Of a DNA stretch of 46,194 nt, positions 1-46,194 are shown piece after piece. The translations under genes were made by a program, and so were the position numbers. Every line of letters begins with the position of its first letter. Position 1 is the stretch's first letter. The stretch lies in the NCBI GenBank assembly GCA_030728985.1, contig JANQYI010000044.1, positions 1 through 46,194 of the forward strand, written 5' to 3'. Origin of the DNA: Burkholderiaceae bacterium. GTDB taxonomy: Bacteria > Pseudomonadota > Gammaproteobacteria > Burkholderiales > Burkholderiaceae_B. Under the pieces are notes generated by a model. It saw nothing but the letters and a program-made list of their open reading frames with translations, was not told the DNA's origin and searched no databases.

Positions 1-428
1 CGCAAGAGCAAGGTCATGCCTTGATCGACGCCTTTACGGTCACCATCGAAGTGGTCGACTCCCGCTGGCAACAAGGCAACGATACCGAGGCGTTACTCAA
101 ACTCGCGGATATGCAATCGCACGGTGTCTTAGTGGTCGGACAGTGGCAACCCTATGGCGAACAAGAAGCACGCCGTGACTGGTCCAAGCAGCGCTGCACG
201 GTCAAAATTGGCGAGCAATCACCGCTGGAATTTGTCGGCACACACTCGATGCAGGATCCGCGCTGGGTCATCCCGGCGTGGGTACAGCATGCGACGTCGG
301 GTGGTCAAACTTTAGCTGCTGGCGCCATCGTGACCACGGGCAGTTGGTCAGGTGTACCTGCCGCGCAAGCGGGCGATTTCGTTGTGGCTCAGTTTGACGG
401 CATTGACTCCGTCTCCGTTCAACTCTAA
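1..428 (+). CDS. 2-keto-4-pentenoate hydratase-like protein (FAH superfamily), 3' part only
   Basis: This reading frame is open to the left edge of the window, so the 5' end is missing and only about 141 residues are visible. The C-terminus carries TGSWSGV followed by AQAGD and a closing GIDSVSVQL, which is the typical end of 2-keto-4-pentenoate hydratases (MhpD/DmpE type). Those enzymes add water to a 2-hydroxydienoate in meta-cleavage pathways, or decarboxylate the related oxalocrotonate. The TTG at 21 is the first possible start in the window but is probably internal, because the upstream codons are also open. The next gene starts 15 bases downstream on the same strand, suggesting an operon. 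Which acid it acts on cannot be told from the fragment. Confidence 0.8.
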   Translation, partial: QEQGHALIDAFTVTIEVVDSRWQQGNDTEALLKLADMQSHGVLVVGQWQPYGEQEARRDWSKQRCTVKIGEQSPLEFVGTHSMQDPRWVIPAWVQHATSGGQTLAAGAIVTTGSWSGVPAAQAGDFVVAQFDGIDSVSVQL

Positions 429-443
429 ACAGGTCCGCGCACG

Positions 444-1547
444 ATGCAACCCCTTCATGGCGTCAAGATTCTTGATTTCAGTACCCTCCTGCCCGGTCCC
501 ATGTGTACTTTGCTCTTGGCCGACGCAGGCGCCGATGTCATCAAAATCGAACGGCCCGAGGGTGATGATATGCGCGCCTATGCACCCAAGCTCGGCGAGG
601 ATAGTGTCAACTTTTCTTTGCTCAATCGTGGCAAAAAATCCATCATCGCCAATCTCAAAGATCCCCTCACGCGCGAAAAAATAGAAGCGCTGATCCGCGA
701 AGCGGACGTCATTGTCGAACAATTCCGTCCAGGCGTGATGGATCGCCTTGGTCTGGGCTTTGAACAGGTACATGTCTTAAATCCCAAGCTCGTTTATTGT
801 TCGATCACCGGCTTTGGTCAAACGGGCCCCTATTCGCAGATTGCTGCCCACGATATGAACTATCAAGCCAAAACCGGCATGGTCGGACTGGGTGCCGGCG
901 CGGATGGTGCACCGCAAGTCCCGCCGGTCTTGGTTGCGGACCTCGCCGCGGGTGCTTACCCTGCTGTGATGAACATTTTGCTGGGCTTGCGCCAACGCGA
1001 CCTCACTGGAGAAGGTTGTCATCTGGATGTTTCGATGGCCGATAATTTATTTCCCTTGATGTATTGGGGTCTTGGGCATGGTTGGGCTGCAAACCTCTGG
1101 CCCAAAGCGGGTGACGAACTTTTAACCGGCGGCAGTCCGCGCTACCAGATCTATCAGACCTCCGATCTGAAATACTTGTCTGCCGCCCCCTTGGAGGACA
1201 AGTTCTGGAAAAGGTTTCTGGAGTTGATTGGAGCACCCGAACTCATCGACCTCGAACAACCCACTCTGGTCAAAGCCAGCATCGCCCGCATCATCGCAGC
1301 ACATCCCGCCGCACACTGGACGACGCTCTTTGAGGGCCAGGATGTCTGTGTCGCCGAAATCGTGACTTTAGAACAGGCGACGCAGGACAAACACTTTCAA
1401 GAGCGTGGCGTCTTTAAGCGACAGCTTAAAACCAGCAGTGGTAAGGTGCTATCTGCGCTGCCGACTCCGCTATGCTCGCCCTTTCTGAGTCCTGATACGA
1501 TGGCGACCAGTCCAAGTCTAGGGCAGCATACCGACGACCTTTTATGA
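444..1547 (+). CDS. Alpha-methylacyl-CoA racemase-like CaiB/BaiF family protein
   Basis: The 367-residue product belongs to CoA-transferase family III and most resembles the alpha-methylacyl-CoA racemase (AMACR/MCR) branch. That branch inverts the 2-methyl centre of acyl-CoA thioesters and does not move CoA. The support is AHDMNY with His136 and Asp137, VLVAD with Asp166, and Glu251 in APLEDKFW. The spacing from His136 to Asp166 (30) and to Glu251 (115) matches His126, Asp156 and Glu241 of the mycobacterial racemase, as I recall that family. The N-terminal GADVIKIERPEGD segment is the usual CoA-binding start of the family. It follows a hydratase fragment and overlaps the next gene by four bases (ATGA), so it is probably co-transcribed and translationally coupled. 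Confidence 0.88.
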   Translation: MQPLHGVKILDFSTLLPGPMCTLLLADAGADVIKIERPEGDDMRAYAPKLGEDSVNFSLLNRGKKSIIANLKDPLTREKIEALIREADVIVEQFRPGVMDRLGLGFEQVHVLNPKLVYCSITGFGQTGPYSQIAAHDMNYQAKTGMVGLGAGADGAPQVPPVLVADLAAGAYPAVMNILLGLRQRDLTGEGCHLDVSMADNLFPLMYWGLGHGWAANLWPKAGDELLTGGSPRYQIYQTSDLKYLSAAPLEDKFWKRFLELIGAPELIDLEQPTLVKASIARIIAAHPAAHWTTLFEGQDVCVAEIVTLEQATQDKHFQERGVFKRQLKTSSGKVLSALPTPLCSPFLSPDTMATSPSLGQHTDDLL

Positions 1548-3154
1548 TTCACATTACCGAACTCCGCCTTCCACTCGAACACACCGAGGACGCCTTGCGT
1601 GCCGCGGTGATCGAGCGGCTTGGCATTACTGATACCCAATTATTGTCGTTCGATATTTTTAAACGTAGCTACGACGCGCGCAAGAAAAATGCCTTGACCT
1701 TTATTTACACGGTTGATGCCAAGGTCACGGAACCAGAGTCACTTTTAAAAAAATTTCGCGGCGATCCGCATATCAAGCCAACACCCGTTACCGATTACAA
1801 ATTTGTCGCAGGTGCAAAACAAGACACGCAACGTACTCGTCCCAGACCAGTAGTGATCGGTTTTGGTCCTTGTGGGATCTTTGCCGCGTTGCTGCTGGCG
1901 CAGATGGGGTTGAAACCGATTGTGTTGGAGCGCGGCAAAGCCGTCCGTGAACGCACTCAGGACACCTGGAAACTCTGGCGTAAAAATGTTTTAAATCCCG
2001 AGTCAAACGTACAATTCGGTGAAGGCGGTGCAGGCACGTTCTCAGATGGTAAGCTTTATAGTCAGATCAAAGATCCAAAATTTTATGGTCGTAAAGTCAT
2101 CCGTGAGTTTGTCAAAGCGGGTGCTCCCGAAGAAATCCTCTACGTCGCTAAGCCTCATATCGGCACCTTTCGCTTAGTGGGCGTAGTGGAAAAAATGCGC
2201 AAAGAAATTATCGCGCTAGGTGGCGACATTCGCTTTTCACAAAAAGTGGTGGGCTTTGAAATTGCTCATCAGCAGATTCAGGCGGTTCAGCTTGAAAGCG
2301 GTGAAACGCTTGCCGCCGACCATGTGATTATCGCGCTCGGGCATAGCGCCCGCGATACCTTTAAAGTATTGCATGACGCAGGCGTTTATATGGAAGCCAA
2401 ACCGTTCTCAGTCGGTTTTCGCATCGAACATCCTCAGTCATTGATTGATCGCGCCAGGCTCGGTCCCAATGCAGGCAATAAGCTGATCGGTGCCGCGGAC
2501 TACAAGCTCGTGCACCACGCCAATAACGGTCGCGCCGTCTATAGCTTTTGTATGTGCCCGGGCGGCACCGTCGTCGCCGCGACCTCTGAGCCCAATCGTG
2601 TCGTCACCAATGGGATGAGTCAATACTCACGCAATGAGCGCAATGCCAATGCGGGTATCGTGGTGGGAATCACACCCGCGGACTATCCCGGCGGACCACT
2701 CGCAGGTCTCGACTATCAACGGCAAATCGAATCCCACGCCTATGTCCTGGGCGGCAGCAACTATGAAGCTCCCGGACAACTTGTCGGTGATTTTCTGGTT
2801 GGACGCGCCTCGACTGAACTCGGCAGCGTCATCCCGTCCTACAAGCCCGGTGTTCATCTGACCGACTTGGCCACGAGCCTACCCGCCTATGCGATCGAAG
2901 CGATCCGCGAAGCCATCCCTGCCTTTGAAAAACAGATCAAAGGCTTTTCGATGCACGATGCGCTATTGACAGGCGTCGAAACACGCACGTCCTCCCCCCT
3001 GCGCATGACGCGCGGTGCAGACTTCCAAAGCCTCAATGTCAAAGGCCTCTATCCCGCGGGTGAAGGTGCAGGCTATGCCGGTGGTATTTTGTCCGCAGGT
3101 GTCGATGGCGTTCGTGTCGCCGAGGCGCTGGCGCTGAGCTACGTGTCCGCCTAG
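1544..3154 (+). CDS. FAD-dependent dehydrogenase, COG2509 type
   Basis: The product is 536 residues. A short N-terminal region (about 1-90) precedes a Rossmann dinucleotide motif GFGPCG at 106-111, and GEGGAGTFSDGK at 159-170 is the hallmark of the COG2509 flavoproteins. The C-terminal GEGAGYAGGILSAGVDG segment is the second FAD-contact region. Family members are cytosolic flavoproteins whose physiological reaction is not settled. The start codon overlaps the stop of the preceding racemase gene by four bases. A functional link with that gene is possible, but the overlap may only reflect compact packing. Confidence 0.87.
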   Translation: MIHITELRLPLEHTEDALRAAVIERLGITDTQLLSFDIFKRSYDARKKNALTFIYTVDAKVTEPESLLKKFRGDPHIKPTPVTDYKFVAGAKQDTQRTRPRPVVIGFGPCGIFAALLLAQMGLKPIVLERGKAVRERTQDTWKLWRKNVLNPESNVQFGEGGAGTFSDGKLYSQIKDPKFYGRKVIREFVKAGAPEEILYVAKPHIGTFRLVGVVEKMRKEIIALGGDIRFSQKVVGFEIAHQQIQAVQLESGETLAADHVIIALGHSARDTFKVLHDAGVYMEAKPFSVGFRIEHPQSLIDRARLGPNAGNKLIGAADYKLVHHANNGRAVYSFCMCPGGTVVAATSEPNRVVTNGMSQYSRNERNANAGIVVGITPADYPGGPLAGLDYQRQIESHAYVLGGSNYEAPGQLVGDFLVGRASTELGSVIPSYKPGVHLTDLATSLPAYAIEAIREAIPAFEKQIKGFSMHDALLTGVETRTSSPLRMTRGADFQSLNVKGLYPAGEGAGYAGGILSAGVDGVRVAEALALSYVSA

Positions 3155-3168
3155 ATGTACGTTGCGTC

Positions 3169-4023
3169 ATGAAACGTGTAATGCGACGCGCCGACTTTGA
3201 TGCCACACTTGGCTACGAATATCCAACCCACTTGCGCGAGAGTATTGAGGACTTACCGACCACTCCGGGGGTTTATATTTTTCATGGTGCGACAGGCGAT
3301 CTGCCCTTGTATATCGGAAAAAGTATCAACATCCGCGCGCGCGTCATGTCTCATCTTCGCACTGCAGATGAAGCGCGCATGTTGAAACAGACAGAAAAAA
3401 TTACCTCAATTCGAACAACAGGTGAAATCGGCGCGCTCCTACTCGAAGCCAGAATGATTAAGGAACAACAGCCACTCTTTAATCAAAAGCTGCGCCGGAC
3501 GCGTCAGATGTGTTCGCTCAGTATTCAAGGTAATCAACCTGAAGTGGTTTACTCCAATAAAATCGATTTTTCCAACACGCCTGATTTGTATGGTTTGTAT
3601 GCGAGTCGACATGCTGCGCTCGAAGCACTGAAGAATATCGCCGATGAGCAACAACTTTGTTTGAGCGTGCTCGGACTGGAAAAGCTCTCTGGGGATCGAC
3701 CTTGTTTTCGCGCAATGCTCAAGCGCTGCGCCGGCGCCTGTCATGGTCAAGAAACCCTCGCCGCGCATCGTGCGCGACTGCTGGAGAGTATGTCGCAGAG
3801 TCGCGTGATCTGTTGGCCCTACTCAGGTGCGATAGGCATTATCGAGCGCTTGGAAGACGAAATCCAGATCCATGTCGTCAAAAACTGGTTTTATCTAGGC
3901 AGTGTCCCGACGATCGAGCAAGCACGAACTTTACATATGACCGCGCCCGGCTTTGATAGTGATGGCTACAAAATTTTGTGCAAACCCATCATGAATGGCT
4001 CTGCGCAAATTATTGAGCTTTAA
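3169..4023 (+). CDS. cho: Excinuclease Cho (UvrC N-terminal homologue)
   Basis: The product is 284 residues, close to E. coli Cho. Cho makes the 3' incision at bulky DNA lesions in nucleotide excision repair and replaces the N-terminal half of UvrC. The GIY-YIG nuclease motif is present as GVY at 34-36 and YIG at 48-50, with Arg56 in INIRARV and a Glu in TGEIGALLLEARMIKEQQP. The region CFRAMLKRCAGAC and the ending GFDSDGYKILCKP are Cho hallmarks. The UvrB-binding, ERCC1-like and HhH parts of full UvrC are absent, so it is not a truncated uvrC. The gene starts 14 bases after the preceding stop and converges on the minus-strand gene ending at 4043. Confidence 0.93.
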   Translation: MKRVMRRADFDATLGYEYPTHLRESIEDLPTTPGVYIFHGATGDLPLYIGKSINIRARVMSHLRTADEARMLKQTEKITSIRTTGEIGALLLEARMIKEQQPLFNQKLRRTRQMCSLSIQGNQPEVVYSNKIDFSNTPDLYGLYASRHAALEALKNIADEQQLCLSVLGLEKLSGDRPCFRAMLKRCAGACHGQETLAAHRARLLESMSQSRVICWPYSGAIGIIERLEDEIQIHVVKNWFYLGSVPTIEQARTLHMTAPGFDSDGYKILCKPIMNGSAQIIEL

Positions 4024-4042
4024 GGTCAGCTCGACTGATTGA

Positions 4043-5137
4043 CTACAGCTCCGGCGTCAACGCCACATTATTGAGCTTATTAAGTGTCTCAGGCCACTGG
4101 CGCTTTTGAGCCGACTGGAGCAACACCCTGCCCCAAGATATCCAAGCATCCCAACCAATCCGTTTATCCCAGGAGTTACCCCAGCTCGCAGCGGTTTGCA
4201 CGCCCGCTTCGGCATACTGACGACCCAAGTCGAAATTTCTCTCCGTCATATGGAGTTGTGATAACACCATATAGGGCTCGGCCACCCACGGGTTGAGCTT
4301 GATCGCTTGCTCAAGTACCGCCGCCGTCGCAGTTGGTGACATCAGAGGTTGGCTTTGTTGCATCACCGACCAATATAGGGCCGCAGCGGCGGCTTCGTCA
4401 CCGGGCGCCATGACTTGTCGGCCATGATCAAACACGGGAGGCTGCGGCAACTGATTTTTTAACCCAGGCTGTTGGAGAAAATTGCCTAAACGCGAAATCT
4501 GTCCCCAACGATAGGTCGTCGGTCGCATCGGACCCGGCCACAAGGCCGCTGCCCAATGCTGTTGAGCAGGCTGTGCTTTGTAGTCCGGATAGCCCATGTA
4601 GATATCATCTTGCCAGCTATACCATTGCTCGCAAATATCGGCCATACTCACCACAATAAAAGCCGCGACATCGCGGGCAGGCAACACAAAAGGCGCATCA
4701 TGCAGCGTGATGGTCAGACTCCCATCGTCCTTGAGGTTACCTTTGAATAACTCACCCAAAAACTCGATGCGTGAGATCACACAAAACAAATAAATCAGCC
4801 TCTCAGCATCTTCGCCGACGGCTTCTTGCAGACGGCCACGTTCGCTCTTGGGATCAAACTTCATCAAATCCACATGCGCGTTTCCGTACACGCTATGCAA
4901 GAGTCCTAGCTGACGCACATGTTTAGGCTGCTGCCACAAGGTCAACGTTCGCGTCACGCCAATCAAATGATGCCTAAAGGTACCCGCCTTGTGCCAATCC
5001 TGTCCGACACCTCGGCCGAGCACTAAGGGCATCACTGGACCGAGATCGGGATCATGCTGCAACCACTCCTCGTCGAGCAGGCTGATCGCTCTGGCAAGTT
5101 GAGATGGATCGAGTGTCGGCAGCAGCGGCGAGGTCAT
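4043..5137 (-). CDS. DUF6817-like (HD-like) domain protein with C-terminal repeat region
   Basis: I recognise the first 180 residues as resembling DUF6817. GTFRHHLIGVTRTL, GLLHSVYGN and EDAERLIYLFC give a histidine-rich helical pattern like that of HD-type phosphohydrolases. The last 110 residues (AVLEQAIKLNPW, PYMVLSQLHM, FDLGRQYAEAGV) look like tetratricopeptide repeats. The function is unknown. I chose the ATG at 5137 because an AGGA lies eight bases upstream, whereas a TTG six bases earlier would be too close to it. It sits 20 bases after the D-aminoacylase gene and is probably its last operon partner. No signal peptide is seen, so it is likely cytosolic. Confidence 0.7.
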   Translation of the reverse strand: MTSPLLPTLDPSQLARAISLLDEEWLQHDPDLGPVMPLVLGRGVGQDWHKAGTFRHHLIGVTRTLTLWQQPKHVRQLGLLHSVYGNAHVDLMKFDPKSERGRLQEAVGEDAERLIYLFCVISRIEFLGELFKGNLKDDGSLTITLHDAPFVLPARDVAAFIVVSMADICEQWYSWQDDIYMGYPDYKAQPAQQHWAAALWPGPMRPTTYRWGQISRLGNFLQQPGLKNQLPQPPVFDHGRQVMAPGDEAAAAALYWSVMQQSQPLMSPTATAAVLEQAIKLNPWVAEPYMVLSQLHMTERNFDLGRQYAEAGVQTAASWGNSWDKRIGWDAWISWGRVLLQSAQKRQWPETLNKLNNVALTPEL

Positions 5138-5157
5138 ACGCAATATCCTGGAGTATG

Positions 5158-6612
5158 TTAATTGACTGGGCGAGACAGAACACGACCGGGTCTCGCACCT
5201 GTCGCCTTACCCTGATCCCACACCACCGCACCATTCACAATCACTGTATTGATACCGCGCGCCATGGCAATCGGGTTGTCATACGTCGCGACTTCGTCGA
5301 TCGTTTCTTCGTTAAACAAGGTCAAGTCTGCGAAGGCGCCTTCTTTCAACACGCCGCGATCCGTCAAACCAAAATTCACGGCCGTCAAGCCAGTCATCTT
5401 GTGCACAGCTGTTTCAAGCGTGAACAGACCCAGACCACGGCGATAGTGACCCAGCACGCGAGGAAACGTCGACCACAAACGCGGATGCGGCGAAGTGTCG
5501 TGGGGCAAGCCATCCGAACCAATCATGGTGGGTCCGAACTTCATGATTTTCTGAACATCGCCTTCGTCCATGCGGAAATAAATCGCACCGGCAGGCAAGA
5601 GTCGCTTGACCGCTTCGGCTTGCGTCACACCCATTTTTTCAGCGATCTTATCGAGATCCTGACCTGCGTATTCAGGCAAGGTTTTCGACCACGTGACGAT
5701 GACACGCGCGGAGGTCTCGGCACGACTCATCGACAAGACGGTCGAACCTGCCGCATAGGGATAACAATCCAGGCAAATCGGCTGCTTGGCCATGCTCTTG
5801 CGGATGAACTCAAGCGTCTCGTCCGAGCGTCCGTAATTTTTAGCGCCAATAACTTTGTGGTGAGAAATCACCACCGGCACGCCAACTTCGCGACCAATTC
5901 GAAAAGTCTCTTCAAGCGAGTCCATCACGCCATCGGCCTCATCGCGCATGTGCGTGCAATACAAGCCGTTGAATTCTTTCAAAGGGCGACAAATCTCGAT
6001 CACTTCCTCGGTCGGTGCCGCGACCGCGGGCTCGTAAAACAAACCTGTCGAGACACCGATCGCACCCGCCTGCATGGCCTCGATCACAAGTTCTCGCATT
6101 TGCTCGATTTGAGCCGGCGTCGCGGGCTTTTCCAAATCATCCATCGTTGCGACACGTAAGGTTGTATGCCCCACGAGCATCGCGCGATTCGTCGTTGAAG
6201 GTTCGGCGCGCAACGCATCCAGATATTCAGTGAAGCTGCGAAATTTAAACCAATGCCCTTCATCATCGAGCAAATTAAGGGGGGGCGTCACAGGATCCGG
6301 GATCGGACGTGGCATGGGCGCTAACGAAACGCCACAATTGCCACCGATGATCGTCGTCACACCTTGACTGACTTTAGGTGTCATCTCGGGACTCGACAAC
6401 ATCATGCGATCATCATGCGTGTGCGCGTCGATAAAACCTGGCGCAGCAACTTGTCCTTTCAAATCGATTTCCTGCTTGCCTGTGCAGCCTGCAAGATCAC
6501 CAATTTTGGCGATGCGGTCACCGTTAATGCCGATGTCTCCCGTAAAACGGTCCGCACCGGTCCCATCGATCACGATGGCATTTTTAATCAGCAAATCAAA
6601 CTGTATGCTCAT
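5158..6612 (-). CDS. N-acyl-D-amino-acid deacylase (D-aminoacylase, amidohydrolase superfamily)
   Basis: This 484-residue zinc hydrolase is predicted to release D-amino acids from N-acyl-D-amino acids. The metal-binding HxH is at His64 and His66 in GFIDAHTHDD, followed by VSQGVTTIIGGNCG. The C-terminal third has IGSDGLPHDT and HPRLWSTFPRVLG, characteristic of D-aminoacylases rather than dihydroorotases. I chose ATG at 6612, with GGGAG nine bases upstream, over a TTG nine bases earlier. It lies between an M20 peptidase gene and the DUF6817 gene, with gaps of 27 and 20 bases. That grouping suggests scavenging of acylated or peptide-bound D-amino acids, which is an inference. Confidence 0.9.
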   Translation of the reverse strand: MSIQFDLLIKNAIVIDGTGADRFTGDIGINGDRIAKIGDLAGCTGKQEIDLKGQVAAPGFIDAHTHDDRMMLSSPEMTPKVSQGVTTIIGGNCGVSLAPMPRPIPDPVTPPLNLLDDEGHWFKFRSFTEYLDALRAEPSTTNRAMLVGHTTLRVATMDDLEKPATPAQIEQMRELVIEAMQAGAIGVSTGLFYEPAVAAPTEEVIEICRPLKEFNGLYCTHMRDEADGVMDSLEETFRIGREVGVPVVISHHKVIGAKNYGRSDETLEFIRKSMAKQPICLDCYPYAAGSTVLSMSRAETSARVIVTWSKTLPEYAGQDLDKIAEKMGVTQAEAVKRLLPAGAIYFRMDEGDVQKIMKFGPTMIGSDGLPHDTSPHPRLWSTFPRVLGHYRRGLGLFTLETAVHKMTGLTAVNFGLTDRGVLKEGAFADLTLFNEETIDEVATYDNPIAMARGINTVIVNGAVVWDQGKATGARPGRVLSRPVN

Positions 6613-6639
6613 CTTTTCCAACTCCCGATCAATGAAAAT

Positions 6640-8037
6640 TTACGCTGCAATCTTGGCGCCCTTGTCACCCAGATCCCAAAACAAGCCCGCCATCAACTGC
6701 AGCGACTCGCGCGCCACCGAACCGAGCATGTGTTCGTTCGGCGCATGCTGTGAGCATGCCGCATAGGAGTGTGGCACCCAGACTGTCGGTAGCGCTAGGA
6801 TTTTTGAAAACGCATCATTGGGTAAGGTGCCGCCCAGGTTTGGAAGCACGTCGACCTCTTTACCCGTGGTCTGAGTGATAGAAGCCGCCGCCATTTTCAC
6901 CCACGCGTTATCGGGATCGAGGCGTGTGGCTTCGGCAGCCTCACCGCGACTAGGCTTGGCCTCGACATCCGTAAAGCCATGGGCATCGAGGTGCTCGCGG
7001 ATATGCTTTAAAAAGTTTTCATTATCACTGCCTACGACATAGCGTAGTTGACAGAAAGCAACGGCATAACCCGGGATCGCATTGACGGGCGCATCAGGAT
7101 TGCCTGTTTTAAAAGCCAAGGTTTCAAACGTATTCCAGGCAAAAACGCGCTCAGTCGGCGTCAAACCAGGCTCAGCCCAATCAGGATCGACCTCAGGGTC
7201 ATTCGGACCGCCACCCACCTGAATGTTGGCCAAAGCGCGGCGAACATTGTCCGGCAGGGAGCTAGGCAACAACTTGGGCACCAAAATCCGCCCTTTTGGA
7301 TCCACCATCGAAGCGATCGCATGCGCCAGGCGGATACCCGGGTTTTTCAGTAAACCGCCCCAGTTACCGGAGTGGTGAGCGCCCTCACGCACATTCAAGC
7401 GTAATTCAAAATTGAAGGCGCCACGGGAGCCGAGGAACAGTGTCGGGCGCGAAGCAGAGACACGCGGACCATCCGAAGCGAGAAATAAATCGGCCTTGAG
7501 CAAATCACCGTGGAGCGCGCACATTTCACGTAAACCGGGCGAACCCATTTCCTCACCCATTTCGATCAGCAAGGTCACGTTGTAACCAAGCTTGCCCTTG
7601 CGTGCGGTGAGGACTTGCTCGAGCGCGGCGAGATTGATGGTGTGCTGACCCTTGTTATCAGCCGTGCCACGGCCATACCAGCGGTCACCGCGAATACTCA
7701 AGGTCCACGGGGCTAGACCTTCTTGCCATTGGGGCGCATAGCCGCGCACCACATCTCCATGACCATAGGTCAGTACCGTAAAGTTTGCTTCAGGCTCGGT
7801 ACGACTCGCGACTAAAAAGGGTGCGCCGCCCGCAATGGGATTCGGTACGATTTTGCAATCGAAACCCATGTTGACCAACAAAGGCGAAAGCTCTTCGGTG
7901 AGATAAGAGGTCAGCACTGGGATTTTTCCTGGTTCCTGACTTTCCGTTGGCATGGCGACCCGGCGTTCGAGTGTGGTCTGAAACTGACCCTGATCAAAAT
8001 AGGCGGTGGCTAAATCAATGGCTTGCTGACGGCTCAT
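6640..8037 (-). CDS. M20 family metallopeptidase
   Basis: The 465-residue product is a di-zinc exopeptidase or deacylase of the M20 family. The metal-site and catalytic motifs are visible: YGHGD (His93, Asp95), GRGTADNKGQ with Asp127 as bridging ligand, and the general-base pair in MGEEMGSPG (Glu162-Glu163). The insert after residue 200 (GSRGAFNFELRL, REGAHHSGNWGG) is the M20 lid or dimerisation domain. No signal peptide is apparent. It heads the leftward operon with D-aminoacylase and is divergent from the MFS gene at 8175. The substrate is a dipeptide, carboxamide or N-acyl amino acid; which one cannot be read from sequence. Confidence 0.9.
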   Translation of the reverse strand: MSRQQAIDLATAYFDQGQFQTTLERRVAMPTESQEPGKIPVLTSYLTEELSPLLVNMGFDCKIVPNPIAGGAPFLVASRTEPEANFTVLTYGHGDVVRGYAPQWQEGLAPWTLSIRGDRWYGRGTADNKGQHTINLAALEQVLTARKGKLGYNVTLLIEMGEEMGSPGLREMCALHGDLLKADLFLASDGPRVSASRPTLFLGSRGAFNFELRLNVREGAHHSGNWGGLLKNPGIRLAHAIASMVDPKGRILVPKLLPSSLPDNVRRALANIQVGGGPNDPEVDPDWAEPGLTPTERVFAWNTFETLAFKTGNPDAPVNAIPGYAVAFCQLRYVVGSDNENFLKHIREHLDAHGFTDVEAKPSRGEAAEATRLDPDNAWVKMAAASITQTTGKEVDVLPNLGGTLPNDAFSKILALPTVWVPHSYAACSQHAPNEHMLGSVARESLQLMAGLFWDLGDKGAKIAA

Positions 8038-8111
8038 GGGGGGCTCACAGAAAAAAGGGTTGCTTAAGCTTAAAGCTTGGCACCCAATCGCACAACCTCG
8101 CCTTAGCGGAC

Positions 8112-8139
8112 TGTCGAAAAGTCATTTAAAGTGGATAAT
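8112..8139 (+). promoter_or_regulatory. Possible sigma70-type promoter for the MFS-thioesterase-cupin set
   Basis: TGTCGA and GATAAT are separated by 16 bases, about 35 bases upstream of the MFS start in the 137-base divergent gap. The -10 box is good and the -35 box is weak, so this is only a candidate. I found no equally clear promoter facing the M20 gene. Confidence 0.3.
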
Positions 8140-8174
8140 AAGTAAAAATAACCCCGAGACAGACAAGAACAAGC

Positions 8175-9386
8175 ATGTCCTCCCGTATCTATCGCGCCGT
8201 CAGCGTCACAGGCGCGGCTCAAGTGATTGCCAGCGCTGGCGCGCACTACCTTCCAGCCGTCATTGCGATCCCCGCTAGCCGAGATCTCGGGCTTGCGCCT
8301 GCCGTGTTGTTTGCCGGCTTTTCCATCGCCTTAGGCGTGTCGGCGCTGGCGGGTCCTACGGCTGGAAAAATGGTGGATCGCTTTGGCGGTCGTCCCGTAT
8401 TGATGTTGTCCAACCTGATCTTCGCTTTAGGCTTGACCTTTCTTGGCTTTGCCGAGGGCATGTGGAGCGTCCTCTTGGGCTACGCGGTCCTTGGGCTTGG
8501 GATGGCGACCGGACTCTTCGAAGTCGCTTTTTCAGCCATTGTGCGCCTTTTTGGCAAGAGCTCGCGCAACCCGATTACCGGCGTGACGCTCATTGCCGGT
8601 TTTGCCAGCTTTGTGGCCTGGACGGTCTCTGTTTACGTAGAATCCAAATTTGGCTGGAGCGGTGTCTGCTGGTTTTGGGCCTGTGTTCATATCCTAGTCG
8701 GATTGCCGCTCAATGCGCTTTTGCCAAGCCCGCTCAGCCCGAGCGCACAAATCGCCCTCAACGCTGCGGCAGCCAAAAAAGAGACCCAAACTCCCAAATC
8801 CGCTGAATCTCCCCCGATAGAACCTGCTCCGATTCCCAGTCAATACACCGCTTTTTTGCTGGCGTTTGTGTTTGCCGCCAACTCCTTCGTGGGGATGGGG
8901 CTGATGATTCACATGCCACGCATGCTGGAGGGCATGGGGGTGCCTCTGGCCTTGGCCTTTACCATCGGCTCGCTGGTCGGCCCCTCGCAAGTGCTAGGCC
9001 GACTCATCGATTTCTTTTTTATGCGTCGATGGCACCCACTGGTCAGCACCCGGCTCGCCGCGCTCACCCACCCGATCGGAGGCGCCCTGTTGCTCGCCTT
9101 TGGCGCCCCTTTTGCCATGGCTTTCGTTGTGTTGCATGGAATCGGAAATGGCATTCTAATCATTGCCAGAGGCACCCTACCACTCGCAATTTTTGGTACA
9201 AAGGGCTATGGACAGAGACAGGGCTGGCTGATGATGCCTTCCAAGTTTGCTCAAGCTGCCGCACCATTCTTATTTGGTCTTGCCCTGACGGACTGGGGAT
9301 CGAATGTACTTTGGCTTTCTTGGGGCTTGGGTTTAAGTGTGTTTCTCGCGCTGTGCATGATTTCCACCAAATACCGTCCGACTTAA
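8175..9386 (+). CDS. MFS transporter
   Basis: This 403-residue polytopic protein of the major facilitator superfamily has about 12 hydrophobic segments. Two six-helix halves are separated by a polar, proline-rich loop near residues 190-220 (KETQTPKSAESPP). The loop between helices 2 and 3 shows GKMVDRFGGRPVL, the classic MFS motif A. The substrate is unknown. It is divergent from the peptidase/D-aminoacylase operon and followed 22 bases later by a thioesterase gene, so an organic acid or an acylated amino acid is a reasonable guess but no more than that. Confidence 0.88.
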   Translation: MSSRIYRAVSVTGAAQVIASAGAHYLPAVIAIPASRDLGLAPAVLFAGFSIALGVSALAGPTAGKMVDRFGGRPVLMLSNLIFALGLTFLGFAEGMWSVLLGYAVLGLGMATGLFEVAFSAIVRLFGKSSRNPITGVTLIAGFASFVAWTVSVYVESKFGWSGVCWFWACVHILVGLPLNALLPSPLSPSAQIALNAAAAKKETQTPKSAESPPIEPAPIPSQYTAFLLAFVFAANSFVGMGLMIHMPRMLEGMGVPLALAFTIGSLVGPSQVLGRLIDFFFMRRWHPLVSTRLAALTHPIGGALLLAFGAPFAMAFVVLHGIGNGILIIARGTLPLAIFGTKGYGQRQGWLMMPSKFAQAAAPFLFGLALTDWGSNVLWLSWGLGLSVFLALCMISTKYRPT

Positions 9387-9408
9387 TTCACGCATTTAAA
9401 ATACTGCA

Positions 9409-9858
9409 ATGAACGCACACATTCCTGATACCCAGCGGGCCGGCCCATTTTCAAAAGACGATTTCAATTATTTTGAAACGATCACGCTACGTTGGGCAGA
9501 CAATGATTCATACGGTCACATCAACAACGCCCATTACTATTCATTTTTTGATACGGCGGTTGATGGCTTTTTAATGCACCACGCGATGCGCTCGGTCTTG
9601 GCCGGTGAGTATCAGACACTCGTCGTGGCCTCTGAATGTCGATATTTTCGTCAAGTATCCTCGCCTGGCGCCATTCAAGTGGGCGTGCGCATTGGTCGCA
9701 TGGGCCGCAGCTCGATTGCTTACGAGGTCGCCGTGTTCAATGATGAATCTGACGAGGCGGCTGCACAAGGTCAGTTCGTCCATGTCTGCGTCAACCGCGC
9801 TTCTCAGCGACCCGTCGCGGTTCCCGAGATTTTTCGCCTCGCTGCCCAAAACTTTTAA
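9409..9858 (+). CDS. Acyl-CoA thioesterase, 4-hydroxybenzoyl-CoA thioesterase (hot-dog) family
   Basis: The 149-residue product is one hot-dog domain. The motif RWADNDSYGHINNAHY contains the catalytic Asp of the 4HBT family and the GHxNNxxY segment on the central helix. Such enzymes hydrolyse acyl- or aroyl-CoA to the free acid in the cytosol. The length is normal for the family. It sits between the MFS gene and a cupin gene with gaps of 22 and 24 bases, probably as one transcript. The acyl group cannot be assigned. Confidence 0.9.
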   Translation: MNAHIPDTQRAGPFSKDDFNYFETITLRWADNDSYGHINNAHYYSFFDTAVDGFLMHHAMRSVLAGEYQTLVVASECRYFRQVSSPGAIQVGVRIGRMGRSSIAYEVAVFNDESDEAAAQGQFVHVCVNRASQRPVAVPEIFRLAAQNF

Positions 9859-9882
9859 TTTAATGCTGGAGACTTTTTAAAC

Positions 9883-10668
9883 ATGACGACTGTTGTCACG
9901 CAAGAGCAAGCGCGCAATGAACGCCACCACTATCGTTTGCCCAATGGCACGGATACTTGGATCTCGTCCTATGTCGGCGTGAACTCCGTTGAACGCCGCG
10001 CAAAAGGCCTGCCCACTCGCACACCCGAGGCATTCCCACCCCCCCTTGAACCCATTGCGTTTCTGGTCGAACAAGGCGCCAACAGCATGATCCCCGGCCA
10101 CTATCACCAGGCCGATCAGTTTCAGGTGTTCATATCTGGCGAAGGTAAGTTTGGGATCAAGCCTATCGAAGGGCTGACTGTTCACTATGCGATGGCATTT
10201 ACGCCTTATGCGCCCATTCATGCCGATAGCACGGGCGTCGAGTACTACACTCTGCGCAACGGTTGGGACCCAGGCGCACGCTGGATGCCCGAGCATCGCG
10301 AAGCGCTCAAAGGTCGTACCAAAGCTTATCGCCATGGACTGGGAGCGATTCCAGCACTGATTGGCGATGCCGAGGGTCCCAAAAATATCGAGGGTGTCCT
10401 GACTCAGGTTATCGTTCCCGCAGAGGACGACGGCCTGTTGTGCTCATTGTTTCAAACAACAGGCGAGGCGACCATCTCCGGGCCTTCACCCGCGCAAGGC
10501 CGAGGTCAATATTGGCTGGTGATGCGTGGACACTGTCAGATCAATGGGCAAAAAGCGTCCGAACGATCGCTTGTCTTTGTGGCCCCCAATGAGCCTGCAC
10601 CCACGATCAACGCCGATACTGGCGGTGTGGCGATCTTGTTGATGCAGTTTCCAAAAAGAGAACTCTGA
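9883..10668 (+). CDS. Cupin-domain protein of unknown function
   Basis: The 261-residue product is not a named family member that I recognise. A cupin-like motif is visible near residues 65-85: PGHYHQADQFQVFISGEG, with two histidines and a Gln in place of the usual Glu. GVEYYTLRNGWD and a second possible barrel around residues 180-250 (QYWLVMRGHCQINGQ, RSLVFVAPNEP) suggest two cupin folds. No signal peptide or membrane helix is seen. A GGAG lies upstream of the ATG. It could be a metal-dependent dioxygenase, isomerase or sensor. Co-location with the thioesterase and MFS genes points to small-acid metabolism. Confidence 0.6.
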   Translation: MTTVVTQEQARNERHHYRLPNGTDTWISSYVGVNSVERRAKGLPTRTPEAFPPPLEPIAFLVEQGANSMIPGHYHQADQFQVFISGEGKFGIKPIEGLTVHYAMAFTPYAPIHADSTGVEYYTLRNGWDPGARWMPEHREALKGRTKAYRHGLGAIPALIGDAEGPKNIEGVLTQVIVPAEDDGLLCSLFQTTGEATISGPSPAQGRGQYWLVMRGHCQINGQKASERSLVFVAPNEPAPTINADTGGVAILLMQFPKREL

Positions 10669-10687
10669 CCGCTTCACGACCTCTGGC

Positions 10688-11470
10688 TTAACGACCTTTG
10701 AATTGGGCCGGCCGCTTTTCCATAAAGGCGGCGCGTCCTTCCTTGAAGTCATCGCTGGCGAAACAGATTTTGACCATTTCATCGGCGCGCGCTAGGTCTT
10801 GTTCCCCGGGTTGTGCACAGACGGTACGAACAATGAACTTGCTCGCAGCCACGGTTAGGGGCGCATTTTCCGAAATCGCCTGCGTGTATTGATCGACGAC
10901 CGCATCAATCTCATCTATCGCACACACGCGCGAGACAAAACCCATCCGTAGTGCGTCTTCCGCGTCAAAGCGACGCGCCGTCACAAAGATATCTGTGGCG
11001 TTGGCCAAACCAATCACGTCGACAAAGCGTTTGATGCCTGTATGGCCGTATCCCAAGCCTAGACGCGCGGCGGGCATTCTAAAACTTGAATTTTCAGAGC
11101 AAATCCGGATATCGCAGGCAGCGGCAAGACCCAGCCCGCCTCCAAAACAAAAACCGCGAATTTTTGCAATGACGGGCTTGGAACACTCCAAAGGCGCAAT
11201 CATCGAATCCGCCACCGCGTCGTCGTAGTCTTTTTGCGTCTGGGGTGAGCTGCGCAAAGTATCGAACTGAGAAATATCCGCGCCCGATACAAAAGCCTTT
11301 TCACCCTGCCCCGTGATGACGATCACGCGAACCTCGGGGTCTGCATCAAAGGCACGGATCGCTTTTGGCAAATCCATCCACATTTGAACCGACATCGCAT
11401 TCATTTTATTGGGATTGGAAATTGTAATGGTTCCAATTGCGGCACTTTTAGTGATTATTAACTCAGACAT
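10688..11470 (-). CDS. Enoyl-CoA hydratase/isomerase family protein
   Basis: The 260-residue crotonase-fold protein carries AFVSGADISQFD and GFCFGGGLGLAAACD, which form the two backbone-NH oxyanion-hole segments of the family. FRMPAARLGLGYGHTG follows in place. The C-terminal FKEGRAAFMEKRPAQF is usual for enoyl-CoA hydratases. In the second active-site region the usual E-x-L-G pattern reads PAARLGLGYG, so the exact reaction (hydratase, isomerase or thioester hydrolase) is uncertain. The start has an AAAGGA sequence just upstream. It converges with the cupin gene and diverges from the CoA-transferase gene at 11589. Confidence 0.9.
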   Translation of the reverse strand: MSELIITKSAAIGTITISNPNKMNAMSVQMWMDLPKAIRAFDADPEVRVIVITGQGEKAFVSGADISQFDTLRSSPQTQKDYDDAVADSMIAPLECSKPVIAKIRGFCFGGGLGLAAACDIRICSENSSFRMPAARLGLGYGHTGIKRFVDVIGLANATDIFVTARRFDAEDALRMGFVSRVCAIDEIDAVVDQYTQAISENAPLTVAASKFIVRTVCAQPGEQDLARADEMVKICFASDDFKEGRAAFMEKRPAQFKGR

Positions 11471-11524
11471 ATAAATCCTTTAGGGTCATTGTTGTCATTA
11501 TCTTTTTAACCCAGCTAGTATCTC

Positions 11525-11553
11525 TTGCAATAATTCTCAAAGCAACATATAAA
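11525..11553 (+). promoter_or_regulatory. Sigma70-type promoter of the 11589 CoA-transferase gene
   Basis: TTGCAA (11525-11530) and TATAAA (11548-11553) are 17 bases apart in an AT-rich 118-base divergent gap, giving a leader of roughly 30 bases. The match to consensus is good but transcription has not been shown. Confidence 0.5.
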
Positions 11554-11588
11554 ACAGAGAGTCCCTTATTCAACTTCGATAAAAAACT

Positions 11589-12785
11589 ATGTCCAAAATT
11601 CAGGCTTCATCCGCGCTCTCCAATCTCCGTGTACTCGACATGTCCCGCGTGCGCGCGGGTCCGAACTGTGTTCGTCTGCTGGCCGATTTCGGCGCGGATG
11701 TCATTCGTATCGAACCGCCCAAAGGCGTAGACCCTAACGAAGGGATGTTTGCGGGTAATCGCGAAGGCGGCGACTTTCAAAACCTCAACCGCAACAAGCG
11801 GGCAATGACCCTCAACTTGAAAAAACCCGGTGCGCTAGAAATCATGATGCGTCTGGTTAAAACCGCCGACGTGGTGGTTGAAAACTGGCGCCCCGACATC
11901 AAAAAGAAGCTCGGCATCGATTACGAGTCTTTGGCCAAGGTCAATCCCCGCATTATTTTGGCGAGCATCTCGGGTTTTGGCCAAGAAGGCCCTTACGCTT
12001 CGCGTCCTGGTTTCGATCAGATCATGCAAGGCATGGGTGGTCTGATGTCCGTGACGGGCATTCCAGGCCAAGGACCTGTTCGCGCGGGTCTCGCTGTGGC
12101 TGACATGAGTGCGGGACTATACGCCGGCATTGGTATCCTGACCGCGCTGCTGGAGCGTGAGCGCTCAGGCAAGGGGCAATGGGTGCATGCCTCGCTCCTG
12201 CACGCCCAAATCGCAATGATGGACTTTCAAGCCGCGCGCTACCTCAATGAGGGTGATGTTGCCGGTCAAGCAGGCAACGACCACCCCACGTCTACGCCCA
12301 TGGGCTTATTTGAGGCAAGCGACGGCGCCTTCAACCTCGGCGCTTCTGGCCAAGGCAACTGGGTTCGTTTATGCGAGCTGATCCAAAAGCCTGAGTGGAT
12401 TGCCGATCCCGACTTTGCCAATGAAAAGACCCGTACTGTGAATCGTCAGCGCTGCAACATGCTGTTAAGGGATGTATTCAAATCGAACACTGTGGAGTAC
12501 TGGGTCGAAGCTCTCAACAATGCTGGCGTACCCGCAGGTCCTGTCTATAACGTGCCCCAGATGTTTGCTGACAAGCATATCAAGCAAGCGAACATCTCGA
12601 AAATGGTCAAAGACAAAGCGGGCAAAGAAAAGGGCTTTATCACGCAACCCGCAACCCTGAGTCGGACACCTGCCGATGTCGTGACCACCGCACCGCAGTG
12701 GGGTGAGCATACGCAAGAAATGCTCGAAGAAATCGGCTATTCAGCTAAGGAAATCGCTCAGTTTCAGGAACAAGGCGTCGTCTAA
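11589..12785 (+). CDS. CaiB/BaiF family (class III) CoA-transferase
   Basis: The 398-residue product is a full-length class III CoA-transferase. LADFGADVIRIEPPKG near residue 31 is the N-terminal family signature. Asp172 in GLAVADMSAGLYAGIG aligns with the catalytic aspartate of formyl-CoA transferase (Asp169), which forms the mixed anhydride and thioester during transfer. The racemase-type His of the 444 gene is missing here (RPGFDQIMQG), which supports transferase activity. The CoA donor and acceptor acids are unknown. The gene is transcribed alone, between a good promoter and a strong bidirectional terminator. Confidence 0.9.
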   Translation: MSKIQASSALSNLRVLDMSRVRAGPNCVRLLADFGADVIRIEPPKGVDPNEGMFAGNREGGDFQNLNRNKRAMTLNLKKPGALEIMMRLVKTADVVVENWRPDIKKKLGIDYESLAKVNPRIILASISGFGQEGPYASRPGFDQIMQGMGGLMSVTGIPGQGPVRAGLAVADMSAGLYAGIGILTALLERERSGKGQWVHASLLHAQIAMMDFQAARYLNEGDVAGQAGNDHPTSTPMGLFEASDGAFNLGASGQGNWVRLCELIQKPEWIADPDFANEKTRTVNRQRCNMLLRDVFKSNTVEYWVEALNNAGVPAGPVYNVPQMFADKHIKQANISKMVKDKAGKEKGFITQPATLSRTPADVVTTAPQWGEHTQEMLEEIGYSAKEIAQFQEQGVV

Positions 12786-12807
12786 ACAAGCCTTGCATGC
12801 AAGCGAT

Positions 12808-12838
12808 AAAAAGGAGACACCTCGGTGTCTCCTTTTTT
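12808..12838. terminator. Bidirectional rho-independent terminator between convergent genes
   Basis: GGAGACAC and GTGTCTCC form an eight-pair stem with a CTCG loop. It is flanked by five A's on the left and six T's on the right, so both strands end in a U-run. It sits between the stop of the CoA-transferase gene (12785) and the stop of the FAH-family gene (12840), serving both. Confidence 0.9.
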
Positions 12839-12839
12839 A

Positions 12840-13712
12840 TTACTTCTCGTCCACCACGGGATTGCTCAATAAACCGACCCCTTCGATTTCCACTTCCATG
12901 GTGTCCCCGTGCTTCATAAACACAGGCGGTTTTCTGGCATAGCCTACGCCAGCCGGTGTACCGGTAATGACCACATCACCGGGCTCTAGCGTCATGCACT
13001 CGGTGATCAAGACCAGGGTCTCCACCACTCCCCACAAAAAGCTCTTGGTATTGGCGTCTTGCATAATCTGACCGTTGAGACGTGACTGAATACGCAGACC
13101 ATCCGCACCGGGCGGCAACTCATCAGGTGTCACCAACCAAGGGCCAAACCCACCCGTCGCATCAAAATTTTTACCAATCGTCCACTGCGTCGATTTGCGT
13201 TGATAGTCGCGCAAACTCCCGTCATTAAACACGCTGTAACCAGCCACATGCTCCAACGCATTCGCAGCCGTTAGGTGACGTGCGGACTTGCCGACGACGA
13301 ATGCCAGCTCGGCTTCAAAGTCAAATTTATCCGAAACCTTGGGACGAACCAGGGGCTCAAGGTGTCCGACCAAGGAGCTCGGTCCGCGCATAAAAAAGCT
13401 TGGGTACTCGGGACGCGCATGACCACCTTCGGCGGCATGGTCTGCGTAGTTCAACCCCAAGCACACGATCTTGCTTGGCCGGTCGATGAGAGGGATAAAA
13501 CGCACATTCTTAAGCGATTGCACGACCGCACCCGCGCTGTGCGCCGCTTGCTTGGCGCGCTCCATCGCACCTGGCGTCGCGATCAGGTCGAGCAAGCTCG
13601 TGGGCAAGGTCGCCTCCGTCGCCGCGAGGTCAACAAACTCCTGCGAATCAACCGCCTTGAGCACGCCTACGCGTTTCTGATTGTTCTTGTCTTGATAGCT
13701 AAATAACCGCAT
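12840..13712 (-). CDS. Fumarylacetoacetate hydrolase family protein
   Basis: The 290-residue product has the FAH C-terminal fold: LGLNYADHAAE, the metal-binding DFEAELAFVVG with two acidic ligands, YSVFNDGSLRDYQ, and the closing VITGTPAGVG. Such proteins cleave or decarboxylate 2-oxo acids such as fumarylpyruvate or acylpyruvates. The frame is open 50 codons further upstream, but that extension runs into the uppP coding region. ATG 13712 has AAGGAG eight bases upstream and begins with MRLFSY, typical for the family. The preceding gene on this strand, uppP, ends 43 bases upstream. Confidence 0.9.
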   Translation of the reverse strand: MRLFSYQDKNNQKRVGVLKAVDSQEFVDLAATEATLPTSLLDLIATPGAMERAKQAAHSAGAVVQSLKNVRFIPLIDRPSKIVCLGLNYADHAAEGGHARPEYPSFFMRGPSSLVGHLEPLVRPKVSDKFDFEAELAFVVGKSARHLTAANALEHVAGYSVFNDGSLRDYQRKSTQWTIGKNFDATGGFGPWLVTPDELPPGADGLRIQSRLNGQIMQDANTKSFLWGVVETLVLITECMTLEPGDVVITGTPAGVGYARKPPVFMKHGDTMEVEIEGVGLLSNPVVDEK

Positions 13713-13755
13713 CCTCACTCTCCTTGATGATTGGATGAAACCAACATTTAAATCT

Positions 13756-14586
13756 TTAGATCCAAAGCCAGACGCCGACCACCAAACCCAACGCAATGCG
13801 ATACCAGCCAAACGCACGATAGGTGTGACGCGATACAAATACCAAAATTGCGCGCACCACAATCAGCGCACTCAGAAAAGCACTTACAAAACCTGCCGTA
13901 ATCGCCAACATGTCCTGCTGCGTCAGTAAATCCGCATGCTTAAACAGATCGTAGCCAGCTGCAGCCAACATGGTCGGCATCGCCAGAAAAAAGGAAAACT
14001 CCGTGGCCGTTTTGCGCTGAATGCCCGAGAGCATTCCAGCGATAATCGTCGCGCCCGAGCGCGAGGTGCCAGGGATCATCGCCAGACACTGTGCGCAACC
14101 CACGATCAGCGCTTGCTTCCAAGTGATGTTTTCAAGCGTCTGGACTTGATTCAACGGGGCATCTGCACTGTTCGCGGGACGACGGCGTTCGACCCAAAGC
14201 ATAATCAAACCACCCAGCACCAATGTCACGACGACAACGCCAGGGTGAAAAAATAAAGCTTTGATCGCCTTGATAAACAGAACGCCGACAATCGCTGCTG
14301 GCAAAAATGCGATGAGCAAGTTTCGAGTAAACGCGAGCTCAACCGGATCGAGACGCACGCTGCCCCGGACCAACTGAAAGATGCGTTCCCGAAAAATCCA
14401 CATGACCGCGAGAATCGCACCGAGCTGAATCACGACCTCAAATACTTTAGCCTCGTTCGACTCAAAATTGATCCAGTCCCCGATCAGAATCAAATGACCC
14501 GTACTTGAAATAGGTAAAAATTCGGTCAGACCCTCAATGATTCCTAAAAAAAACGCTTTCAACAAATATATCGTTTGTTCGGTCAT
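13756..14586 (-). CDS. uppP: Undecaprenyl-diphosphatase UppP (BacA)
   Basis: This 276-residue integral membrane enzyme removes one phosphate from undecaprenyl diphosphate to recycle the lipid carrier for peptidoglycan and other wall polymers. The first active-site motif, EGLTEFLPISSTGH (about residues 18-31), and the second, PGTSRSGATI, are intact. There are about eight hydrophobic helices and the length is normal. A GAGGGG lies upstream of the ATG. It precedes the FAH-family gene with a 43-base gap, probably by chance of packing. Confidence 0.96.
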   Translation of the reverse strand: MTEQTIYLLKAFFLGIIEGLTEFLPISSTGHLILIGDWINFESNEAKVFEVVIQLGAILAVMWIFRERIFQLVRGSVRLDPVELAFTRNLLIAFLPAAIVGVLFIKAIKALFFHPGVVVVTLVLGGLIMLWVERRRPANSADAPLNQVQTLENITWKQALIVGCAQCLAMIPGTSRSGATIIAGMLSGIQRKTATEFSFFLAMPTMLAAAGYDLFKHADLLTQQDMLAITAGFVSAFLSALIVVRAILVFVSRHTYRAFGWYRIALGLVVGVWLWI

Positions 14587-14664
14587 GCCGATCTTGCCCC
14601 TCAGTACTCGCTCGAAAGAGTCGCTATTATCGCCCCAATCGGACTGAGTTAAGTCGAGTTGGAC

Positions 14665-15261
14665 TTAGTTAGACGTTGGAGCCGGGACCATCTGATGGGA
14701 AACGTAGTGCCCGCGCCCATCGACCTTGACCAGTATGATGTCTCCCTGACCTACGAAACCGCCCGTGTAGGCAGAAATATTGACCTGATGTGTCACTAAA
14801 ATCAGTGGTTTTTTAGTTTTGGCGTTACTTGCTGAGGACTTTAAGCGCTGCGCCAATAAATTTCTCAGCGCCTGCGTCTGAGATTCTGCGTCACTCATAT
14901 TTCGAAAAAATGAACCGAGAGCTGGCGCGACCGTCACCGGACCTTTTGCCAACAAAGTCGCTGTATCCACGCAACGGCACCAGGCACTGCTCAACACGTC
15001 AGCAGAATCGATCCCTTGCTGTTTTAACCAGACGCCCAAAGCCTGCGCTTGCTTGCGACCACGCTCTCCCAAGTTTCTTTGTGTGGAGCAGTCGCCAATC
15101 TTTAAATTAGGAGGATCACTAAACCCGGGTGCATCGGCATGTCTGATCATCAACACATGCTGACCATCATTGAGCGAATCCTTCAGAGTCGAACTCTGCG
15201 AAGGCAACGCCATCAAGGCTATGCTGACTGACAGCAATATCATCCAAAGCGATTTAATCAT
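14665..15261 (-). CDS. Secreted histidine phosphatase family protein (SixA-like)
   Basis: The 198-residue product has an N-terminal signal peptide (hydrophobic run MILLSVSIALMALP, then SQSS) and a phosphoglycerate-mutase-like domain. The catalytic motif appears as LMIRHADAPG; the usual third residue of RHG is Ala here, as in SixA-like branches. A second catalytic His is in ILVTHQVNISAYTG. It probably acts in the periplasm on an unknown phosphoester. I prefer ATG 15261 over the GTG at 15270, which abuts the MFS stop, because a purine-rich GGATGAG lies at suitable distance. It is the last gene of the leftward run that starts at 20351. Confidence 0.8.
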   Translation of the reverse strand: MIKSLWMILLSVSIALMALPSQSSTLKDSLNDGQHVLMIRHADAPGFSDPPNLKIGDCSTQRNLGERGRKQAQALGVWLKQQGIDSADVLSSAWCRCVDTATLLAKGPVTVAPALGSFFRNMSDAESQTQALRNLLAQRLKSSASNAKTKKPLILVTHQVNISAYTGGFVGQGDIILVKVDGRGHYVSHQMVPAPTSN

Positions 15262-15270
15262 GTTGATCAC

Positions 15271-16563
15271 TCATCCAAATTTTCTGAGCTCCCGATAAAC
15301 CCAGAAAGGCGAAACTGCCAAGATGACGTTTAACATAGAAAAAATGATGCTTGCTTGATAACCCCCTGTCCAATCGTATAAAAGACCGGACATCATGGCT
15401 CCAAAGGCTGCGCCGACCGACATACAGGCATACGTCGCGCCATAAATGGTGGCCAAACCCTTGCCTGGAAAAAGCTTAGAGCACAAACCAGAAATGATCG
15501 GCCCCCTCGCTCCTTGTGCAATCCCAAAAAACGCCACAAACGACATTAAAAACCAGTGTGAGGGAAAGTAACTCAGTGCCAACAAACTGGCGAGCCCGAG
15601 CGTAGTGCATATGAAAGTAAGTGTCGCGGTCCTTCTTGCACCCAGCAAATCGGCGAGGCGACCGGCTGACGCCACACCGAGCACCGACAAAATGCCAGCA
15701 AAGCCAAAAGCACTTGCAGCCTCGATCGGCGTAAATCCTGTCGACACCAGGTACGCGATCATTTGTACCAAGACCGTATAGACCACAACCGAAGTAAAGA
15801 AAAATGCTTGAGACAAGCCCCAAAAACCTGAATGGCGTAACGCCGCACGCAAAGGAGACGTCTTAGGCGCTTCGGATGTCGAAACGTTCTGTTTATTTGG
15901 AATGACTGACTTCGTTCGCTCGATCGTCAGATTGCCCTCGCGATCCCGGGCGCCAAGGCCGGCACGAATCACTCGCCATGGCAACAGCATCACGATCGGC
16001 AACGTGACCAGCAACGTCCCTCCAAGCACGTGGTAAGCGTCACGCCAGCCCACGGTTTGATTGAGATACTGCGCGAAAGGGACTAACAACAGCGTGCCCG
16101 CTCCAAAACCCGCATAGGCAATCCCGATCGCCGTGCTGGTACTGTGAGGAAACCAGCGACTAATCAAACTCGCAGAGGGCACCATGCCAATCGCTGAAAT
16201 ACCTATCCCGCCCGCCACACCAATACAGAGATGAAACTGCCACAGCTGGGTGAGATTGCCCGCCAGGAAATAACCAAACCCCAGACTCCCTACGCCAAGC
16301 AGGTAGACAAGGCGCGGCCCCCAGCGATCAAACAGCATGCCCACGAACGGCGCCGATAAACCATTCGCCACCATGTAAATGCTATAGACACTCGAGAGCT
16401 CGGAGCGACTCCAGCCAAACTCCCTTTCAAGCGGCAACAAGAAGGTCACGTAGGTATCCCCCACGCCACGTCCCAGCATATTGAAAACAAAACAAATCAG
16501 TAGCACCACCAGCGCCATTTTTGGGTCGGGAAGAAAGCGCCTGGGTCCAGCTGGAAGCTTCAT
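15271..16563 (-). CDS. MFS transporter, monocarboxylate/oxalate-formate-antiporter-like
   Basis: The 430-residue product has 12 predicted membrane segments and a long polar central loop near residues 200-235. WSRSELSSVYSIYMVANGLSAPFVGMLFDRWGPR combines the first-loop pattern of the OFA and monocarboxylate carriers with MFS motif A. It follows the MaoC gene after 19 bases in a set of CoA-ester genes. By position it is the likely importer of the dicarboxylate processed by those enzymes. That substrate is inferred from context only. Confidence 0.87.
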   Translation of the reverse strand: MKLPAGPRRFLPDPKMALVVLLICFVFNMLGRGVGDTYVTFLLPLEREFGWSRSELSSVYSIYMVANGLSAPFVGMLFDRWGPRLVYLLGVGSLGFGYFLAGNLTQLWQFHLCIGVAGGIGISAIGMVPSASLISRWFPHSTSTAIGIAYAGFGAGTLLLVPFAQYLNQTVGWRDAYHVLGGTLLVTLPIVMLLPWRVIRAGLGARDREGNLTIERTKSVIPNKQNVSTSEAPKTSPLRAALRHSGFWGLSQAFFFTSVVVYTVLVQMIAYLVSTGFTPIEAASAFGFAGILSVLGVASAGRLADLLGARRTATLTFICTTLGLASLLALSYFPSHWFLMSFVAFFGIAQGARGPIISGLCSKLFPGKGLATIYGATYACMSVGAAFGAMMSGLLYDWTGGYQASIIFSMLNVILAVSPFWVYRELRKFG

Positions 16564-16582
16564 TGTCGCGTGATGAATACAA

Positions 16583-17035
16583 TCAAACAGGTTTGCATTT
16601 CATGAAGCCGGAACGGCGACAAATACATACAATTTCACCACGTTGATTGATGCCGTGATGCTCAAACTCGACGATACCCGCATCCGATCGTGACTTACTC
16701 AAGCGCTTTGAGACAATGGTCGTCTCGACATGAATCGTATCGCCGTAAAAAACAGGATGCGGAAAGCGTGTATCCGTCATACCAAGATTAGCAATCGTCG
16801 TACCCAACGTTGTTTCACCCACCGAGATCCCAATCACCAAGCCCAAGGTAAACAAGCTATTGACCAAGATGCGACCAAATTCAGTTTTAGAGGCGAACTC
16901 GGCATCCAAATGCAGTGGCTGCGGATTCATCGTCAAGGTTGAAAACAGCACGTTATCCATTTCAGTCACAGTACGCGTCATGGAATGATTGAATACCTGA
17001 CCGACTTCGAACTCTTCGTAATACAAACCAGCCAT
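16583..17035 (-). CDS. MaoC-family enoyl-CoA hydratase
   Basis: The 150-residue product is a single hot-dog hydratase domain. MNPQPLHLDAEFASKTEFG corresponds to the MaoC hydratase-2 catalytic region (Asn/His with an acidic residue), and GDTIHVETTIVSK is the usual later strand. It should hydrate a 2-enoyl-CoA in the cytosol. I chose ATG 17035 because AGGAGG lies five bases upstream; the GTG just before it would be too close. In the itaconate pathway a MaoC protein hydrates itaconyl-CoA or mesaconyl-CoA to citramalyl-CoA, and this gene is placed to do so. Confidence 0.88.
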   Translation of the reverse strand: MAGLYYEEFEVGQVFNHSMTRTVTEMDNVLFSTLTMNPQPLHLDAEFASKTEFGRILVNSLFTLGLVIGISVGETTLGTTIANLGMTDTRFPHPVFYGDTIHVETTIVSKRLSKSRSDAGIVEFEHHGINQRGEIVCICRRSGFMKCKPV

Positions 17036-17044
17036 CACACCCTC

Positions 17045-18211
17045 CTAATAGGATTTAGGTAAGCCCAGCACACGCTCGGCGATGAAACACAATACCAACT
17101 GAGGACTCACCGGCGCGATACGCGTGATCAAGACTTCCCGCAAATAACGCTCCACATGATATTCCTTGGCGTAGCCAAACCCACCATGCGTCATCACCGC
17201 TTGCTGACAAGCATTGAAACCCGCTTCGCCCGCGAGGTATTTGGCCGCGTTAGCTTGGGCACCACAGGGCTCGCCTTTGTCAAACAGCGTCGCTGCGTTA
17301 AAAACCATCAGATTAGCGGCTTCAAGCTCCATCCAGTTCGCCGCGAGTGGATGCTGAATGCCCTGATTCATGCCAATCGGGCGGTCGAACACAATCCGTT
17401 CCTTGGCGTATGCGGTCGCGCGCTTGAGCGCCACGCGGCCTAGGCCAACACCCTCGGCCGCGATCAAAATCCGCTCTGCATTCATACCATGCATAATGTA
17501 GTGAAAACCTTTGCCTTCCTCGCCGATACGATCTTCGACTGGGACTTTGAGTCCATCGATGAATAACTCGTTTGAATCCACGGCTTTGCGACCCATTTTC
17601 TCAATCTCATGCACGCGAACAAAATTGCGATCCAAATCGGTATAAAAAAGACTCAAACCATCCGTATGTTTTTTACAATCCTCAAGAGGTGTGGTGCGCG
17701 CCAAGATCAGCATTTTCTCGGCGACCTGCGCAGTCGAAATCCAGACCTTAGTGCCGCTCATCACATAGTGATCACCCTGGCGGTCTGCTTTAACCTTGAG
17801 CTGCGTCGTATTGAGTCCCGTATTGGGTTCGGTCACTGCAAAACACGCACGCTCACGACCCTTGGCCAGGGGTGGCAACATCCGCATTTTCTGCTCTTCG
17901 GTCGCAAACTGCACGACAGGATTCAAACCAAAGATATTCATATGCACAGACGAAGCACCCGTCATGCCTGCGCCAGACTCACTGATGGCTTGCATCATGA
18001 CGGTCGCTTCGGTAATCCCCAGGCCTGAACCGCCGTATTTCTCAGGGATACAAATCCCCAACCAACCGTCTTTGGCAAGCGCCTGATGAAACTCAACAGG
18101 AAAACCGCCATGACGATCTTTTTCCAGCCAATACTGATCGTCGAATTGTTCGCAGATTTTTTGAATCGCTTCTCGAATCGTCTGTTGTTCTTGTGAAAAA
18201 GAAAAATCCAT
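17045..18211 (-). CDS. Acyl-CoA dehydrogenase family protein
   Basis: The 388-residue product has the normal N-terminal helical, central beta and C-terminal helical architecture. FAVTEPNTGLNTTQLK and GTKVWISTA are the FAD- and substrate-contact segments, and MTHGGFGYAKEYHVERYLREV is the conserved C-terminal motif. After it, where many members have IYEGTSE with the catalytic Glu, this protein reads IAPVSPQLV. The base must therefore be elsewhere or the reaction differs. A close relative sits in the Pseudomonas itaconate cluster, as I recall. It lies between the CaiB and MaoC genes with gaps of 10 and 9 bases. Confidence 0.9.
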   Translation of the reverse strand: MDFSFSQEQQTIREAIQKICEQFDDQYWLEKDRHGGFPVEFHQALAKDGWLGICIPEKYGGSGLGITEATVMMQAISESGAGMTGASSVHMNIFGLNPVVQFATEEQKMRMLPPLAKGRERACFAVTEPNTGLNTTQLKVKADRQGDHYVMSGTKVWISTAQVAEKMLILARTTPLEDCKKHTDGLSLFYTDLDRNFVRVHEIEKMGRKAVDSNELFIDGLKVPVEDRIGEEGKGFHYIMHGMNAERILIAAEGVGLGRVALKRATAYAKERIVFDRPIGMNQGIQHPLAANWMELEAANLMVFNAATLFDKGEPCGAQANAAKYLAGEAGFNACQQAVMTHGGFGYAKEYHVERYLREVLITRIAPVSPQLVLCFIAERVLGLPKSY

Positions 18212-18221
18212 GATTCCTTCC

Positions 18222-19454
18222 TTATTCGTTTAAAGATTGAGGTGTCACGAGAGTTTTAGTGACACCCGCGCGGATCAAGCTAGCAATCTTCTCTTTGCCA
18301 TAACCCAACTCACGTAAAATTTCTTCGCTATGCTGTCCCAACATCGGCGCAGCACGACCTGCTTGCGGCTGACTCTCAGACCATGTCGTGGGCACATTCA
18401 CACGACGAATCCGCCCCTCAGAGGGATGATCTTCCCAATGAAAAAATCCAATCGCTTCGAGATGAGGATCTTCAAAAATTGTTTCTAAATCATGCAAGGG
18501 CATGGTCGGGATATCCGCTTTTTCCAAGAGGTCTAACCAGTCTTGCGTGCTGCGTTCAAGAAAAATTTTTGCGACTAAACCCTGCAAATCATTAATATGT
18601 TGCGTGCGAATACTCAAGCTTTGAAAGCGAGGATCGTTTTCAAAAATATTCGATCGTCCGATTGCACTAAAAAAAGAGGCCCATTGTTTATCGTTGTAAA
18701 TTACGGCACAGACATAACCATCCGATGTTTTATAGGGACGGCGTTCAGAGGCAAGCAAACGGGGATAGCCTGGCGGACCAAGCTGCGGATCAAAGGTCTT
18801 GCCGCCAATGTGGTCGCTCAGCAGATGACTAATCATCGTTTCAAACATCGGAATATCGATGCGCTGGCCGCGACCTGTTTTTTCACGGTGATACAGCGCG
18901 GCGCACAACGAAGAGGTAGCATACAAGCCCACCGTTCGATCCACTATATTGGAGGGCACATAACGCGGCACATCTGAACCGGCCTGTTTAATCAACGAGG
19001 GCAAGCCGATCGCACCTTGAATCAAATCATCAAAAGCCGGCTTATGCGCATACGGTCCGTCCTGACCAAAGCCAAAAGTACCCGCATACAAAATACGTGG
19101 ATTGATGGCGCTCACGACCTCATAACTCAAACCGAGCCGCGCCATCGCCTGGGGTCGTACGTTATAGAGCAAGATATCGGCCGTGGCGATGAGCTTTTTA
19201 ATCGCCTCCAGACCTTCGGGTTTTTTTACATCAAGCACCATGCCGCGCTTGCTGCGATTGACATGTAAATAGAGAGAGCCCATCCGCGGATGCAACATCG
19301 GTCCAACATCGCGCACCATGTCGCCTTGCGGAGACTCGACTTTGATCACGTCCGCTCCCATGTCGCCCATCAATTGGGCCGCATAAGGCCCCATCAAAAT
19401 AGAGGTCATGTCAATGACACGAATACCATCCAAAGGACCGACTGCTTTCGTCAT
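18222..19454 (-). CDS. CaiB/BaiF family CoA-transferase, candidate itaconate/dicarboxylate CoA-transferase
   Basis: The 410-residue class III CoA-transferase has LMGDMGADVIKVESPQGD near the N-terminus and the catalytic Asp172 in NIVDRTVGLYATSSL. FDDLIQGAIGLPSL and the C-terminal LGQHSEEILRELGYG are also standard. It lies directly downstream of a CitE-like lyase gene and upstream of acyl-CoA dehydrogenase and MaoC genes. This is the gene set of Pseudomonas itaconate catabolism, where the CaiB protein activates itaconate from succinyl-CoA. The family and fold are certain; the substrate is an inference from that arrangement. AAAGGA precedes the ATG. Confidence 0.88.
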   Translation of the reverse strand: MTKAVGPLDGIRVIDMTSILMGPYAAQLMGDMGADVIKVESPQGDMVRDVGPMLHPRMGSLYLHVNRSKRGMVLDVKKPEGLEAIKKLIATADILLYNVRPQAMARLGLSYEVVSAINPRILYAGTFGFGQDGPYAHKPAFDDLIQGAIGLPSLIKQAGSDVPRYVPSNIVDRTVGLYATSSLCAALYHREKTGRGQRIDIPMFETMISHLLSDHIGGKTFDPQLGPPGYPRLLASERRPYKTSDGYVCAVIYNDKQWASFFSAIGRSNIFENDPRFQSLSIRTQHINDLQGLVAKIFLERSTQDWLDLLEKADIPTMPLHDLETIFEDPHLEAIGFFHWEDHPSEGRIRRVNVPTTWSESQPQAGRAAPMLGQHSEEILRELGYGKEKIASLIRAGVTKTLVTPQSLNE

Positions 19455-19466
19455 GCCATCAATCCT

Positions 19467-20351
19467 TTAGGAGAGTTGCGCGGCGGCGATAATTTTTTTA
19501 GCGAGGCGCAAGTGCGGTGTATCCAACATTTTTCCATCCATCGTCGCGACACCGACGCTTGCACTGGCCGCGAACGCCGCAATCACGCGCGCAGCCCATT
19601 CTTGTGTGGCGGCATCGGGCGTCATCGCCTCGTTAATCACTGGCACTTGACCAGGATGAATCGCCGCTTTAGCAGAAAAACCATCGCGATAGGCCATGCG
19701 TGTTTCGCGCTTCAAAGCCTCCATGTTGTGAATATCAGTAGGGACGGTATCGATGGCTGGCACGCCCGCGGCAGAGGCGGCAAACAGGCAGAGAGAGCGC
19801 ACCAGATTAAAAGGGGAGGTCCATTCGGAGGAGCCCTCTTCTTTGTTGGTCAACGCCCCAATATCGCCCGAGAGGTCTTCTGCGCCCCACATCATGCCAG
19901 CAAGTCGTGAGGTCGCCCCCCGATATCCATTCAACCCGGCGAGCGAATCAGCCGTCTCCGTCACGATCGCGATGATCGAGGTCTGACAGTCAGAAGGCCC
20001 AAGCGGGTATAAGTGTTCAAAAGTATCCAGATAGGCAGACAACAGAGCGAGGTCGCTCGCGCCCGTCGACTTAGGCAACACCACGCCAGAGGGACGACAG
20101 GGCATCACCGCAGCCAAATCGGCGAGCGTCATTCCGGTCGTCAACGCATTGACGCGTACATAAAGTTCCGGAGTTTGGATACCAGCGCGTTTGATTTCAG
20201 TCAGAAACTTAACCAACTCCTCACGCCCTTCTTGTTTGCGAGAGGGGGAAACCGCGTCCTCCAAGTCAAAAATCAACACATCCGATCCGCTTTGCAAGGA
20301 TTTTTCCAGCTTGCGCGGACTATCGGCGGGCACAAACAGCAAAGAACGCAT
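19467..20351 (-). CDS. HpcH/HpaI (CitE-like) CoA-ester lyase, candidate citramalyl-CoA lyase
   Basis: The 294-residue product is a CitE-type TIM-barrel lyase. RSLLFVPADSPRKLEKS opens it, FDLEDAVSP provides acidic residues, ELYVRVNAL holds the substrate Arg, and MMWGAEDLSGDIGA supplies the Mg-binding Glu and Asp. Family members cleave citramalyl-CoA or malyl-CoA to acetyl-CoA and a 2-oxo acid. I chose ATG 20351, with GGAG seven bases upstream, over the GTG just before it. It heads the leftward CoA-ester set, 12 bases before the CaiB gene. Confidence 0.9.
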   Translation of the reverse strand: MRSLLFVPADSPRKLEKSLQSGSDVLIFDLEDAVSPSRKQEGREELVKFLTEIKRAGIQTPELYVRVNALTTGMTLADLAAVMPCRPSGVVLPKSTGASDLALLSAYLDTFEHLYPLGPSDCQTSIIAIVTETADSLAGLNGYRGATSRLAGMMWGAEDLSGDIGALTNKEEGSSEWTSPFNLVRSLCLFAASAAGVPAIDTVPTDIHNMEALKRETRMAYRDGFSAKAAIHPGQVPVINEAMTPDAATQEWAARVIAAFAASASVGVATMDGKMLDTPHLRLAKKIIAAAQLS

Positions 20352-20469
20352 CACTCATCTCCGTTGTTGACTCTGGGCATCACACATGCCTTTAATGTTC
20401 TGTTTCGAGTATAGCGTGACACGAAAAGCGAATCCGCAGACCTACCTCGGCTCTACCAAGAGGCACATA

Positions 20470-21036
20470 TCACTGCGCTGTGATCTTGGGTCCGGTGTAA
20501 TGCTCTGGCCACAATTTCGCCACGATTTCCTTGTCGCTGCCATATGCAAAACAACTGTCAATTTTGGTTGGGCGCCCATTGGCATCCAAAGTCTGTGGTC
20601 GTAAGCTTGTGACAGGCCACAAGGCTTGATAGGCTGTTGTCGCCATTGGCCCTAGCAGCTCCATCATATGCGTACAACCGGCAGCGCCTTTAAGCTTCTC
20701 TCTGACGAGCTTGGACCAGCCCGCCCCGATTTTTGCGCCAATCAGCGCTTGCAGCGAGGGCGATGCCTGGGTACAGACCACAAAAGGTGTCGAATCAGAG
20801 CTCGCCGCCACATCTTTGATTTCAAACCACTCATCGATGACAAGACGCACCCAGATATCATGGACCGGCTCACCCGGTTTACGTTCCGCCTGAGCTAAAG
20901 GCGATAGAAAAGGCTCGGTTTTGGTGTCAACAACACGACCCTCGATATCGTACAAGCCGTCAGACCTTCGGTAGGCTTTCATGACGATCTGACGTTGGTG
21001 GACCTCTTCGCGGTCGACGGTTTGGAGCAATGGCAC
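20470..21036 (-). CDS. DUF2889 domain protein
   Basis: The 188-residue product matches the DUF2889 pattern: an opening with REEVHQRQIVMKAYRRSDGLYDIEG, then VHDIWVRLVIDE, and CTHMMELLGPMATTAYQAL with a conserved Cys-Thr-His near residue 127. The function is unknown; family members often sit near aromatic or acyl-CoA catabolic genes in betaproteobacteria. The start is GTG at 21036, preceded by AGAGAG. It is monocistronic, 115 bases upstream of the CitE-like gene and divergent from lptF. The 115-base gap to 20354 shows nothing recognisable. Confidence 0.85.
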   Translation of the reverse strand: MPLLQTVDREEVHQRQIVMKAYRRSDGLYDIEGRVVDTKTEPFLSPLAQAERKPGEPVHDIWVRLVIDEWFEIKDVAASSDSTPFVVCTQASPSLQALIGAKIGAGWSKLVREKLKGAAGCTHMMELLGPMATTAYQALWPVTSLRPQTLDANGRPTKIDSCFAYGSDKEIVAKLWPEHYTGPKITAQ

Positions 21037-21236
21037 GGTATATCTCTCTAAAACAGACTCAGTGATTCAAAAAAAGTTTTAACTCAAACGATCTCCTTCT
21101 ATCTTACTGCGATGTCGCCTCAGTTGACTAACCGACTCTGCGCCTTGCGCCTGAAAAGGCTCATTGTGCTAAATTCATGGTGTCGGCGCTGTTTGCGCTG
21201 CAGCATTTTTTTTGATGCCATGCCGCATCGCGCACA

Positions 21237-22355
21237 ATGTCCTTATTTAAACGTTCCGTCGTCTCCGAAATCATCAACCACTTCAGCGTCGTTTTATCGA
21301 CGCTGATTGTTGTGTGGCTCAGCGTCATATTAGTTCGCCTGCTTGGCGAGGCCGCAGCAGGCCGTATTGGTGCGGATGTCGTGATCGGTTTGGCCGCGTT
21401 CACCACGATCGCCGCCCTTCCCATTATTTTGGCTGTTTCGATTTTTATTGGCGTCCTGACCACCATTACCCGCAATTTCAGAGAATCTGAGATGGTCGTG
21501 TGGTTTTCAAGCGGACTTTCACTCCTGAACTGGATCAATCCAGTGATGCGCGTGACCATCCCCGTCGCGATCCTGATCGCCTCCCTCACTATGTTTGGAA
21601 CGCCCTGGGCCAACCAACAAATCGGGGAGTACCGGGCCAGGTTTGAGTTGCGTTCTGACCTCTCCAAAATCACGCCAGGACAATTCCTGGAAACAGAAGG
21701 CGGTGCCCGCGTCTTTTTTGTCGAAGGTCCTAGCGTGCCGGACGGTCCACTCGGTCAAGTCTTTATGCGCATCATCGATCAGAATTGGTTGACACTCATT
21801 ACTTCCTCGTCAGCTGATACCGTTATTGAGTCCAATGGAGACAAATTTCTAGTTCTCGGTCCGGGGCAGCGTTACGACATCAAGCCAGGTGCACCTGAAA
21901 TGCGTCTTTCAAAATTTGACGCGTTCGGTGCTCGCATCGAGAGCAAAGACGGCGAAAAGTCGCTCGAAACCGCTCGCGAACGAACACTCGCTAGTCGGCG
22001 GTCCCGCCCAACCGCATTGCTTCTAACCGACAATGTGCCCTCCTCGCTGGGTCAGCTCATGTGGCGTCTAGCCGTTCCTCTCGCAGCACTGAGTCTCGCG
22101 TTGATGGCCATCCCGCTTGGTGCTGTAAATCCCCGCATGGGACGCTCTGGCGATCTGCTGATCGCGGGCTTGATTGCCATGCTTTATTTAAATCTAATCA
22201 ATATTTCCCAAGGCTGGATCATCAGCGGCAAGCTTTCTTTTAGTATTGGAGTCTGGCTAGTACACGGCGTCTTTGGTCTCTTTACCGTTGGACTGCTATG
22301 GCACCGCTTGCGCGTCAAACTCCCTAAACCCCCTGTCGTGCCAAGCGCGGCATGA
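21237..22355 (+). CDS. lptF: LPS export ABC transporter permease LptF
   Basis: The 372-residue product belongs to the LptF/LptG (YjgP/YjgQ) family. Membrane helices cluster near residues 15-120 and 265-360, with a periplasmic beta-jellyroll domain between them. The start [11 protein letters not shown] fits LptF. With LptG and LptB it extracts lipopolysaccharide from the inner membrane into the LptC-A-D bridge. In most proteobacteria lptG follows directly, but here an FKBP gene does, so lptG must lie elsewhere. The 200-base divergent gap upstream should hold its promoter; I saw only weak boxes there. Confidence 0.92.
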
Positions 22356-22377
22356 TCTTCTCCGTACAGGAAACAAT

Positions 22378-22725
22378 ATGAGCTCACTCGAAATCATTGA
22401 AGTCGCACCAGGAAGCGGTACCGAAGCCACAAAAGGCGCACACGTCACTGTCCATTACACCGGCTGGCTTCACGACGCAGCCGCACCTGAAAACAAAGGC
22501 GCAAAATTCGACAGTTCGCGCGATCGCGGCGATCCATTTGATTTTCCTCTGGGCGCCGGTCACGTCATCCGCGGCTGGGACGAAGGCGTTGCAGGCATGA
22601 AAATCGGTGGCAAACGCACACTAATCATCCCTCCCGAAATGGGCTATGGCGCGCGCGGTGCTGGTGGCGTGATTCCACCCAACGCCACGCTGGTCTTTGA
22701 TGTCGAGTTGCTCGAAGTCAACTAA
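22378..22725 (+). CDS. FKBP-type peptidyl-prolyl cis-trans isomerase
   Basis: The 115-residue single FKBP domain catalyses prolyl isomerisation. [37 protein letters not shown] and [28 protein letters not shown] are all standard. There is no signal peptide, so it is cytosolic. The frame is open further upstream, but ATG 22378 has AGGAAA in front and begins exactly where the family does. It follows lptF by 22 bases and ends at a strong terminator. Confidence 0.95.
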
Positions 22726-22758
22726 TAGTTGGTCACTCCAGCAGGTTTAATCCAACCA

Positions 22759-22798
22759 TCCGGACACGCTCAAGATTGCGAGTCCGGAATTTTTTTAT
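22759..22798 (+). terminator. Rho-independent terminator after the FKBP gene
   Basis: TCCGGAC (22759-22765) pairs with GTCCGGA (22782-22788), with an inner CGC/GCG pair, followed by a run of T's. The hairpin overlaps the last codons of the minus-strand anti-sigma gene, so the two convergent units share sequence here. The minus strand lacks a T-run beyond the stem. Confidence 0.85.
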
Positions 22799-23012
22799 CT
22801 TTAGGATTTTCCATTCGATCCTGGTTGCGATCATCGGCACGACCTCTCGCATAGCCTCGAACGGCCTCGCGCAAAAAGTTCAACTGCTTTTCGTAGTTGC
22901 GACAGCCTCTGCACATCATGAGATGGGTACGCGTAGCCCATTTATCAGCGAAAGAAGGCTTTTTATCCTGTGCCTCGGATAAAAGCTGTGTAAGTTCAGC
23001 GCACGTTTTCAT
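22770..23012 (-). CDS. Zinc-finger (HC2-type) anti-sigma factor-like protein
   Basis: The 80-residue soluble protein contains HLMMCRGCRNYEKQ. With the N-terminal Cys4 (MKTCAEL) this gives the His-x3-Cys-x2-Cys zinc motif of ZAS-type anti-sigma domains. It has no membrane helix, so it would act in the cytosol by binding its partner sigma factor. The start overlaps the end of the sigma gene by four bases (ATGA), the usual arrangement for such a pair. The tail is charged and low in complexity. Because the sigma gene appears broken, this regulator may be without a partner. Confidence 0.85.
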   Translation of the reverse strand: MKTCAELTQLLSEAQDKKPSFADKWATRTHLMMCRGCRNYEKQLNFLREAVRGYARGRADDRNQDRMENPKDKKIPDSQS

Positions 23013-23520
23013 CTTTTCGTTTCCGTTTCAAACCATTTGATATTCAGACATTCACGCAAGCGCATGCGAGCGCGGTGCAAGATGACATTGAGATTCGTTA
23101 ATGTGATGTCCATTTCCTGACAAATCTCCTCGGTCGACATTTCTACAAACTCGCGCATCATGAAGGCGCGACCCTGCTTTGCGGGTAAATCATCCAAGCA
23201 GAGTTCAAAAACAGCCCAAAATTGGGTCTGACCCAAGGACTCCTGTGGATTCATCCACGTTGAAGGGCGCGAGTTGGGTTGCCAGTGGCCATTGGGTCGA
23301 AATGCGTCGGAAAAATCTTCCATTTCCTCGTCTTCCTGCAGCAGCACCCTTGCCTGTTCATGACGATATTTTTGGCGTAAAGCATCCGCGCCTCCTGAAC
23401 CACATCATCGGCTAAATGCGGATCCGATAGCTGTACTGTGGCAAAACGTAGCATTTGCTTGCGCAAATCCTGAAGAAAGGCGTCATTCGTAAGATCAGCC
23501 ACAGGTTCGTTCACGTTCAT
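23009..23520 (-). pseudogene. ECF-type sigma-70 family factor, disrupted by internal deletion and frameshift
   Basis: Two frames together make one sigma factor. From ATG 23520 the first encodes an N-terminal region ending LADDVVQEA at 23389, clearly sigma region 2.1-2.2. Directly afterwards, in another frame from 23386, DALRQKYRHEQARVLLQEDEEM begins, and this continues to 23009 with region 4 (LTNLNVILHRARMRLRECL). In intact relatives about 30 residues covering the rest of region 2 (2.3-2.4, -10 recognition) lie between VQEA and DALRQ. They are missing here and the frame changes, so translation would stop at 23251 after 89 residues. The ATGA overlaps with both neighbours are preserved. A true mutation and an assembly error are both possible. 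Confidence 0.78.
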
Positions 23521-24470
23521 GAGGACACCTGTCCCATGATGCGTGCGTAATATGAAATATACGCCTCCGACCCCTCGGGCCAATTATCGAGAAAGCGCGT
23601 GCGCCATTGCGCATGATCGTAAGGCACTGAAATCGCTGCGACCTCGACGCCATGAATCAGCGTTCGCTCAATGACGTTGAAACCGGGTAGCGTGGAGTTG
23701 TCAAATGGTGTCAGACTCACCCGGGTGATGACACCACAGAGCTGTCCTGAAAAATTAGGCATTCCTGCAGCGCCGTTATTAATCACAACGTTAACTCCTG
23801 CCTGGTGCGGACGCTGATGCAAAACAGGTTCACAGGTATGGCTCGACGCGAACACTTCGACCTGCGCCTGAGCAAAGGCTTCTCGCAACCAATCCGCAGA
23901 GATGGGATCCGAGGCTGTGGCGGCAAGCTCAGTGCGACTAAAACGCCAACCCGCCAAAGAATCCGCATCCCCATGCACGACACCGACCCGACAATCACCG
24001 ACCTTGTAGCGGGCGAACATCGGCAAAGCCTCCAAACGGACGGTGAGCTTTGGAAAGCGCGCGGCAGTTGATTTAAGACGGGCGTGAATCCGATTCGAAC
24101 GCTCGACCACTGCCGAATCAACCGAATCAGGATAGGCGCAACCACAACCGGCCTCCGCCCCCTCCACGCCTAATTCCGCTTCAACATTCCCGAGTACGGC
24201 ATCATGCTCAAGCACGCGAGACATCACCCACTGGAAACTATGATCGTCGACATTAAACCAATTAAAGTCACCGTTGAAACACACGCGCAGCTTGCCCATT
24301 TCCGAAACTACAAGCTTTTCGATGCAATCAAGCGCTTCGACATTGCCGTAAAGTCCTCCCACCACATAGAGCGTCTCAGTCTCGATTAGCGGCGCTGCGG
24401 CGATCGCAGAAGCGCCATAACGATATCGGAGAGGACAGCTACGGCCTGGGGCTTGTGGGTCATCCGTCAT
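23517..24470 (-). CDS. Metallophosphoesterase-like protein with degenerate metal site
   Basis: The 317-residue product follows the order of calcineurin-type phosphoesterase motifs. The first, usually D-x-H-GN, reads GGLYGNVEAL (38-47), with Gly and Tyr in place of Asp and His. Later blocks are NGDFNWF (66-72), VLGNVEAEL (92-100), VVHGD (His166, Asp168) and ASSHTCEP (His211). One metal site therefore looks lost, and the protein may be inactive, use one metal, or bind a ligand. The start at 24470 overlaps the ATPase stop by four bases (ATGA). It ends over the sigma-gene start, so it belongs to the transporter/regulator part of the arsenosugar-type operon. Confidence 0.65.
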   Translation of the reverse strand: MTDDPQAPGRSCPLRYRYGASAIAAAPLIETETLYVVGGLYGNVEALDCIEKLVVSEMGKLRVCFNGDFNWFNVDDHSFQWVMSRVLEHDAVLGNVEAELGVEGAEAGCGCAYPDSVDSAVVERSNRIHARLKSTAARFPKLTVRLEALPMFARYKVGDCRVGVVHGDADSLAGWRFSRTELAATASDPISADWLREAFAQAQVEVFASSHTCEPVLHQRPHQAGVNVVINNGAAGMPNFSGQLCGVITRVSLTPFDNSTLPGFNVIERTLIHGVEVAAISVPYDHAQWRTRFLDNWPEGSEAYISYYARIMGQVSS

Positions 24471-25294
24471 CGCGTCGTCTCCTGCATTGGAGCTTCGGAT
24501 CGTACAGAAAACGCAACGCGGAACTGATCCGAAGGACGACTGCAATCAGTCTGATAAAGTGCCAGTAGAGCACGATCTTCGACATCACCGACCGGAAGAT
24601 CAAAGGCGATCCTGCCTTGCCGCAAACCGATCACGCGATCCGCGATCAACGGCAACAAGCTCGTATTATGTACGACCGTTAACAAGGTCGCCCCACTCGC
24701 TGCCTGCACCAGCATTCGACATACCTCCACTGCGGCGGCGGGATCCAAAGCCGCGGTCGGCTCGTCCGCCAAAATCAATCGTGGTTGCTGCAATAACAAT
24801 CTGGCGATCGCAACCTTTTGTCGCTCACCACCAGACAAACGATCCGCACGCGTGTCTTTGTGTCCCAGCAAACCAACCCCTTGCAGCGCCTCGCAGGCCT
24901 GCTGGGTAATCCCATGGGGATAGAGTCGCAACCATGTGCGCCAACCCGATAGGCGCCCCAAAGCACCGATACACACATTGTCCAGAGCGCTGAGGCGCGC
25001 AACAAGATGCAAACCTTGAAAAACCTGCCCGACCTCACGCCTCCAGACGCGACGCGCACGACCACTCTGACTGCGGGAAGGCGAACGATCAAGCACATTG
25101 AGAGTGCCATGCGTAGGCGAGATCGCACCGGCAATCAAACGCAAAAGCGTTGACTTACCCGCACCGTTCGGACCCACCAGAGCGATTCGCTCGCCGGCGC
25201 TGACCTTGAGTGCGCCAATCTCTAACACGGTGCGTCCTTGGACGCTCCACAACACATCTTGCAACGAAATCACATTGGAGGTCATCGGACTCAT
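24467..25294 (-). CDS. ABC transporter ATP-binding protein, PhnC-like
   Basis: The 275-residue ATPase has Walker A GPNGAGKST (41-49), a Q-loop at GQVFQGLHLV, the signature LSGGERQKVAIARLL, Walker B LILADEPTAALD and a switch His in VVHNTSLL. It resembles the ATPases of phosphonate/phosphite importers. With the permease and binding protein just upstream it completes an import system. ATG 25294 overlaps the permease stop by four bases. The transported ion is not readable from this subunit. Confidence 0.9.
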   Translation of the reverse strand: MSPMTSNVISLQDVLWSVQGRTVLEIGALKVSAGERIALVGPNGAGKSTLLRLIAGAISPTHGTLNVLDRSPSRSQSGRARRVWRREVGQVFQGLHLVARLSALDNVCIGALGRLSGWRTWLRLYPHGITQQACEALQGVGLLGHKDTRADRLSGGERQKVAIARLLLQQPRLILADEPTAALDPAAAVEVCRMLVQAASGATLLTVVHNTSLLPLIADRVIGLRQGRIAFDLPVGDVEDRALLALYQTDCSRPSDQFRVAFSVRSEAPMQETTR

Positions 25295-26202
25295 GTCAGG
25301 CTCCGTCGGATACGACGACTCAAGGCATCAAAAGAAGTCACCAACAAAATGACGACCAGTAACACTGTCGCCAGTCGACCCCACTGGAACAGAGAAGTCG
25401 CCTCGGTGATCAGCAATCCCAGACCACCAGCGCCAATCATGCCAAGAATCGTCGAGTCACGAATATTGAACTCCCAGATATACAAATGACTCGATACGAA
25501 CTGTGGCAGCACTGCGGGCCAAATCGCGTTAAAAAAAACCTGGACCGGACCTGCTCCGACGCTTTGTACCGCATGCACGGCTTGCATATCGAGCGTCTCG
25601 ATCGACTCCGCGAATAGCTTGCCGTACGTCCCCATGGAGTGCAGGCCAATGGCCAGGATACCCGCGGTCGGCCCCAAGCCCACAATCCCCACCAAAACCA
25701 GTCCAAACACCAAGGTGTGGATAGAGCGCATCACATCAAGCACACCTTTGGCCAGCAACGCCAAAGGTTTGGGTGCGGACAAATTGCGCGCGGTTAATAC
25801 CGCGAGCGGAAGTGCCAAGACCGCACCCAGTAATGAACCCAGCGTTGCGATCGTGATGGTCGTCCAGGTGGCGCGCGCCAAACCAGCCAAATAGTCGAGC
25901 TCGATTTCCTGTCGATTTTCGACACGCAAGACACGGCCATCATCGCTGCGGTATTCGAGTGCGATGTCGCCAAACCAGACATCAAGAAAACTCGGATAAG
26001 AAAACTCTGAAGCAGTCTTGAGTAAATTCGCCCAAGGATTGCGACCGATCGACAGATCGCCGTCATGAATCAAAGACAACAAGCAGACAGCAATCAAAAC
26101 GACATAAATCAAAGTCAGCAGCAAAAATCCGACACGACCGCGCAGAAAATATTTTCCTGGTTGTCCGTCTGACATTGATGGATGCGTGTTGAGCGCTGAC
26201 AT
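25291..26202 (-). CDS. ABC transporter permease, PhnE-like
   Basis: The 303-residue inner-membrane permease has about six helices and a soluble insertion near residues 65-105 (SEFSYPSFLDVWFGDIALEYRSDDG). The core (LAGLARATWTTITIATLGSLLGA) and the coupling loop region (GMIGAGGLGLLITEATSLFQWG) are those of phosphonate-type permeases. I took ATG 26202; a TTG six bases earlier is also possible, and neither has a clear ribosome site, which suggests coupling to the binding-protein gene ten bases upstream. Confidence 0.87.
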   Translation of the reverse strand: MSALNTHPSMSDGQPGKYFLRGRVGFLLLTLIYVVLIAVCLLSLIHDGDLSIGRNPWANLLKTASEFSYPSFLDVWFGDIALEYRSDDGRVLRVENRQEIELDYLAGLARATWTTITIATLGSLLGAVLALPLAVLTARNLSAPKPLALLAKGVLDVMRSIHTLVFGLVLVGIVGLGPTAGILAIGLHSMGTYGKLFAESIETLDMQAVHAVQSVGAGPVQVFFNAIWPAVLPQFVSSHLYIWEFNIRDSTILGMIGAGGLGLLITEATSLFQWGRLATVLLVVILLVTSFDALSRRIRRSLT

Positions 26203-26211
26203 ATTCAATAT

Positions 26212-27090
26212 TTAACGCGGTCGCAACACACCCGTCGCCAGACCAGCGTCGCGGATTGGTTTATAAAACGTATTGTCACGCGTCACAAAGCCTGTGTAAT
26301 GCGCAGGCAAAAGGCGAGGTGACTGTTTCAATGCCGATCCGACCGACTCCAAGGCCTGTTGAAGTTGAGTCACAAAGTTTTTATCCGAAAAAAGTACCTT
26401 GCTTACCGCAAACGCGTCATTCGGCAAAGGATCGGACTGCCAAATAATTTTAGATTGCTCAGCCTTGATTAGACCCTGAGCGATCATCGCATTGCGGTTG
26501 CGATTGTAATCTGCTCCAGCATCCAGCACCCCTTGTGCGACTTGCGTCTCGATCGCCTGATGCTTGGTGTAGATCACCTTTTTAAAATACTTTTCCGGCT
26601 TGATACCCTGTGTCATAAAGAAATGAAGCGGGATCAAATAGCCCGAAGTGGAACCCTTGTCGCCAAACGCGAAGGTCTTGCCTTTCAGGTCCGCGATACT
26701 ATTAATGCCTGAGTTGGGGTGCGTCACGATAATGCCAAAATATTCAGGCTTATCGTCATAAAGAATCGTGGAAACCACCTGCGCACCCGCTTCATTGTTG
26801 GCTAAAACATACCCCCACGGACCCATCAGCGCCATATCCGTCTCGCCATTCGCGAGCGACTTGGCTAGCCCTTCCCAACTATCTACCGTACGCAATTCAA
26901 CGCGACGGTTGAGCTTAGCTGACAAGTACTCGGCCAAAGGCCGATAGGTCGCATCATTTTTTTCCCGGTCGGGCTGAAACATCCCCACACCAAATTTCAG
27001 CACAGGGCCGCGATCGACAGGCGACGCCACAGCAGTCACACTCGTCGCGAAAGCGATCGTAGTGAATAAATAAGCCAGCACTTTACGCAT
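26212..27090 (-). CDS. PhnD-like phosphate/phosphite/phosphonate-type ABC substrate-binding protein
   Basis: The 292-residue product has a signal peptide (residues 1-22, ending SVTAVASP) and a type II periplasmic binding fold. LKFGVGMFQPDREKNDATYRPLAEYLS, ETDMALMGPWGYVLAN and LKGKTFAFGDKGSTSGYLIP are PhnD-family landmarks; the last forms an oxyanion-binding loop (GSTSG). It would capture an oxyanion or organo-oxyanion in the periplasm. Given its place between DUF3047 and arsenosugar genes, an arsenic compound is an attractive but unproven ligand. AGGA precedes the ATG. Confidence 0.88.
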   Translation of the reverse strand: MRKVLAYLFTTIAFATSVTAVASPVDRGPVLKFGVGMFQPDREKNDATYRPLAEYLSAKLNRRVELRTVDSWEGLAKSLANGETDMALMGPWGYVLANNEAGAQVVSTILYDDKPEYFGIIVTHPNSGINSIADLKGKTFAFGDKGSTSGYLIPLHFFMTQGIKPEKYFKKVIYTKHQAIETQVAQGVLDAGADYNRNRNAMIAQGLIKAEQSKIIWQSDPLPNDAFAVSKVLFSDKNFVTQLQQALESVGSALKQSPRLLPAHYTGFVTRDNTFYKPIRDAGLATGVLRPR

Positions 27091-27110
27091 TCAGAATCCT
27101 AAAGTCTAAA

Positions 27111-27875
27111 TCATGAAGCCGATGGAAAGACACAAGGAGCATCGCGTCCCACAAAATGCAAATCTGCAAAACCTGCATGCGCCTTCGATTTCGTGTTGTC
27201 CGTATCTGAGGCCAACGCCAATAAACTAATTTTGGCCTGATCACTCCCGTAGGCTTTCACGACATCGGACAATACATCCACGCGCTCCGATACCCAGGTG
27301 CCCGCCTGAGCCGTACCGCTGCGCTGCACAATCATCTGCGTCCGATCGGTATACGCATTGAATTGACGATGACCGACAGGATTTTTATTGTCCCAAATGT
27401 AATTCAACGCGGCATCTGGCACGTGCTCACCATACAAATTACGCGCAAACTGCAGTTTGAAACGCAAACCAAAGTCAATTTTATCGGCAGGCAACTTAAA
27501 GGCAACGTATACCCTTGCGGCATAATCATCGCCCATCTTGGTATTCATATCGGCATTTTGTACAACATCCTCTACGCGCCAACGCCAACAAAGTATGGGG
27601 GTGGCCTTCAAATCAACCTCAACTCCGCGTGCGAGTAGCGCCATACTCGCATTTGCTTTCGCCTCGACCGCCGGGACGCCGTCCCAAACGCGCGTTTGAT
27701 AAAAAGTCGGCGCGATCTTGGTATCAAACTGAATGATGCGCCAAGGCTCTGGAACAGGACCTGTCATCGCCGGGAAACTTCCAACGACATTTGCTCCCGA
27801 CTGGGCGTGTCCAGCACCCGACACAACCGCAGCAACAGCTGCAACCAACAATACGAACTCACGCTTGAGTCTCAA
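27111..27875 (-). CDS. DUF3047 domain protein, secreted
   Basis: The product is about 254 residues. A signal peptide (RLKREFVLLVAAVAAVVSGAGHAQS) precedes a DUF3047 domain with ILCWRWRVEDVV, MGDDYAARVYVAF and LNYIWDNK. The function of DUF3047 is unknown; it is a periplasmic beta-rich domain. An upstream ATG at 27950 would overlap the preceding gene and spoil the signal peptide. I chose TTG 27875 because CGGAGA lies six bases before it; a GTG two codons earlier lacks spacing. The start choice is moderately sure. It sits between the arsenosugar transferase genes and the PhnD-like gene. Confidence 0.82.
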   Translation of the reverse strand: MRLKREFVLLVAAVAAVVSGAGHAQSGANVVGSFPAMTGPVPEPWRIIQFDTKIAPTFYQTRVWDGVPAVEAKANASMALLARGVEVDLKATPILCWRWRVEDVVQNADMNTKMGDDYAARVYVAFKLPADKIDFGLRFKLQFARNLYGEHVPDAALNYIWDNKNPVGHRQFNAYTDRTQMIVQRSGTAQAGTWVSERVDVLSDVVKAYGSDQAKISLLALASDTDNTKSKAHAGFADLHFVGRDAPCVFPSAS

Positions 27876-27903
27876 TTCCACTCTCCGATTCGGTACGGAT
27901 TTT

Positions 27904-28515
27904 TTATTTGAATTCAATAGGCAAAAATGCAAGATCCTCGGGCTCGTCAATATCGCGCAAGGTATCCAGCTGGGTCACATGCCACCCCAGATACTCGATA
28001 CGATGCATGGTTTCTCGGAACACTTGATCAGTACTCCACGTCATGTCTTGAAAAATACTGGCATCGAACTGGCTCAGTCCGAGTAAAACATAGCCGCCAT
28101 CATGCGCGGGCGCAATGACCACTGGATCTTGACGCAATGCGTGAGCGGCTTCTTTTAAATGCTTTACCTCGAGAGCGAGACAGTCGGTCCCGATGCACAG
28201 CACATTCTCATCGCGCGCCAAGGTGCGCAACACTGCATCCGCCATACGTGCCCCAAGATCACCCTCGGCCTGACGACTCCACACTACCTCAGGTGGCACA
28301 TCGAGCGCACGCAGCGTGGCATGTTCTGGCTCAGGCGCCACGCAAAGTTCAATAGGACCAAGATCCGCCTGCATCGCGACTTCGACGGTGCGACACAACA
28401 TTTTCGCAGCGAGCGCCGCAGCGCCCTCCTCGCCCAGCGCTCCGATCAAACGGGTCTTGCAAAACCCAGGAATCGGCGCTTTGGCAAAAATCACGATGCG
28501 AGTCGGTCTATGCAT
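27904..28515 (-). CDS. TIGR04282-type arsenosugar biosynthesis glycosyltransferase
   Basis: The 203-residue product has the DUF2064 nucleotidyl/glycosyltransferase fold. RIVIFAKAPIPGFCKTRL opens it, followed by GDLGARMADA, CIGTDCLAL and PAHDGGYVLLGL. This family (rSAM/selenodomain-associated transferase 1) is recurrent beside ArsS-type radical SAM genes and is named for arsenosugar biosynthesis. I chose ATG 28515, which gives the usual family start; a TTG four codons upstream is the alternative. It follows the TIGR04283 gene by eight bases. Its sugar donor and acceptor are unknown. Confidence 0.88.
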   Translation of the reverse strand: MHRPTRIVIFAKAPIPGFCKTRLIGALGEEGAAALAAKMLCRTVEVAMQADLGPIELCVAPEPEHATLRALDVPPEVVWSRQAEGDLGARMADAVLRTLARDENVLCIGTDCLALEVKHLKEAAHALRQDPVVIAPAHDGGYVLLGLSQFDASIFQDMTWSTDQVFRETMHRIEYLGWHVTQLDTLRDIDEPEDLAFLPIEFK

Positions 28516-28523
28516 CTCATCAC

Positions 28524-29195
28524 TCAACGATATAAACGTGCAAGCTCACTGGCCGGAACTCCTCGCCAGTATGCCCAGCGCAAACGCCACATCAGTAGAA
28601 TCGTTTTCCAGACACCGTTTTGGTCCCAGCGGCGTCCAGATGTCACCACACGCTCGGGCAAACATACCGGGGGACTGAGTCGCTTGAGACGTTTACTCAT
28701 TTCGATGTCCTCCATCAGAGGCTGCTCTGGAAAACCACCGACCTTATTGAACGCTTCACGCGTCATAAAAATAGTCTGATCGCCAGTCGCGATGCCCGTG
28801 AGCCTTGAGCGCCAGTTCATACAGAAACTGATCACCTTGAGCCAGGGCGAACTTCCAACAATGCGCACGTCAAAACGTCCCCAACTACTCTTGCCATTGA
28901 GATGATGTTCAATCTGATACAAGGTACCACGCGGAAGATGCGTATCAACATGCAGAAAAACTAACAGGTCACTTTGCGCGGCGCGCGCGCCCGCATTCAT
29001 TTGTCGCGCACGTCCACGCACGGACTCCAATATGTCAAACCCAGCGTCTCGCGCCAACTGAACCGTCCGGTCATTGCTCCCACCGTCCACCAGTAGCACC
29101 TGAGCGCCCATCGCACGCAACACATCAAATTCGTTCAATTGCTGAGAAAGTACCGCACTCTCATTTAGAACGGGAACGATGATCAGCGTTTTCAC
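28524..29195 (-). CDS. TIGR04283-type arsenosugar biosynthesis glycosyltransferase (GT2 fold)
   Basis: The 223-residue product is a family-2-like glycosyltransferase. IIVPVLNES, VLLVDGGSNDRTVQLARDAG and VFLHVDTHLPRG (the metal-binding DxD region read as HVDTH) are present. It has the characteristic KVGGFPEQPLMEDIEMSKRLK. The family is rSAM/selenodomain-associated transferase 2, found with ArsS and TIGR04282. The start codon is GTG at 29195, immediately after the stop of the DedA-flavoprotein gene. It probably extends the ribosyl arsenical or its derivative; the specific step is unproven. Confidence 0.88.
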   Translation of the reverse strand: MKTLIIVPVLNESAVLSQQLNEFDVLRAMGAQVLLVDGGSNDRTVQLARDAGFDILESVRGRARQMNAGARAAQSDLLVFLHVDTHLPRGTLYQIEHHLNGKSSWGRFDVRIVGSSPWLKVISFCMNWRSRLTGIATGDQTIFMTREAFNKVGGFPEQPLMEDIEMSKRLKRLSPPVCLPERVVTSGRRWDQNGVWKTILLMWRLRWAYWRGVPASELARLYR

Positions 29196-29198
29196 AAA

Positions 29199-31382
29199 CT
29201 AGCCCCGACGCCATGCGTGATAACGAGCGAGCCACTTCATGACTGTTTGATTGGTATGCGCGCGGCGCCACTCACCAGCGACATATTTATTCGCCTCTGA
29301 TAAAGTCGGGTAGGTATGAATCGTGCCAAGAATTTTATTTAATCCCAAACCATGCTTCATCGCCAGCACAAATTCAGCCAACAAGTCACCAGCGTGCTCA
29401 CCAACGATCGTCACGCCTAAAATTTTATCTTTGCCCGGGACGGTGAGGACTTTTACAAAACCATGGTCTGTGCCATCCGCGATCGCACGATCCAAATCGT
29501 CGATGCCATAGCGCGTCACCTCAACAGCGATCCCTTTTTGTACAGCCTCTTGCTCATTCAAGCCCACCCGAGCGATTTCCGGCGAAGTAAAAGTCGCTGC
29601 AGGAATCACCGAATAATCGACCTTAAAACGTTTGAACTGACCAAAGAGTGCGTTGACCGAGGCATACCAAGCCTGATGTGCCGCTGTATGCGTGAACTGA
29701 TAGGGACCTGCCACATCGCCTGCCGCATAAATATTGGGATATAGCGTCTCGAGATACTCGTTGGTGACCACCGTGCGTTGAGTCGGAATCCCCAACTCCT
29801 CCAGACCATAGCCCTGAAGGCGCGCCACTCGGCCCACCGCGCACAACAACTCATCAAACTCGATGTGACGCTCAATGCCGCCGTGTTCGACAACGATTGT
29901 CTTGACAGTGACACCATCGGCCTCTCTGCACTCGCAACGCAAGGCTTTGTGTTCCGTCAAAATTGTCACGCCATCGCTGCGCATCGATTCGGTCAAGATC
30001 TCTGAGACCTCCGCATCCTCACGACTCAGTAAGCGTCCCGCCATTTCAATCTGCGTGACCTGCACACCCAGTCTCGCGAAAGCTTGCGTGAGTTCACAAC
30101 CGATCGGACCGCCACCTAGGACAACAAGGCGCTTAGGCGGCGCATCGAACATAGAGAATTTTTCCCACAGCGTATCGCTTGTCACATAGCCGACCTCATC
30201 CAAGCCAGGCAGCGGCGGTACAAAAGGCTGAGCACCGGCAGCAATCACGATACTGCGCGTCGTTAACGTCTGTGTCACACCGTGTTCGTTTTTGATTTCG
30301 ACGGTCCAAGGATTGATGACACGACCATAGCCCTGCAAAACTTCTACACCCAATGCGGTATAGCGCTCGACGCTATCATGCGGTTCGATTTTTTTGATGA
30401 CCTCGTTGACTCTAGCCATCACCTGACGAAAACTGAACTCAGGTTGCGCCGCTTTCAAGCCATAATGATCCGCCTGGCGGATCTGCTGGGCGAGCTTGGC
30501 GCTTTTGATCAAAGCCTTACTGGGAACGCAGCCATAATTCAGGCAATCTCCGCCCATCTTATGGGCCTCAACCAAAGTCACCCGGGCCTTGACCGCCGCC
30601 GCAATATAAGAGGTCACGAGACCTGCCGCACCAGCGCCAATCACCACCACATTGCGGTCAAATTTTGATGGCTTGAGATGATTCCATTTTGCATAAATCT
30701 TATTTTTCTTAAAGATATCGAGTATTTTTTTGGTGATCAGTGGAAATAAGCCCAGAGCGGCCAAGGATAATAAAATAGGGAACGAAATAATTCCCTTAAG
30801 TGATTCAATCGCGGCAAGCTGTGTACCCGCATTGACATAGATCACCGTCCCCGCCAGCATCCCCACCTGACTCACCCAGTAATACGTCAGGGTGCGCATC
30901 TTGGTCAGTCCCATCAAGAGGTTGATGAGAAAAAATGGGAAGACTGGCACCAAACGCAAGGTAAACAAATAAAACGCGCCCTCTTTTTCAATCCCGTCAT
31001 TCATGGGTTTGAGCTTTTCGCCGAAACGTTGCTGCACCCAGTCGCGTAGGACGTAACGCGCCGCTAAAAAAGCCAGTGTCGCACCAACGGTCGAGGCAAA
31101 CGACACCAACACAAAGCCCTGCACAAAGCCAAAAATTGCACCACCCGCAAGCGTTAGGACCAACGCGCCAGGCAGTGAAAGCGCCGTAGTCAAAACATAG
31201 AGAAAGAAATATCCGAGGGCCATTTGTAGCGGCGCGGCATCACGCCACGCATGCAGCTGCGCAAGTCCTGATTTCAGCCCTTCAAGCGTCATCTTCTGAT
31301 GCAAATCAAAGCTAAAAAATAATGTTAGTAACCCAATCGCCACCAACAATATCAGGATCCGCGTGGCCGTCTTTTGATTCAT
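29199..31382 (-). CDS. TVP38/DedA-type membrane domain fused to FAD-dependent disulfide oxidoreductase
   Basis: The 727-residue product has two parts. Residues about 1-230 form a TVP38/TMEM64 (DedA-like) membrane domain, with FGFVQGFVLVSFASTVGATLAF and LRLVPVFPFFLINLLMG. Residues about 243-727 form a class I pyridine nucleotide-disulfide oxidoreductase: VVVIGAGAAG, redox-active CLNYGC (Cys280 and Cys285), NAD motif LVVLGGGPIGCELTQAFA, FAD motif IYAAGDVAG and C-terminal HTYPTLSEANKY. It lacks an N-terminal mercury-binding domain and a terminal Cys pair. Such fusions are known, but their substrate is not. ATG 31382 overlaps the arsS stop by four bases, so translation is coupled. Confidence 0.9.
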   Translation of the reverse strand: MNQKTATRILILLVAIGLLTLFFSFDLHQKMTLEGLKSGLAQLHAWRDAAPLQMALGYFFLYVLTTALSLPGALVLTLAGGAIFGFVQGFVLVSFASTVGATLAFLAARYVLRDWVQQRFGEKLKPMNDGIEKEGAFYLFTLRLVPVFPFFLINLLMGLTKMRTLTYYWVSQVGMLAGTVIYVNAGTQLAAIESLKGIISFPILLSLAALGLFPLITKKILDIFKKNKIYAKWNHLKPSKFDRNVVVIGAGAAGLVTSYIAAAVKARVTLVEAHKMGGDCLNYGCVPSKALIKSAKLAQQIRQADHYGLKAAQPEFSFRQVMARVNEVIKKIEPHDSVERYTALGVEVLQGYGRVINPWTVEIKNEHGVTQTLTTRSIVIAAGAQPFVPPLPGLDEVGYVTSDTLWEKFSMFDAPPKRLVVLGGGPIGCELTQAFARLGVQVTQIEMAGRLLSREDAEVSEILTESMRSDGVTILTEHKALRCECREADGVTVKTIVVEHGGIERHIEFDELLCAVGRVARLQGYGLEELGIPTQRTVVTNEYLETLYPNIYAAGDVAGPYQFTHTAAHQAWYASVNALFGQFKRFKVDYSVIPAATFTSPEIARVGLNEQEAVQKGIAVEVTRYGIDDLDRAIADGTDHGFVKVLTVPGKDKILGVTIVGEHAGDLLAEFVLAMKHGLGLNKILGTIHTYPTLSEANKYVAGEWRRAHTNQTVMKWLARYHAWRRG

Positions 31383-32365
31383 GATTCTTTCAAGGCTCCA
31401 CCACAACTACTGCCTTGACCAGCGGTACATCCATAACAATGATCCGCCACGACAATCGAGCGACCGGCAATATCGACACCCATTAAATCTTTGAGATGCA
31501 GACCGCGGTCCAGATCGGCTATTTTTTCGATCGTACGCGGCAACGGCAAAGCCAGTTGCTGATTGAAGTCACAGTCATACAGATAGCCCTCCCAATCCAC
31601 ACTCACCAAGCTGCGACACATCACACCCGCCAGATTCGCCTGCTGATAACTGTTACGCAGCAATTCCATGTAGCCTTTAAACGTACCCTTGGAAATGAGC
31701 ATCGAACCAAAACGCTGAATCGGCATATTCGTCAAGGCATAGAGTTCGTTAAACACAATACCAAAATGTTTAGCCAACTCGCGCTTGTAGTCGCTTTGTA
31801 AGGCACCTTGCTCGGGCGGTAGCGAGGGTCCTTGCGGGTTATAGACAAGATTCAAGACCAAAGATGAACCGTGCTGACCATAACCCAACGCATTAAGACG
31901 CTTCAGCCCGGTGATACTCTTGTCAAACACGCCTTGGCCGCGTTGCTTATCGACATTTTCCAATGAATAACAGGGCATTGAGGCAATCACCTCAACGCTC
32001 TGCTCCGCCAGAAACTCGGCGAGATCCTCGTAGCCGGGTTCAAGCAAAATCGTCAGATTGCAGCGGTCGATTACTCGCACACCCATCGCACGCGCCGCGA
32101 TGACGAGACGCCTGAACGAGACATGCAATTCAGGGGCTCCACCCGTCAGATCCAACACTTCGATTTTGCGGTCTTTGAGCACCTGCAACACGAGATCGAT
32201 ATTCGCCTCATCCATCATTTCGGTACGATTTGGACCTGCATTGACATGACAATGCACACAAGACTGGTTGCAGCGATACCCCAGATTGACCTGAAGCGTC
32301 GTCAGCGCATCTCGTTTGATCCGTGGGAAATCGGTATCTTTCAGCAAAGGTAAAGTCGCGTGCAT
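31379..32365 (-). CDS. arsS: Arsenosugar biosynthesis radical SAM protein ArsS
   Basis: The 328-residue product is a radical SAM enzyme with the CxxxCxxC cluster motif at Cys32, Cys36 and Cys39 (GYRCNQSCVHCHVNAG). The C-terminal domain (DUF3641) closes with HCYGCTAGQGSSCGGAL, whose cysteines (310, 313, 321) are typical of ArsS. Studied ArsS enzymes transfer a 5'-deoxyadenosyl group to dimethylarsenical, giving 5'-deoxy-5'-dimethylarsinoyl-adenosine. All positions that can be Sec in relatives are Cys codons here. AGGATC precedes the ATG. It follows the 32417 flavoprotein gene by 51 bases and overlaps the DedA-flavoprotein gene. Confidence 0.93.
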   Translation of the reverse strand: MHATLPLLKDTDFPRIKRDALTTLQVNLGYRCNQSCVHCHVNAGPNRTEMMDEANIDLVLQVLKDRKIEVLDLTGGAPELHVSFRRLVIAARAMGVRVIDRCNLTILLEPGYEDLAEFLAEQSVEVIASMPCYSLENVDKQRGQGVFDKSITGLKRLNALGYGQHGSSLVLNLVYNPQGPSLPPEQGALQSDYKRELAKHFGIVFNELYALTNMPIQRFGSMLISKGTFKGYMELLRNSYQQANLAGVMCRSLVSVDWEGYLYDCDFNQQLALPLPRTIEKIADLDRGLHLKDLMGVDIAGRSIVVADHCYGCTAGQGSSCGGALKES

Positions 32366-32416
32366 GGTGATCCTATGTCCTTGATATGCAGTGAGTCGCT
32401 GCAGGGGGTGTTTTTA

Positions 32417-33532
32417 TTACACTTTATTCCAGCTAAATTTTTTAATAAATCCTCGATCAATCCAATCTTTGAGTCGCCAGACCCAATGTCCCTCAAAGGA
32501 AACTCGCCCCCAGGAAGCAATCGCGTACTGAGGACCGCAGGCTAATAAGTACAGTGAACTCTTTCTGGGTTGATAGTCCTTCAGAACAGCCGCTGAATCA
32601 GCCAATACGGTATAGAGATTGTCTGCAAGCACAGGGCCCGTCTTGACCGCATGCACACCAGAACGGGCCATGTGGACATCCGTTCGCGCACAGGTATCTC
32701 CCACCGCAAAGACTTCTGGATGGGACTGCGTTCGATGACAAGCATCCACTAAAATATAGCCTTGTTCGTTGAGCGACAGCCCCGATTGCCGTAACCACGA
32801 CAAGGGTTTTGCTCCCGTCGCGGCGATGACCTGGTCCGCATAGATGCGGTGACCATCCGAAAATTGCAAACCGTCGACGACCCCCGTCGCAGCTTGCTGG
32901 TACAACACAATACCCACTTTGCGCGTATAGGCCAGCACGCGCCGACGTACCGAGTCATGATGCCCGTTGAGCATACCGTCTGGTGAAACCACAAGCGTCA
33001 CATGCTCCTGCGCGCCAGCACGCTTGAGTGCGAACTGCGCGGCAAACGCAAGCTCCACACCCGCAGCCCCTCCGCCAATGACGACCAGCGCATAATCCTT
33101 TTGATTAATGGCCTTTTTTTGAATCTCCGGCCACTGATCAAAAAAATCATCTAACGGTTTAACAGGTAACAAGCGCACACCTAGTGCTGAGAGACCCTCA
33201 GTTTGAGTTTCACTGCCAACATCCAGAGACAAAAAATCATAGGTCACCTGTTGACCGTCCGATAAAGTCAGCGTTCGCGTATCCGCCGACATCGCTGTCA
33301 CACTCGCCGTGATCATGCGAACGCCGGACGCCTCAACCAAAGGCTGCAAATCAACCCTGCTCTGCTCTCGGGTATAGTGACCGGCAATCCAGCCCGGCAA
33401 CATGCCGGAATAATTTTGGTAACGATTCGGCGTGATCAGGATCACCTCCGTTCCCGCTATTGTTGCGTGGGCGAGCTTTTCAAGAACAGAAAGATGGGCA
33501 TGCCCACCTCCTACGAGGACTAAACGCTTCAT
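32417..33532 (-). CDS. NDH-2-like FAD/NAD(P) oxidoreductase, SelD-fusion type (TIGR03169-like)
   Basis: The 371-residue product has VLVGGGHAHLSVLEKL at the start and an unusually His-rich first Rossmann loop. ITPNRYQNYSGMLPGWIAGHY and VVIGGGAAGVELAFA (second dinucleotide site) follow, then VFAVGDTCAR as the FAD-binding end. This matches the flavoproteins that also occur fused to selenophosphate synthetase. Here it stands alone, with no SelD domain. Its role in the cluster is unknown; it may supply or recycle a thiol or selenol reductant. It is the first gene of the leftward operon, with GGAG just before the ATG. Confidence 0.87.
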   Translation of the reverse strand: MKRLVLVGGGHAHLSVLEKLAHATIAGTEVILITPNRYQNYSGMLPGWIAGHYTREQSRVDLQPLVEASGVRMITASVTAMSADTRTLTLSDGQQVTYDFLSLDVGSETQTEGLSALGVRLLPVKPLDDFFDQWPEIQKKAINQKDYALVVIGGGAAGVELAFAAQFALKRAGAQEHVTLVVSPDGMLNGHHDSVRRRVLAYTRKVGIVLYQQAATGVVDGLQFSDGHRIYADQVIAATGAKPLSWLRQSGLSLNEQGYILVDACHRTQSHPEVFAVGDTCARTDVHMARSGVHAVKTGPVLADNLYTVLADSAAVLKDYQPRKSSLYLLACGPQYAIASWGRVSFEGHWVWRLKDWIDRGFIKKFSWNKV

Positions 33533-33587
33533 GACACTCCATCGTTTTTGGATCGTCTACTGCACATTTTTTTGATATCTGTCTGTA

Positions 33588-33615
33588 TAGTCGTGATCGC
33601 GGACGGTTTTCTTAC
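33588..33615 (-). promoter_or_regulatory. Speculative ECF-type promoter at the head of the arsenosugar-type operon
   Basis: On the minus strand GTAAG and CGACTA are separated by 17 bases, about 55 bases before the start at 33532. Many ECF promoters have an AAC/AAG-like -35 and a CGTC/CGAC-like -10. The operon's own ECF sigma makes this worth noting. The motif is short and could be chance. The other 153 bases of the divergent gap show nothing clearer for the plus-strand gene. Confidence 0.2.
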
Positions 33616-33685
33616 ACTTCCCTCATCATAGTGTTAAAAAATCTTTACCGAGTTCATGAAAAGATTGAAAAAAGCGAGGTTCAGC

Positions 33686-34576
33686 ATGCAACAGCCCCGA
33701 ATTGGTGTGATTGGTGGAAGCGGTCTCTATCACATGGAGGCGCTTGAAAACCCCGTCGAACACGCGCTGACGACGCCTTTCGGCGCACCCTCTGATGTCC
33801 TGGTGACCGGGATCATCGCAGGAGTTCCGGTCGCCTTTCTGGCCAGACACGGACGCGAACATAAATTACTGCCCTCCGAACTCCCCTTCCGCGCCAATAT
33901 TCATGCGTTTAAACAACTCGGCGTCAAATACCTGCTCTCTGTTTCGGCCGTGGGTTCCTTGCGTGAGGACTACCGACCACTTGATATGGTGCTTCCCGAT
34001 CAATTCATCGATCTGACTAAAAAACGAGAAAGTACATTTTTTGGTGCCGGTGCCGTCGCCCATGTCTCGATGGCCGAACCGATCTGCGCCAAGCTCACCG
34101 ATATTTTGGCACGCGCCTGGGTCGAAAGCGGGGGACAAACTGAATCGCTGGAGCGACCTATCCTGCATCGGGGCGGCACCTACGTTTGCATCGAAGGTCC
34201 CCAGTTCTCCTCGATCGCCGAGTCACACTGGTATCGTTCGATGGGTGCTAGCGTGATCGGCATGACCAATATGCCCGAGGCCAAACTTGCACGCGAAGCG
34301 CAAATCGCCTATGCCAGTCTGGCCATGGTGACAGATTTTGATTGCTGGCATCCGCGTGAGGCCAATGTGACGGCAGAATCCGCGATCGCGAATCTCATGA
34401 AAAATGCAGAGACTGCCCAAAAGATATTGCTCCAAGCCATCAGCCTGTTGGGTAAAGAATGCCCAGACTCTGACGCACATCACGCGCTGGCCAGTGGACT
34501 GGTGACTCAACCTCAAGACATGAGCCCCGACGTCCTTGAAAGACTTCGTGTCATCCTCGGAAAGGACCTTGTTTAA
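33686..34576 (+). CDS. mtnP: S-methyl-5'-thioadenosine phosphorylase family protein
   Basis: The 296-residue product is of the MTAP branch of the purine nucleoside phosphorylases. GVIGGSGLYHMEALE, LARHGREHKLLPSELPFRANIHAFK, SVSAVGSLREDYRPLDMVLPDQFID and the adenosine-pocket region TNMPEAKLAREAQIAYASLAMVTDFDCWH closely parallel human MTAP. I chose ATG 33686 because GCGAGG lies seven bases upstream; the ATG at 33656 adds ten basic residues not seen in the family. It is divergent from the arsS operon. It may serve methionine salvage, or split the ArsS product DDMAA into adenine and an arsenosugar phosphate, which is inference. Confidence 0.88.
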   Translation: MQQPRIGVIGGSGLYHMEALENPVEHALTTPFGAPSDVLVTGIIAGVPVAFLARHGREHKLLPSELPFRANIHAFKQLGVKYLLSVSAVGSLREDYRPLDMVLPDQFIDLTKKRESTFFGAGAVAHVSMAEPICAKLTDILARAWVESGGQTESLERPILHRGGTYVCIEGPQFSSIAESHWYRSMGASVIGMTNMPEAKLAREAQIAYASLAMVTDFDCWHPREANVTAESAIANLMKNAETAQKILLQAISLLGKECPDSDAHHALASGLVTQPQDMSPDVLERLRVILGKDLV

Positions 34577-34583
34577 AGGGTGA

Positions 34584-35177
34584 TTACCCCATCACCAATA
34601 GTCCGCTAGCACCTAGAGCCGCACCAATCGCCAACAGCAAAAGCATATGGATTTTGGTGCGATAAACGATCACAGCGGTAACGGCCGCCAACAACCACAG
34701 TGGCCAGTCACGCACGCCATCCGTGTTGGCGGTCGCCAACAGCCAGCCTGCCGCGACCATCATCGAAATCACGACAGGGCTGAGACCGAGTTTAAAGGCA
34801 CGCACAGCGCGTAAGTGTTGATTCGCCTGAACCCAACGGGCTGTTACGAAAATCAGCACCGAACTCGGCAATAAAATCCCTGCCATACAAATCACTGCGG
34901 CAAAGGGTGCCCACCCAAAACCACCCGCATTCAGGCCGATGTTCCATCCCATCAACGCCACAAACATCACATTCGGCCCGGGTGAGGCCTGCGCAATAAC
35001 GATCGAAGCGCTGAACTGGGCGTCCGTGAGCCAACTCTGCTGAACAACCAGAAATTGATAAATCTCCGGCAGCAACACCAGAGGACCGCCTACGGAGGCG
35101 ATCGAAATCGAAGCGAAGTGTTTAAACAAATTGAACCAATCCGTCCACAGCATCGCTAACGTCAAGGTCTCGTTCAT
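34584..35177 (-). CDS. Chromate transporter family half (ChrA-like, second)
   Basis: The 197-residue membrane protein has about six helices. SVGGPLVLLPEIYQFLV and ASPGPNVMFVALMGW match the conserved FGG...P and SPGP motifs of the CHR family. I chose ATG 35177 because it overlaps the preceding stop by four bases (ATGA) and removes a non-family extension. Together with the next gene it forms a split, two-subunit chromate/oxyanion transporter. It converges on the phosphorylase gene with only seven bases between stops. Confidence 0.88.
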   Translation of the reverse strand: MNETLTLAMLWTDWFNLFKHFASISIASVGGPLVLLPEIYQFLVVQQSWLTDAQFSASIVIAQASPGPNVMFVALMGWNIGLNAGGFGWAPFAAVICMAGILLPSSVLIFVTARWVQANQHLRAVRAFKLGLSPVVISMMVAAGWLLATANTDGVRDWPLWLLAAVTAVIVYRTKIHMLLLLAIGAALGASGLLVMG

Positions 35178-35797
35178 GCTTGATCCTTGAGCTTGAGGAA
35201 AGCAAGAACATAACCAATCCCGCCTAGTACGATCAGCACATACAACAATCGCCATTGCAAAATCGCAATCCCCACGAAACTCAAGATCACGAGTGCTGCG
35301 CACACTTTCACACCCAATGGGTTGGTTTTAAGCGCAGACAACAACTTAAGTCCTGTCGCACCGATCATTCCGGCTGCGACCGCCCCCATTCCTCGCAGCG
35401 CATCAACAATCTGCGGCTGATTTCCGAAGTGCGCATACGCAATCGCCAACGTCAAAATAATCATCGTTGGGAACATAAACATTCCCGCCAAAGAAACGAG
35501 TGCTCCACGCCAGCCGAAGTGTTTAGCGCCAACCATGATGCAAAGATTGAGTGCTGGTGGACCGGGCATGGTTCGCGCGATGGACCACTCCTCCACAAAC
35601 TCTGTACGCGTCATCCATTTCTTTTTATCGACCAGTTCACGCTCGATAAAGGCGAGGACACCGCCAAACCCCTGAATCGCGAGCATACTGAACGTATTGA
35701 ATAATTCGCCTAAAGAATGCGGGTGCTGTTTCTGCGGTGTGGTCATGAGTGAAGCGATCAGGCAAGTCAGAAGCGCAATTAGCGCAAGAGACCACAT
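35174..35797 (-). CDS. Chromate transporter family half (ChrA-like, first)
   Basis: The 207-residue protein has LFNTFSMLAIQGFGGVLAFIERELV, then ARTMPGPPALNLCIMVGAKHFGWRG, the counterpart of the SPGP motif. A first hydrophobic stretch, MWSLALIALLTCLIASL, precedes the family start. GGAG upstream of 35797 supports including it, while a second ATG at 35746 lacks a ribosome site. The pair of half-size proteins is the short-chain CHR arrangement. Transport of chromate is the name-giving case, but sulfate or other anions are possible. Confidence 0.87.
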   Translation of the reverse strand: MWSLALIALLTCLIASLMTTPQKQHPHSLGELFNTFSMLAIQGFGGVLAFIERELVDKKKWMTRTEFVEEWSIARTMPGPPALNLCIMVGAKHFGWRGALVSLAGMFMFPTMIILTLAIAYAHFGNQPQIVDALRGMGAVAAGMIGATGLKLLSALKTNPLGVKVCAALVILSFVGIAILQWRLLYVLIVLGGIGYVLAFLKLKDQA

Positions 35798-35881
35798 TTA
35801 ACTCCAAAATGCGCACCAAACCCCAGTGATCAATGTTCAATCCCATTCAAGAGCGCAAAGTCGATGCTTTTCGACAACAAA

Positions 35882-37462
35882 CTACGCCCGAACCCGATCC
35901 TCAACCGCATCCAGCGCATGCCTGGCCAGACTGGATCCCGCTTCGGAATAGATATTGAAAGATGGAACACCCAAGGCCCCGAGTTCATCGACTTCGCTCT
36001 CGAATTTCGCGATCGCGACGACTTTGCAACTGAGGTTGCTTCTGACGATTTGCTGCGCTGCATAAATATTACTGCGATGATTTGGCATCGCGAGCACAAT
36101 CAACTCGAGTGTAGTACCCGTCTTGAGTTTGCTCCAAAAATCCGTGTCGGTCGCATCGCCATGCACAACGTTGCGTCCCGCTTCTCTTTGCTGTTTGACA
36201 CGCAGGGCGTTATGCTCGATCCCGATGATTTTTTGATCGAAGTATGAAGCTAGCTTGTCATAAGCGCCACATCCGACACGCCCCATACCAATCACCAGTA
36301 TCCTGGCTTCACCCGTTTGAATCAATTGATCCCGAGGATGATAGACAGATTTTTGAAAAACGTTCCAAAAATTTTTATAGCGTTTATAGATCTGTTCGGA
36401 TCCCATCGAAAAGGGCGCAGCCAAGGCGAAGCTTGCACTCACGGAAATCGCCATGATGATGAGCCAATCGACAGGCAACCACCCCTTCATGACACTCAGG
36501 GCCGCAACGATCAACGCGAACTCAGAGTATGTCGCGAGATTGAGCGAAACAAACAATGAAGTGCGCGCGCGCAAACCGAAATACTCGAGGATCAGATAAT
36601 AGAAAAAAGTTTTAAACGGCAACAAGGCGCACAAGAATAGAGAAACAAAAATGATGGTGGGCGTGGGTAATCCTTGCATGCCGATCGAAAGAAAAAAACC
36701 AACCAACATCAACTCTTTGAAACTAAAAAGCGACTTAGACAAATCGCCTGCTTTGGGATGGCTCGCCAATAGAGCTCCGAACACCAAAGCGCCCAAGTCG
36801 CCTTTGATGCCGATCAGCGAAAAGTACTCAAATCCGGCGCCGAGCGCAAAGAACAGTCCGCTCAAAACCAGTAATTCACCATGCCCTACCGCATCGAGCA
36901 ACTTGAACATTATTTTCCGAATCACAGGCAATAACAACAAAGACAGTGCCCATACCGTAGGATATTTAGCCTCGCTGACTGTTAGAAAAATGACGGCAAA
37001 AATGTCTTGCATAATCAAAATTCCGATCGCGACTTTGCCGTAAAAGGCGCGCATATCATCGCGATCCTCGAGAACTTTGACGGCATAAACGGTACTGGAA
37101 AAAGACAACGCGAAAGCCACTAAAACGATGACAAAAGGCGAAACGTCAAAAATCGTCGATGGAATCAATACCTTGCTAAGCCACAGCACACCCGCATAAA
37201 ACAGCGTCGAGGTGAAAATATGCGCGAGCGACACACCCCAGATTTCATTGTTCGCCAAACTTTTGAAATCGAGTTTCAGACCGATCGAAAATAGCAATAA
37301 GGTCACACCTAGTTGCGAAATCATACTCAAACCGTCCGGCGACTCGAAGCCAGACAGATTAAAAACAAAACCCGCAAGCAAAAAGCCCACCATCGGTGGC
37401 AAGCCCACGCGTTTGAGTATCAAACCAAATAAAAAGGCCAAGCCTACGAGCGTGACTAACAT
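35882..37462 (-). CDS. CPA2 family cation/proton antiporter with TrkA-N domain (Kef-type)
   Basis: The 526-residue product has about 12 membrane helices (residues 1-370). It then carries a cytosolic Rossmann domain with ARILVIGMGRVGCGAYDKL, a TrkA-N/RCK NAD-binding fold. GILIMQDIFAVIF contains the conserved Asp of CPA2 antiporters. No C-terminal RCK_C domain is evident, and the protein ends at LDAVEDRVRA. I chose ATG 37462 with AGAGGA before it; the upstream frame gives a charged extension. It follows the transglycosylase gene by ten bases. Potassium or sodium efflux is likely. Confidence 0.9.
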   Translation of the reverse strand: MLVTLVGLAFLFGLILKRVGLPPMVGFLLAGFVFNLSGFESPDGLSMISQLGVTLLLFSIGLKLDFKSLANNEIWGVSLAHIFTSTLFYAGVLWLSKVLIPSTIFDVSPFVIVLVAFALSFSSTVYAVKVLEDRDDMRAFYGKVAIGILIMQDIFAVIFLTVSEAKYPTVWALSLLLLPVIRKIMFKLLDAVGHGELLVLSGLFFALGAGFEYFSLIGIKGDLGALVFGALLASHPKAGDLSKSLFSFKELMLVGFFLSIGMQGLPTPTIIFVSLFLCALLPFKTFFYYLILEYFGLRARTSLFVSLNLATYSEFALIVAALSVMKGWLPVDWLIIMAISVSASFALAAPFSMGSEQIYKRYKNFWNVFQKSVYHPRDQLIQTGEARILVIGMGRVGCGAYDKLASYFDQKIIGIEHNALRVKQQREAGRNVVHGDATDTDFWSKLKTGTTLELIVLAMPNHRSNIYAAQQIVRSNLSCKVVAIAKFESEVDELGALGVPSFNIYSEAGSSLARHALDAVEDRVRA

Positions 37463-37472
37463 CGCGTCCTCT

Positions 37473-38720
37473 TTAACGCAGCGCTTTGAGCACCTGTTGT
37501 CCCGCTCGACCATTGACGGTGATGCCCTTGGATTGTTGAAAGGCGCTGATCGCCGCGCGACTTTTAGCGCCGATCAATCCATCCACTTCGCCAATGTCAT
37601 AACCACGATCCAACAAAGCCTGTTGAATTTGACGTCGTTCGGCTCGACTTGTTCCCGGATCATCCGTGGGCCAAGCGGTTTGAAACATGCCGCTCCCACG
37701 CATCCGGTCACTCAAGTGGGCAATCGCCAAGGCGTAAGACTCTGCCGCGTTGTAACTAAAAATAGCGTCGAAATTTCGAAACACCAGAAATGCGGGACCT
37801 TTTGCGCCAGCCGGAAGCAATAAAGCGGCTTGAGTCGTGCCGGGCAAGTTCGACATATTGGTTACTTGCACATTCTTAGCAGTCACTTTTACTGGAGCAA
37901 TACCCAAGCTTTTCCATTGTTCCAAGGACTGTTTAGTCCGCCGCCCTGAAGGGCCGGAATAATTTGCCGGTAATTTCACCTCCACTCCCCAAGGCTGCCC
38001 AGTCACCCAGCCCGCTCTTTTCAAGAAGTTCGCGGTAGATCCCAAGGCATCCGGGACCGAGCCCACGATATCGCGTCGGCCATCTCCATCAAAGTCGACG
38101 GCGAGTCGCTGATACGTTGTCGGCATGAATTGCGTTTGTCCAAACGCACCCGCCCAGGAACCAACCAGTAACTCGGGAGGAATATCGCCACTTTGCAAAA
38201 TCCGCAAAGTCGCGAGCAACTCACCTCTGAAAAATGCTTGCCTTTTGTCCGCGCAAATCAAAGTCGTCAAAGAGCGCAAAATATCGCGCTTGCCCTGAAT
38301 ACGTCCATAATTGGACTCAACGCCCCAGACCGCGACAATCACATTGCGATCGACACCATATTTCTGCTCTGCTACGTCCAAGACTTTAGACCACTCTTTA
38401 AGCTTGTCGCGCCCATCGTCGACACGCTCTTGATCCACCAAGCCCGCGAGATAATCCCAAATCGCCGTTCTGAATTCGGGCTGAAAGGAAAAGGCTTTGA
38501 GCACATCTGGATCGGGCTCGACGCCCTGCATCGCCCGATCAAACACCTCGCCTTGAATACCTTGGGAAACGACCGATTTGCGCAAGCCCTTGACGCAAGA
38601 CTCAAAGCTCGTTGTTTGAGCAGATACTGCGGAGGCGCTCAACGCCAAACCTGCGAGAAAGAATCCTTTGGAAACGATGCCGGACCACAATACTGAAAAT
38701 CGTTTGTTCAAAAATTTCAT
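37473..38720 (-). CDS. Lytic murein transglycosylase (MltB-like) with C-terminal peptidoglycan-binding domain
   Basis: The 415-residue exported enzyme has a signal peptide ending near SASAVSAQ (residue 35) with no lipobox. The SLT_2 (MltB) domain spans about 40-330, with the catalytic Glu135 in VAVWGVESNYGRIQG and GAFGQTQFMPTTYQR. PG_binding_1 follows at about 355-415 (IQQALLDRGYDIGEVDG). It cleaves glycan strands to 1,6-anhydromuropeptides in the periplasm. GAGG precedes the ATG. Confidence 0.94.
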   Translation of the reverse strand: MKFLNKRFSVLWSGIVSKGFFLAGLALSASAVSAQTTSFESCVKGLRKSVVSQGIQGEVFDRAMQGVEPDPDVLKAFSFQPEFRTAIWDYLAGLVDQERVDDGRDKLKEWSKVLDVAEQKYGVDRNVIVAVWGVESNYGRIQGKRDILRSLTTLICADKRQAFFRGELLATLRILQSGDIPPELLVGSWAGAFGQTQFMPTTYQRLAVDFDGDGRRDIVGSVPDALGSTANFLKRAGWVTGQPWGVEVKLPANYSGPSGRRTKQSLEQWKSLGIAPVKVTAKNVQVTNMSNLPGTTQAALLLPAGAKGPAFLVFRNFDAIFSYNAAESYALAIAHLSDRMRGSGMFQTAWPTDDPGTSRAERRQIQQALLDRGYDIGEVDGLIGAKSRAAISAFQQSKGITVNGRAGQQVLKALR

Positions 38721-38785
38721 ACCTCATGTCCGCTAAAAGTGTCATGTTTAACAATTGTAAGACGATGGAGCGGACAAAACACAAC

Positions 38786-39472
38786 TCAGCTAACTTTTGG
38801 CAAAATCTCAATATCGTAAGCGTGCGAAAGCGATCGATTCAGCACTGGATCGATCAGACTCATCTCAAATCGTGCGGCAGGACGAATCGCACCTTGCGTA
38901 CCGACAGTCCCACAACTCATCGCCACACCTGCGGGCAACATCTCACTTTTTGAATAACGCATAATCAAATCCTTGGGATGCAGCAAAGCAGACATCGGAC
39001 CCGACTGATACTCGACGCGTTTACCATTTTCGATAATGTGCGATTCAATGCGCAACTGATCCCAATGGGCGGCTACATCCTTCAAATGCCAGGCATCAGT
39101 ACCGATGGGCTTGGAGCAAACTTGCTTTGAAAGGGCAACACTCACAGTTTCGAGAGCGCGATCAGTATGGTCGGAAGTCAAAGAAACAAGCAACTCACCG
39201 AGATGTGAAAACACCAAGACTTCAACCTCACCAGAGCTCTCGTGACCCACGACTTCAATTGTCGAGTCTTGCGTCAGGGTCTGGCTAGCAACCCGATAAA
39301 AAAGTGGTACAGAGCTCGGTCTTGGTACACCTATCGCAGCGAGCTCTTCGATGTGATGTTCGATCGCAACATGATTTCTACCAGCCCATCCGGCGATGAC
39401 CATCTGATTGATATCCGCTTTGATCAACTGCTTCGAACCATCGAGGGACAATACTTTAAATAATAATTGCAT
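38786..39472 (-). CDS. DUF2848 family protein
   Basis: The 228-residue product matches DUF2848: VIAGWAGRNHVAIEHHIEELAAIGVPRPSSVPLFYRVA is the hallmark segment (residues 26-62), and MSCGTVGTQGAIRPA is near the C-terminus. The family is structurally close to the FAH hydrolase/hydratase fold, but no reaction is established. It ends the TRAP operon, 56 bases after the large permease gene. That position suggests a role in processing an imported acid. Confidence 0.87.
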   Translation of the reverse strand: MQLLFKVLSLDGSKQLIKADINQMVIAGWAGRNHVAIEHHIEELAAIGVPRPSSVPLFYRVASQTLTQDSTIEVVGHESSGEVEVLVFSHLGELLVSLTSDHTDRALETVSVALSKQVCSKPIGTDAWHLKDVAAHWDQLRIESHIIENGKRVEYQSGPMSALLHPKDLIMRYSKSEMLPAGVAMSCGTVGTQGAIRPAARFEMSLIDPVLNRSLSHAYDIEILPKVS

Positions 39473-39528
39473 GTTATTTCCGGAAAAAATTGCTTAACTT
39501 TAGTCAGAAGAAGTCAGAAGAATCTCTC

Positions 39529-40815
39529 TCAGAGCGCAAACAACTGCGGCAGCCAGAGGGCTAAAGAGGGAAAAATCGCGAGAAGGACCAGCAACAGCAT
39601 CATGGCCATCACGAAAGGAAGCGCGCCCACAATGACAGGAGTCATCGAACCACTGGTACGAAGACTTTGAACAACGAATAGATTCAGACCAACAGGTGGC
39701 GTGATCAATGCCGCCTCAACCAGAACGATGATGGCAATGCCTAGCCAGATTGGATCAAAACCAAGTGCGATCATGACTGGCGCAACGATAGGTATAGTTG
39801 TAATCATCATTGATAAGGTCTCCATAAAACAACCCAGTACAAGATAAAAAACAACCAATAGCAACAGCATGACAAAGGGAGAAAAACCAAGTCCAGTGAT
39901 CGTATCCGTCAAGGCGGTCGTCAATCCAGTCGCTGACATCACAAAATTCAAAAAGCTCGCGCCCACTACGATCAACATAATCATGGCGGATGATTTCATC
40001 GTATTTTCAAGCGCCTCACGCACCATTACGAAACTGAGTCGCTTGTAGCCCGCAGCCAAAACAAGTGCGCCAAACACCCCTAAGGCTGCGGCTTCTGTTG
40101 GGGTCGCGACTCCTGCGTAAATAGACCCTACCACTAATAAAAAAATTGCCATGGGTGGCACCAAGTGCACTAACGATTTGATGCGATCAGACCAGCTCGA
40201 TCGAATGCGCTCGCCACCCCAAGCAGGTTTGTAAACACAAGCCACCACAATTGTCGTCATAAACAATATGGCAAGCAGCAGTCCCGGCAAAATACCTGCA
40301 AGGTAGAGTTTCGGCACGGAGGAATTGGTCAAGACGCCATAGATCACAAGATTAATCGAAGGGGGAATCAGAATGCCAAGCGTTCCTCCCGCCGCGATAC
40401 TTCCTAAAAAGAGGGGTTCGTTGTATCCGCGCTTGGCGATTTGCGGCAAAGCCACAGTACCAACCGTCGCGGCGGTGGCGACACTCGAACCTGATGTCGC
40501 AGAAAAAAGCGCAGAAGCTCCGATATTCGCGTGCATCAAGCCGCCGGGTAACCATGACAGCCATAAACTCAAGGCAGAATACATGCGTTCGGCAAAACCT
40601 GCTCTTAGCAATAACTCACCGAGCAAGATAAATAAAGGAATGGCGACTAGTAAAAATTCAGTATTCGTCGTCCAAGCCAATTCGCCCATTGCACGAGACA
40701 AGGGCAACATCGAATACATATGGTCAAGCGCGATTCCCAACACGCCAAGCGCGGCGCCAACAGGGATACTTAAACCGATCAAGACCAATAAAATTGTAAG
40801 AGCGGTCGAAATCAC
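39529..40815 (-). CDS. dctM: TRAP transporter large permease DctM
   Basis: The 428-residue membrane protein has about 12 helices. GLSIPVGAALGVLG, NIGASALFSATSGSSVATAATVG and ALITPPVGLNLFVVQSL are DctM/TRAP-M hallmarks. It transports the binding-protein-delivered substrate with a sodium gradient. The start is GTG at 40815, overlapping the small-permease stop by four bases (GTGA). Substrate identity depends on the binding protein encoded upstream. Confidence 0.93.
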   Translation of the reverse strand: MISTALTILLVLIGLSIPVGAALGVLGIALDHMYSMLPLSRAMGELAWTTNTEFLLVAIPLFILLGELLLRAGFAERMYSALSLWLSWLPGGLMHANIGASALFSATSGSSVATAATVGTVALPQIAKRGYNEPLFLGSIAAGGTLGILIPPSINLVIYGVLTNSSVPKLYLAGILPGLLLAILFMTTIVVACVYKPAWGGERIRSSWSDRIKSLVHLVPPMAIFLLVVGSIYAGVATPTEAAALGVFGALVLAAGYKRLSFVMVREALENTMKSSAMIMLIVVGASFLNFVMSATGLTTALTDTITGLGFSPFVMLLLLVVFYLVLGCFMETLSMMITTIPIVAPVMIALGFDPIWLGIAIIVLVEAALITPPVGLNLFVVQSLRTSGSMTPVIVGALPFVMAMMLLLVLLAIFPSLALWLPQLFAL

Positions 40816-41420
40816 GATGCACGCTCCTCCATGACGCGACGTTTTCCTGCAATCGCTTCTTCCTGAGCCTCATCTTTGGAGAGTCGTGCTCCAGCGATTT
40901 GATTCACAACTTCATAATTTCCCGTCACAAGCGCACGACTCGCACGCTCGAGCATCAGCGCCAACACCACGACCATCCAAGCCAAACCTATAAACCATAA
41001 ACCTTGCGGCAGCCATAGCGGCGTCGCCAAAGGAGTGTTGGCCGTTGAACTCTGCAACCACGAAGTCGCGACAACCTCATAGGCGTAACGTGTCAACATC
41101 GTCAAAAACAAAGCAAGCGCGACAAGTGATAGCCAGTCGAGTATCGCAGCGATTCGAACAGAAAAATACTGGTAAAAAACATCCACACGGACATTCGCAC
41201 GCTCTAGAACAACGAGTGCGAACGACCATGTGGTGCTAATGGCAAAGGCATAGCCAGAAAGCTCGTCCGCACCTCCGATAGAGATTGAGAAAAGTTTTCG
41301 AACAATGACATCGAAACATACTAATCCAGCGCTCAACAGCGTGAGAATACCGCCACCCCATACTCCCCAGCGAGAAATACGATGGGCACAAGACAATCCC
41401 GTGGCCTGTTGAGCTTGCAT
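40812..41420 (-). CDS. dctQ: TRAP transporter small permease DctQ
   Basis: The 202-residue membrane protein has four helices. SIGGADELSGYAFAISTTWSFALVVLERANVRVDVFY is the standard DctQ core. A polar C-terminal tail (RLSKDEAQEEAIAGKRRVMEE) is longer than usual. The gene lies between dctP (nine bases) and dctM (four-base overlap). Confidence 0.9.
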   Translation of the reverse strand: MQAQQATGLSCAHRISRWGVWGGGILTLLSAGLVCFDVIVRKLFSISIGGADELSGYAFAISTTWSFALVVLERANVRVDVFYQYFSVRIAAILDWLSLVALALFLTMLTRYAYEVVATSWLQSSTANTPLATPLWLPQGLWFIGLAWMVVVLALMLERASRALVTGNYEVVNQIAGARLSKDEAQEEAIAGKRRVMEERAS

Positions 41421-41429
41421 GGATAACCT

Positions 41430-42476
41430 TTATTTCTTGGCAACAACGTTCAGTTTTTTACCAATGGTGGCATTGAAATCTGCAACGCACTGCGCAGAAC
41501 AACGAGCCGCCCACTTTGGCAAAATGACATCCACCAACAATTTATCAAGCATCGCTTTATCAGCGGCGGAAGGCTTCACAAGAACCATTTTTCCTTTGAC
41601 CGGGAAGGGGCAGCTCGCCTGACCAGTATTACAAGCGTAGCCCTGTTCTGTTTGCTCGTTGGCCGCATTCCATATCGTATTCATTAGATTATTGATGTTG
41701 GTTTGCAGAAACGCCTGAACTTTAGGGTCTATTTTGTCCCATGCTTTTTGATTTACGGCATGAATTTGCTGATTCCAATTAATTGGAAGGGCAAGAAGAT
41801 GTGTTGAAACTTCGTACCACTTGGCTGAATAGCCAGACAATGAGCCAGTAATCGCGCAATTAACAACCTTGTTTTGAAGCGCAGGCACGACCTCACCAAA
41901 GGCGATCGTCACGCTCGTGCCGCCAAGCGCTTGTACAAATTCAGCTTGTGTTCGACTACTAGTACGGACCTTCAAGCCCTTCAAGTCACGCAGGTCTTTA
42001 ATCGGCGCATTACAAAAAATAACCTGAGCGGGATAGGGAGATAAGCCAAGAATCTTGACGTTGTTTTTGCCGCCATAAAGTTTGGCATAAACAGGCTCAA
42101 ACAGATTCGTGACTTCACGCGCCGCTTTCACATCCGGCGCTAGACCCGGTAAATCGATCGCTTCGTTAATCGGATTATCGCTTGCAAAATAGGACAACGT
42201 CGCTGTGCCAAACTCAACCACACCTTGCCCAATCAGACGCATCAATTCGGGACCTTTCAAACCCATTTGGTTGAAACCTTGGATTTCAGCAGTCACTTGT
42301 CCTTTTGATAACTCGGGAATCGTTTTAGTCCAAAATGGCTGCTCAAAATCTTTATAGGCTGTGAGGTTGCTTAAACCACCGACAATTTTTAGCTGAGTTC
42401 TTGGAAGTTCTTGCGCTACTGCGTTAGTCGCCATCAATACACCAGCGCTCAGCGCTGCAAGCATTAGCTTCTTCAT
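41430..42476 (-). CDS. dctP: TRAP transporter substrate-binding protein DctP
   Basis: The 348-residue periplasmic protein has a signal peptide (MKKLMLAALSAGVLMATNAVA). A DctP/TAXI-like domain follows, with LKIVGGLSNLTAYKDFEQPFW, the Arg region KGLKVRTSSRTQAEFVQALGG and VVNCAITGSLSGYSAKWYEV. The Arg of VRTSSR normally binds the substrate carboxylate. ATG 42476 has AGGAGA upstream. Two Cys pairs near the C-terminus (ACNTGQASC and CSAQC) may form disulfides. The ligand is probably a carboxylic acid linked to DUF1445 chemistry. Confidence 0.9.
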   Translation of the reverse strand: MKKLMLAALSAGVLMATNAVAQELPRTQLKIVGGLSNLTAYKDFEQPFWTKTIPELSKGQVTAEIQGFNQMGLKGPELMRLIGQGVVEFGTATLSYFASDNPINEAIDLPGLAPDVKAAREVTNLFEPVYAKLYGGKNNVKILGLSPYPAQVIFCNAPIKDLRDLKGLKVRTSSRTQAEFVQALGGTSVTIAFGEVVPALQNKVVNCAITGSLSGYSAKWYEVSTHLLALPINWNQQIHAVNQKAWDKIDPKVQAFLQTNINNLMNTIWNAANEQTEQGYACNTGQASCPFPVKGKMVLVKPSAADKAMLDKLLVDVILPKWAARCSAQCVADFNATIGKKLNVVAKK

Positions 42477-42561
42477 GAGTGAGTCTCCTAGATAACGGGG
42501 TAAAAAGTCTGGATCGATCTCCCGCATGCAATCGACACAGTTTTCAACTGCCTTAAAGTTT

Positions 42562-43338
42562 TTAAATGATGGCCAACTGGGTATTTAATTTGTCGGTCAC
42601 TAACATATAACCAGGCGCATGCGTGATGCAAAATTCAGGCTTGGATGCCATGAGGACTGCCTGCGGCGTAACGCCACACGCCCAAAAAACCGGAATTTCA
42701 CCAGCATGCACTTCGACGGGTTCGCCGAAGTCAGGTTGACTTAAATCACTAATTCCAATCAGTGAGGCATCGCCTAAATGAACAGGCGCTCCATGGACAG
42801 AAGGAAATTTTGAGGTCAACTGAATCGCACGAATTGCGTCAGCGGGTTTGAATGGCCGCATTGAAACGACTAAAGGACCATGAAAGGATCCGGCGGATTG
42901 CGTCGCAATATTGGTGCGGTACATAGGGACATTAGAAGCACAGGAGATATGGCGCACATCTAGACCCTCAGCCACCAGCGCCTCTTCAAAAGAAAAAGAG
43001 CACCCAATCGCAAAGCTAACTAAATCATCACGCCAGTAGGACGTCACGTTCGCGACTTCGTCAATCAACGCACCATTTCTCCAGACTCTATAACGCGGGA
43101 CATCCGTTCGAATATCAAGATCTTCACCGAAACCCGGAAAAAAAGCGCCGCCTGGGTCAGAAACTGATAGGAGTGGGCAGGGCTTGGGGTTACGGTGACA
43201 AAACAGCAGGAAATCAGCTGCCAAGGATTGAGGTAATACAACCAGATTAGCCTGGACAAATCCAGGGGCTGCACCTGAAGTCGGCTGAGTGAATAAACCC
43301 TGGCGGATATTTTGACGAACCTGTTGCGACGGCAGCAT
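42562..43338 (-). CDS. DUF1445 putative hydro-lyase / D-glutamate cyclase family protein
   Basis: The 258-residue product matches the DUF1445 (D-glutamate-cyclase-like) family. [61 protein letters not shown] and [14 protein letters not shown] are all characteristic. Mammalian DGLUCY converts D-glutamate to 5-oxo-D-proline; the bacterial members are mostly untested. ATG 43338 has AGGGGG five bases upstream; the TTG six codons before it is not needed. It is the first gene after the LysR gene and likely shares an operon with the TRAP transporter. Confidence 0.9.
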
Positions 43339-43421
43339 ACGACCCCCTAGAAGCAAAACGAGTAGCTTCTATTCGACGTCAGCCATCAACGCCTGTCCAA
43401 TCGTGCTTTCAAATCATGACT

Positions 43422-43438
43422 GATAAGAAATACTTATC
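43422..43438. promoter_or_regulatory. Inverted repeat, candidate LysR-type operator
   Basis: GATAAG and CTTATC are separated by five bases. The core ATAA-N7-TTAT has the T-N11-A symmetry of LysR-family boxes. It lies between the lysR stop and the DUF1445 start, about 85 bases before the latter, a normal activator position. No U-run follows on either strand, so it is not a terminator. Confidence 0.45.
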
Positions 43439-43453
43439 GCTGAATCGTCGATG

Positions 43454-44365
43454 TCATTGGTCCGCTTGGTCATCCCCAGCAATCTCTTGCGCAAGTTTCG
43501 CAAGGGTAGCTGCGATATGCTCATCGGGACCGCGACACCAAGATGCCGTAAACGTCAGATCCGGCAATACTTCATCCGCGACGCGCAAAATACACAAACT
43601 CCCAGCGCGAATTTCATCCTGCAAAAAAACGGGCGTGATGACAGCCACCCCGATCGCGTCCAGCGTCATCCTCACTACCACTGAAAGCGAAGCACTGCCA
43701 TACATTCGAGGCGATTGAATACCTGAATCCGTCAACAAATCTCTGACATACTGATGTGGTTGACTCGTCGCAGGGTAGGTGATGACGGGGCGTTCTCCAA
43801 TCTTGGCGAGCGTGACTTTCTCGTGATGCAAATCCAACTTTGGGCTGGCCAACCAAGCTAGTGGATATTGACAAAGCGAGATGTTCTCGACGTTGGAGGC
43901 CGAAACAGGACCCATCAAAAATGCCAAATTTAGATGATGGGATATAACTTGCTGGCGTAAAACTGGGGAAGTATCGACCTCAAGCTCAACACTCAGATCA
44001 GGATAGCGAGCGTGAACTTCCTCAAGATAACGAGGCAACCAGGTTTGTACGATGGTCTCGGACACGCCCAATCGAACTTGGCCAGCAATCGAGTGACTGC
44101 TGTGCGCGGCTTCCATCATTTCCTGCTTTAAGTTCAACATGTCTTGAGCATGGGCAAGTAATTCGCCACCCTTGGCTGTCAAGGTTACTCCTCGGGTATT
44201 GCGCTCCAACAATTTGACTCCGAGCGTAGACTCAAGTGAAGCGATGCGCTGAGAGATTGCAGGTTGTGTTGTATTGAGTTTTTGCGCCGCTGCACGAAAA
44301 CTCCGCAGTGTTGCTACCCAGACAAAGGTTTCAAGATTACGAATTTCAATCAACTGGAGGCTCAT
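43454..44365 (-). CDS. LysR family transcriptional regulator
   Basis: The 303-residue product has the LysR winged-helix at its N-terminus (EIRNLETFVWVATLRSFRAAAQKLNTTQPAISQRIASLE) and an effector-binding domain from about 90. I chose ATG 44365 from the family start; a TTG 45 bases upstream remains possible. The start lies within the last 20 bases of the acyl-CoA dehydrogenase gene. It precedes the DUF1445/TRAP genes on the same strand and probably controls them through the inverted repeat at 43422-43438. Confidence 0.92.
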   Translation of the reverse strand: MSLQLIEIRNLETFVWVATLRSFRAAAQKLNTTQPAISQRIASLESTLGVKLLERNTRGVTLTAKGGELLAHAQDMLNLKQEMMEAAHSSHSIAGQVRLGVSETIVQTWLPRYLEEVHARYPDLSVELEVDTSPVLRQQVISHHLNLAFLMGPVSASNVENISLCQYPLAWLASPKLDLHHEKVTLAKIGERPVITYPATSQPHQYVRDLLTDSGIQSPRMYGSASLSVVVRMTLDAIGVAVITPVFLQDEIRAGSLCILRVADEVLPDLTFTASWCRGPDEHIAATLAKLAQEIAGDDQADQ

Positions 44366-45521
44366 AAAATGTTGGAATGACGCCGATTCGTACTTTTTGA
44401 GACTGATCAATCAACGCAGCCGCAATCGTCCTGCGATGTTCAGCCGCCGTACCTCCGCGCAAGCTCCAAGAGCCCACGCGCCGATACCAGAGATTCAAAT
44501 CAAAATCACGGATAAAGCCCATACCACCGTGGATCTGCTGGGCTGAGCGCACCACCATCATGCACTGTTCGTTACCAAAAGATTTCGCCTGTGCGACATT
44601 GACCTGATAAGGAAGGTTTTCTTGCATCCGCCACAAGGCTTCGCGTGAAAGCATCGTGGTGCCATCGATGGCGTTCACCATGTTCGCGCACATATGCTGA
44701 ATCGCCTGAAACGCACCAATTGGCTGACCAAAGGCTTCGCGCTGTTTCGCATGCGCCACCGCCATATCCAATGTTCGGCGGGCAGCGCCTGCAATCATGG
44801 ATGCATATAGAACGGATGACAGATCCATCAATTCTCTTGCGATGAGATTGCCTAAAGCTGCACTGCCGATGCGCGCGGTCAAAGGAACTCGTACATCATT
44901 AAACTGCACCTTTGACTCGCCATCCTTGGCCATTGAGATCAAAGCCTCACTGCTCAAACCCTTGGTATCCGTCGGCACCAACACCACACCGAGCTGTTCA
45001 GGTGCGCTTGCATCGCGATAAATCACCATGCATTGCTGAGATACGCCATAACTACCGACAAAAGTTTTGCTACCGTTCAACACGAGTTCCTGACCGTCAA
45101 TACGACCCTGCAGCGCGATCGCTTCGGTTGACCAGCGCCCTGTCTGCTCGGCGACCGCATGACTCAGAATCAACTCACCCGCAATCACCGCTTGCAACAT
45201 CGCGATCTGTTCGGGGCTACCATGACGATCAATGATCATCGCAGACACCATCGTCGCATGCAACGGAATCGGGGCAATATGATATCCCGCCACTTCGAAC
45301 AGCAAACCGAGATAAGGCAAAGGCAATGCCTCGCCACCCGCGCGATTCGACAGGCACAGCTGCAACCAACCGTTTTCCGCAAACTTGGACCATAATTCCG
45401 GAGAGTACTGCAGAGCATCTGTTTCAACTCGGCGCACCAGCGCTGGCGTGCACTCACCTTCTAAAAACTCGGCGGCCGCTTCGCGAATCTGCACTTCTTG
45501 ATCGTCAAGCAAAATATCCAT
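44346..45521 (-). CDS. Acyl-CoA dehydrogenase family protein, C-terminal-degenerate subunit type
   Basis: The 391-residue product has the ACAD fold, including LSHAVAEQTGRWS, LNGSKTFVGSYG and the C-terminal HGGMGFIRDFDLNLWYRR. After it, GSWSLRGGTAAEHRR replaces the IYEGTSE catalytic Glu region. This is typical of the partner subunit in heteromeric dehydrogenases (FadE28/29-like). The gene is 23 bases downstream of another acyl-CoA dehydrogenase on the same strand, supporting a two-subunit enzyme. Confidence 0.87.
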   Translation of the reverse strand: MDILLDDQEVQIREAAAEFLEGECTPALVRRVETDALQYSPELWSKFAENGWLQLCLSNRAGGEALPLPYLGLLFEVAGYHIAPIPLHATMVSAMIIDRHGSPEQIAMLQAVIAGELILSHAVAEQTGRWSTEAIALQGRIDGQELVLNGSKTFVGSYGVSQQCMVIYRDASAPEQLGVVLVPTDTKGLSSEALISMAKDGESKVQFNDVRVPLTARIGSAALGNLIARELMDLSSVLYASMIAGAARRTLDMAVAHAKQREAFGQPIGAFQAIQHMCANMVNAIDGTTMLSREALWRMQENLPYQVNVAQAKSFGNEQCMMVVRSAQQIHGGMGFIRDFDLNLWYRRVGSWSLRGGTAAEHRRTIAAALIDQSQKVRIGVIPTFYEPPVD

Positions 45522-45544
45522 TTTTTATATCACCTGTCTCTTTA

Positions 45545-46194
45545 TTATTTTGCGGCGCGCGGCAATCCGAGGCCGATACGCGCCACCTGATCGCGCATCA
45601 CCTGCACACTACCGTGATTGATGGTCGACTGATAGGCACCAAGAATATTGTGGGCAAAAATCCCTTTTTCGATGGCGTCAGGCGAGCCCTGCATGAGCTG
45701 AGCGAATGGTCCCAAAATCTGGCTATAGGCCTCGGTCGCGCGGACACTGTGCTCCGGCGCAAAGACCTTTTCCGCGGAACCTTCATAGGTGAACTTTCCG
45801 CCATGCTGCTCGATACTAATGCTGCGCATCGTCATCAAACGACACACCTCGGCCTCCGTCCACATTTCAGCGATCTTGTCGCGCACTTGAGGATCATCGC
45901 GCAACGTATCTTGCAATTCACCTTCGGTATGCAACCAATTGACGATATCTTCGTCACGCATGACCGAAATCAAATATCGCCAGGCGCCAACACGATCCAG
46001 ATTCAATCCGCGTCTAGCGACCTCCCAACCGCCGCCCTCTTCACCTAGCAGACACGAAACCGGAACCTCAACATCATCGAAGAACACCTCATTAGTTCTC
46101 TCTTCACCATACGTCGTGCCAAAAGGCGCGGGCGGATCGTTTTGGACCGTCCAAAGCGGACGCACCGTCATACCGGGCATCCCCATGGGCACCA
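45545..46194 (-). CDS. Acyl-CoA dehydrogenase family protein, 5' part outside the window
   Basis: The frame is open to the right edge, so only about 215 C-terminal residues are seen. GMPGMTVRPLW, TNEVFFDDVEVPVSCLLGEEGGGWEVARRGLN and QVMRDQVARIGLGLPR are standard ACAD central and C-terminal segments. The GTG near 46192 is internal, since the family has about 170 residues before this point. It is probably co-transcribed with the neighbouring dehydrogenase at 44346. Confidence 0.9.
   Translation of the reverse strand, partial: VPMGMPGMTVRPLWTVQNDPPAPFGTTYGEERTNEVFFDDVEVPVSCLLGEEGGGWEVARRGLNLDRVGAWRYLISVMRDEDIVNWLHTEGELQDTLRDDPQVRDKIAEMWTEAEVCRLMTMRSISIEQHGGKFTYEGSAEKVFAPEHSVRATEAYSQILGPFAQLMQGSPDAIEKGIFAHNILGAYQSTINHGSVQVMRDQVARIGLGLPRAAK

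What the first reader, a model, noticed from the sequence alone, without database searches (positions are those of the whole stretch)
22770..34576. Arsenosugar-type biosynthesis operon with its own importer and sigma/anti-sigma pair
Seen: one leftward run of 12 genes with very small gaps joins a TIGR03169-like flavoprotein, ArsS, a DedA-flavoprotein fusion, TIGR04283 and TIGR04282 transferases, DUF3047, a PhnD/E/C-like transporter, a phosphoesterase-like protein, an ECF sigma and a zinc anti-sigma, with an MTAP homologue divergent. Known: ArsS makes deoxyadenosyl-dimethylarsinoyl product and the two transferases recur with it. Inferred: the additional transport, DUF3047 and regulatory genes extend that pathway into a dedicated, regulated organoarsenic (or selenium) system. 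No arsM is present in the window.
Basis: partly seen in the sequence, partly recalled or inferred. Interest (0 to 1): 0.85.

Follow-up and report, generated by a model that had tools for sequence, protein, structure and literature searches.

The report
Arsenic-sugar operon with substitute import module
This is a real, tightly packed bacterial operon of the arsenic-sugar type in which the usual arsenic-methylating enzyme is missing and an importer plus an unstudied phosphoesterase-like protein stand in its place, which suggests that the cell may take up its starting compound ready-made.

Summary
Twelve leftward genes (22770-33532, gaps -28 to +51 bp) encode TIGR03169, ArsS, DedA-flavoprotein, TIGR04283, TIGR04282, DUF3047, a PhnD/E/C-type importer, a phosphoesterase-like protein ('MPE') and a sigma/anti-sigma pair; MTAP is divergent. 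The sigma frame is broken in this assembly.

The PhnD, an HtxB-like 'hybrid', follows ArsS too (27 of 30). MPE loci carry phnDE(C) (31 of 80 named loci) or a sodium symporter (29), never both. Other operons carry arsM in that slot; no locus of 119 has both cis-ArsM and MPE, and two species of one genus show the exchange. No arsM was detected in the window's genome, nor in 24 of 27 other MPE genomes tested. ArsS hardly differs between the two operon types.

Best reading: an ArsM-independent arsenosugar-type pathway importing a (probably methylated) arsenic oxyanion. Ligand, MPE reaction and product are unproven; a reduced-phosphorus substrate is not excluded.

The parts
32417..33532 (-). TIGR03169 flavoprotein (pyridine nucleotide-disulfide oxidoreductase family)
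   Evidence: 344.3 bits, cut-off 310
31379..32365 (-). ArsS, radical SAM (TIGR04167)
   Evidence: 460.7 bits, cut-off 300
29199..31406 (-). DedA/VTT membrane domain fused to an FAD disulfide oxidoreductase
   Evidence: PF09335, PF07992 and PF02852 over cut-off
28524..29195 (-). TIGR04283 glycosyltransferase-like
   Evidence: 271.9 bits, cut-off 182
27904..28527 (-). TIGR04282 glycosyltransferase-like
   Evidence: 205.8 bits, cut-off 134
27111..27950 (-). DUF3047 protein; predicted mostly beta fold (start uncertain)
   Evidence: PF11249 220.3 bits; model pLDDT 93.6; Foldseek best E 2.7e-6
26212..27090 (-). PhnD-type periplasmic binding protein, nearest solved relative HtxB, 'hybrid' pocket
   Evidence: TIGR01098 over cut-off
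25291..26208 (-). PhnE-type permease
   Evidence: TIGR01097 232.6 bits, cut-off 216.7
24467..25294 (-). PhnC-type ATPase
   Evidence: best match TIGR02315 191.2 bits, below cut-off 266.1
23517..24470 (-). MPE: metallophosphoesterase-fold protein with altered first motif and invariant cysteines
23009..23520 (-). ECF sigma gene (TIGR02943-like), frame broken in this assembly
   Evidence: two pieces in different frames
22770..23012 (-). zf-HC2 anti-sigma factor
   Evidence: NF052368 68.2 bits, cut-off 50; PF13490
33656..34576 (+). MTAP-type nucleoside phosphorylase, divergent
   Evidence: TIGR01694 312.8 bits, cut-off 274.85

Best explanation
An arsenosugar-type biosynthesis operon of an ArsM-independent kind. 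The PhnDEC importer brings in an oxyanion of arsenic, most likely a methylated one (dimethylarsinate or methylarsonate) made by neighbouring microbes. The two flavoproteins help to bring As(V) to As(III). ArsS adds the 5'-deoxyadenosyl group. The MTAP homologue removes adenine, and TIGR04283, TIGR04282 and DUF3047 build or bind the glycosylated product. MPE, a metallophosphoesterase-fold protein with a remodelled cysteine-bearing site, acts on the imported compound or on an early intermediate. Shown here: gene content, recurrence, association of MPE and PhnD with ArsS, exchange with ArsM at one locus position, and HtxB-like pocket residues. Inferred: ligand, direction of transport, every reaction and the product.
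For: MPE in 58 of 399 genomes, 57 with ArsS; PhnD in 30, 27 with ArsS and 26 with MPE; by genus 32 of 32 and 17 of 17. No locus of 119 with both cis-ArsM and MPE (0/40/17/62, p 6e-4); of 16 genomes with cis-ArsM only G132 has MPE, at its other arsS locus. Same-genus exchange, G115 against G251. 45 of 57 ArsS+MPE+ genomes of the order and 24 of 27 other MPE genomes have no ArsM hit; none in the window genome. ArsS of 17 cis-ArsM loci and 45 MPE-without-ArsM loci: one differing consensus column, 122 shared. DedA-flavoprotein kept in 31 of 33 MPE loci and 13 of 15 ArsM loci. MPE loci carry one of two unrelated importers, never both, in 60 of 80 named loci.
Against: No binding or chemical data. 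The nearest solved PBP binds hypophosphite, and a Ciceribacter protein with similar pocket residues sits beside a phytanoyl-CoA dioxygenase and no arsS within about 6 kb. 12 of 57 ArsS+MPE+ genomes have an ArsM hit, as do 3 of 27 others. 36 of 119 ArsS genomes have neither MPE nor ArsM. A Roseomonas plasmid has phnDEC-MPE with radical SAM proteins below the ArsS cut-off. MPE's role is unexplained. Fisher tests ignore shared descent except for the genus-level count.
Confidence: 0.45

Rival explanations
1. ArsS in these operons uses imported reduced phosphorus (hypophosphite or phosphite). The operon builds a phosphorus analogue of an arsenosugar, with MPE working on P intermediates.
For: The PBP is nearest to HtxB; MPE has a phosphoesterase fold; ArsM is mostly absent.
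Against: ArsS sequences hardly differ between ArsM and MPE operons; flavoproteins are retained; in 29 of 80 loci a sodium symporter stands instead.
Confidence: 0.18
2. The importer brings in inorganic arsenic (arsenate or arsenite). Methylation is done by an undetected enzyme or is not needed.
For: AioX and ArrX, binding proteins named for arsenic systems, belong to the same superfamily.
Against: They are distant (about 45-48 bits against 163 for HtxB). The exchange with a methyltransferase gene suggests that methylated arsenic is what is supplied.
Confidence: 0.15
3. PhnDEC and MPE are phosphate-stress genes that relieve arsenate-phosphate competition or salvage phosphate and only keep company with ArsS.
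For: PhnDEC and phosphoesterases are common phosphorus genes (recalled). 19 of 80 named loci have phn genes and no arsS label in the locus.
Against: 57 of 58 MPE genomes have ArsS, and 25 of 26 tested genomes whose MPE locus lacks arsS have it elsewhere: too tight for a general phosphorus response. The first metal-ligand motif of active phosphoesterases is missing.
Confidence: 0.15

Closest known systems
Arsenosugar biosynthesis, ArsM plus ArsS (Cheng et al. 2021, seen only as cited in PMC12159101)
   Same: ArsS and the two transferase families that NCBIfam names for arsenosugar biosynthesis; same gene series as ArsM-bearing operons of the order
   Different: No ArsM; importer plus MPE in its place; further conserved genes (DUF3047, DedA-flavoprotein, TIGR03169, sigma/anti-sigma)
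HtxBCDE hypophosphite importer and 'HtxB-like' hybrids (PMC5700983, PMC6629693, passages read)
   Same: PhnD-type binding protein, conserved W, Y, T, S, R and D of the pocket; S/H/Y-or-F changes as in the hybrids
   Different: Tied to ArsS genomes in this order; no dioxygenase or phosphite dehydrogenase among the twelve genes; ligand unknown
SapH-type metallophosphoesterases (3qfn)
   Different: First motif G-x-Y instead of D-x-H (motif recalled), last H-x-H is H-x-C, four invariant cysteines
Arsinothricin cluster arsQML (PMC8552651, listing and start of abstract only)
   Same: Organoarsenical biosynthesis in Burkholderiales
   Different: Has ArsM; its radical SAM enzyme (per PMC12159101 passages) transfers a 3-amino-3-carboxypropyl group

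Membership tests
Arsenosugar biosynthesis system | ArsS over the TIGR04167 cut-off | tested here: met
   460.7 of 300 bits
Arsenosugar biosynthesis system | TIGR04282 and TIGR04283 partners | tested here: met
   205.8/134 and 271.9/182 bits
Arsenosugar biosynthesis system | ArsM to supply dimethylarsenic | tested here: not met
   best hit 37.4 bits in an 86.66% complete genome
Arsenosugar biosynthesis system | Makes an arsenosugar | not testable with these tools
   needs arsenic speciation of cultures
PhnD (equivalog TIGR03431) | Score over cut-off | tested here: not met
   170 of 261.1 bits
HtxB hypophosphite-binding protein | Pocket residues N128, F158, M176 that exclude a third oxygen | tested here: not met
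   S147, H177, Y195 by the alignment; residues from PMC6629693
HtxB-like hybrid subfamily (PMC6629693) | N128 to S, F158 to H, M176 to Y/F with W52, R178, D206 kept | tested here: met
Catalytic metallophosphoesterase | Fold | tested here: met
Catalytic metallophosphoesterase | D-x-H first motif (recalled) | tested here: not met
   G33-G34-x-Y36 invariant in 28 of 28 aligned
TIGR02943 ECF sigma | Intact protein over cut-off | tested here: not met
   146.4 of 162.2 bits in the best piece; frame broken
MTAP (TIGR01694) | Score over cut-off | tested here: met
   312.8 of 274.85 bits

The most novel reading that the evidence does not exclude
In operons without ArsM, ArsS is fed by imported reduced phosphorus rather than arsenic: PhnDEC (HtxB-like hybrid) brings in hypophosphite or phosphite, ArsS forms a carbon-phosphorus bond to 5'-deoxyadenosine, and MPE, MTAP and the transferases turn it into a phosphorus analogue of an arsenosugar, a kind of natural product not known to me.
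Probability: 0.18. Interest if true: 0.9.

Novelty: new variant of a known kind. Interest (0 to 1): 0.62.

Why it matters
Arsenosugars are major organic arsenic compounds of aquatic food webs (recalled), yet the bacterial route beyond ArsM and ArsS is open. If ArsM-less bacteria scavenge methylated arsenic, arsenosugar formation is a community process, surveys that count arsM miss producers, an unnamed protein family (MPE) gains a pathway, and the orphan HtxB-like hybrid binding proteins gain a candidate ligand. Binding assays and gene removals can test this directly.

Tried and rejected
Chance adjacency: rejected; the parts recur over many genera and the association holds when counted by genus. 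Selenium: no direct support found; TIGR04167 and TIGR03169 carry selenium-linked names and TIGR04167 is listed among selenoprotein families (passages of PMC13188914 and PMC9312934), but the window's ArsS frame is open without an in-frame stop; not pursued further. A hidden ArsM: the cluster ArsM of sister operons scores about 160-190 bits on NF008823 (178.5), the window genome's best is 37.4. DUF3047 fold search: matches to axonemal chains of doublet microtubules and to GH12/CBM4 chains (best E 2.7e-6), no function inferred. Phylum-wide PhnD search: 1 of 339 genomes at E 1e-60, the window itself; how many of the 339 lie outside the order was not told. Wrong accessions: searches (TIGR04345 is ovoA_Cterm; NF000755 is PRK00046, recalled as MurB), both discarded.

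Label checks that changed counts: the ArsM label of L082 (36 bits) and of L189 (44 bits) and five sigma labels (36-50 bits) are weak and were dropped; the tree and the comparison still had L082 among 18 ArsM rows; the comparison was redone without it (0 differing columns became 1).

Rows dropped or missed: of 123 ArsS places, one is the window, 120 were fetched, 2 were not (G212:C626, G357:C387). L072 and L092 got no arsS label. Locus labels miss genes: the MPE of G338 and G364 lies beside arsS but was not labelled, so cis counts are lower bounds. In one search, 69 of 80 loci had MPE labelled and 47 arsS (one weak). Of 33 loci without an arsS label, 26 were tested genome-wide; L162, L170, L176, L177, L199 and L228 were not submitted and L223 was not held. 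In some searches only the top 5 or 6 candidates of a genome were scored.

Papers: ten full-text searches; no listing showed, by title or the shown start of the abstract, a paper on importer or phosphoesterase genes with ArsS; two searches returned none; most subscription papers are not held. Passages only were read in PMC12159101, PMC5700983, PMC6629693, PMC10138600, PMC13188914, PMC9312934, PMC12124457, PMC13077682 and PMC8801600. A reference in PMC12124457 names an ArsSM fusion protein in a sulfate reducer (not read).
Full report

NEIGHBOURHOOD SURVEY. ArsS (TIGR04167, E 1e-60) is in 119 of 399 genomes of the order, at 123 places. I fetched 120 of the 122 places other than the window and labelled them with profiles built from the clusters; 118 of these and the window got an arsS label. 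With weak labels dropped these 119 loci hold: DedA-flavoprotein 76, TIGR04283 75, TIGR04282 61, DUF547 40, MPE 40, TIGR03169 37, DUF3047 33, cis-ArsM 17, sigma 12, anti-sigma 10, CMD peroxidase-like 10, sodium symporter 9, MTAP 8, PhnE 7, PhnD 5. MPE also occurs on 46 Burkholderia plasmids and one Azonexus plasmid (tblastn); the Burkholderia rows listed are all B. glumae. Both B. glumae regions that I opened have arsS directly before MPE, with MTAP, TIGR04282, TIGR04283, sigma and zf-HC2 genes; no arsM is among the listed genes, but that gene table is incomplete by the tool's own account.

ASSOCIATION WITH ARSS. In the same 399 genomes MPE (profile A1, E 1e-30) is in 58, of which 57 have ArsS; the exception G242 belongs to a genus in which ArsS was found in others. 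The hybrid PhnD (profile A3, E 1e-50) is in 30, of which 27 have ArsS and 26 have MPE. Fisher p values are 3e-34 and 1e-12 for ArsS and 9e-21 for PhnD with MPE; they ignore shared descent. Counted by genus, all 32 MPE genera and all 17 PhnD genera are among the 57 ArsS genera of 159 (p 3e-18 and 5e-9). A scan of named genomes with MPE kept the best 80 of 472 relatives. In these, arsS is labelled in 47 loci. Of 26 tested genomes whose locus showed no arsS, 25 have it elsewhere (the tally there is 26 of 27 because L190's genome, which has arsS in the locus, was included). PhnD/E genes are in 31 of the 80 loci and a sodium:solute symporter in 29, never both.

EXCHANGE WITH ARSM. No locus of the 119 has both cis-ArsM and MPE (0 with both, 40 MPE only, 17 ArsM only, 62 neither; p 6e-4), and no strong ArsM label is in the 80 named loci. 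Of 16 genomes with cis-ArsM only G132 has MPE, beside its other arsS. In the window phnD-E-C-MPE follows TIGR04282-DUF3047, where ArsM lies in L044, L046, L066 and L112. The clearest case is one genus: G115 has arsS, DedA-flavoprotein, TIGR04283, TIGR04282, DUF3047, ArsM and an aquaporin; G251 has the same series, then four other ORFs, then symporter and MPE. The genes further downstream look alike by eye, though I did not align them. G251 has no ArsM hit. In the ArsS tree (119 rows, quick ML) the window falls in a 16-row clade with 9 cis-ArsM rows (SH-aLRT 88, below the 95 mark), and the seven PhnD/E-bearing rows need seven changes, which suggests repeated gain or loss. Against strict exclusion: 12 of 57 ArsS+MPE+ genomes have an ArsM hit somewhere, against 26 of 62 ArsS genomes without MPE (p 0.018); 3 of 27 named genomes do; 36 of 119 ArsS genomes have neither MPE nor ArsM. 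The window genome has no ArsM hit above 37.4 bits.

SAME ENZYME, DIFFERENT SUPPLY? ArsS sequences from 17 cis-ArsM loci and from 45 loci of MPE genomes without ArsM differ in one column where both groups have a 75% consensus, and share 122 columns at 90%. The ten cysteine columns are at 100% in the ArsM group and 96-100% in the MPE group (with L082 still among 18). The DedA-flavoprotein is retained in 31 of 33 MPE loci and 13 of 15 ArsM loci with full flanks. This favours an unchanged ArsS substrate and hence import of a methylated arsenical, but it is indirect.

THE BINDING PROTEIN. Its nearest solved relative is HtxB, the hypophosphite-binding protein (163 bits; PtxB 90, ArrX 48, AioX 48; profile search: 258, PtxB-type 119, AioX 79). 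With pocket residues from PMC5700983 and PMC6629693 (passages), HtxB W52, P71, Y97, T129, S130, R178 and D206 are kept, while N128, F158 and M176 are S147, H177 and Y195. PMC6629693 describes this pattern (S, H, Y or F) for 'HtxB-like' proteins, models a larger pocket for them, and suggests phosphite as a ligand without testing it. The pattern is not specific to ArsS operons: a Ciceribacter plasmid protein with S, H and F lies beside a phytanoyl-CoA dioxygenase, which by recall resembles HtxA. A reduced-phosphorus ligand is therefore a serious rival.

MPE. Across 28 aligned members the motifs GRxCP, GGLYGN, NGDFxWF, GNVExE, GCGCxYP, HGD, HTC and NNGAAGMPNF are invariant or nearly so. By recall the usual first motif is D-x-H and the last H-x-H, so ligands of one metal are gone or replaced while those of the other remain, with four invariant cysteines. 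A 25%-identical Roseomonas protein keeps GG-x-Y and CGC and lies behind phnDEC, next to two radical SAM proteins that do not reach the ArsS cut-off.

VERDICT. A real, conserved operon: a new variant of the arsenosugar-type pathway with importer plus MPE where other operons have ArsM. Import of methylated arsenic is my best reading (0.45). Reduced phosphorus, inorganic arsenic and a phosphorus-stress hitchhiker remain open.

Noticed in passing
L287:2040-12765 (Roseomonas haemaphysalidis plasmid): TIGR04282, DUF547, two radical SAM proteins (neither over the ArsS cut-off), phnD-E-C, MPE-like and DedA/FAD genes together: a possible parallel pathway with a different radical SAM enzyme in an alphaproteobacterium.
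   Followed up: partly
L285, L286 (Burkholderia glumae plasmids): Plasmid-borne arsS-MPE cluster with MTAP, both transferases, sigma/zf-HC2, CcdA, thioredoxin and a second, TrsS/Tes-like radical SAM protein.
   Followed up: partly
L071, L090, L122, L142, L144, L145, L148, L156, L158, L159: A separate ArsS clade with a TIGR04169 peroxidase-like gene just upstream and none of the other labelled operon genes apart from distant ABC or desaturase labels in a few loci.
   Followed up: no
L279:8078-8860 (G115): An aquaporin-family gene directly after the cluster ArsM, a possible exit or entry path for arsenic.
   Followed up: no
L278:8855-11181 (G251): Two ORFs that look like ergothioneine-type EgtD and EgtB (by recall, not scanned) between the ArsS series and symporter-MPE.
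   Followed up: no
window 34584-35797, minus strand: Two overlapping ORFs that look like the halves of a chromate transporter (by recall, not scanned), next to the MTAP gene.
   Followed up: no
G003 (L052, L266): The only other ArsS genome listed from the window's family has the same arsS coordinates as the Limnobacter litoralis genome (G417, L224); there arsS, ArsM and phnDEC-MPE lie on three different contigs.
   Followed up: partly
NCBIfam models NF049985 and NF049973: Models named for an SBP-like protein (Rv1680) and a radical SAM protein (Rv1681) give weak hits to the window PhnD (31.3 bits) and a better one to the Roseomonas radical SAM protein (94.9 bits), hinting at a wider PhnD-like/radical SAM pairing.
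   Followed up: no
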